In this document: piece after piece, positions 1-35,363 of the stretch
Layout: each line of letters opens with the position of its first letter
How positions within the stretch are numbered: the stretch's first letter is position 1
Origin: Armatimonadota bacterium
GTDB lineage: Bacteria; Armatimonadota; Fimbriimonadia; Fimbriimonadales; ATM1
DNA: 35,363 nucleotides
Direction of reading: 5' to 3'
Assembly (NCBI GenBank): GCA_021324165.1
Contig: JAJPJR010000021.1
Coordinates: 1-35,363, forward strand
Notes under the pieces: generated by a model
Database searches by the model: none
Seen by the model: only the letters and a program-made list of their open reading frames with translations
What the model was told of the DNA's origin: nothing
Made by a program: the position numbers and the translations under genes

Positions 1-1142
1 CGCATGGCATTCCACTCGCCGCTCACGCTTTCCGTGCCGTTTCTGAGCGCCCTCGAAAGCAGATTCAGTTCCGCAATCCGTTCCCGTGCGAAACTCAGCG
101 CCTCGCGAAACGTCTTTGGAAGGCTGTTTTCGGATGCGGTGGTTTCGGGCAGGTGCAAAAGAGTGCACGAGGCGCTCAGCATCAGCCGCTCAGGACTCGC
201 AGCGTCCGCAAGCTCCTGCGCCAATTCAAGGGCATGATCGAGGTCGGTCCGCCAAACATTCCGGCCGTCTACGATTCCTGCCGCCAGAATTTTGTCTTTT
301 GGAAATCCAGCGCGAACAGCGGCAAGATTGCGCCCCCGATCGCGCACGAAATCGAGTCCAATTGCGGCCGCCGGAAGATTGCAAAGCATCGCATAGCAAT
401 CGGCAACATCTCCATAATAAGTTTGAATGCACAGCGGGGCTGATGCGCACAACTTTTGATACGCGCTTTCGAAAACCGTTTTTTCTTCGCCCGAAACGTC
501 CATCACCAGCCACGGCTCATCTATCTGAATCAACGCTGCACCTTCTTGAACCAGATCGCGCAGCACCTGTTCATAAAGCGGAACGATTTCGGCGATGCGA
601 TCTGAAAGTTCTTTGCCCGAAAGCCGCGCGAGTTTCAGAAAACTGAACGGGCCCAACACCGCCGGCTTCGCCTTATCGCCCACAACGCGTTTTGCGAACC
701 GATATGCCTCGACGGAAAAACCCTCAGCAAGCGAAAACTTATCCGGAAGTTCAGGAACCAAGTAGTGATAATTGGTATCGAACCATTTGGTCATTTCCAG
801 CGGCTGAATGCCATCCCGTCCGCGCGCGATTGCAAAATAAAGGCTGGGATCAATCTTCCCGCCGATCCAGCCGAACCGGCTCGGCACGCACCCAAACTGC
901 AGCGCCGTATCCAGCACGTGATCGTACAAACTGAAATCGCCCGCAGGGATCAGGTCTAACCCGAGCCCTGCTTGGGTTTCAAGCCTTTCGCGGCGAAGCG
1001 CAGCAGCGCCTTCCTCGAACTCCTGGGCCGAAATTTTTCCCGCCCAAAACTTTTCAAGCAAGGTTTTGTAAACGCGGCCCGAAGCGACGCGGGGATACCC
1101 AGGAGCGGTAGTGCAAAAAGGGGCAAAGTTTGGTGTGATCAT
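1..1142 (-). CDS. metE: Cobalamin-independent methionine synthase MetE, N-terminal half (3' end beyond window)
   Basis: I translated the minus strand from ATG 1142 and it stays open for 380 codons to the window edge. Family hallmarks of 5-methyltetrahydropteroyltriglutamate-homocysteine methyltransferase appear in order: GYPRV near the start, IPAGDFSLYDHVLDTAL, EMTKWFDTNYHYLVPELP, VLGPFSFL, ALIQIDEPWLV, IGLDFVRDRGRN and GIVDGRNVWRTDLD. The enzyme methylates homocysteine from folate without B12; it is cytosolic and uses a catalytic zinc site in the C-terminal domain, which is not in the window. The full family length is about 750 residues, so roughly half is here. The gene lies 62 bp downstream of nrdA on the same strand and may have its own extended -10 promoter at 1188-1196. 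No clear Shine-Dalgarno precedes the ATG, so the exact start is the least certain part. Confidence 0.93.
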   Translation of the reverse strand, partial: MITPNFAPFCTTAPGYPRVASGRVYKTLLEKFWAGKISAQEFEEGAAALRRERLETQAGLGLDLIPAGDFSLYDHVLDTALQFGCVPSRFGWIGGKIDPSLYFAIARGRDGIQPLEMTKWFDTNYHYLVPELPDKFSLAEGFSVEAYRFAKRVVGDKAKPAVLGPFSFLKLARLSGKELSDRIAEIVPLYEQVLRDLVQEGAALIQIDEPWLVMDVSGEEKTVFESAYQKLCASAPLCIQTYYGDVADCYAMLCNLPAAAIGLDFVRDRGRNLAAVRAGFPKDKILAAGIVDGRNVWRTDLDHALELAQELADAASPERLMLSASCTLLHLPETTASENSLPKTFREALSFARERIAELNLLSRALRNGTESVSGEWNAM

Positions 1143-1187
1143 AACGGTGTTTGAGCGCTGCCGGATGGAGGCGCTTTTGGCGGGTCA

Positions 1188-1196
1188 ATTTTACCA
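1188..1196 (-). promoter_or_regulatory. metE: Candidate extended -10 promoter for metE
   Basis: On the minus strand the bases read TGG followed by TAAAAT, an extended -10 (TGn plus five of six consensus bases). It sits about 45 bp upstream of the metE ATG and just inside the nrdA-metE gap. The same nine bases occur upstream of nrdB. No good -35 is visible, which extended -10 promoters tolerate. Confidence 0.4.
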
Positions 1197-1204
1197 GGTG
1201 AGAC

Positions 1205-4063
1205 CTATTGGCAGGCTTCGCACGATTCGCCGCTGCGCATCGCTTCGATCGAGCACGCCGCCTTCTCTTCGGTCGTATAAACTTGCTTCTTCACGCTCAC
1301 GGTGGCTTTTTCGATGTTGGATGCGCCAAGCGTGCGCAGATAGTAAGTGGTCTTCAGGCCCGCGTGCCACGCTCTTCGATACATGTGCGAAAGGGCTTTC
1401 ATGTCCGGCACACCCATGAACAGATTGAGCGACTGCGATTGATCAATCCACTTTTGCCTTCGCGCGGCTGCGTCAATCAGCGCTTCGAACGGAAGCTTGA
1501 ACGCCGTAACATAACGGTTTTTCACTTCCTGGGGAATCTCCGGAATTCCGTCGAGGTCGCCATCGTAATATTTCACTTGATCAATGATTTCGGGAATCCA
1601 AAGCCCCAACGCTTTCAGGTCTTTTACCAAAAACGGATTGACAACCAAAAAGTCGCCCGAAAGGTTGCTTTTGGCGAACATGTTTCGGTACATCGGTTCG
1701 ATGCACGGCGAGGTTCCCATGATGTTCGCTATCGTCGCCGTTGGAGCGATCGCGATGACATTCGAATTGCGCATTCCCTGCTTCTTGATTTTTTCTCGAA
1801 GCGGCTGCCAATCCATTTTGCCTCCGCGCGGCACTTCAATCGGTTCGCCTCGCTCGGCCTCGAGCAGATCGAGCGTATCTTGCGGCAACAGCCCTCGATC
1901 CCATTTCGAACCTTTGTAACTTGAATACGTGCCGCGTTCCTTGGCCAAGTCGCTGCTGGCTTCATAGGCGTAATACGCGATCGCTTCCATAAACTCGTCG
2001 TTGAATTCGAGCGCTTCCTCTGATGCGAACCCGATGCCTTTGCGGTACAGCGCGTATTGCAGACCCATCACCCCAAGACCGATGGGGCGGTGCCGCAAAT
2101 TGCTGGTCTTTGCGGCTTCGGTTGGATAGTAGTTGATGTCAATCACGTTATCCAGCGCACGAACCGCGATGCGAACGGTTTCGCGCAGTTTTTGATGATC
2201 AATTTCGCCTTCCGGCGTCAGGTGCGTATCCAAAACGATCGAACCCAGGTTGCAAACTGCGGTTTCTTCGGCATTGGTGTTGAGCGTAATCTCGGTGCAA
2301 AGATTGCTGCTGTGCACCACTCCAACGTGGTCTTGCGGGCTGCGGATGTTGCACGGATCTTTGAACGTCATCCACGGATGCCCAGTTTCGAAGATCATTT
2401 GAAGCATGCGCTTCCACAAATCCAGCGCTTCGATTTTGCGGCCATAAATCTCGCCGCGTTCCGCCATTGCCTCGTATTCCAAATACCTTTTTTCAAAAGC
2501 CTTGCCATAAAGGTCATGCAGATCGGGCACTTGGTTGCTTTGGAACAGCGTCCAATGCTGCCGCGCTTCCATCCGTTTCATAAACAGATCAGGAATCCAA
2601 TTCGCGGTGTTCATGTCGTGCGTCCGCCGCCGGTCATCGCCGGTGTTCCGCCGCAGTTCCAAAAAATCGAAAATATCGCTGTGCCAGCTTTCAAGATATG
2701 CGCAGCCTGACCCCGCGCGCTTGCCCCCCTGGTTCACCGCCACCAACTGGTCGTTGTGCATTTTCAAAAACGGAATCACGCCCTGGCTTTCGCCGTTGGT
2801 TCCACGAATATACGCCCCAGTGCCGCGGACCGAAGTCCACGAACCGCCAAGCCCGCCGGCCCATTTCGAAAGCATCGCGTTTTCGGCGATCCCGCGGTTC
2901 ATGATGGATTCGAGCGAGTCGTCAATTTTGTACAAATAACACGACGACAGCTGCGAGCGGAGCGTGCCCGAGTTGAAAAGTGTGGGAGTGGAATTGCAAA
3001 ACCTACGCTGCTTATAGAGTTCATACAGTTCCAAAATCCGATCTTCTCGGTTCGATGGCTCCCGTTTGAACAGCCCCATCGCAACCCGCATCCAAAACAT
3101 CTGAGGCGCTTCCAGGCGGCGCGTCTTTCCACGGCTCTTGTCGCACACCAAATAGCGATCATAAATCGTTTGCACACCCAAAAAGTCCAGCTCCAAATCC
3201 GCCGTAGGATCGAGGGCAGCAGCCAGCCGTTTCACATCGAATTCCAGCAGGTCGGGTGAAAGGCGCTGCAGTTCAATCGCCCGCTTCAAATACGGCTCGA
3301 ACTTTTCGGCGTGCATCTGCCGCAGCCGCCTGGGGCCGTCTTTTACGATGTCCCATTCAAGGCACTCTTCATAAATATACGTCAACAGAATCCGCGCGGC
3401 AAAAAATGCGAAATCGGAGTCGCGCTCCATCAGCGTTTTTGCATTCATCACAGTCACTTTGCGAATATCGGCCAGCGTGATGTTCGCGCCTAACGATCGG
3501 CGAAGCTCCTGTTCCAATTCGAAATCCGAAAGCGAAAGCTCCAATCCTTGTTTTGCGAATTCGATCCGATGCCGAAGGTCAGAACCCGTCCACATGAAAG
3601 GTTTGCCTTCATCATCGAACGCTTCGATCGGCGCGAATGTGGATTCAATCCGTTTGGGTTCTGCAGCCTCCTGTTCGCGCAAAAATGCGCGGCGGGCCCG
3701 ATAAACGATGTACGCCTCGGCGACTTTGTAATGCCCCGCATGCATCAGTTCGGCTTGAACGATGTCCTGCACCGTCTCGATGTCCACCACCGCCTTGCCG
3801 AGCGCCCTCACGCGTTCTTCCACCTGCGCGGCAACCGCCACGGCAGGATCGGAATCCATCTCCAACGCCAAAAACGCTTTGCGAACGGCCACTTCGATCT
3901 TGTTGGTGTCCCAATCCACCACCATTCCGTTGCGCCTGGTGAGCCTGAGCGGCAGGGGCGCCGGCTTGAGGCGCTTTCGAGGCGTGGTGGAGTCGGCTGC
4001 CGGCTCTACGGCCAGATCAATCTCATCGAAAGGAAGCGTTCGGTTCAAAGGAGAGATTTTCAT
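1205..4063 (-). CDS. nrdA: Ribonucleoside-diphosphate reductase, large (alpha) subunit, class I, with ATP-cone
   Basis: Reduces ribonucleotides to deoxyribonucleotides together with the NrdB encoded just upstream. The protein is 952 residues: a poorly conserved N-terminus, an ATP-cone allosteric domain at about 40-130, then the catalytic barrel. Visible active-site residues are Cys375 (SSCYL), the Asn587/Cys589/Glu591 triad in NLCTEITLN with Cys589 as the thiyl-radical site, Cys604 (AVCNLGS), the Tyr-Tyr pair in TTYYLRTLGA for radical transfer, and the C-terminal redox pair CEAC (Cys948, Cys951). ATG 4063 is preferred over the in-frame TTG at 4069 because AGGA lies five bases upstream; the gene follows nrdB by 8 bp, so the two are an operon. 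It is longer than the E. coli enzyme (about 760) mainly because of the N-terminal extension. Confidence 0.96.
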   Translation of the reverse strand: MKISPLNRTLPFDEIDLAVEPAADSTTPRKRLKPAPLPLRLTRRNGMVVDWDTNKIEVAVRKAFLALEMDSDPAVAVAAQVEERVRALGKAVVDIETVQDIVQAELMHAGHYKVAEAYIVYRARRAFLREQEAAEPKRIESTFAPIEAFDDEGKPFMWTGSDLRHRIEFAKQGLELSLSDFELEQELRRSLGANITLADIRKVTVMNAKTLMERDSDFAFFAARILLTYIYEECLEWDIVKDGPRRLRQMHAEKFEPYLKRAIELQRLSPDLLEFDVKRLAAALDPTADLELDFLGVQTIYDRYLVCDKSRGKTRRLEAPQMFWMRVAMGLFKREPSNREDRILELYELYKQRRFCNSTPTLFNSGTLRSQLSSCYLYKIDDSLESIMNRGIAENAMLSKWAGGLGGSWTSVRGTGAYIRGTNGESQGVIPFLKMHNDQLVAVNQGGKRAGSGCAYLESWHSDIFDFLELRRNTGDDRRRTHDMNTANWIPDLFMKRMEARQHWTLFQSNQVPDLHDLYGKAFEKRYLEYEAMAERGEIYGRKIEALDLWKRMLQMIFETGHPWMTFKDPCNIRSPQDHVGVVHSSNLCTEITLNTNAEETAVCNLGSIVLDTHLTPEGEIDHQKLRETVRIAVRALDNVIDINYYPTEAAKTSNLRHRPIGLGVMGLQYALYRKGIGFASEEALEFNDEFMEAIAYYAYEASSDLAKERGTYSSYKGSKWDRGLLPQDTLDLLEAERGEPIEVPRGGKMDWQPLREKIKKQGMRNSNVIAIAPTATIANIMGTSPCIEPMYRNMFAKSNLSGDFLVVNPFLVKDLKALGLWIPEIIDQVKYYDGDLDGIPEIPQEVKNRYVTAFKLPFEALIDAAARRQKWIDQSQSLNLFMGVPDMKALSHMYRRAWHAGLKTTYYLRTLGASNIEKATVSVKKQVYTTEEKAACSIEAMRSGESCEACQ

Positions 4064-4071
4064 TTGCAATC

Positions 4072-5157
4072 CTAAAGTTCGTCATCGCTCACATGCGCAA
4101 GCGCTGAACTCTTTTGATAGTCCGTCACCCGGCCCTCGAAAAAGTTCTGCTCCTTTCGCAAATCCATCAGTTCGGCAAGCCACGGCAGCGGATTATTGAT
4201 GCCTGGATTCAAAGCGGGCAATCCCACGCCTTCAAGCCTTCGATCAGCGATGTAATCAATGTACGTCGAAAACTCATCGGCGTTCAATCCCACACCGCCC
4301 ACAGGAAGGCAATCGCGAATAAACTCCTTTTCTAAAGCAACCGCTTCCTTCATCAAATCGGTTAACTGGTTTTTGTACTCCTGTGTCCACACATCCGGAT
4401 TTTCTTCCACCAAACTCACAAACAGCTGCCGGAAAAGTTCGATGTGGTTGCTCTCATCGCGAAGCGTGTATCGGAACATCTGGCCGATGCCTGGAAACTT
4501 GCCTTGACGATACAAGGAAAGAACCATCCCAAACAGACCGTAAAACTGGGTGCCTTCCATGCACTGACCGAATACGAAAATGTTCGTTGCCAGCAGCTGC
4601 TTGTTTTCGGTCTTCGTCAAGTCCAAATCGCGCCGCAGCTTTTGGCTGATCCGCGTCACGAATTCGTTCTTCTTTTTTATCGTTGCGATATCTTCAAACA
4701 TCGCTTCGCATTCATGAGGATTGATTCCCAGCGAAGAGATCATATAAAGCAGCGAATCGGCGTGAATGTTCTCTTCGTGCGCATGTCTGCCAAGCACAAG
4801 TTTCAGCTCGGAAGCTGTTACCGATTCGCGGACCACATGCAAAATGTTGTCGCCCACAATCCCTTCGGCCGCAGAAAAATAGCCGATTCCCATCCGCACG
4901 ATCCAACGATCAACATCGGTCAGCACGCGTTCGCTCCGCCACTGCTCGATATCTTTTTGCATTGGAATGTCTTCAGGCTCCCAATGGTTTGACTTCATTT
5001 TCCTATAAAGGTCATACGCCCAATGGTATTTCAGCGGCAGCAAGTTGAAGGTCATCGTCTCGCGCCCGTTAATGACGCGCTTCGCATCGAGCGCTTCTTT
5101 CGCCTTCACTTCGTCTAATACGAACTTTCGGCCGCCGACTTCAAAAACAGTGCTCAC
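4072..5157 (-). CDS. nrdB: Ribonucleotide reductase beta subunit, Chlamydia-like class Ic
   Basis: Radical-generating subunit partnering NrdA; 361 residues of ferritin-like fold. Metal ligands can be assigned by alignment to the E. coli and Chlamydia proteins: Glu98 (FSAAEGIVG), Glu129 and His132 (HEENIH), Glu201 (CMEGTQFY), Glu235 and His238 (DESNHI). The first ligand is Glu, as in Chlamydia, rather than the Asp of class Ia. The position of the radical tyrosine is Leu136 (NIHADSLLY); Chlamydia has Phe there. This argues for a tyrosyl-radical-free class Ic enzyme, known to use a Mn/Fe cofactor in Chlamydia; the metal here is inference. GTG start at 5157 is supported by AGGTGA seven bases upstream. 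First gene of the nrdB-nrdA(-metE) cluster. Confidence 0.96.
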   Translation of the reverse strand: MSTVFEVGGRKFVLDEVKAKEALDAKRVINGRETMTFNLLPLKYHWAYDLYRKMKSNHWEPEDIPMQKDIEQWRSERVLTDVDRWIVRMGIGYFSAAEGIVGDNILHVVRESVTASELKLVLGRHAHEENIHADSLLYMISSLGINPHECEAMFEDIATIKKKNEFVTRISQKLRRDLDLTKTENKQLLATNIFVFGQCMEGTQFYGLFGMVLSLYRQGKFPGIGQMFRYTLRDESNHIELFRQLFVSLVEENPDVWTQEYKNQLTDLMKEAVALEKEFIRDCLPVGGVGLNADEFSTYIDYIADRRLEGVGLPALNPGINNPLPWLAELMDLRKEQNFFEGRVTDYQKSSALAHVSDDEL

Positions 5158-5196
5158 AAACTTTTCACCTGCAAACCCGAAACTGCGGGAAACGAA

Positions 5197-5208
5197 ACGG
5201 GATCCCGT
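5197..5208. promoter_or_regulatory. 12-bp perfect palindrome in the nrdB leader
   Basis: ACGGGATCCCGT is self-complementary and lies 40-51 bp before the nrdB GTG, downstream of the candidate promoter. It could be an operator or a short hairpin. It does not resemble an NrdR box. The role is unknown and chance occurrence is possible. Confidence 0.3.
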
Positions 5209-5246
5209 GCCTGCATCGCCCGTTCGGGCAACGGCGATAGGATCAG

Positions 5247-5255
5247 ATTTTACCA
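5247..5255 (-). promoter_or_regulatory. Candidate extended -10 promoter for nrdBA
   Basis: The minus strand reads TGG-TAAAAT about 90 bp before the nrdB start, with a weak -35 (TTCATT, 5271-5276) 18 bp upstream. The extended -10 is identical to the one before metE. Confidence 0.45.
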
Positions 5256-5320
5256 GTCATCAATGGACGGAATGAACCCTATCGGGGGATTCAGCAAGTT
5301 CCAAGGTATCTTTTCCGGGC

Positions 5321-6067
5321 TTGTTTACCACGTTCCGCAACGCAGTGTTCCTCTCGATCTTCCTGCAGGCCGCCGCCGCCGCTGCACAAGGCGGGCCGCC
5401 GCTGATCACCGATGACACCGAAACCGTTCCCAAAGGCAGATGGGAACTCAATTTAGCTTGGTTCTCCGAATTCGATTCCAAACAGTGGAGGCACGAATTC
5501 CCAACGTTCGATTTGAATTACGGCATCAGCGATCGCCAACACATCAACGTTTCCGTGCCGTGGGTTTTCGTCTCCACCAATGGCGAACGCCTCGACGGAA
5601 TCGGAAGCGCCGAGGTCGGCACCAAATGGCGGTTTTTGGAAAACAAAGCAGCGCGCCCCGCACTCTCGATTCACCCCGCCATCGAATTCGCGTTTTCTTC
5701 GCGTTCGAACAGGCTGGGTTTAACCGACCCGGGAACAAGCGCGGTTTTGCCGATGGAGCTGCAATGGGAGTTCCACAATCTGGGTGTGAACGCCGATGTC
5801 GGAATCGGACTTTCTCCCGGATCGCTCCCTTCCTGGCTGATGGGAGTTGCCGTGGGCACAAACGCCTTGGGCTGCGAACTGCTGGCCGAAATTCACGGTG
5901 ATGGTCTGGAAGATGGATCGGAATCCGTTTGGATCGCGCAAATCGGCTTGCGCAGAGAGTTCAGCGAAAGCGCCAGCCTGCTGTTTGCTGCCGGAAAGTC
6001 GTTTGCTTCACACGGCGCCGATCCGGTTCGATGGACGTCTTACTTCGCAATGCAGTTCAGGTTCTAA
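5321..6067 (+). CDS. Exported beta-barrel-like protein (transporter / phenol MetA-pathway family)
   Basis: 248 residues with a short N-terminal signal peptide (hydrophobic run then Ala-rich cleavage region ending near AAAQG at about 18-23). The mature start GPPLITDDTETVPKGRWEL is the signature of the putative outer-membrane transporter family annotated as 'MetA-pathway of phenol degradation'. Alternating hydrophobic/polar strands and a C-terminal Phe (MQFRF) fit an outer-membrane barrel. Substrate unknown; the phenol link is only a family name. The start is uncertain: the TTG at 5321 lacks a close ribosome site but has a TATCTT box eight bases upstream, while a GTG lies a few codons inside. 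Followed 6 bp later by a membrane protein gene, probably co-transcribed. Confidence 0.7.
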   Translation: MFTTFRNAVFLSIFLQAAAAAAQGGPPLITDDTETVPKGRWELNLAWFSEFDSKQWRHEFPTFDLNYGISDRQHINVSVPWVFVSTNGERLDGIGSAEVGTKWRFLENKAARPALSIHPAIEFAFSSRSNRLGLTDPGTSAVLPMELQWEFHNLGVNADVGIGLSPGSLPSWLMGVAVGTNALGCELLAEIHGDGLEDGSESVWIAQIGLRREFSESASLLFAAGKSFASHGADPVRWTSYFAMQFRF

Positions 6068-6073
6068 ATTCTA

Positions 6074-6883
6074 ATGCATCAGCCCGCGGAACAAACCGTT
6101 CAAACCCCAACCATGGCAGGCAAAGTTGCAGCCGTGACCGTTGCGTTTTGGGCCATAAAAATCGTTGCCACAACGCTCGGAGAAACCGGCGGCGATGTGC
6201 TTTCGATGCCGCCCATCGCATTGGGCTATCAAACCGCCACCTATCTGTTCGTTGCGTTTTTTGTCATCACGGTCGCCGCGCAGGTCATGGCAAAAAAATA
6301 TCATCCTGCGCTGTATTGGTCGGTCATCGTCTCCACCACGCTGCTCGGAACAACCGTGTCCGACAAACTCACCCGAGAAGTTTTCGGCACGCACGAAGTT
6401 GAAGCATACGGCCCCACGGCGTTGGCAATTTTTCTTGCGCTGGTTGCAGTCCTAACCGTCTGGCACTTTTCAACCGGCTCGATCGCAATCAAACGGATCA
6501 CCACCCGAAAATCGGAGTGTTTTTACTGGCTTGCCATTCTCACCTCGAACACGTTGGGAACCGCCCTTGGCGATTGGCTTGCCGACCGGTTGGGAGAGCA
6601 GTACGGATTCGAACGGGGAGCGCTCGTTTTCGGCGGCGCGCTGATCGTGGTGGGAGCGCTGTATCTGTTTACAAAAGTTTCCCGCCCGATCCTGTTCTGG
6701 TCGGCGTTCATTCTCACTCGGCCGCTCGGAGCCACGTTGGGGGACATTCTCACCAAACCGTACTCTCAAGGCGGGCTGAATCTTTTGCGCCCGACGACCG
6801 CCGTAATCATCGCCGCCGCGCTCGTGCCGATGATCGCGTTTTGGTCACGCAAGTCCGAAATTCCTGAAGCTTTCGACGTCTAA
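6074..6883 (+). CDS. COG4705-family integral membrane protein
   Basis: 269 residues with about eight predicted membrane segments. Four internal repeats each carry a Gly-x-x-x-(Gly/Ser)-Asp signature: TTLGETGGD, LLGTTVSDKLTR, TLGTALGDWLADR and PLGATLGDILTKP. This fourfold pattern is typical of COG4705 'uncharacterized membrane-anchored proteins', which look like repeat-built channels or transporters with a conserved Asp per repeat. The function is not established. The ATG lies 6 bp after the stop of the barrel protein, so translation may be coupled; no strong ribosome site is present between them. Confidence 0.85.
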   Translation: MHQPAEQTVQTPTMAGKVAAVTVAFWAIKIVATTLGETGGDVLSMPPIALGYQTATYLFVAFFVITVAAQVMAKKYHPALYWSVIVSTTLLGTTVSDKLTREVFGTHEVEAYGPTALAIFLALVAVLTVWHFSTGSIAIKRITTRKSECFYWLAILTSNTLGTALGDWLADRLGEQYGFERGALVFGGALIVVGALYLFTKVSRPILFWSAFILTRPLGATLGDILTKPYSQGGLNLLRPTTAVIIAAALVPMIAFWSRKSEIPEAFDV

Positions 6884-6900
6884 TCTCACCCAGCAGCCGG

Positions 6901-6906
6901 TACACT
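6901..6906 (+). promoter_or_regulatory. Candidate -10 of a leaderless promoter for the SDR gene
   Basis: TACACT lies five bases before the GTG at 6912 (eight before the ATG at 6915), and no Shine-Dalgarno is visible. The spacing puts transcription start at or next to the start codon. Confidence 0.35.
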
Positions 6907-6911
6907 CGCGG

Positions 6912-7634
6912 GTGATGATTCCCTCATTCGATGGCCAAGTCGCGCTGATTACGGTAGGAGGAAAAGGAATCGTCTGTGTCATCGCGAGTGCCCTTGCAAA
7001 ACTGGGCGCAGATGTTGCGATCGCCGGCCGGCACAAACAAACGCTCGAACACGCCGTTTCCACCCTCGGCGGACGCGGCTTCGCCGTCTCTTGCGATGTT
7101 CGCGATGAAAACTCCGTGCGCGATTGCATCGCCGCCGTTGTGGAACGGGCCGGACGGCTCGACATCCTTGTGAACAACGCCGGAATCGGGCTGCTGCAAA
7201 CACCGCTTTCCGAAACCCAGTCCGATGCTTGGCTCGATGTGATTGACACCAATCTAAACGGCGCGTTCTACGCTGCCAAAGCCGCTTGGCCTCACCTCGT
7301 GTCCGCCAAAGGTCAAATTCTCAATGTGAGCAGCATCGCAGGAACTCAAGGCTTCAGCGGCGCGAGCGCCTATTGCGCTTCGAAGTTCGGCCTCCTCGGC
7401 TTGACCGAAGTTCTGAAGATCGAAGGCGCTCAGGTCGGCGTGCGGGTGCTCGCAATCTGTCCCGGCCCCGTAGATACCGACATTTGGGGCAGTTGGGCCA
7501 CTGGAAACGAACGCTCGCGAATGATGCGCCCCGATGACCTTGCTCGAACCGCCATTTCGATGCTCGCCGCCCCGCGCAACACTGCGCTCAGTCCGCTGGT
7601 CGTAACCAATGCGGTCAGCCCTTGGAACGAGTAA
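6912..7634 (+). CDS. Short-chain dehydrogenase/reductase (SDR) with degenerate nucleotide-binding motif
   Basis: 240-residue classical SDR. The catalytic part looks intact: NNAG after beta-4, Ser in NVSSIAG, and the YxxxK pair in SAYCASK, followed by PGPVDT. The cofactor motif is altered: the family TGxxxGxG reads T14-V15-G-G-K-G19-I-V21, so the first and third glycines are Val and the usual following Arg is Cys22. Each difference is one base from the expected codon. Either the enzyme has weakened NAD(P) binding, the gene is decaying, or these are base errors. Family members oxidise or reduce alcohols/ketones; the substrate is unknown. Start is GTG 6912 or ATG 6915. Convergent with the next gene, 16 bp away. 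Confidence 0.88.
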   Translation: MMIPSFDGQVALITVGGKGIVCVIASALAKLGADVAIAGRHKQTLEHAVSTLGGRGFAVSCDVRDENSVRDCIAAVVERAGRLDILVNNAGIGLLQTPLSETQSDAWLDVIDTNLNGAFYAAKAAWPHLVSAKGQILNVSSIAGTQGFSGASAYCASKFGLLGLTEVLKIEGAQVGVRVLAICPGPVDTDIWGSWATGNERSRMMRPDDLARTAISMLAAPRNTALSPLVVTNAVSPWNE

Positions 7635-7650
7635 AGGAGCGCCTGGGGTG

Positions 7651-8136
7651 TCATCCTCGGCGCGCCGCTTCGATCTTGGCGATGTCAATCTTGCGCATCT
7701 CCATCATCACCTGAAACGCCCGTTTTGCTGCCGCCCTGTCAGGATCGGAGAGTGCATCGGTCAATGCAACAGGAGTGATCTGCCAAGAAACTCCCCATCT
7801 GTCTTTGCACCAGCCGCACATGCTTTCTTCACCGCCGCTGCCGACGATCGCGTTCCAATAGCGGTCGGTTTCTTCCTGATCTAGGGTTGCAATTTGAAAA
7901 GAAAACGCCTCGGTCTGTTTGAAAATCGGCCCGCCATTAAGGCCGATGCAAGGAATTCCCATCACGGTAAACCTGACTACGATCGGGTCGCCCTCTTTGC
8001 CCGAAGGGAAGTCGGCGGGAGCGCGCACAACTTCGTCCACACTCGAATCTGGAAACGTTTCTGCATAAAACCGCGCAGCCTCTTCGGCATTGCCGTCATA
8101 CCAAAGGCAAACCGTGTTCTTGGGTCGTGAACTCAT
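7651..8136 (-). CDS. VOC superfamily protein, PhnB/3-demethylubiquinone-methyltransferase-like
   Basis: 161 residues with the family opening NTVCLWYDGNAEEAARFY, then ETFPDSS, and the WGVSWQITP segment near the end of the fold, as in proteins of the PhnB-like '3-dmu-9_3-mt' family. These are small glyoxalase-fold proteins, mostly of unknown function despite the family name; no methyltransferase activity should be assumed. The start at ATG 8136 is decided by AGGAG a few bases upstream. Longer in-frame starts exist but lack a ribosome site. Divergent from the BTAD regulator gene. Confidence 0.85.
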   Translation of the reverse strand: MSSRPKNTVCLWYDGNAEEAARFYAETFPDSSVDEVVRAPADFPSGKEGDPIVVRFTVMGIPCIGLNGGPIFKQTEAFSFQIATLDQEETDRYWNAIVGSGGEESMCGWCKDRWGVSWQITPVALTDALSDPDRAAAKRAFQVMMEMRKIDIAKIEAARRG

Positions 8137-8248
8137 CTTTTTCTCCTGCTTCGTTGGACGGTGCATGGTACCGCCTCCGGCCGTACCGAACTTGAGACGC
8201 CCTCAAAAGGATGGATACTCGCGCCGCAGTTGGGGTACCAAGAGTGAA

Positions 8249-9991
8249 ATGTGGCACGTTCGCATGTTGGGCCGATTCGAAGCGGTCTCAGATGAAGCAA
8301 TTCCCGCTGTCTTTCGCTCGCGAAAGGTGGGATCGTTGCTTGCGTTCCTCTCTCTGAATGCCGACCGGCCGATATCAAATGCCGTTCTGCAGGAGATGCT
8401 GTGGCCCGAATCCGACGGAAGCAGGCAATCTCAAAGCCTCAGGCGCGCTCTTTCTGACCTCCGCGATGCGCTTGAGGACAGTGGAAGTAGAGGTGCAATC
8501 GTGCAAACCGAGCAGGGGACGACGAGGCTTGCCGAAGGTTGCATCAAGACGGATGTCGAAACGTTCACTCGTCTGCTCAACAGACCCGTCGGCGAAGAAG
8601 GGTTCGACGTTCGGGCTGCCGAGGCGGTCGGTCTCTATGGGGGCCCACTGTTAGCCCCGCTGGAAGACGACTGGGTGTTTGCCTACAGACGGCAATACGA
8701 ACAGACGTTCTGCGATGCAGTGATTGATTTATGCGGCCTGCTCTCCGCTCGGGGCCAGGCAGACGAGGCCGTTCGAATCGCGCTTTCGGCCAGCGTTCTT
8801 GCCCCGTTGCGCGAAGAGCCGTTTGTTGCCGCAATCCGTGCATACACTTCCACAGGCGAGATAGCGGCCGCGGTTCAGCAATACGAAGCGCTCGAACGAA
8901 TGCTTGATTACCATTTCGGAGAAACCCCTTCGGAAGCGGCGCAGTTGGCATTGGAATCTGGGCCTGTCACTCCCGAAGCAAGCGCCAAGGAGTCCAACAG
9001 CACCCTTGGCGGAGCAATTGCGTCTGAGTCGCGGTTCTACATAGCTCGCGAGGCTGACAGAATTGTTGACGAGGCACTTGCAGCAAGTGATCCGGTCGTG
9101 CTCGTTTTTGGGCCGCGCCAAACCGGCAAGACTTCGCTTCTCGCTCGATCGGCATCTCGTCTTCGCCGCGAGGGAGTCAGTGTGGCGGTTACCGATTTTC
9201 AATCGCTCAGCAAGGCAGAATTCGAAAGTCCAACGACCCTATACCGCGCATTGGTGCATGGGCTGTCGGCTCAACTTAGGCAGCCCTACGAGCCCTCTTG
9301 GAACGAGTGGCTCGGACCGAATTCAAACTTCGATGAACTGACTGGCGGCTTGATGCAACAGACCGAAGGCCGCATATGCTGGGTGATGGACGAAGTTGAT
9401 CGCATCTTTGGGACTGCCTACGCCGACGACTTTTTCGGCCTGGTTCGAAGTTGGCACAATCGGAGAGCCCTCGATCCAGCCGGGCCGTGGAAGAGGATCA
9501 CCTTGTTGATGAGCTATGCCACTGAAGCGCATCTGTTCATCAAAGACCTCAATCAGTCGCCTTTCAATATCGGCATTAGAGTCAACGTCACCGACTTTAC
9601 GAAGTCAGAAGTCACCGAGTTAGGTTCTCGGTACTCGGAACAACTTGCAGGGTTGGCTGAGGAAGTCTATGAAGTTACTCATGGACACCCATTCTTGGCG
9701 CGTCGCGCATTCTCGTTTCTCGCCGAAGGCCGATCTGTTGCCGAACTGAGTGAAGTCGCTCCCAAAGCCGACGGCCCGTTCGGTGACCACCTCAGGCGAT
9801 TTCACGAAGCGGTCGAGCGAGACCACGAACTCGCTGCCGAAGTTCGGCGGTTCCTTCGCAATGAACCACTTTGCTTGCCATCTACGGCCGACCGTCTCGT
9901 AGCATCTGGGCTCTTGGCTAAGTGGACTAACGGCCGGCTGGAGTTTCGTGTGCCGGCTTATCGCGACTACTTAAGCGAGGTGTTGATTTAG
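8249..9991 (+). CDS. BTAD/SARP-type regulator fused to an AAA-like (AAA_35-type) ATPase
   Basis: 580 residues from ATG 8249 (WHVRMLGRFEA, the usual opening of SARP/AfsR-type regulators). Domains: OmpR-like winged helix about 2-100, bacterial transcriptional activation domain (BTAD, helical repeats) about 102-240, linker, ATPase about 255-490 with Walker A GPRQTGKTS (288-296) and Walker B ICWVMDEVD (376-384), then a C-terminal winged-helix-like region about 520-578. The ATPase is a paralogue of the one in the convergent WD40 protein: both have FYI/SYI-R-AD before Walker A, a PFNIG...TDFT block, and HGHPFL / NGHPYL. It probably couples nucleotide-dependent sensing to DNA binding. Its last 65 bp overlap the 3' end of the WD40 gene on the other strand. 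Longer upstream starts would run into the VOC gene and are unlikely. Confidence 0.85.
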   Translation: MWHVRMLGRFEAVSDEAIPAVFRSRKVGSLLAFLSLNADRPISNAVLQEMLWPESDGSRQSQSLRRALSDLRDALEDSGSRGAIVQTEQGTTRLAEGCIKTDVETFTRLLNRPVGEEGFDVRAAEAVGLYGGPLLAPLEDDWVFAYRRQYEQTFCDAVIDLCGLLSARGQADEAVRIALSASVLAPLREEPFVAAIRAYTSTGEIAAAVQQYEALERMLDYHFGETPSEAAQLALESGPVTPEASAKESNSTLGGAIASESRFYIAREADRIVDEALAASDPVVLVFGPRQTGKTSLLARSASRLRREGVSVAVTDFQSLSKAEFESPTTLYRALVHGLSAQLRQPYEPSWNEWLGPNSNFDELTGGLMQQTEGRICWVMDEVDRIFGTAYADDFFGLVRSWHNRRALDPAGPWKRITLLMSYATEAHLFIKDLNQSPFNIGIRVNVTDFTKSEVTELGSRYSEQLAGLAEEVYEVTHGHPFLARRAFSFLAEGRSVAELSEVAPKADGPFGDHLRRFHEAVERDHELAAEVRRFLRNEPLCLPSTADRLVASGLLAKWTNGRLEFRVPAYRDYLSEVLI

Positions 9992-12900
9992 CGGATTTCC
10001 AAGGCAAGGTATTCCACATCCGATCGACGCCATCCCAGCCGACTGAAACGATCCGCGTTCCATCTGCTGAGAAGTTAGGTGTAGCGCTGGTTTCCTTTCG
10101 CCAATCGAAGTCCGGCAAACGCGAGTCGAGCTCGAACTTCAAGGACAACAAGTCAACCCCAGTCCTTCCGTCCCACAAATGGAGTTCGTTGATGTGCTTC
10201 TGCCAGATTGTCGCATTGCTTGGGATTACGATTGCCGCGATTCTCTCGCTATCAGGCGACCAGGCGACAGTGACGATTCTGACCCCTCGCCCGAGTTCGG
10301 CCACCAATTTGCGTTCCTCGATATTGAACAGGCTCGTTTCGCTCATACTATTCATCGCGGTCAGGAACCTACCGTCAGGCGAATAGACAAGCCTGCCAAA
10401 TGGGCCTCGATCTGCCTTCAGTTCTCCTTTCTTCTTTCCCGTGGCCGTATCGAACAGCGCAATTGGCGAGCCGGAAATGTCGTAATCTTTCTTCGCGCTC
10501 CGGACCCCGACGGCCATTTCTGTTCCGTCGTAAGTCAGGGCAACGCCAACCGCTCCGTATTCGAATCTCCATTGCTTGAGCACCTTCCCGTTCTCAAGCG
10601 AAATCAATCTAATGGTTCGACCTTCTGCTCCCACCGACGCGATGGTCTTGCCCGATCGGGCGATCGCCCACGTGTAGAAATCTCCGCGAAACCTGGCTGT
10701 GACTTTCTTCGTCCGCAAGTCCAATACGGCACACTCCTGCGAGTAGAGCGCGCTGCTGTCAGCAGCAGAAGTTATCCAGCGCCTGCACAACACTTTGTTT
10801 GGCACGTAGGTGGTGACGCAGCTGATGTCTCCCGACGGAAACACCCGTATTTCCTGGACGTCTCGAAACGTTTCGCGATCCAAGGCGAGCACACACCCAT
10901 TCCGTTCCAGGGCGAGCGCATAGTCCCAGTATCGAGAGAGCGCCAGGCCGCCCCCAGGTTTAGACAGCGACTTGTAGCCCTCAAAACTCCTACGTATCTC
11001 TTGACCCGTTTCCAGATTCCGGCGAACAATCGAATTGTCGCTGAGAACCGCAAAGAATTCCTTGCCGTCGTTGGAAATCGTGTGGTAAGTCACCGTTGGT
11101 CCGCCAAATTCGAGCTTCTCCATTGCGGGTCGGGGCGAAGTTTGCCAAATGACGAAATCGCCGGCGAAGGTCAGGCTCGCCAGCTTCTGTCCATCGCTCG
11201 AAAATGCGATGTCGCGAATGGTTGCCCGCTGCCCCAAATTGGTTCGAATCAGCTCTCCCGACTCCGCTTTATAAAGTTGCACAACGCCATTAATCCTGCC
11301 GACAGCGATCTGCTTTGAGTCGGGACTGAATTTGAGCGCGGAGGCGTTTTGAGAAAACGCTGGCAGCCTCGCCTGAAGGGTCAAATCTTTTGTGCGTCGA
11401 ATTTCCACCCAGTTCGTCGGCTGCGCTCCGTCCCAGTAGATGCATGCAAACAAAGAGGAGTCTGGGCTGATCTCGACGACGTCATATTGGACGAAATAAG
11501 GCAAGTCCACGCTGCAGATCGTCACTCCAGTTCGATTCCAACGATGGATTTCGCAGTGACCTGCCGCATCTACCCGAAAAGTTGAAACGATTGATCCATC
11601 TCCCAGGAAGCGGCTGAGATGGGCCGGTGACTTTCCTGAGTGGTGTGCCAGCACTTTCCCTTCGATGGTCAACAGTTCAAATGTGTTCTTATCTCGGATG
11701 CCGTCGGCTATGTAATCGCCGGTTATTGGATTTACATCGCTAATCCCTGTTCCGGGACGATAGGGAACCAACAGCTTATTTGTTCTCGTGTCGCATATCG
11801 CCATTCTGTTGTCGTGCGCGCAAAGCCACACTCGGTAACGGCCCCTTGTCAAGAAAACGTTGTCAATCAACCCAAATCCGTAGTTGCCAGCTTTTCGCAA
11901 AGCCTCTACTTCGGGGTCTTTGGGGGGCGACATCTTTTGACGGAGAGTCGGCTTTCCGTTTCTAACATCGTAGAGGCCTTCAGGAGAAGCGATCCGAAGT
12001 TCGTCGTTCTCTCCTCGTTCAAAACTGGCGAGCCGTTCGACCCAGCCGGTTGCGATTGGAGGGTTAATGAGCAGCTGCAAATGTCCGTACTCCCAATTGC
12101 GATATCGAATGCCTTGCAGTTGATCGAACGTGTTTGCTACGCGTCGTGAATCTTGCACTTCGAGTGCAAGATTCAAATTGCTGATCTGCGTATTGTAGGC
12201 CTGTCTGTCAAGCGCGCTCGACTCGGCAGACAAAGCCTGAATGGTTCTCCTTCTTTGCGTCGAAACTCGCGCGAGATCGGACGCCGTGCGCTTCAGATCC
12301 GAAAGAGATTTTTGCCGCTCGACCGAAACACGCTGAAGCTCCGCTGTGCGAGACTGCAGCGCCCGAAGCGCCGTCTGTCGCTCATCGGACAAGCGGCCAA
12401 GATCTGCATTCTTTCGCTCAAGAGTATCCAGTGCGGACTTCCGTTCCCGCGAGGTCTGCGCTAACTCATTGCTGCGTCTTCCTAATTCGGAAAGCGCTCG
12501 AGAACGCTCGTCAGCAAGCCGACTCGTATTTAGAGCGATTGCAGTGACCACGAGAACCACGACGCCTGCCGCGGCTGCTGTCCTAAGCAACGCGAGCCGA
12601 GCAGCGCCGGCCTGACGTCGAATTTCCGCGTCAGGGAGACTCTGCCTCCGCCATTTCTCGTTGAAAACCACTCGGTACAGTCGGTTGCGGATTCGCAACG
12701 ATTGCCGGTCCTCCAACCCGACGCCTGCGAGCCGCAAGGTCGCTACAATCGGATTCTCTTGTGACGCGCGAACTTCCCGCTTCCGCAACACCTGACCATA
12801 AAGGTCAAGCACTTGAGTCCGCTTCTCATCCGACGGTAACCCTGGGACGTCTGGATCCAGCATACGGCGCTCGACGTCAGCCAAGTTTGGCTCTTGCTGA

Positions 12901-13733
12901 CGACCTTCGGGCGCGATGAACAGCCGATGAATTAGCGCATCTACGTCGCGTCTGGATCGAATCGAGGGATCACCCGCGACGCAGCAGCAAACGACCTGAG
13001 TGAGATAGGGGTGGCCGTTCAACCAGTAATGGATACGCTCCATCAGTTGAGCGCCGTTCCTATCGCTGGAATCAAGGCGCGCCCCAAACCCAGACGTTTC
13101 CTGAATCGTGAAGTCCGTGATGTCAATGCGTTTGCCAATGTTGAATGGAGTGACCTGGGGATTGCGAATGAGCTGGCCAGGCGTCGCTACGCCTACCAGG
13201 CAAAACGTGAGACGACCGAACTCCCGCACTTCCGATCGGCGGTTGTAACAGTCGCGGATTCCCGCGAAGAACTCATCCGTTGGAAATGGAAGAGCGCGAA
13301 CAAAGTCAATTTCATCAATGAACACCACAACCGGCTCTTCGGTGGTGGCGAGGAGGACCTCTTGCAGGGCTCCGATCCACCGGGCAAGTGGTCCCACATG
13401 CTGATGCTCTTCCCAGTAGGCGAACAGTTCCTTTGTTCTGCCTAACTCGTGCCCGATTTCCGAAAGCAGACCTGCGTACCATTGGTCAGGATTCACGTTC
13501 GCGCCGATTCGCTGCAAATCGAGTTTGACTGTCGTCACACCGGCTTCCTTCAGCTTGACGATCGTGCGCGCAACCATCGAGGACTTCCCTTTTTGGCGCG
13601 AGTCGAGCAGATACACATACTCCTTTGCCAAAAGCGCGGCGAGAAGGGCTCCATCAGCCTGTCGCTCGATATAGCTGGGGGCCGAGGGGTCCATGGTTCC
13701 CCCGGCACGAAAGAATGTTGAGTCGCCATTCAT
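9927..13733 (-). CDS. Membrane-anchored AAA-like ATPase - coiled coil - WD40 repeat protein
   Basis: 1268 residues. Residues 1-360 are an AAA-like (AAA_35-type) domain beginning FFRAGGTMDPSAPSY, as in cyanobacterial relatives, with a P-loop DSRQKGKSS (44-52; the first Gly is Asp), Walker B VVVFIDEID (135-143), a PFNIG block and a winged-helix-like end near 346-361. One transmembrane helix follows (about 382-402). Then come four 21-residue coiled-coil repeats (418-501), a linker with RNWEYGHL as found before WD40 propellers of planctomycete kinases, and WD40 repeats from about 560 to 1240. The architecture suggests a sensor/scaffold that signals across the membrane; topology and ligand are unknown. 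ATG 13733 has no Shine-Dalgarno but a TACAAT box six bases upstream, preceded by 11-bp-spaced repeats. The C-terminal tail after the last WD40 unit is encoded in the overlap region. Confidence 0.87.
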   Translation of the reverse strand: MNGDSTFFRAGGTMDPSAPSYIERQADGALLAALLAKEYVYLLDSRQKGKSSMVARTIVKLKEAGVTTVKLDLQRIGANVNPDQWYAGLLSEIGHELGRTKELFAYWEEHQHVGPLARWIGALQEVLLATTEEPVVVFIDEIDFVRALPFPTDEFFAGIRDCYNRRSEVREFGRLTFCLVGVATPGQLIRNPQVTPFNIGKRIDITDFTIQETSGFGARLDSSDRNGAQLMERIHYWLNGHPYLTQVVCCCVAGDPSIRSRRDVDALIHRLFIAPEGRQQEPNLADVERRMLDPDVPGLPSDEKRTQVLDLYGQVLRKREVRASQENPIVATLRLAGVGLEDRQSLRIRNRLYRVVFNEKWRRQSLPDAEIRRQAGAARLALLRTAAAAGVVVLVVTAIALNTSRLADERSRALSELGRRSNELAQTSRERKSALDTLERKNADLGRLSDERQTALRALQSRTAELQRVSVERQKSLSDLKRTASDLARVSTQRRRTIQALSAESSALDRQAYNTQISNLNLALEVQDSRRVANTFDQLQGIRYRNWEYGHLQLLINPPIATGWVERLASFERGENDELRIASPEGLYDVRNGKPTLRQKMSPPKDPEVEALRKAGNYGFGLIDNVFLTRGRYRVWLCAHDNRMAICDTRTNKLLVPYRPGTGISDVNPITGDYIADGIRDKNTFELLTIEGKVLAHHSGKSPAHLSRFLGDGSIVSTFRVDAAGHCEIHRWNRTGVTICSVDLPYFVQYDVVEISPDSSLFACIYWDGAQPTNWVEIRRTKDLTLQARLPAFSQNASALKFSPDSKQIAVGRINGVVQLYKAESGELIRTNLGQRATIRDIAFSSDGQKLASLTFAGDFVIWQTSPRPAMEKLEFGGPTVTYHTISNDGKEFFAVLSDNSIVRRNLETGQEIRRSFEGYKSLSKPGGGLALSRYWDYALALERNGCVLALDRETFRDVQEIRVFPSGDISCVTTYVPNKVLCRRWITSAADSSALYSQECAVLDLRTKKVTARFRGDFYTWAIARSGKTIASVGAEGRTIRLISLENGKVLKQWRFEYGAVGVALTYDGTEMAVGVRSAKKDYDISGSPIALFDTATGKKKGELKADRGPFGRLVYSPDGRFLTAMNSMSETSLFNIEERKLVAELGRGVRIVTVAWSPDSERIAAIVIPSNATIWQKHINELHLWDGRTGVDLLSLKFELDSRLPDFDWRKETSATPNFSADGTRIVSVGWDGVDRMWNTLPWKSAKSTPRLSSRDKPAHETPAGR
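12231..12482 (-). repeat. Four tandem 63-bp coding repeats (21-residue coiled-coil units)
   Basis: Residues 418-438, 439-459, 460-480 and 481-501 of the WD40 protein align without gaps to a pattern with hydrophobics at fixed places and a recurring ER-[KQ]-x-[SA]-L-x-x-L end (for example ERQTALRAL, ERQKSLSDL). A half unit precedes them (406-417, LADERSRALSEL). Twenty-one residues is three heptads, so each unit adds a fixed length to a coiled coil. Confidence 0.8.
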
Positions 13734-13739
13734 GCAGCC

Positions 13740-13745
13740 ATTGTA
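13740..13745 (-). promoter_or_regulatory. Candidate -10 of a leaderless promoter for the WD40 ATPase gene
   Basis: The minus strand reads TACAAT (five of six consensus bases), then six bases, then the ATG at 13733. No Shine-Dalgarno is present, so the transcript probably starts at the ATG. Confidence 0.45.
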
Positions 13746-13755
13746 CGAGAGATTC

Positions 13756-13784
13756 TGTGACCGATCTCGTCACGACTTAGTCAC
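13756..13784. promoter_or_regulatory. Three GTGAC half-sites at 11-bp spacing (SARP-like operator candidate)
   Basis: Read on the minus strand, GTGACTA (13784-13778) and GTGACGA (13773-13767) are direct repeats 11 bp apart. A third element in the same register (13762-13756) is GGTCACA, the same half-site inverted. Ten bases separate it from the TACAAT -10. SARP-family activators are known to bind heptamer direct repeats at 11-bp spacing next to the -10, and a BTAD protein is encoded by the convergent gene. Binding is inference. Confidence 0.4.
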
Positions 13785-13815
13785 ATGCCCCACATCACAC
13801 TAATCCCGATCACAA

Positions 13816-13834
13816 CCGCAAGGGCATCTTGCGG
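13816..13834 (+). promoter_or_regulatory. Hairpin abutting the ribosome-binding site of the TolB-like gene
   Basis: CCGCAAG and CTTGCGG form a perfect 7-bp stem around a 5-base loop (GGCAT). The strong Shine-Dalgarno GGGAGG begins at the next base, and the ATG follows at 13846. A helix stacked against the ribosome site could modulate translation or protect the 5' end. Confidence 0.5.
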
Positions 13835-13845
13835 GGGAGGAAAAA

Positions 13846-14751
13846 ATGAAATCAAGGCTAACTTTCAAGCAATCCATGATCGTCACCGCAGCTGTCTCGT
13901 TTGTGTGCACAGCCGGCGTAATCAGTTCCATTGCTGCAATTGGAGTTGTGGCACCGCCACTTCCCGACCTGCTTTTCGTGAGCAACCGAACCGGAAGCAA
14001 CGAAATCTACTCGATGAAATCGAACGGTTCGAACGTGAAGCGGATTACAACCAACGCCGCCGCGGAATGGGAACCGCACTGGAAACCAGACGGCTCGAAG
14101 ATAGGATTCACAAGCAACGCAACGGGGAACTGGGATATCTATGTCATGAATCCGAACGGCTCAGGCATCGTGAACTTGACCAATAACCCCGCGTACGACT
14201 TCGGCTGCACTTGGTCGCCAACGGGAAACAAGATCTCCTTCATGTCGGATCGCTCGGGCAACTTTGAGATCTTTGTGATGAACGCGGACGGCACCAACCC
14301 GGTGAACATAAGCAACAATCCGGCTACGGAAGGCCATCCCGATTGGTCTCCGGATGGTTCGAAAATAGCGTTCTACAGCATGCGCGACGGAGATGAGGAG
14401 ATCTATGTGATGAACGCCGACGGCACGAACCAAGTCAGGCTGACAAACTCCCCGTCAATTGACTTTCTGCCCGACTGGTCGCCAGACGGATCGAAGATCG
14501 CCTTCACGTCGAATCGAGACGGGAACTACCAAATCTACGTAATGAATGCGGATGGGTCGAACCTGGTTAGACTCACAAACGATGCGGCATACGACTCAGA
14601 GCCGATTTGGTCGCCAGACGGCACCAAGATCGCATTCGTCACCAACCGCAACGGGAATTATGAGATCTTCACGATGAACCCGGACGGTTCGAACCAAGTT
14701 CGCCTGACGAGCAACGGAGCAGGTGACTACGACCCTTCTTGGAAACCCTAA
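13846..14751 (+). CDS. Exported TolB-like six-bladed beta-propeller (PD40 repeats)
   Basis: 301 residues with an N-terminal signal/anchor (about 9-35, hydrophobic and Ala-rich) and six near-identical repeats of about 43 residues. Each has a W-SPDG-x-KI-F segment, a short turn, and a IYVMNADGTN-x-V-x-LTN segment, as in TolB and PD40 propellers. Such propellers mediate periplasmic or surface protein binding; no catalytic residues are recognisable and the partner is unknown. The start is fixed by GGGGGAGG just upstream. Divergent from the WD40 ATPase with 112 bp between them, which suggests shared control and a possible partnership, though this rests on position only. High repeat similarity indicates recent internal duplication. 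Confidence 0.9.
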   Translation: MKSRLTFKQSMIVTAAVSFVCTAGVISSIAAIGVVAPPLPDLLFVSNRTGSNEIYSMKSNGSNVKRITTNAAAEWEPHWKPDGSKIGFTSNATGNWDIYVMNPNGSGIVNLTNNPAYDFGCTWSPTGNKISFMSDRSGNFEIFVMNADGTNPVNISNNPATEGHPDWSPDGSKIAFYSMRDGDEEIYVMNADGTNQVRLTNSPSIDFLPDWSPDGSKIAFTSNRDGNYQIYVMNADGSNLVRLTNDAAYDSEPIWSPDGTKIAFVTNRNGNYEIFTMNPDGSNQVRLTSNGAGDYDPSWKP

Positions 14752-14802
14752 GACTCTCTAACCCACTCCGCGCTGCACCATGCGTGCAACTTAAGAAGAA
14801 AT

Positions 14803-14838
14803 GGGCGAGCGGAATCCACCAGGGATCACTGCTCGCCC
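14803..14838. terminator. Inverted repeat after the TolB-like gene, possible terminator
   Basis: GGGCGAGC and GCTCGCCC are perfect 8-bp arms around a 20-base loop that can itself pair (ATCC with GGAT). It lies 51 bp after the stop codon at 14751. No T-tract follows, so termination is uncertain. The rest of 14752-14942 shows only a weak promoter-like TATAGT at 14874-14879. Confidence 0.4.
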
Positions 14839-14942
14839 TCGTCAATCAAGCCTCTCTCCCCTCACGAATAAGATATAGTGTCGCAGGGGTTCCATACGGC
14901 AAGAAAATCGCGCGATCGAAGTACGCCGAACGGACTGTTAAC

Positions 14943-15425
14943 ATGTATGAATTAATCGCAAGTTGCAAAGAGAGCGCGGTGTGGGGGATGGAGCATTTTC
15001 TGAAGGTGTTATCGTTCGTTCCCGAAGATAAGCTGGATTGGAGCCCGTCGCCCACAGCAAAATCCGCACGCAAAATCGCTGCGCATACGGCGGTTTATCC
15101 CAGCGCGTTTGCCAAAATGATCCGCGACCGCCGGCTTCCACTCGGCGACGAAATCCCTGCATTCGTTGCGCACATGGCGGACGCGCAAAACTCCCTGACA
15201 GATCTTGCCGAGATCGAAGCGCAGTTTCGCAGCGGCACCGAAGAGCTGCTCGCGGCGTTCGACGGCCTGACGCCGGATGCGGTTGGTCTAATACTCGATT
15301 CCGGACAAGGCTGGACGATGCCGATGACGTTTCTGATGCGCCTGCCAGGCGTGCACGCCGCCGGCCACGCCGCCCAAATTGATTACCTGCAAACCTGCTG
15401 GGGCGACGAACAGGTGCACTTTTGA
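14943..15425 (+). CDS. DinB-like putative metal-dependent protein
   Basis: 160 residues of a predicted four-helix DinB/YfiT-like fold. Three histidines occupy the expected metal-ligand positions: His48 (KIAAHTAVYPSAF), and His138 and His142 (GVHAAGHAAQIDYLQ). The family includes thiol-dependent transferases (bacillithiol/mycothiol-linked) and many proteins of unknown role; the substrate cannot be named here. ATG 14943 matches the usual family start, but the ribosome site is weak (GGAC about ten bases upstream). Upstream in-frame codons give non-conserved sequence. Convergent with the RND pump gene across a strong hairpin. Confidence 0.8.
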   Translation: MYELIASCKESAVWGMEHFLKVLSFVPEDKLDWSPSPTAKSARKIAAHTAVYPSAFAKMIRDRRLPLGDEIPAFVAHMADAQNSLTDLAEIEAQFRSGTEELLAAFDGLTPDAVGLILDSGQGWTMPMTFLMRLPGVHAAGHAAQIDYLQTCWGDEQVHF

Positions 15426-15446
15426 TAAAAGATGGCATTCGGTGCC

Positions 15447-15473
15447 GCGTGAGTGAGGCGGGCTCACTCGCGC
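15447..15473. terminator. Bidirectional hairpin between dinB-like and RND pump genes
   Basis: An 11-bp stem (one T-G pair) with a 5-base loop: left arm GCGTGAGTGAG, right arm CTCACTCGCGC. It overlaps the RND pump stop codon (15464-15466) and follows the DinB-like stop by 21 bp. A smaller GGCA/TGCC hairpin sits beside it. T-tracts are poor on both sides. Confidence 0.55.
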
Positions 15474-18400
15474 TTCGGGAAAGCACCCGGATCGTCCTTC
15501 AGAAACGTTGCTCGGAACCAACGTAACAGGTCGTCAACCATCGCGTGCATGATCGGAATGTCGAGCAGCGAGAGCGTGGTTCCAACAAGCAGGCCGCCGA
15601 TGATCACCGTCCCGAGTGGCTGGTAAGCGTCCAAACCCGATTCGGGCCAGAAGGCTATTCGCGCCATGACGAACACCGTGATCATAGAAGTCATGAGGAT
15701 CGGGCGCAGTCGCTGAGAGCACGCCTTTGCGATCGCCTCATTACGTGCAATCTTCGACTTCCGCGTTTCGAGAATGAGATCAATGAGGAGAATCGCGGTA
15801 ACGATATCCATGCCGCTGAGAATGATGACTCCCAAGATCGAGACCGTCGAGAAGGTTTGATGCACAAGCCACAGCAGGAAGAACACACCGCTCAACTCGA
15901 GCGGAAGGCTGAACACCATTTGGAGCGGCTGAAGGAAGCTCCCAAACTGAGCCGCCAGCACGAAATACATCAGCACCAGGGCCAGCGACAGACCTGAGAT
16001 CATGACCCGGAAGCTGCCCATCATTTGGGTCATGTCACCACGTGGTTCGATGCCATAGCCGGGCGGCCAGTTCAGTTCAGACTCAGCTTTCATCTGAAGC
16101 TGCATGGTCAGGTCCATGCTCGGTCTTCCATTTTTGCGGTAGTAGCCGCCAAAGCTGACAACCCGACGCAACTGATCGTGCTGAATGAGACTTGGAGCCG
16201 ACTGTTTTTCGAGGTGAACCAGTTCAGACAGCGGGACCTGTTCGCCGCCCATTCCCGACACGAAAATTGATGACAAAACCGAGGGGTCTGACCGCTGATT
16301 TTCCTGATAGCGAACTAAGATTGTGGTCTGCCTCTCGTTTGGGATTCGGTAAAACTCGTTTGTGAACCCGCCGCGAAGTGCGTAGTACGTCTCGTCCGCA
16401 ATCCTCGCCGGGGAAAGGCCGTGACGGGCCGCCTTCTCCTGGTTGACCACAATCAAATACGATGGTTTGCTCATTTCCCAATCGAGGAACGGCTGTGCAA
16501 TGTCGGCCTTCTTCGTCCGCGGATCAATGACCTCACGCTTTGCAATGTCGAGAACCCCGTGCCCCAACTGATCTAACTGTGCGAAGTCCGTTCCGTAGAT
16601 GACAAGGGCAACCGGGGCGAGCGATGTAGCCATCACGTCGCTTCCCATCTCCTTGATCTGCAGCCTGCGAATGCCAGGAATCTCCGATAGCGCCCGCGCT
16701 TGAATCCTATCAATGATCTTCCACACGTCGGGTCGGCCTGAATCCTTATCGCATAGCGTGAGCATCCCGCTTGCGCTATTCACGGCGTTCATCGCGTAGC
16801 CCGTGAAGTACGCACCGCCGGTCATGCCCGGACCACCCTCTACCCCGATTTCAAGACTCGCTTTTGAAACCCAACCTTGTTTTCCTCCTTCCTGCTGAAT
16901 GATCTTCTCCAAACTCGATACGGCGGCTTCAGTTGCCGTGTACGAGGTGCCTGGTTGCATCTCCAACTGCAGGCTCGCCTGGCCAACGTCGCCCAGCGGC
17001 ATCATCTCTGACCCGATGAAGTAGTAGAACGTAAATCCAATGAGGATTGTGATTCCGATCCGAAGAAAGTTGGATGCAGGGTTACGAAGCATCCAACGAA
17101 CAAGCCTTTCGTAACTGCGTTCGAGGCGGGCGAGACCGTTTTCAAATGGCTGCAGAACCCGTTGGCGGAACCACGTTGGTTTCCTGCTTTCCGGCAGCAC
17201 CATGAAGTGTGAACAAAGAACCGCCGTCAACGTCATCGAGACCAAATAGCTGAACACCAGCCCGAAGATGATCGGCCAACAAAGCCCAACGAACATCAGC
17301 TGCGTGAGCCCGCCGCTCACCATCAGCGGCACAAGCGCGATCACCAGCACGCATGTTGCGGCCAATACCGAACGACGCACTTCTGTGATGCCATCAATCG
17401 TTGCCTGCCGGCAATCCTTACCCATGCGCATGTGTCGCTCCACCGCATGAATATCTATGATCGCATCATCTACCAGCCGGCCTATCGCGATAAGGAGCCC
17501 GATAAGCGTGCTGGAATTCAGGCTCATTCCCAGCGCGGCCATGGCGAGCAACGACATCGCCAACGCAACAGGAATTGCGGTCAACGCGATGGCAGTACCT
17601 CGCCATTCACCAAGGAAAAACAGAACCGCGAGCCCGGTCAAGAGAATTGCGAGCACCAGTTCGGAACCCATGTTCCGAAACAGGGTGTTGACGAATCCCG
17701 CGTTGTCGTACGCGACGGAAAAATGAATGCCCGGATACTCCCTCTCAAGTTCACGAACTTCTTTCATCACGGACGCGATCGTTTCTGGCGAGCTGGCGTC
17801 AGGGTTTTGAAGAACGTCGAGGGCAATGGCATGATCCACTCTGCCATCGTGAAGAAAGTGATAGCCTGAGCGTCTCTCGGCAAACGTGTCTCGAACCTCT
17901 GCCACGTCGCCCACATGAACGATCTTATCGCCGACTGTCTTTACCGGATACGCGGCTGCGACTGACGCTCCGGTCGCCAGCGTATCCACCCGGAATATCG
18001 GTTCGTCGGTGGCGTTTGTGGTCTGGCCAGCGGGTTTGGCAACGTTGTACCGATCAATTGCGTCTCGCACGTCCAAGATGGAGAGACCGTACGCCAGCAG
18101 TTTGCTGCGATCAACTCTTACCTGCAGCTGACGCCGGTAACCGCCGAACGGAGAAACCGTGTAAATGTCCTTGCTCGAAGCCTTGAGCCGATTGATAACC
18201 TGGTTGTCCGCAAGCTCTCGCAAGCGAGCGAGGTCCCACCCTTTGTCAGCATCGCCTGTTAAGCTCAACGTCAGGACAGGCAGATTAAGGGGATCAACTC
18301 TGAGAACCCAACTCGGTTTCAGGTTTGCTCCCGTTGATGGCAGGTCGGCTTGGACGACATTCAGCAGGCTTTGCACTTCGACCTGAGCCTTCTGCATGTC

Positions 18401-18730
18401 CGTCCCGAACGGGTACTCCAGCACAACAATGCTGAAGCCGTCCTGACTTGTGGAGCGGATGTACCGAACCTTTGGGAGATTCACCATCCGTTGCTCGATC
18501 GGAGACGAATAATACGTCTCCATTTCTTGTGCGCTCATGCCGGGCGATTCGGTGACGATTCCGAGCATCGGGCTCTCGACATAGGGCATCAGCCGCCTCG
18601 GCATGTAGTGCCAGATTGCAATCGTCCCGAGGATGAGCTGCGCCAAGAATAGTGCCGCGACCGCGTGAGGATGATCCACAGACCATCTCACAACATTGAA
18701 GCGCCGCGGGCTTTCGAGTTCGCTGCTCAC
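15464..18730 (-). CDS. RND-family efflux pump, inner-membrane component
   Basis: 1088 residues from a GTG that overlaps the adaptor's TGA by four bases (GTGA), so translation is coupled. The layout is typical of RND pumps: TM1 at about 24-42, a large periplasmic loop, a TM block at about 355-510, a second loop, and a C-terminal TM block. TM4 carries the proton-relay pair Asp421-Asp422 in GRLVDDAIIDIHAVE. The TM10 Lys of AcrB is absent: the segment reads GMDIVTAILLIDLI, with Val-Thr at the Lys-Asn position. Sequence alone does not settle drug versus metal export; the adaptor's metal-binding modules favour a CusA/Czc-like metal role. No outer-membrane channel gene is adjacent, so a TolC-like partner must be elsewhere. 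Confidence 0.92.
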   Translation of the reverse strand: MSSELESPRRFNVVRWSVDHPHAVAALFLAQLILGTIAIWHYMPRRLMPYVESPMLGIVTESPGMSAQEMETYYSSPIEQRMVNLPKVRYIRSTSQDGFSIVVLEYPFGTDMQKAQVEVQSLLNVVQADLPSTGANLKPSWVLRVDPLNLPVLTLSLTGDADKGWDLARLRELADNQVINRLKASSKDIYTVSPFGGYRRQLQVRVDRSKLLAYGLSILDVRDAIDRYNVAKPAGQTTNATDEPIFRVDTLATGASVAAAYPVKTVGDKIVHVGDVAEVRDTFAERRSGYHFLHDGRVDHAIALDVLQNPDASSPETIASVMKEVRELEREYPGIHFSVAYDNAGFVNTLFRNMGSELVLAILLTGLAVLFFLGEWRGTAIALTAIPVALAMSLLAMAALGMSLNSSTLIGLLIAIGRLVDDAIIDIHAVERHMRMGKDCRQATIDGITEVRRSVLAATCVLVIALVPLMVSGGLTQLMFVGLCWPIIFGLVFSYLVSMTLTAVLCSHFMVLPESRKPTWFRQRVLQPFENGLARLERSYERLVRWMLRNPASNFLRIGITILIGFTFYYFIGSEMMPLGDVGQASLQLEMQPGTSYTATEAAVSSLEKIIQQEGGKQGWVSKASLEIGVEGGPGMTGGAYFTGYAMNAVNSASGMLTLCDKDSGRPDVWKIIDRIQARALSEIPGIRRLQIKEMGSDVMATSLAPVALVIYGTDFAQLDQLGHGVLDIAKREVIDPRTKKADIAQPFLDWEMSKPSYLIVVNQEKAARHGLSPARIADETYYALRGGFTNEFYRIPNERQTTILVRYQENQRSDPSVLSSIFVSGMGGEQVPLSELVHLEKQSAPSLIQHDQLRRVVSFGGYYRKNGRPSMDLTMQLQMKAESELNWPPGYGIEPRGDMTQMMGSFRVMISGLSLALVLMYFVLAAQFGSFLQPLQMVFSLPLELSGVFFLLWLVHQTFSTVSILGVIILSGMDIVTAILLIDLILETRKSKIARNEAIAKACSQRLRPILMTSMITVFVMARIAFWPESGLDAYQPLGTVIIGGLLVGTTLSLLDIPIMHAMVDDLLRWFRATFLKDDPGAFPKRE

Positions 18731-20556
18731 CGACAGCCCTTCTTGGGAACGAGGTCCATTCCGCACTTCGGGCACTTTCCAGGCCGGTCTTGCACGACCT
18801 CCGGGTGCATCGGGCACACGTACAGTTGAACGAGCTTCGCCGAACGTTTCGGCTCTGACTGTCTTGCTGCGGCCGAGCGGATCTTAGACGTAGCAGATTC
18901 GTCTGACTTAATCAGTGTGGTTGAGACAGGACTGCCTTCAACCAACGTGGCGAAGCCGTCCACGATCACCTCGTCCCCTTCCTTCAGCCCAGACAGGATC
19001 GCAGTCAAGCCTCGGCCGCTGACGCCGATTGTTACCGGGCGCCTCGTGGCGACCGTTTTGCTGCTCCGCGTCCTGGGAATCAGCTCCATCTTGCAAATGG
19101 GGCAGCGCCCCGGACCGGGCAGACTAACTTGCGTGTGCATCGGGCAGGTCCAGTCGGTTTGGGCTCCTGCCTCACTCTTGATTGCAATCCAGACGTAAGG
19201 TTCCGCCGATGCCGAACTTTGTACTGCCGACGATGGGACAGCCAGGTGCATCGCCCCTGCTTCGGTTTGAACATCCACCGTTGCGAAGCTCCCCGGAAGC
19301 AGTTCATGGTCAGGATTGGCAATCAGTGCTTCCACAGTGAACGTTCGTGTGCTCGCATCTGCAGATGGAAAAACGCTCGTTACCCTCGCTTGCCAACTCT
19401 TTGTTCCCTGGTTGACGCGAACAGGCGTTCCGACCAAAACTTTGCCGCTCAGGGTTTCAGGAACCTGCGCTTGCACGCGCGCCAAGCTTGCGTCGTGGAG
19501 CATGAGCAGCCTTTGGCCTGCGCTTACGACGCTTCCCGGGCCTACGAATCTCGCGACAACGATGCCTGGCCCAAGAGCCTTCAGATGGGTGTAATCGGCA
19601 ATTGTGCCGCTGGCCGAAGCTTGCTCCTGCGAGGCAGAAGCCTCCGATGCCTTCGCCTTTGCTTGGCTCATCGCAACCGAAACCTGTGTTTCGGCAGCGG
19701 ATACGGCCGCACGAGCGCTTCGGCTCATGGCGTTAGCCTGGCGCACCTCCTGTTGAGCGGCAAGAACCTTAGCCTCGGAAGCCTTATTAGCCTGCTCACT
19801 CTCCGCGAGCTCGGCCATCGCGCGATTGAGCCTTGCCGCGCGAGATGCTTCATCGGCAACCGCGGCCTGATATTCGTTGAGGGAGATGAAGTCCGCTTGG
19901 TACAAGGCACGCTTTCTTTCCAAGACCTGCTTGGCGAAAACTGCTTCTGCCTTGCGTTCGTCAACCATCGCCTTCTTTGAGTCCAACTCGGCAAGCCTTA
20001 CGCGCTGATCAGCAATCGCCGCATCGAGGTCGGCTTGTGCTTTGGAAATCGCTGAGTCGGCAGCGTCGGCTGCTGCTTGCGCCTGGGCCCGTGCACTTTT
20101 CGCTCGCTCGATTTCGCGGGCTGCGACCACAGCCTCGTACTTCGCCGATGAGGCCATCAGTTGTTGCCCCCGCGCTTGAGCCAAATACTCTTTGGCATCA
20201 ATTTCGACCACGACTTGGCCCGCACTCACCCGATCACCAGGGTAAGCGATTTTTGTAACGCTCCCCGGAATGCGCGCCACAATCTCTTCGTCGCTCAGGG
20301 CCATGACCGTGGCGGGAAACGTCGAGAAACCACTGACAAAAGATGGTCGAGCTATGACTGTCTTTACGGGCTGTGTTCCTCGCGGAGGTTTCATCGCGCC
20401 CATGTCCATTCCTTGGGCTTCAATAACGGTGATTGCTCCGGGGGAGCGCTGGGTCGTAACGATCCATCGGACGACGAAGAAGGCGGCGATAAAGCCGATG
20501 AGCGTCAATGCGACGCTGACATTTCTGCGCAGTTGTGCGCTATGCGATTTTGCCAC
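18727..20556 (-). CDS. RND periplasmic adaptor (CusB/HlyD-like) with two heavy-metal-binding modules
   Basis: 609 residues. A membrane anchor at about 12-34 is followed by a Met motif (MDMGAM, 50-55), a lipoyl half, an Ala-rich coiled-coil hairpin of about 190 residues (125-318), the second lipoyl half (GPGIVVARFVGPGSVVSAGQ), and the beta-barrel. Two CPMH...CP-x-C-x-M modules are present: 469-493 (Cys471, His474, Cys485, Cys488) and 579-604 (Cys581, His584, Cys595, Cys598). The first is inserted in a loop of the membrane-proximal domain; the second is at the C-terminus. Such modules occur in Cu/Ag and related efflux adaptors. GTG 20556 is chosen because GGAGG lies five bases upstream. It links the pump to an outer-membrane channel and probably delivers metal. 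Confidence 0.92.
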   Translation of the reverse strand: MAKSHSAQLRRNVSVALTLIGFIAAFFVVRWIVTTQRSPGAITVIEAQGMDMGAMKPPRGTQPVKTVIARPSFVSGFSTFPATVMALSDEEIVARIPGSVTKIAYPGDRVSAGQVVVEIDAKEYLAQARGQQLMASSAKYEAVVAAREIERAKSARAQAQAAADAADSAISKAQADLDAAIADQRVRLAELDSKKAMVDERKAEAVFAKQVLERKRALYQADFISLNEYQAAVADEASRAARLNRAMAELAESEQANKASEAKVLAAQQEVRQANAMSRSARAAVSAAETQVSVAMSQAKAKASEASASQEQASASGTIADYTHLKALGPGIVVARFVGPGSVVSAGQRLLMLHDASLARVQAQVPETLSGKVLVGTPVRVNQGTKSWQARVTSVFPSADASTRTFTVEALIANPDHELLPGSFATVDVQTEAGAMHLAVPSSAVQSSASAEPYVWIAIKSEAGAQTDWTCPMHTQVSLPGPGRCPICKMELIPRTRSSKTVATRRPVTIGVSGRGLTAILSGLKEGDEVIVDGFATLVEGSPVSTTLIKSDESATSKIRSAAARQSEPKRSAKLVQLYVCPMHPEVVQDRPGKCPKCGMDLVPKKGCR

Positions 20557-20605
20557 TGGACCCTCCAAGAGATAGGACGAGCCCAAAAGGTGGGGTGAGA
20601 TTCAT
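20540..20605 (-). CDS. 21-residue leader ORF overlapping the adaptor start
   Basis: ATG 20605 is preceded by a perfect AGGAGG with eight bases spacing, the best ribosome site in this cluster. The peptide begins MNLTPPFGLV and is followed by a Gly/Ser-rich end; it stops 14 bp inside the adaptor gene, in a different frame. Its ribosome site and the adaptor's own GGAGG suggest coupled translation. It could be a leader peptide or simply a ribosome loader. No homology is recognised. Confidence 0.45.
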   Translation of the reverse strand: MNLTPPFGLVLSLGGSSGKIA

Positions 20606-20660
20606 TGTTGTTTCCTCCTGCGATGGGGCGTGAACGACAAGTCCGGATAGAACCGGCTGA

Positions 20661-21110
20661 CTACGCAACAGGAGGCGCTCGGGGACCAGATTTGCAAATC
20701 GAGGGTCCGGGTGGCCCGCGAACGTCGAGTTGCGAGAGTATCGCCTTACCCTCGACCCCAAGATTGAGCTCAACGGCAGAAGTTGTGGGAAGCACCGCCG
20801 GGATCAGCGGCGATTCCAGGAGAGCCTTTCCAAAGGCAGCCGGAGGATCGGCCTTCTTACTTATCCAGGCACAGCAGCTCGGCTCGTTTTGAACTATCGA
20901 GAGCCGGTTCTTTGCGCTTGGCTTTTGGTATTTGAGGCAGCACGCCCGCTCACAACTCGGTGCCTTTGAAGCGGCCGCGTGAACCGATTTCGGGCAGCAA
21001 ACCTTGCCCAAACAGAAGGCAACGCAAACCCCGCCGCCGACCGCGTTGCCAAACAGCAACGTGGCCAGCACCATGCTGAACAGGTTTCCAACAGCTTTGT
21101 ATCGCTTCAC
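20661..21110 (-). CDS. Cys-rich exported protein at the head of the metal-efflux cluster
   Basis: 149 residues from GTG 21110. The N-terminus (MKRYKAVGNLFSMVLATLLFG) is a signal peptide or anchor. Ten cysteines follow, mostly as pairs or close groups: 29, 33, 38-39, 53, 57-58, 79-80 and 139. The second half is Pro/Leu-rich with few motifs. I do not recognise a family. Position just upstream of the adaptor and pump, together with the cysteine spacing, suggests a periplasmic metal-binding or metal-sensing accessory protein; this is inference. The start lacks a clear ribosome site; the stop is about 55 bp before the leader ORF. Confidence 0.6.
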   Translation of the reverse strand: MKRYKAVGNLFSMVLATLLFGNAVGGGVCVAFCLGKVCCPKSVHAAASKAPSCERACCLKYQKPSAKNRLSIVQNEPSCCAWISKKADPPAAFGKALLESPLIPAVLPTTSAVELNLGVEGKAILSQLDVRGPPGPSICKSGPRAPPVA

Positions 21111-21224
21111 GCCCGTCTACTCACTGGGCCTTCTCACTGGGCCATTTTCTTGGCCTTGTGCCGATGAGGTCGAATCTTCTGTTAGAATACCGGCTGGACT
21201 GACACGGTTTTCATGCCAAAAAAA

Positions 21225-21300
21225 TGGTACTCCGGACGGGATTCGAACCCGCGACCTTCGCCGTGAAAGGGCGATGTCCTGACCGCTAGACGACCGGAGC
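21225..21300 (-). tRNA. tRNA-Glu (anticodon UUC)
   Basis: The minus strand folds as a 76-nt tRNA with 3' CCA encoded. Acceptor arms are GCTCCGG / CCGGAGT (closing G-T pair), the anticodon loop CTTTCAC gives anticodon TTC, and the T-loop is GGTTCGAATCC. Seven T residues follow the CCA directly, which together with the acceptor/T arm could end transcription. Confidence 0.97.
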
Positions 21301-21346
21301 ACGCGAACCCACAGTTTGGACGATTCAGCCTAAACGAGTCAAGGAC

Positions 21347-21366
21347 GACCCGCCTTTCGGCGGGTC
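21347..21366 (-). terminator. Terminator of the NlpC/P60 gene
   Basis: GACCCGCC and GGCGGGTC form a perfect 8-bp stem closed, on the minus strand, by a GAAA tetraloop. It lies 15 bp after the stop codon of the peptidase gene and 46 bp before the tRNA. The downstream T content is low (GTCCTTG), so strength is uncertain. Confidence 0.7.
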
Positions 21367-21380
21367 ATCTGCCTTGAACC

Positions 21381-22571
21381 TTACTTTGAGGCCGACTTCT
21401 TTTTACCGCTCGACGATCGGCCCGACGACGCCGACTTCGTTTTGCTCAGCTTTGAATCGAACCTTCGCGCCACCACAAAGTTCCTGGCGAAATACGGTGA
21501 GTGCACATCGCTCACGATCACTCTGCCATGCGAACTGCTGGCGTGAATGTACTTTCCGCCGCCGATATAAATTGCGGCATGATTCACTCCGCCGCGCCTG
21601 CTGCCGCGGAAATAGATCGTATCGCCGGGTCGAAGATCGTTTCGATCAACCTTTTTGCCAAACGTAGACTGTTCCCGCGAAGTTCGCGGCGGCGTGATGC
21701 CTTCGGTCTTTTTGTACAAATAGCAAACTAAACCGGAGCAATCTACGCCGCGCGAAGATTCCGATGCGAACACATACGGCGTGCCCAACATCTTCTTCGC
21801 GTTTTGAACGATCTGCAAACTGGATGCGGGAAGGTTTTTCGCCGAATCATCCTGGCTCCAACTGCCGTGCGAGGCGTAGATTGCCGTATGCGACCTTCCG
21901 CCGCGAAGCGACCGGCCGACCGGGTTCAAAAAATCGCCCCTGATGTAGCCGACCGCGCCTTTCGCGAACCGCAGTTTGTACCACTGACCCTGACGATCCA
22001 GCACCGCGGCAACCGATCCTTTCGAAACCGATTTCACAACGCCTGCATTAGTGCTCGGCGACTTGCGCAGGTTAACGCCGTCTTTGTTCACTTTCACGCT
22101 CGAAGTGGAGATGAAGTTGATTTTCGGCGCTTTTTCCATGGGCGAGGTCATATCCCAACGAACAAAACCCACGGTTCCGCCCAAGAACTTGACTTTGTAA
22201 AACCCTTGGGCTTTTCCCAAGACTTTGGCGGTGGCGCCCTGCGCCACTTTGGCGATCGCCTTGCTTTTCAGCGTGGCGCTTTTCCTCACGAACACGTTAT
22301 CGCGCTTGATGGAAACGGCAACCGGAAGGTTCGAACTGCTTTTTGCGGCTTTGGTGGTTTGCGATTTTGCTGGAACTTTCAGCTTGTGTCCCACCTGCAG
22401 CATCGCGTGCTTTCCGATGTGGTTTTTCGCTGCAAGCGCGTCGGGCGCAACGCCCAACTTCGAAGCGACTTTGACTAACGTATCACCTTTTTTGACGGTG
22501 TAGGTATCAACAGAATATGCTGAGGCAACCAAGATCAACGCGGCTGCCAGGGCGATAGTCCTTACTTTCAT
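21381..22571 (-). CDS. Secreted LysM - SH3b - SH3b - NlpC/P60 cell-wall peptidase
   Basis: 396 residues: signal peptide (1-20, ending SAYS), LysM (23-67, TYTVKKGDTL), SH3b domains at about 85-142 and 157-217, and an NlpC/P60 catalytic domain at about 250-375 with Cys278 (GVDCSGLVCYLY), His331 (GVNHAAIYIG) and His343 (YIHASS). The C-terminal tail is Ser/Lys-rich and basic. Such enzymes cut D-Glu-diaminoacid stem-peptide bonds in peptidoglycan outside the cytoplasmic membrane. ATG 22571 is chosen because it begins a proper signal peptide and GGGAG lies upstream; the in-frame extension to 22742 is not conserved in character. An extended -10 promoter is visible at 22647-22655. Confidence 0.93.
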   Translation of the reverse strand: MKVRTIALAAALILVASAYSVDTYTVKKGDTLVKVASKLGVAPDALAAKNHIGKHAMLQVGHKLKVPAKSQTTKAAKSSSNLPVAVSIKRDNVFVRKSATLKSKAIAKVAQGATAKVLGKAQGFYKVKFLGGTVGFVRWDMTSPMEKAPKINFISTSSVKVNKDGVNLRKSPSTNAGVVKSVSKGSVAAVLDRQGQWYKLRFAKGAVGYIRGDFLNPVGRSLRGGRSHTAIYASHGSWSQDDSAKNLPASSLQIVQNAKKMLGTPYVFASESSRGVDCSGLVCYLYKKTEGITPPRTSREQSTFGKKVDRNDLRPGDTIYFRGSRRGGVNHAAIYIGGGKYIHASSSHGRVIVSDVHSPYFARNFVVARRFDSKLSKTKSASSGRSSSGKKKSASK

Positions 22572-22646
22572 CGTGACATTTACTCCCTGTAGTAGCGTGA
22601 CCGCCCTCTCCCTATTTTTCAGACGGCCCAGACAAGAAACGGCGCG

Positions 22647-22655
22647 AGTATACCA
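22647..22655 (-). promoter_or_regulatory. Extended -10 promoter for the NlpC/P60 gene
   Basis: The minus strand reads TGG-TATACT, an extended -10 with five of six consensus bases, about 75 bp before the ATG. The 22572-22747 gap otherwise holds only an AT-rich stretch near 22758-22774 on the glycosyltransferase side (TATACT, TATAAA), a possible plus-strand promoter. Confidence 0.5.
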
Positions 22656-22747
22656 AAGATCGCAGCCCTCCGCCCGCTTCCCGGCACCTTCCCGCACAAA
22701 AGCCCCGTCCCAAGGCTGCCCCAACAGTCTGCAAAACTGCAACTAAT

Positions 22748-23716
22748 ATGTTCAAACTTATACTTTTTATAAAGTGCAGCGGGCCCAAAGACCCAATTTT
22801 CATTTTTTCCCGCTCCGGTAACCTTCCTCAACTTTTGACCCGATCGGAACCCATCAGCCTGAGCATTGTGATCGTGAACTGGAACACACGATCGCTCCTA
22901 TCCGAATGTCTGAAATCCATCTGTGAATTTTCGCCCTCTTGCGCCTTCGAGATCATCATCGTTGACAACGCCAGCGCCGACGGCTCATCCGAGATGGTGC
23001 GCGACGCGTTTCCCAACTGCACTCTTATTGCATCCAAAACCAACTTGGGATATGCCAAAGCGAACAATCTTGGAATTGAAAAAGCCCAGGGCGAACTGAT
23101 TCTGACGTTGAATCCCGACACACAGTTGATTGACGATTCGCTCGACAGATGCATCGCCTTTATGGATCAAAACATCAGGGCCGGCGCGGCCGCCGCACGC
23201 CTTTTGAACGCCGATGGATCGGTTCAACAAAGCGTAAGAAACTTTCCAACTCTGCCGAACATTCTTTTTGAAATCATCGGGCTTGCGAAACTGTTTCCAA
23301 AAAGCCGCCTGTTCGGAAACTACCGCTGCGGATGGCTCGACTATGCAAAAACCCAACAAGTTGAACAGCCGATGGGCACGTTTCTGCTGTTCCGCAAGGC
23401 CGTTCTTGACCAAATCGGCCTTTTTGACGAAGCGTTTCCGATATTTTTCAACGAGGTGGACTTGCTGCGGCGGATGAAAAACCATGGATTCGAAATCTGG
23501 CTGTGCGCCGACGCTTCCATCAGGCATCTTGGAGGCGCCAGCACAAGGCAGGTCCGCAAAAACATGATCTGGGAATCGCACAAAAGCCTAATGCGCTACC
23601 TGAAGCGATGGTGCCTTCGATGGTGGAACGCACCGCTGCTGTGGGCGCTGAACGGAATCATCTGGCTTGGAGCGTTCGTCAGAGCGCGGGGAGTGTATGC
23701 CGGATTTCGACCTTAG
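22748..23716 (+). CDS. GT2-family glycosyltransferase (rhamnosyltransferase-like)
   Basis: 322 residues. GT-A fold signatures: LSIVIVNWNT, EIIIVDNASADGS, LGYAKANNLGIEKA, the metal/nucleotide-site LNPDTQL, and FFNEVDLLRRM near the end of the catalytic domain. A hydrophobic segment near the C-terminus (LLWALNGIIWLGAF) could bind membrane. The family transfers sugars, often rhamnose, onto lipid-linked glycans at the cytoplasmic face. The first ~35 residues precede the domain and may not be translated: AT-rich promoter-like sequence lies just inside ATG 22748, and TTG 22835 is an alternative start. Its 3' end overlaps the next glycosyltransferase by 20 bp. Confidence 0.88.
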   Translation: MFKLILFIKCSGPKDPIFIFSRSGNLPQLLTRSEPISLSIVIVNWNTRSLLSECLKSICEFSPSCAFEIIIVDNASADGSSEMVRDAFPNCTLIASKTNLGYAKANNLGIEKAQGELILTLNPDTQLIDDSLDRCIAFMDQNIRAGAAAARLLNADGSVQQSVRNFPTLPNILFEIIGLAKLFPKSRLFGNYRCGWLDYAKTQQVEQPMGTFLLFRKAVLDQIGLFDEAFPIFFNEVDLLRRMKNHGFEIWLCADASIRHLGGASTRQVRKNMIWESHKSLMRYLKRWCLRWWNAPLLWALNGIIWLGAFVRARGVYAGFRP

Positions 23717-24599
23717 CGTCTGCATCTGCTCTTGGAACACGCGCGAAGATCTGCGCGCCTGCCTTGCAAGCATTCAAGAGGTACGCGGCGAGTGCGCCTT
23801 GGAACTGATTGTTGTGGACAACGCAAGTGAAGACCAAACTGCCGAAATGGTCGAACAAAACTTCCCGTGGGTGCGGCTTTTCAAAATGGATCTTAACCTT
23901 GGCTTCGGCAAAGGGCACAACATCGCTTTTTCCAAAGCGCAAGGAAACCTTCTGATGCCGCTCAATTCGGACACTCTGGTTCATCCCGGCGCACTCGAAG
24001 AGATCGTCAGTTTTATGCGCCAAAACCCCGATGTCGGCATTCTTGGTCCACAACTTTTGAATCCCGATGGGTCGTTGCAATACAGCTGCCGCAGATTTCC
24101 AACCCCGATGGCAGCGCTGTTTCGCAACACGCCGCTTGGAAAACTTTTCCCCAACACGAAGTTCGTCCGCGACTATCTGATGCAGTCGTGGAAACACGAT
24201 GAAGTCCGCGATGTTGACTGGGTAAGTGGAGCCGCAATCTGCATCCGGCGGGAACTTTACGAGAAAATCGGCGGATTCGACGAACAGTTTTTTATGTACA
24301 TGGAAGATGTTGACCTCTGTTTGCGCGCGCACCAAGCAGGTTTTCGCGTGGTTTATGATCCCAACGCAGTCATCACGCACGCCATTGGGCGCAGCACCGA
24401 CCGCATGCCCGTAAAGATGATCCGCCAGTTTCACAAAAGCATGCTGCTGTTTTACAAAAAACATTATCTGCCAAAAGTCGCTGCGCCGCTCAAACCGATT
24501 TGGATCGCCATCGTCGGCGCTCTCATCTATCTCAGAATGATCACGCTCACCACCAAAAGCCGCATGGATTTGCGCCGCCAAGCGCGGAGAAAACGGTGA
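23697..24599 (+). CDS. GT2-family glycosyltransferase, second copy
   Basis: 300 residues, paralogous to the preceding protein: LSVCICSWNT, LELIVVDNASEDQT, LGFGKGHNIAFSKA, LNSDTLV, VSGAAICIRRELYEKIGGFDE and YMEDVDLCLRAHQ. A C-terminal hydrophobic segment (PIWIAIVGALIYLRMI) may anchor it. ATG 23697 (MPDFDLSVCI) follows GGGGAG, whereas the longer ORF start lacks a ribosome site. It overlaps the upstream gene by 20 bp and the ligase gene by one base (TGATG), so the three are one translation-coupled unit. Probable role: adding a sugar to a cell-surface glycan; donor and acceptor are unknown. Confidence 0.92.
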   Translation: MPDFDLSVCICSWNTREDLRACLASIQEVRGECALELIVVDNASEDQTAEMVEQNFPWVRLFKMDLNLGFGKGHNIAFSKAQGNLLMPLNSDTLVHPGALEEIVSFMRQNPDVGILGPQLLNPDGSLQYSCRRFPTPMAALFRNTPLGKLFPNTKFVRDYLMQSWKHDEVRDVDWVSGAAICIRRELYEKIGGFDEQFFMYMEDVDLCLRAHQAGFRVVYDPNAVITHAIGRSTDRMPVKMIRQFHKSMLLFYKKHYLPKVAAPLKPIWIAIVGALIYLRMITLTTKSRMDLRRQARRKR

Positions 24600-26749
24600 T
24601 GCATACGCGGCTTGCCAAAAGCTTCGTTTTCGGCGCGGTCGCGCTCGCGATTTGGGCGGGCGGCCGCATCAGTTTCGATTTTGCGCCCGTCGCGCCGGGA
24701 GCGTGGGTTTATGAATCGTTTTGGCAAAGAATGCTCCCCGGTCCGGCCTATGCGCTCATCTGTGCGTGGATCGCCGCCGCCGCGCTCATCGCTCTTTTTC
24801 CCATTCGCGTTTCGATTCTTCCGGCTCCATCCATCGCCATTTGGCTGATTCTCTTTTGGTTTGCCGTTGCCGTTTCTGTGGCCGAAACTCCTTCGCTGCA
24901 CTTTTCGCTTATCGAACTTTCCAAATGGTCGGCCGCGATTTTGTGTTTTGGTGCGGTGGTTGCGGTGTGCGGCCGCGTTCAAGGGCCGAAAGAGCTTTTG
25001 TTCACGATCTTCATCGCGGTGGTAATCGTCGCGCTTGCAGGAATTTGGGAATACCTTGGCAATTCCGATGCCGATCCCAACTATCGCATCTTTTCGGGCT
25101 GGATGAACCCGAACGCTCTGGCTTCGATTCTTTCTTTGGGGCCGGCCGTCGGTCTTGCCCTTGCAGCATCGTCGTCTTCAAGGTTGCCCGTGCGTCTGCT
25201 TTTCGTGCTCGGAATCGGGTCGGTGTTTGCTGCGCTTTGGCTTACCGGTTCAAAGGGCGGCGTCGTCTGCTGCGTCTTTTCGCTTGTAATGATGTTGGCT
25301 GCGCTGGCCGTGCATTTGCGTTCCGGCGCAATGCAAGCGCTGCCGCGGCTTTTCACACTCGCGGTGTTTTCGCTGCTGTTTTGCGCGGCAATTCTGTTCG
25401 CCTGCAAGCCGAAAGATGCCAAGCAGCCCAGCCGCATCGTCGCGTTCCAATCCGAATCGGCGCAATCGTTCGCCTTTCGCAAACAACTTTGGCTCGATAC
25501 CGTTCAGATGATCGAAGCCCAGCCTTTAACGGGTCACGGAGCGGGCTCTTTTCCCGTCGCGTTTTCAAAGTTTTCGAAAACCGAAGGCTCTAAGCTCGCT
25601 CATCAAGGATATCTGCAGCTGGCGGCCGAATCCGGACTTCCCGCTCTGATTGCGTTTTTGGGTTTTGCCATCGCGTGGCTGACGCACACCCTGCGAAGGC
25701 ACGCAAGCGCGCACAATGCGGCCGCGATTCTTTCAGCGGGAACGATCGGCGCAGTGATCGGCGGCGCGCTGAATGCGATGTTCGAATCCACATTCAGTTA
25801 TCCCGGTTTTTGCATCGTTTGGTTTGCGCTGATGGCTGTCGGACTGACCCTTTCGCCCGACGGTGCGCGCAGCGACAAGCTTCCGCGTCGAGCCCGATTC
25901 GCCGCGCTTGTTCCGATTGCCGCCGTCAGTTTTGTTTATCCTCTGCTTGCGGCAATTTCGGAAGTCGAAATGTCCGAAGGCCTGCACGCGCTTTCGATTG
26001 GCGAACTGAATCGAGCAAAAACGCTGTTTCAATCAGCTGCCGGAGCAACTCCCGCACTCGCGGCACCCTATTCCAGGCAGGCCGAAATTGAACTTCTGAA
26101 TCACAACGCTGCCGGCGCAATCCAGTTGCAATCCCGCGCCGCCGAACTGATGCCAACCTCAGAAAACGAAATCAAACTTGCCGAACTGTACGAAGCTGCC
26201 GGCAGCCTTGGCGTTGCGCAAGAGCATTTCAATCAGGCGTGCGCTCTTTCGCCCTACAGCCCCCGGCCGCTGGCAAAACTCACCGCGTTTTTCATCCGAA
26301 ACAACATGGACGCCCTGGCCGAACCAACCGCGCGCAAACTGATCGCGATGGAAACAACACAGTTCTTTACTCTTAGGGCGCTCACCGATTTCGTGAACAC
26401 CGACACCGTGGAAGCAAGGCTCTATTTGGCGCAGCTCGCCAAAAAGAACAACGACCGCAACGGTCAAATCGAAATGCTTCGCGGGGCGTTCAAGATTCTT
26501 CGCGAATATGTGAACGTCACCTATCGCTACATGAAAACCATGCACGATCGCGCCGTGAATAACGCAGGCATCTCCGAACAGCAGTTTCAACAAACCCCGT
26601 TCGGGCCCCAATTTGAAAAAGCCAAACAGGTGCGCGAACAGTTTCAATCGGTCGGAAACCAACTCATCCAGGCGCTGAACGCTTCAGGAAACAGCCGCGA
26701 AGCCGCCGAAATCGCGGTGGAACTCAACCAAACTCTAAACGACAATTAG
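24599..26749 (+). CDS. O-antigen ligase/polymerase-like membrane protein with TPR tail
   Basis: 716 residues. About twelve hydrophobic segments fill residues 1-480, with the long periplasmic loop of the Wzy/WaaL family at about 285-350 (RKQLWLDTVQMIEAQPLTGHG, then LAHQGYLQLAAESG, where His and Gly-Tyr are typical). Residues ~480-716 are soluble and resemble tetratricopeptide repeats (GELNRAKTLFQSAAGATPA, AAGAIQLQSRAAELMP, LGVAQEHFNQACALSP). The family joins or polymerises lipid-linked glycans at the outer face of the inner membrane. ATG 24599 overlaps the glycosyltransferase stop (TGATG) with GGAGA upstream. The gene ends in a 4-bp overlap with the convergent PBP2 gene. Ligase versus polymerase cannot be decided from sequence. 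Confidence 0.88.
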   Translation: MHTRLAKSFVFGAVALAIWAGGRISFDFAPVAPGAWVYESFWQRMLPGPAYALICAWIAAAALIALFPIRVSILPAPSIAIWLILFWFAVAVSVAETPSLHFSLIELSKWSAAILCFGAVVAVCGRVQGPKELLFTIFIAVVIVALAGIWEYLGNSDADPNYRIFSGWMNPNALASILSLGPAVGLALAASSSSRLPVRLLFVLGIGSVFAALWLTGSKGGVVCCVFSLVMMLAALAVHLRSGAMQALPRLFTLAVFSLLFCAAILFACKPKDAKQPSRIVAFQSESAQSFAFRKQLWLDTVQMIEAQPLTGHGAGSFPVAFSKFSKTEGSKLAHQGYLQLAAESGLPALIAFLGFAIAWLTHTLRRHASAHNAAAILSAGTIGAVIGGALNAMFESTFSYPGFCIVWFALMAVGLTLSPDGARSDKLPRRARFAALVPIAAVSFVYPLLAAISEVEMSEGLHALSIGELNRAKTLFQSAAGATPALAAPYSRQAEIELLNHNAAGAIQLQSRAAELMPTSENEIKLAELYEAAGSLGVAQEHFNQACALSPYSPRPLAKLTAFFIRNNMDALAEPTARKLIAMETTQFFTLRALTDFVNTDTVEARLYLAQLAKKNNDRNGQIEMLRGAFKILREYVNVTYRYMKTMHDRAVNNAGISEQQFQQTPFGPQFEKAKQVREQFQSVGNQLIQALNASGNSREAAEIAVELNQTLNDN

Positions 26750-28506
26750 CCGGATTTCAGATACTCTTCCACCAGCTGCTTTGCAAGCGGAGCCGCTTCC
26801 CTGCCGCCGCGGCCTCCTGCTTCCACAACAATCGCAAACGCGATCTGCGGGTTGTCGGCAGGCGCAAAGCCGATAAACCAAGCGTGCGAGCGCTGTTTGG
26901 CATCCCAATCCGCGCTTCCGGTTTTGCCGGCGATTTTTATGCCGGGAATCTGCGCCAGATGTCCTGTTCCGTTGTCCACAACGCTCACCATCGCGTTATG
27001 AATTCTCCGCCACCATTCCGTGTCGAGATTCACCGACCGAGCGACTTCGGGCTCCACCAGCTGCGGCAGCGCGTCCGACGGCATGGAAGGGGTTCGCGAA
27101 AGCAGAATGTGGGGCTTGAACAGCGTGCCGTTGTTGGCAAGCAGGCAGGCATAAGCCGCCATCTGCACCGGGGTTACCGAAACCATCCCCTGACCCACGC
27201 TCAAGTTCATGTTGTCGCCTTGATACCAGTTCATCTTACGCTTTTTGATCAAACTGTCCCACGGAAGCGTGCCGGTTTGTTCTCCCAAAAGGTCAACACC
27301 TGTTTTTTCTCCGAAACCCAATTCCGATGCAACTTCCATAATCTGTTCACGCGAAAGTTTCAGAGCAAGGTTCGCAAAAAAGATGTTGCACGAATCGCGC
27401 AGAGCGTGTTCGTAATCCACGCGTCCATGGTTTCCCAAACACCGAAACACCGTGTTGCCGATTTTCATTCTGCCGTTGCAAACGAACGTTGTGGAAGGCG
27501 TAACGATGCCGTTGCGAATCGCCGCGATCAAAGTGACGATTTTGAACGTGGAGCCCGGCCCGAACGCCCCCGAAATCGCGCGGTTGAACATCGGCAGATT
27601 CGCATCGGCTGAAAGACCGCGAAAACTTTTCCCTCGATCGGGCCCGATCAGCGCGTTCGGATCGTATGTCGGCCCGCTCGCAAGGCACAAAACCTCCCCT
27701 GTGCTGGGCTTCATCGCCACAATCGCGCCTTTGTGACCCTTCAGCAGCTCGGTCGCTTTCTTCTGAAGACGCAGATCAATAGTCAAAACCAGCTTGTCGC
27801 CGGGCGATCCTTTCCACGGCGTGGGTGGTGCGATCCGACGGTTGCGGCTGTCTACCATCACCGTTTCTCCGCCGGGCGTGCCGATTAGAAACTCGTCGAA
27901 TTTGCGCTCGATGCCCGAATGTCCTGCAAACGACGGCAGTTTCAACTGCTTGGATTCATACCTTGCCAAATCTTCGGGTGTAACCGCGCCCACGTACCCG
28001 ATCACGTGCGTGCAGGCTTCCCCTGCCGGATACGTGCGCGCCGTAACCGTTCCCACCTCAACACCGGGCAGAAACTGCTTCCGCTCTTCAATGGCGAGCG
28101 CTTGCTGCACGGTGATTCCCACTTTTGCTACGAACGGCAGCTGCTTGCGGAAGCTGTTATCTTTGATCGCCTTTTTCAACGCCGCTGCATCATCGCCCAT
28201 CAGCGAAGCGAGCGTGTGAATCGCGTTCATATCGTTTGCGATCCCATCGGGTGTAACCATCACCGCCAAACGCGGCGTTACCGATGCCAAAGGCCGTCCG
28301 TTCCGATCTACGATCAACCCCCGAGGCGCAGGGATTTCTCGTCGGATTTCGTTGCGCATTTCCGCTCGCCGGCTCAGCTCATCTCCGCGGACGATCTGCA
28401 AAAACCACAAACGAAAAAGCAGCGCGGCCAAACCGATCGCCACCACGCTGGGAACGATGTTCGTGGGATCTATGGCGCTGTGTTGTCGGGGATCGCTCGT
28501 CGCCAT
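26746..28506 (-). CDS. mrdA: Penicillin-binding protein 2 (class B transpeptidase)
   Basis: 586 residues: membrane helix at about 16-38, pedestal domain opening with the conserved PAPRGLIVDRNGRPLA (59-74), transpeptidase domain with Ser319-x-x-Lys322 (GPGSTFKIV), Ser372-Cys-Asn374 (DSCNIFF) and Lys528-Thr-Gly (IAGKTGSADWD). It cross-links peptidoglycan, in the elongation (Rod) complex when accompanied by RodA. Domain order and length match PBP2 rather than FtsI, which usually has a shorter pedestal. The ATG lies three bases after the PBP1A stop, so the two synthases are co-expressed. RodA and MreBCD are not in the window. Confidence 0.92.
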   Translation of the reverse strand: MATSDPRQHSAIDPTNIVPSVVAIGLAALLFRLWFLQIVRGDELSRRAEMRNEIRREIPAPRGLIVDRNGRPLASVTPRLAVMVTPDGIANDMNAIHTLASLMGDDAAALKKAIKDNSFRKQLPFVAKVGITVQQALAIEERKQFLPGVEVGTVTARTYPAGEACTHVIGYVGAVTPEDLARYESKQLKLPSFAGHSGIERKFDEFLIGTPGGETVMVDSRNRRIAPPTPWKGSPGDKLVLTIDLRLQKKATELLKGHKGAIVAMKPSTGEVLCLASGPTYDPNALIGPDRGKSFRGLSADANLPMFNRAISGAFGPGSTFKIVTLIAAIRNGIVTPSTTFVCNGRMKIGNTVFRCLGNHGRVDYEHALRDSCNIFFANLALKLSREQIMEVASELGFGEKTGVDLLGEQTGTLPWDSLIKKRKMNWYQGDNMNLSVGQGMVSVTPVQMAAYACLLANNGTLFKPHILLSRTPSMPSDALPQLVEPEVARSVNLDTEWWRRIHNAMVSVVDNGTGHLAQIPGIKIAGKTGSADWDAKQRSHAWFIGFAPADNPQIAFAIVVEAGGRGGREAAPLAKQLVEEYLKSG

Positions 28507-28509
28507 AAT

Positions 28510-30831
28510 TCAGGTGCGGTGCTTCGTGCAGATCGAAGTCGGTTCTTTCCCTTTTGGAAACGTCGCAACCCGTTTCACAGGACAATAAGGCGAAGCCAGC
28601 ATCCCCGTCTCCACGCAGATCTCCACGGTTACGCTGGCCACCGGAGCGGTCTCCACGTGCGAGTTGGGAGGAGGCGTGCCGTTATCAGGGGGCGGCGCCT
28701 CGTCGGTTGGGGGGTTGTCGGGAACGTTCGTGTCGGGCGGCTGCTCGCCCGCGCCATGAAAACTGCACCGGCCAAGTTGGGCCGCTTCGTCTTTCGACAA
28801 GTACTCCATTTTTGTGTGCGGACATTTGCCGGGTATCGCCCTCTCGCCGCTGTCCTCGCAAATCAGCACCGCAACCTTGCCATCGTTCGATCCGCCCGCA
28901 AATGAACGGAACTTGCGGCCGTTGTCGGTCTCGCCGATCAACTTTTGAATCGGCTTCATCGCCGCGGAAAACATCCGAGCGCACACTTCACCGCCAAAGA
29001 CTCCGTCCATGCTCCCATAACGATAGGGCGGCGTTCGTTTCGGGTCATAAGTCGCGTTCGATACCCACGTAACGCAAACGAGTTCATCCGTATATCCACA
29101 AAACCACGCATCTTTAAAATCGTTCGTCGTGCCGGTTTTGCCGCGCGCATTCGCGATATCCGACGCGGCAGTTCCCGTGCCCCGCGTTACAACCGCGCGC
29201 AAAAACGAATCCATCGCTTCGGAAGTGCTTGCGCTCAGGATGTTCGTCGCCACCACCGGCGAATACTCGCGCACCACCGCGCCCTGGTTGTCAACAACCC
29301 GCTTGATTCCAAACGGCGTTGCCCTCGAGCCCTGATTTGCAAACACGCTATACGCTTCGGCCATTTCGATCGGCTTCACCGAACTCGAACCAAGCGCGAT
29401 CGGCAGCACCGGATACAGCTTGGATTTGAACCCAAACTGGTCGTTTGCAAACCGCACAACCGCCTGCGGCGTCACTTCGCTGCAAACCCACACCGCAGGA
29501 ACGTTGATCGAACGCGAAATCGCGGTCATCACGCTCACCGAGCCGCCGTGCCCGCCGCCTTTCGGCTTCCAAACCCGGCCCGTGCTTGGGTCTTTCCACA
29601 CAAACGGCTCGTTCGAAACGTAAGAATCCGGGCTGATCGTTCCCATCTCCAATGCGGCGCTGTAAACAAACGGCTTGAACGCCGAACCCGGCTGCCGCCT
29701 TCCTTGCGTAATCACGTTGTATTGCGAACGTTTGAAATCCAAGCCGCCCACCATAGCGATGATCCTTCCTTGCAGATCCATCACCATCAAAGCGCCCTCG
29801 GTAACTTTTCTTGAACGATATCTTTTGATCGTTTCACGCAGCGCCCTTTCTGCGGATGCCTGAGCATCCACTCGAAGCGTTGTGTAAATCTTGTAGCCGC
29901 CCCGCGCAAAATCCTCATCGGGAAACTCGCGCCGCATCTGCTCCAAAACGTACGTCACAAAATACGGCGCATAACGAAAGCCGCTGTTCTGCACTGGCTT
30001 CGGCCTCAGCTTGATCGGCTCTGCAACCGCCTGCCGAAACTGATCCTCGGTGATATATCCCTCTTCGCGCATGATCCTTAAAACGTCGTCGCGGTTCTCC
30101 TGCGCCGCCTTCGGATCAACGAACGGGTTCTCATCGTTCGGCCTGCGGGGACAGCGCGCCAAAAGCGCCGCTTCGGCGATCGTCAGCTTGTCCAAAGGCT
30201 TGCCGAAATACTCCTGAGCGGCTGCCTTGATCCCATATGCCCCCGCACCATAAAAAATCTGATTGAGATAGATCGTCAAAATCTGCTCTTTCGTATACTT
30301 GCGCTCGATCAGCACGGCAAGGCATGCATCTTCCAGCTTTCTGCGCCACGTCCTCTCGCCGCTGGTCAACAGCCGTTTTGCTACCTGCTGCGTGATCGTG
30401 CTCCCGCCCTGTTTTACGGAACCCGCGCGAAGGTTCGCCCACAGCGCCCGCAAAATCGCCCTTCCATCCACACCGCTGTGATTCATGAAACGCGTGTCTT
30501 CGGCGCAGATCGTGGCGTCTTTCACAACTTTCGGAATCTCGGGCCAGCTCACCGGCTCGCGGTGCTCGGTCGCCATCGTGTAAAGAACAACCGGCGGATC
30601 GTCCGCTGAAAGAATCTGCGTCGGCTCCTTGCGCAGCTCCGCAACCAGTTTCGGAAGCTCGGCGATGCGGCCCTCCAACCCGTTGGTGAACACCACCAAG
30701 AACACGCCGACCGCAATCGCAGCCGCCAAAAACAGGCTGAGGCCGCCGATGAGAATCCGCTTGGCCCATTTCCACCATCGGGGACTCGGTTTTCGGCCGT
30801 TGCGCACCGCTTTGCGTTTAGGAAGTCGCAT
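28510..30831 (-). CDS. Class A penicillin-binding protein (PBP1A-like) with doubled C-terminal Cys module
   Basis: 773 residues. TM helix at about 25-48; glycosyltransferase (GT51) domain at about 85-260 with catalytic Glu111 (AEDTRFMNHSGVD) and QGGSTITQQVAK; transpeptidase with Ser383-x-x-Lys386 (PGSAFKPF), Ser441-Ile-Asn (SRSINVPA) and Lys565-Thr-Gly. The C-terminus has two Cys modules separated by a Pro-rich linker (697-724): Cys658/670/689 ending in FH, and Cys739/750/768 ending in KH, both of the form C-x-[DE]-[ST]-G ... C-P ... C-x-[KH]. The enzyme polymerises and cross-links peptidoglycan outside the cytoplasmic membrane. It lies 28 bp after the methyltransferase and 3 bp before PBP2. 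Confidence 0.94.
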   Translation of the reverse strand: MRLPKRKAVRNGRKPSPRWWKWAKRILIGGLSLFLAAAIAVGVFLVVFTNGLEGRIAELPKLVAELRKEPTQILSADDPPVVLYTMATEHREPVSWPEIPKVVKDATICAEDTRFMNHSGVDGRAILRALWANLRAGSVKQGGSTITQQVAKRLLTSGERTWRRKLEDACLAVLIERKYTKEQILTIYLNQIFYGAGAYGIKAAAQEYFGKPLDKLTIAEAALLARCPRRPNDENPFVDPKAAQENRDDVLRIMREEGYITEDQFRQAVAEPIKLRPKPVQNSGFRYAPYFVTYVLEQMRREFPDEDFARGGYKIYTTLRVDAQASAERALRETIKRYRSRKVTEGALMVMDLQGRIIAMVGGLDFKRSQYNVITQGRRQPGSAFKPFVYSAALEMGTISPDSYVSNEPFVWKDPSTGRVWKPKGGGHGGSVSVMTAISRSINVPAVWVCSEVTPQAVVRFANDQFGFKSKLYPVLPIALGSSSVKPIEMAEAYSVFANQGSRATPFGIKRVVDNQGAVVREYSPVVATNILSASTSEAMDSFLRAVVTRGTGTAASDIANARGKTGTTNDFKDAWFCGYTDELVCVTWVSNATYDPKRTPPYRYGSMDGVFGGEVCARMFSAAMKPIQKLIGETDNGRKFRSFAGGSNDGKVAVLICEDSGERAIPGKCPHTKMEYLSKDEAAQLGRCSFHGAGEQPPDTNVPDNPPTDEAPPPDNGTPPPNSHVETAPVASVTVEICVETGMLASPYCPVKRVATFPKGKEPTSICTKHRT

Positions 30832-30859
30832 CCTGCTGAATTATGAAGCCAGTCAACGG

Positions 30860-31711
30860 TTAAAGACGTCCGATCGGCCGCTTCAGGACGGCTCCCCAAA
30901 CGAAAGCCGCTCCGCTGCGGTCAACCGCCGCCAGCCGCTTGCTCATTTCAACGCGAAATTCGGCACGCTCGGTTTCCGACAGCCTGCCGAAAACCGCGCT
31001 CACAGGACCTCCCAGCGCCAACACCGCATCCGCCGCCGCTTCAGCAGATATCTCCGCCAACAAACTGATTGCAACTTTATTGCAGCATATATCGCCGAAC
31101 CCGGCGCTCTTCAGCATCCCCCGCACTTCTTCCTCATCAGCCAGCCGAAAAACGCCGGGTGCCGCAGGCGGCGGCGCGGGAATCCCATACCGCGCCTTCA
31201 GCAGTTCAGCCGGCTCCGAAGCCCAGAGGTTCTTCCCCGCATCCCCCCACACGCTGAACACGAACTTTGTGCCGTGTTGCAACACTCTTGCAACTTCTTC
31301 GAAAGCCCGAAGCGGATCAGAGGCAAACATCAGCGACAGCCGGGAAGCAGCTGCCCCAAAACTCTGGTCCCGGAAAGGCAGCCGGGTCATCACTCCACGC
31401 ACGCAGCCCGTTCCGCCTCTCAGCATCTCTTGAGATAGATCAACCCCCACGCGTTTCCAACCTTCAGGAAAAGGCGTGGTCATCGCCCCGCAGCCCAGGT
31501 CGAGCAGCCTGCCCGTGCCCGGGCCCAGCATCTCGTTCGAAAGGGTGGTGATCGGTTCGAGCCAGCTCTCGATAAACTCAGCCCTGCGCCGCCACGATTC
31601 CGCCACCCCTGACCAGACCGCGTCCTGCTTCTGGTCCGCCGGATTCGGAAAGTCGTACAGATGCAGCCGCCTGCCGCCCTCAATTTCAACGTCCGTCCGG
31701 ATGAATCTCAC
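30860..31711 (-). CDS. Class I SAM-dependent methyltransferase
   Basis: 283 residues. Motif I is LLDLGCGAM at about 69-77, followed by a VGVDLSQEML strand (acidic residue that binds the ribose), GVMTRLPFRDQSFGAAAS (post-motif II/III) and an FEEVARVL helix, as in Methyltransf_11 proteins. The acceptor substrate is not evident. The ATG overlaps the ROK stop codon (ATGA), so the two are translation-coupled; upstream of PBP1A by 28 bp on the same strand. The N-terminal 60 residues (YDFPNPADQKQDAVW...ESWRRR) are outside the core fold and may cover the active site. Confidence 0.85.
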   Translation of the reverse strand: MRFIRTDVEIEGGRRLHLYDFPNPADQKQDAVWSGVAESWRRRAEFIESWLEPITTLSNEMLGPGTGRLLDLGCGAMTTPFPEGWKRVGVDLSQEMLRGGTGCVRGVMTRLPFRDQSFGAAASRLSLMFASDPLRAFEEVARVLQHGTKFVFSVWGDAGKNLWASEPAELLKARYGIPAPPPAAPGVFRLADEEEVRGMLKSAGFGDICCNKVAISLLAEISAEAAADAVLALGGPVSAVFGRLSETERAEFRVEMSKRLAAVDRSGAAFVWGAVLKRPIGRL

Positions 31712-32709
31712 GTCTGGGCCTCAAAAGCCAGCGCCGCGGCACCCAAAATCCCCGCATCGTCAATCTGCTCGGCAATCACGATTTTGGTGTCCGCAAACAA
31801 CGTGGGGATCGAATACCGCTCGGCCGATCTTCGCGCGGGCTCCAAAATCTGGCTGCCGGTCTTCGCGATCTGGCCCCCCAAAGCCACGATCTCGGGCGCA
31901 AAAATGTTGATGATGTTCGCAATCCCCACACCCAAATACTCGCCGGTTTCGGCAAGCGCCGCCGCTGCCGCTGGGTTCCCGGCATCGGCAAGTTGAGCCA
32001 AATGCCGTGGAGTGAGCTCAGCAGGCCGCCCTTCGGTGATTTCCGCAAGCGCTTCGGGGCAGTCGGCAGACAGCCGAGCCGCGCCCCTTCGAACTATTGC
32101 ATCTTTGTTGCAATAGGCTTCAAGCGTGCCTCCCACCGCTGAAGGATGCGGGTCGCCGTCTTTCACAATCACCATATGCCCAAGCTCGGCGCCTCCGCCG
32201 TTGCCACCGATCAGAACCGCCGCCCGCGCCAACCCTCCCGAAACGCATCGGGGAGCGAGCACCACCCCGCAGCCGATCCCAGTTCCCAGAGTGAGCAGCA
32301 CGAGGCCGTTCGCGGAGTTCTTGCCGACTCCGAACCGGTATTCGCCGAGCGCCGCAAGGTTCGCATCGTTCCCCATCACCACCCTGAGTCCGATTTCCGC
32401 CTGGACTCTCGAACCCAGCGGCACATCCTGCCAATGATGGAACCTCCCGCCGTCCCACCTCCCGAAGTTGGGCGCCCAACGGACGATCGGGTCTTGAATG
32501 TGGCCGGGAACGGCCAGTCCGACCGCTTCGGCGTCTATCCCCTCTCTCGCCTCGGCGATCGCGCGGCAGATCGCATCCACGCAAGCATCAACTCCCGCCT
32601 GCGCCATGGAATCCATCTCGAGGCGATTGCCCAACCGTTCGCCGCTGGGTCCGATCGCTTCGGCGCGAACGTTCGTTCCGCCCAGGTCTACGCCGATTAC
32701 CGTTCTCAC
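31708..32709 (-). CDS. ROK-family sugar kinase lacking the zinc-binding cysteines
   Basis: 333 residues. The phosphate-binding signature GVDLGGTNVRAE opens the protein; catalytic Asp115 lies in MGNDANLAALGEY, and LLTLGTGIGCGVV is the second phosphate loop. The family zinc site normally follows a GH motif with CxCGxxGC; here His178 is kept (AELGHMVI) but the cysteine motif is replaced by HPSAVGGT (188-195), ahead of a normal LEAY. Likely reaction: ATP-dependent phosphorylation of glucose or another hexose in the cytosol. Loss of zinc may alter specificity or stability. Start is GTG; no Shine-Dalgarno, but a TACAAT box eight bases upstream. First gene of a possible ROK-methyltransferase-PBP1A-PBP2 operon. 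Confidence 0.9.
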   Translation of the reverse strand: MRTVIGVDLGGTNVRAEAIGPSGERLGNRLEMDSMAQAGVDACVDAICRAIAEAREGIDAEAVGLAVPGHIQDPIVRWAPNFGRWDGGRFHHWQDVPLGSRVQAEIGLRVVMGNDANLAALGEYRFGVGKNSANGLVLLTLGTGIGCGVVLAPRCVSGGLARAAVLIGGNGGGAELGHMVIVKDGDPHPSAVGGTLEAYCNKDAIVRRGAARLSADCPEALAEITEGRPAELTPRHLAQLADAGNPAAAAALAETGEYLGVGIANIINIFAPEIVALGGQIAKTGSQILEPARRSAERYSIPTLFADTKIVIAEQIDDAGILGAAALAFEAQT

Positions 32710-32717
32710 GCATGGCG

Positions 32718-32745
32718 ATTGTATCGAATGCGCTAATAAAATGAA
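32718..32745. promoter_or_regulatory. Overlapping divergent promoters for the ROK gene and queG
   Basis: On the minus strand TTCATT (32745-32740) and TACAAT (32723-32718), 16 bp apart, form a promoter whose start falls next to the ROK GTG. On the plus strand TAAAAT (32737-32742) lies nine bases before the queG ATG. The plus -10 overlaps the minus -35, so the two could exclude each other. Confidence 0.45.
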
Positions 32746-32751
32746 CCAGCC

Positions 32752-33708
32752 ATGCTCGACTCCAGCGAACTAAAAGCCTTCGCTTTCGAACAACGGTTCG
32801 AACTCGCGGGAGTGTGCGATGCAGTGCCCCCACCCCACTTCTCGGCTTATGTGGAGTGGATTTCCAAAGGGCTGCACGCGGGAATGAGCTGGCTGCAAAC
32901 AAGCCAAACGCTCCGCTCCGATCCGAACTGTTTGCTGGAAGGTGTGCGCTCGATTTTGGCCGTCGGCCTGAACTACCGTCAGCCGTCAGCGGGCCGAGAG
33001 ACAACGGGCAGAGTGGCGATGTACGCTTGGGGCAGGGATTATCACAAGGTGATGAGAAAGAAACTTCGGCGCGTCGCCCGGTGGGCCGAGGACCGGCATC
33101 CCGGCCTGAAATCCCGCATCTGTGTTGATTCCGCGCCGATTCTCGACCGCGACTACGCTTTTTTGGCCGGGCTGGGATGGTTCGGCAAGAACACCTGTCT
33201 GATCAACACGAAAAGGGGGAGCCTGTTTTTCATCGGGCTGTTGCTGCTCAGTCAGCGGTTCGAGCCCGATCTGCCCGCGATCGGCGGATGCGGAAAATGC
33301 ACTCTGTGCATTGATGCCTGCCCCACGGGCGCTTTGGTGATCGAACCAGGCCTTTCCGTTGCGAGATTAAATTCCAGCCGATGCATCAGTTATCTCACGA
33401 TCGAACACCGCGGCGAGTTTTCCACCGAACAGGAGCAGATGCTCAACGGCTGGCTTTTTGGATGCGACATCTGTCAGGAAGTCTGTCCTTTCAACCAGCC
33501 GAGCAGAAACCAAACTCTGCGCTCGAGCGTTACGAGCGAGCCCGACTTCGATGACCGCAACGCGAAGATTGACCTGCAATGGCTCGCACGCGCAACCGAT
33601 GCGCAGATTCGGGAAAGGTTTGCGGGCACCGCGCTTTTGCGGGCCAAACCTGAAGGCTTGCGTAGAAACGCCCGCGCTTTACTAAAGCGCCGATCTCAGT
33701 ACTCCTGA
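32752..33708 (+). CDS. queG: Epoxyqueuosine reductase QueG
   Basis: 318 residues. B12- and Fe-S-dependent enzyme making the last step of queuosine in tRNA (epoxyqueuosine to queuosine) in the cytosol. Visible features: N-terminal GMSWL segment, VDSAPILDRDYAFLAGLGWFG containing the conserved acidic catalytic position, a first 4Fe-4S motif CGKCTLCIDACP (Cys180, 183, 186, 190), CISYLTIEHRG, and a second motif CDICQEVCPFN (Cys238, 241, 245). Slightly shorter than many homologues because there is no HEAT-like tail. No Shine-Dalgarno precedes the ATG. Ends in a 13-bp overlap with the convergent P-type ATPase gene. Confidence 0.94.
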   Translation: MLDSSELKAFAFEQRFELAGVCDAVPPPHFSAYVEWISKGLHAGMSWLQTSQTLRSDPNCLLEGVRSILAVGLNYRQPSAGRETTGRVAMYAWGRDYHKVMRKKLRRVARWAEDRHPGLKSRICVDSAPILDRDYAFLAGLGWFGKNTCLINTKRGSLFFIGLLLLSQRFEPDLPAIGGCGKCTLCIDACPTGALVIEPGLSVARLNSSRCISYLTIEHRGEFSTEQEQMLNGWLFGCDICQEVCPFNQPSRNQTLRSSVTSEPDFDDRNAKIDLQWLARATDAQIRERFAGTALLRAKPEGLRRNARALLKRRSQYS

Positions 33709-35363
33709 GAGCCTTTTCTCCAAAACAGTTTCTTTAAAAGTTCGGCCGTGATCACATACGCTGCAAGGATCGCAGCGATGAGCGCGGCAGCTCGCATCGA
33801 AAGCGGCGTCATTCCGAAAACCGGGGCAAACGGCATAAACGGCAAAGCGGCCACAACCAACGCGCACGCGGCAGAAACCAAAAGGAGCGCGCTCGCGGGA
33901 CGGCTTTTGAAAAAGACTTGTCGCGTGCGAACGACGAACAGAATCAACAGTTCGGAAATCGCCGATTCGATAAACCAAGACGTTTGAAAAAGCGATTGAC
34001 CTGCCCGCAGAATCCAGATCAATGAACCGAACGTCAGCATGTCGAAAACCGAACTGTGCACGCCGAACACGATCATGAAAGTGCGCAGCGCGTTCACGCT
34101 CCACCTTCTGGGTGTTGCCAGCGTCTGCTCATCAACGGTGTCACCGGCAAGGCACAAAGCGGGAAAATCCGTGAGGAAGTTGTTGAGAAGGATTTGCGAA
34201 GGAAGGAGAGGCAAAAAAGGCAGAAACGCCGAAGCCGCTGCCATGCTGAGTACGTTTCCAAACATCGCGCTGGTGTTGATGAACACGTATTTCATAGTGT
34301 TTGCGAAGATGCGCCTGCCTTCGGTAACCGCATCGCACAGAACACTCAGCCCCCGTTCGAGCATCACAAAATCCGCGGCCTCTTTCGCGACGTCGGCAGC
34401 CGACGAAACCGAGATGCTCACATCGGAAACATGCAGCGCGGGCGCGTCGTTGATTCCATCGCCGATATAGCCCACTACAAATCCGGCATCGCGGCATGCT
34501 CGGATGATCCGCTCTTTTTGCACGGGATCAATCTCCGCGAATAGATCCACCGTGAGAACTTTTGCGGCGAGCGATTTCGAAGATAACGTTTTCAGATCGT
34601 CGCCCACAATCAACCGGTCTGAGTTCATTCCGATGATGTTTGCGATGTGGGCCGCTGTGTGACGGTTGTCGCCGGTAATCAGTTTGAGTGTGATTCCAAG
34701 TTCCCGCAGTTTCGCAACAGTTTGCGGAGAGTCCTCCCGCAACGGATCTTCGAACGCCACAAACCCTGCGAACTCCATGTCGGATTCGATGGACGCGTCG
34801 AGTTTCGTGCCAGCGGGGACGGTTTTTCGCGCAACTCCCAACACTCGGTATCCCTCATTGCAAAGTGATTCGAACACCGCCTGCGCTTGCGAGCGCGGTT
34901 CGGATCCGATTTTGCAAACCTCGAAGATGTTAGCAACCGCGCCTTTGGTGACCAGGCTGAGTCCGTTTTCTGATTCGACAACCACGCTCTGCCGCCGTCG
35001 GATAAAGTCATAAGGAACGGATGCTGCAATTTTGGAGTCGTGAGCAAGCTGTGCAGGGGCAGATTGAACCAGCGCCGCATCAACCGGGTTGTTTTTATCG
35101 CTTGCGCCAAGCGCGTTCAGTTGAGCCAGTTTCAGCAGTTCGGCGCTTTTGCTGCCGCTTGCATCGAACGCTCCGGTCAACGTGAGCGCGCCTTCGGTCA
35201 GCGTGCCGGTTTTGTCCGAACACAAAACGTTCATGCTGCCGAAATCTTCGATGGATTCCAGCCGTTTTGCGATCACCTTCTTTTTGGACAACGAGCTTGC
35301 GCCGCGGGAGAGCGTGACCGACATGATTGCCGGAAGCAGCTGCGGCGTCAGCCCAACGGCAAG
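33696..35363 (-). CDS. mgtA: Magnesium-translocating P-type ATPase (MgtA/MgtB type), 5' end beyond window
   Basis: The frame is open to the window edge (555 residues seen), and the first visible residues LAVGLTPQLLPAIMSVTLSRGA match the segment before the phosphorylation site in type IIIB ATPases. Phosphorylated Asp is in CSDKTGTLTEG; the hinge motif is GDGINDAPAL; about six C-terminal membrane segments follow, including NTSAMFGNVLSM and PSQILLNNFLTDFP, which are characteristic of Mg2+ importers. It uses ATP to bring Mg2+ into the cell. The real start is upstream, so a regulatory leader (such as an Mg-sensing RNA) cannot be judged. The internal Met at 35324 is not a start. Confidence 0.93.
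   Translation of the reverse strand, partial: LAVGLTPQLLPAIMSVTLSRGASSLSKKKVIAKRLESIEDFGSMNVLCSDKTGTLTEGALTLTGAFDASGSKSAELLKLAQLNALGASDKNNPVDAALVQSAPAQLAHDSKIAASVPYDFIRRRQSVVVESENGLSLVTKGAVANIFEVCKIGSEPRSQAQAVFESLCNEGYRVLGVARKTVPAGTKLDASIESDMEFAGFVAFEDPLREDSPQTVAKLRELGITLKLITGDNRHTAAHIANIIGMNSDRLIVGDDLKTLSSKSLAAKVLTVDLFAEIDPVQKERIIRACRDAGFVVGYIGDGINDAPALHVSDVSISVSSAADVAKEAADFVMLERGLSVLCDAVTEGRRIFANTMKYVFINTSAMFGNVLSMAAASAFLPFLPLLPSQILLNNFLTDFPALCLAGDTVDEQTLATPRRWSVNALRTFMIVFGVHSSVFDMLTFGSLIWILRAGQSLFQTSWFIESAISELLILFVVRTRQVFFKSRPASALLLVSAACALVVAALPFMPFAPVFGMTPLSMRAAALIAAILAAYVITAELLKKLFWRKGSQEY

Follow-up and report, generated by a model that had tools for sequence, protein, structure and literature searches.

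A probable split STAND-type signalling pair built on AAA_35 ATPases in Fimbriimonadales and other bacteria

Two convergent genes in the window, i.e., the entire 35.4-kb contig analysed here, which comes from a member of the order Fimbriimonadales (phylum Armatimonadota) whose genome is 2.33 Mb in size and 97% complete, encode proteins with related ATPases of the AAA_35 family, and they probably form a signalling system of the STAND type that is split over two chains, with a membrane WD40 protein (w) as the receptor and transmitter and a SARP-type regulator (r) as the receiver and output. What is established for such pairs is the homology of their ATPases, the linkage of their genes, their congruent trees, their complementary architecture, the exchange of domains, the existence of natural fusions, and their folds. 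From these we infer a physical contact between the proteins, the direction of signalling, the topology of the propeller, a ligand and a set of target genes, and with them an ATPase-to-ATPase signalling that would be free of phosphorylation. The r/w pair is apparently undescribed, and its occurrence points to a widespread system.

The r gene (8249..9991, plus strand, with its ATG start codon at 8249) encodes a protein of 580 aa in which Pfam recognised Trans_reg_C at residues 25-90, BTAD at 123-230 and AAA_35 at 255-576. The succession of an OmpR-type wHTH and a BTAD domain (PF00486 and PF03704; 8321..8938, plus strand) is that of the SARP/AfsR family, and it makes up the predicted DNA-binding and activating output module. 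The ATPase (9011..9976, plus strand), with the Walker A sequence RQTGKTS, the Walker B sequence MDEVD and a PFNIG motif, matched the PF14516 profile at E 3.8e-51 to 4.8e-52 and 176 bits, against a curated cut-off of 27. Only 2-4 aa are left after AAA_35, without a further domain and without TPR in the Pfam scan, and the arrangement of large SARPs, i.e., a NOD and a C-terminal TPR sensor on one chain, is not found in the window protein. Its AF2 model (pLDDT 92.3) resembled AfsR (8k60 and 8hvr, promoter-bound) and EmbR in the N-terminal half, as judged by Foldseek, which gave a TM-score against 8k60 of 0.73-0.75 when normalised by target. Across 46 homologues of AAA_35r, the residues K294, D381, D384, R400 and R406 and the motif QSPFN..G were invariant.

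The w gene (9927..13733, minus strand) encodes 1268 aa, comprising an AAA_35 ATPase, a winged-helix-like segment, one TM, a coiled coil and a WD40 propeller. The ATPase (12990..13700, minus strand; RQKGKSS, FIDEID and the PFNIG motif) spans residues 12-248, with an E of 2.9e-25 to 1.6e-26 and 92 bits against the same PF14516 cut-off of 27, and Pfam found no domain N-terminal of it. The single predicted TM at residues 381-399 (12537..12593, minus strand; hydropathy and AF2) lies within a long predicted helix, 368-429, and the sensor region matching the Pfam WD40 and propeller families extends over residues ~545-1245 (9999..12101, minus strand; the borders are approximate). The AF2 model of residues 1-430 had a pLDDT of 94.0, and K50, D140, E141, D143 and R160 of AAA_35w were invariant across 44 homologues. 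CHASE2, periplasmic-binding and PEGA/YARHG modules, which are found on other w proteins, are usually located outside the cytoplasm, and by analogy, therefore, the WD40 propeller of the window protein most likely lies outside as well.

The two window ATPases aligned with 30% identity and 49% positives over 260 aa (BLASTP, E 8e-21), and no other PF14516 match occurs in the 2.33-Mb genome. Four shared motif blocks had been claimed for them from the letters of the window, and the alignment located each of the four in both proteins: FYIAREAD in r and SYIERQAD in w, RQTGKTS and RQKGKSS, HGHPFL and NGHPYL, and the PFNIG block, which reads PFNIGIRVNVTDFT in r and PFNIGKRIDITDFT in w. The reading frames overlap tail to tail by 65 bases (9927..9991), and an overlap of the 3' ends is also present in most convergent r/w pairs of relatives. 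In Foldseek searches, the models of both ATPases matched archaeal 2qen/2fna, Cdc6/Orc1, and the STAND proteins CED-4 and Avs, and that of w matched MalT in addition, with Dark as a further neighbour of the ATPase fold; sequence searches of solved structures returned P-loop-level matches only. The STAND-clade P-loop ATPase and winged helix are present at the level of the fold only (AF2 and Foldseek), and the STAND arrangement of effector and sensor on one chain was not found among the 125 r and 102 w proteins compared. Since the Walker A lysine, the Walker B acids and an arginine past the Walker B helix show no variation in either r or w, both ATPases are probably active nucleotide binders.

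The relationship between r and w proved to be an old one. In a joint tree of the ATPases of 28 r/w pairs, one branch with an SH-aLRT of 100 split all r from all w, and Armatimonadota, Acidobacteriota, Pseudomonadota and Aminicenantes were present on both sides. As these reciprocal clades each hold several phyla, a single old duplication, predating the spread across phyla, is the origin of r and w that the sequences indicate. In the same tree, the window r stood next to the r of locus L040 and the window w next to the w of that locus, and the patristic distances of r and w were correlated at r = 0.86, when the maximum in 2000 shuffles was 0.26. With the shuffling of partners confined to pairs of the same genome, 0.86 was reached or exceeded in only 29/5000 trials, and thus part of the signal, if a modest one, is specific to the partners and goes beyond species history. 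Rather than falling into distant, unrelated clades, the two ATPases thus form reciprocal clades within a single family, and their trees are congruent. Covariation between the ATPases of r and w was not above that of shuffled pairs in a set of 99 pairs, too few to decide the matter.

The preliminary description had proposed a search of related genomes for recurrence of the pair, and recurrence was found. AAA_35 was present in 28 of 101 relative genomes, which constitute our Fimbriimonadales sample, and 33 of their 41 r genes had a w within 7 kb against an expectation of 0.39. Both types occurred in 27 of the 28 genomes, and in the remaining one (L069) a contig end falls where the ATPase of w would be expected. 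When one genome per species was scanned, AAA_35r proved to have more than 568 relatives. In the combined set from wider taxa, limited to r genes flanked by at least 4 kb on each side, 48 of 57 had a w within 3 kb and nine were unlinked; a cyanobacterial genome (G325) had r and no detected w. Linked genes in these wider taxa usually overlap or lie less than 120 bp apart, and in six pairs of the combined set the overlap is of 4 bases, the type associated with translational coupling. Carriers of r/w were found in at least seven phyla (Armatimonadota, Acidobacteriota, Verrucomicrobiota, Pseudomonadota, Desulfobacterota, Cyanobacteriota and Chloroflexota), and plasmid-borne pairs occur in cyanobacteria and others, e.g., on a Nostoc HK-01 plasmid, where BBD63139 (CHAT-TIR-AAA_35r) overlaps BBD63140 (AAA_35w-coiled coil-GUN4) by 4 bases. 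A plasmid of Chlorohelix (Chloroflexota) has two adjoining AAA-like genes, one of which encodes a kinase-AAA_35-LuxR HTH protein.

Four gene orders were observed, i.e., convergent, r before w, w before r, and divergent. The convergent order, with ends that mostly overlap, is seen in two groups of Fimbriimonadales, the one of the SARP type and one of the cyclase type, and the other groups have operons with either r or w leading. An independent convergent pair was seen in a cyanobacterium, with a tail-to-tail overlap at L187:3947-4004, and a Chthonomonas contig bears two full r-w pairs in tandem (L130:2274-11932). The window pair itself was missing from all seven other genomes of its family, and on account of this absence either transfer or repeated loss is suggested. 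The Aminicenantes genome of locus L145 (G300) had 59 PF14516 matches, mostly weak and in frames of ~540 aa, which probably represent a distinct, expanded AAA family.

In their architecture, the two chains complement each other. In 125 distinct r proteins, the median length was 259 aa before the ATPase and 3 aa after it; in 102 w proteins, it was 11 aa before and 828 aa after. The assignment to r or w was made from the sequence of the ATPase alone, and for that reason these complementary halves are independent evidence: neither chain bears both a sensor and an output. The outputs of r include SARP, plain OmpR-type wHTH, TIR, SARP with TIR, Ser/Thr kinase, kinase with TIR, trypsin-like, CHAT, Cro-type HTH, and a class III cyclase-like domain with or without TIR (for which the match to a solved structure had an E of 7e-14), and in some r proteins a GGDEF or LuxR HTH sits at the C-terminus. 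Outputs changed at least 17 times on the r tree, with SARP outputs in several separate places, and the combination of a SARP and a WD40 protein, taken initially for a one-off, turned out to be one version of a general chassis instead. Proteins of the order wHTH-BTAD-TIR-AAA_35 were seen at three loci (L043, L047 and L039, the TIR of the last being degenerate-looking), and it is possible that they are intermediates linking the TIR-type and SARP-type outputs.

The sensors of w are no less varied, with WD40, TPR, PEGA, YARHG, PDZ, FGE-sulfatase, CHASE2, Peripla_BP_6, GAF (in triplicate) and GUN4 among them. Nearly all of the non-cyanobacterial w proteins examined have one TM at +113 to +136 past the ATPase core; in cyanobacterial ones the TM is placed further along, after a longer linker, and a few w-like proteins are without a TM or without a sensor (L056 and L153). 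GUN4-like domains are of a tetrapyrrole-binding type, and one is present in a w protein of the Nostoc HK-01 plasmid (L194:6536-9433) that is labelled 'WD-40 repeat protein' and gave no WD40 match. Natural fusions were also found, all in cyanobacteria, after two initial sets of loci had given none: three TM-less single chains have w followed by r (L172:3846-6062, L173:4295-6586 and L174:3217-5931), and in the last of them a guanylate-cyclase domain separates the two ATPases. AAA_35w is, moreover, at the C-terminus of cyanobacterial kinase-AAA_16-GAF(-PAS) proteins of ~1900-2090 aa (L172:8910-14696, L174:8206-14469 and L178:13219-18933), in the place at the chain end that a histidine kinase occupies in HstK-type proteins.

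The mechanism we propose would be built on these anciently duplicated STAND/Cdc6-like ATPases. The propeller of w, predicted to be outside the inner membrane, would sense a ligand or a stress, and the signal would run via the single TM and a continuous helix into the cytosolic AAA_35w, which would engage the AAA_35r of the soluble r protein, altering the nucleotide or oligomeric state of AAA_35r. AfsR offers a precedent, in that its SARP is held back by the ATPase and TPR sensor until ATP binds (PMC10936776); in r/w the sensor has moved to a second protein, bound to the membrane and with a sister ATPase of its own. Once switched, AAA_35r would free or dimerise the output of r, in the window an AfsR-like SARP that may recruit RNA polymerase at target promoters; at other loci the same chassis would drive TIR, kinase, protease, cyclase-like or GGDEF outputs. 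The preliminary description had sketched such a route, from a membrane sensor to a DNA-binding partner by way of related ATPases, and it stands as the best reading of the pair, strengthened by the w-r fusions and by the way in which sensors and outputs are swapped; the contact on which it depends is the step that we infer. Against it speak the covariation that did not exceed shuffled pairs, the r genes unlinked to w or lacking a detected one, the modest specificity of partners within a genome, and the few w-like proteins in which the TM or the sensor is missing. SARPs bind direct heptamer repeats that overlap the -35 element, and a search for such repeats between w and the TolB-like gene found a single imperfect repeat with 11-bp spacing, a number at chance level (shuffles give 0.7 each).

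That r and w are homologous and adjoining could also mean that they are recent tandem duplicates that work independently of each other, a coincidence that we regard as very improbable, given that their reciprocal clades across phyla speak for an ancient duplication, that the two have stayed linked, or become linked again, in four gene orders, and that there are fused forms of the two and no chain with both sensor and output. A simpler form of partnership would have w as a membrane anti-activator, in which AAA_35w tethers an inactive r at the membrane and a signal releases it without any ATPase-driven switching. It would suit the membrane location of w in most loci and the separate convergent transcripts of the SARP-type Fimbriimonadales loci, by which the doses of the two proteins could be set independently, and it has a precedent in that STAND outputs are commonly restrained by their own sensor part, which here is on w: in AfsR, this part is the NOD and TPR (PMC10936776). 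We nevertheless think it quite unlikely, as a passive tether has no use for a Walker A lysine and Walker B acids that are invariant in both proteins, and there are w-r fusions that are soluble as well as w proteins that lack a TM.

A role in immunity or self-recognition, NLR-like and either anti-phage or abortive, is unlikely too. The sensor would then detect invasion and the output kill or raise an alarm, with the SARP version controlling a defence regulon, and TIR, CHAT and trypsin-like outputs together with FGE/C-lectin, TPR and WD40 sensors are indeed typical of predicted conflict systems (PMC10907252); the patchy distribution (0/7 of the other family genomes) and the carriage on plasmids of cyanobacteria and others also speak for such a role. 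Many versions of the pair, however, have ordinary modules, i.e., CHASE2, periplasmic-binding, GAF and GUN4 sensors and GGDEF, kinase and SARP outputs; PADLOC gave no specific match, only weak ones to P-loop, TIR or propeller; and the window copy shows no pointer to defence. Just one relative was found in viral contigs, on which ground a phage origin was likewise rejected.

A two-chain signalling system of the kind preferred here has several known counterparts, none of them identical to it. AfsR, a large SARP of Streptomyces with the order wHTH-BTAD-NOD-TPR, has, like r, a SARP output in the same place and then a STAND-like ATPase, but that ATPase is NB-ARC and not AAA_35, and r stops after its ATPase without a TPR, the sensor being on a second, membrane protein with an ATPase of its own. 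The single-chain STAND NTPases (MalT, Avs, bacterial NACHT and APAF1/CED-4) share the ATPase fold and have the output at one end and the sensor at the other, whereas r/w divides this chain over two proteins that each have an ATPase, and a membrane usually separates the sensor from the output. The paired NLRs of plants (sensor/helper) and animals (NAIP/NLRC4) are similar in design, being likewise paralogous NB-type ATPases that divide sensing and output and are often neighbours; r and w are linked genes for paralogous ATPases of which one bears a sensor and one an output, a likeness that is an analogy of design only, with homology limited to the STAND/AAA+ fold. They differ from paired NLRs in being bacterial and of the AAA_35 family, in the membrane anchoring of the sensor chain, and in outputs that include transcription factors and GGDEF. 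A hetero-complex of the two ATPases, as in paired NLRs, is favoured by the natural fusions, and covariation gave no signal for it above the shuffled pairs. The MoxR-vWA (VMAP) ternary conflict systems of multicellular bacteria (PMC7159879) also combine an NTPase with TIR, protease and propeller modules in several genes, but r/w has neither MoxR nor vWA, and no further gene is common to the 22 convergent loci.

Two-component systems, too, have a modular input on one membrane protein and a modular output on a second, and share with r/w the inputs CHASE2, GAF, PAS and periplasmic-binding and the outputs GGDEF, wHTH and LuxR. The difference is that both signalling halves of r/w are P-loop ATPases; no histidine kinase (HisKA/HATPase_c) or receiver domain was found in r and w proteins by Pfam scans. 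To us it is an evenly balanced question whether r/w constitutes a separate, general class of transmembrane signalling in parallel with histidine kinases and response regulators, with AAA_35w as a transmitter for many inputs, AAA_35r as a receiver for many outputs, and a nucleotide-dependent contact in place of phosphotransfer. The literature offered little on the family: AAA_35 appears in one relevant paper, where it is only an accessory domain that sigma factors carry, the PF14516 accession was not mentioned in the open-access literature searched, the MoxR-vWA paper (eLife 2020, PMC7159879) does not name AAA-like or AAA_35, and the r/w pair is not described in the conflict-system papers (PMC7159879, PMC10907252). 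For paired bacterial ATPases or the r/w domain combination, the open-access literature held no published description, and an earlier account elsewhere is possible.

If the proposal is true, an unrecognised two-part ATPase relay would be at work in many environmental bacteria, frequently large or multicellular ones, connecting exchangeable, mostly membrane-borne sensors to exchangeable outputs that range from transcription to NAD-degrading TIR and proteases. It would provide the reason why an abundant Pfam family, PF14516, comes in pairs, and a bacterial counterpart of paired NLRs that is open to study in cultured cyanobacteria. The old question of how a signal enters SARP-ATPase regulators would become testable, with a defined receptor at hand.

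The next gene beyond w encodes a TolB-like PD40 propeller protein with an N-terminal hydrophobic segment (13846..14751, plus strand; PD40 E 7.9e-58), and is divergent from w across a gap of 112 bases. This secreted propeller had been suggested as a ligand or partner, an idea that lost its footing when the ORFs flanking the other 21 convergent loci yielded no homologue; unconserved beside the pair, the gene was rejected as a third component and is placed outside the system. Common to the 22 convergent loci are r and w only, save in small groups of close relatives. A DinB-like gene lies near four of the 22, and the window pair has genes for SDR, DinB, an RND pump and others as its neighbours.
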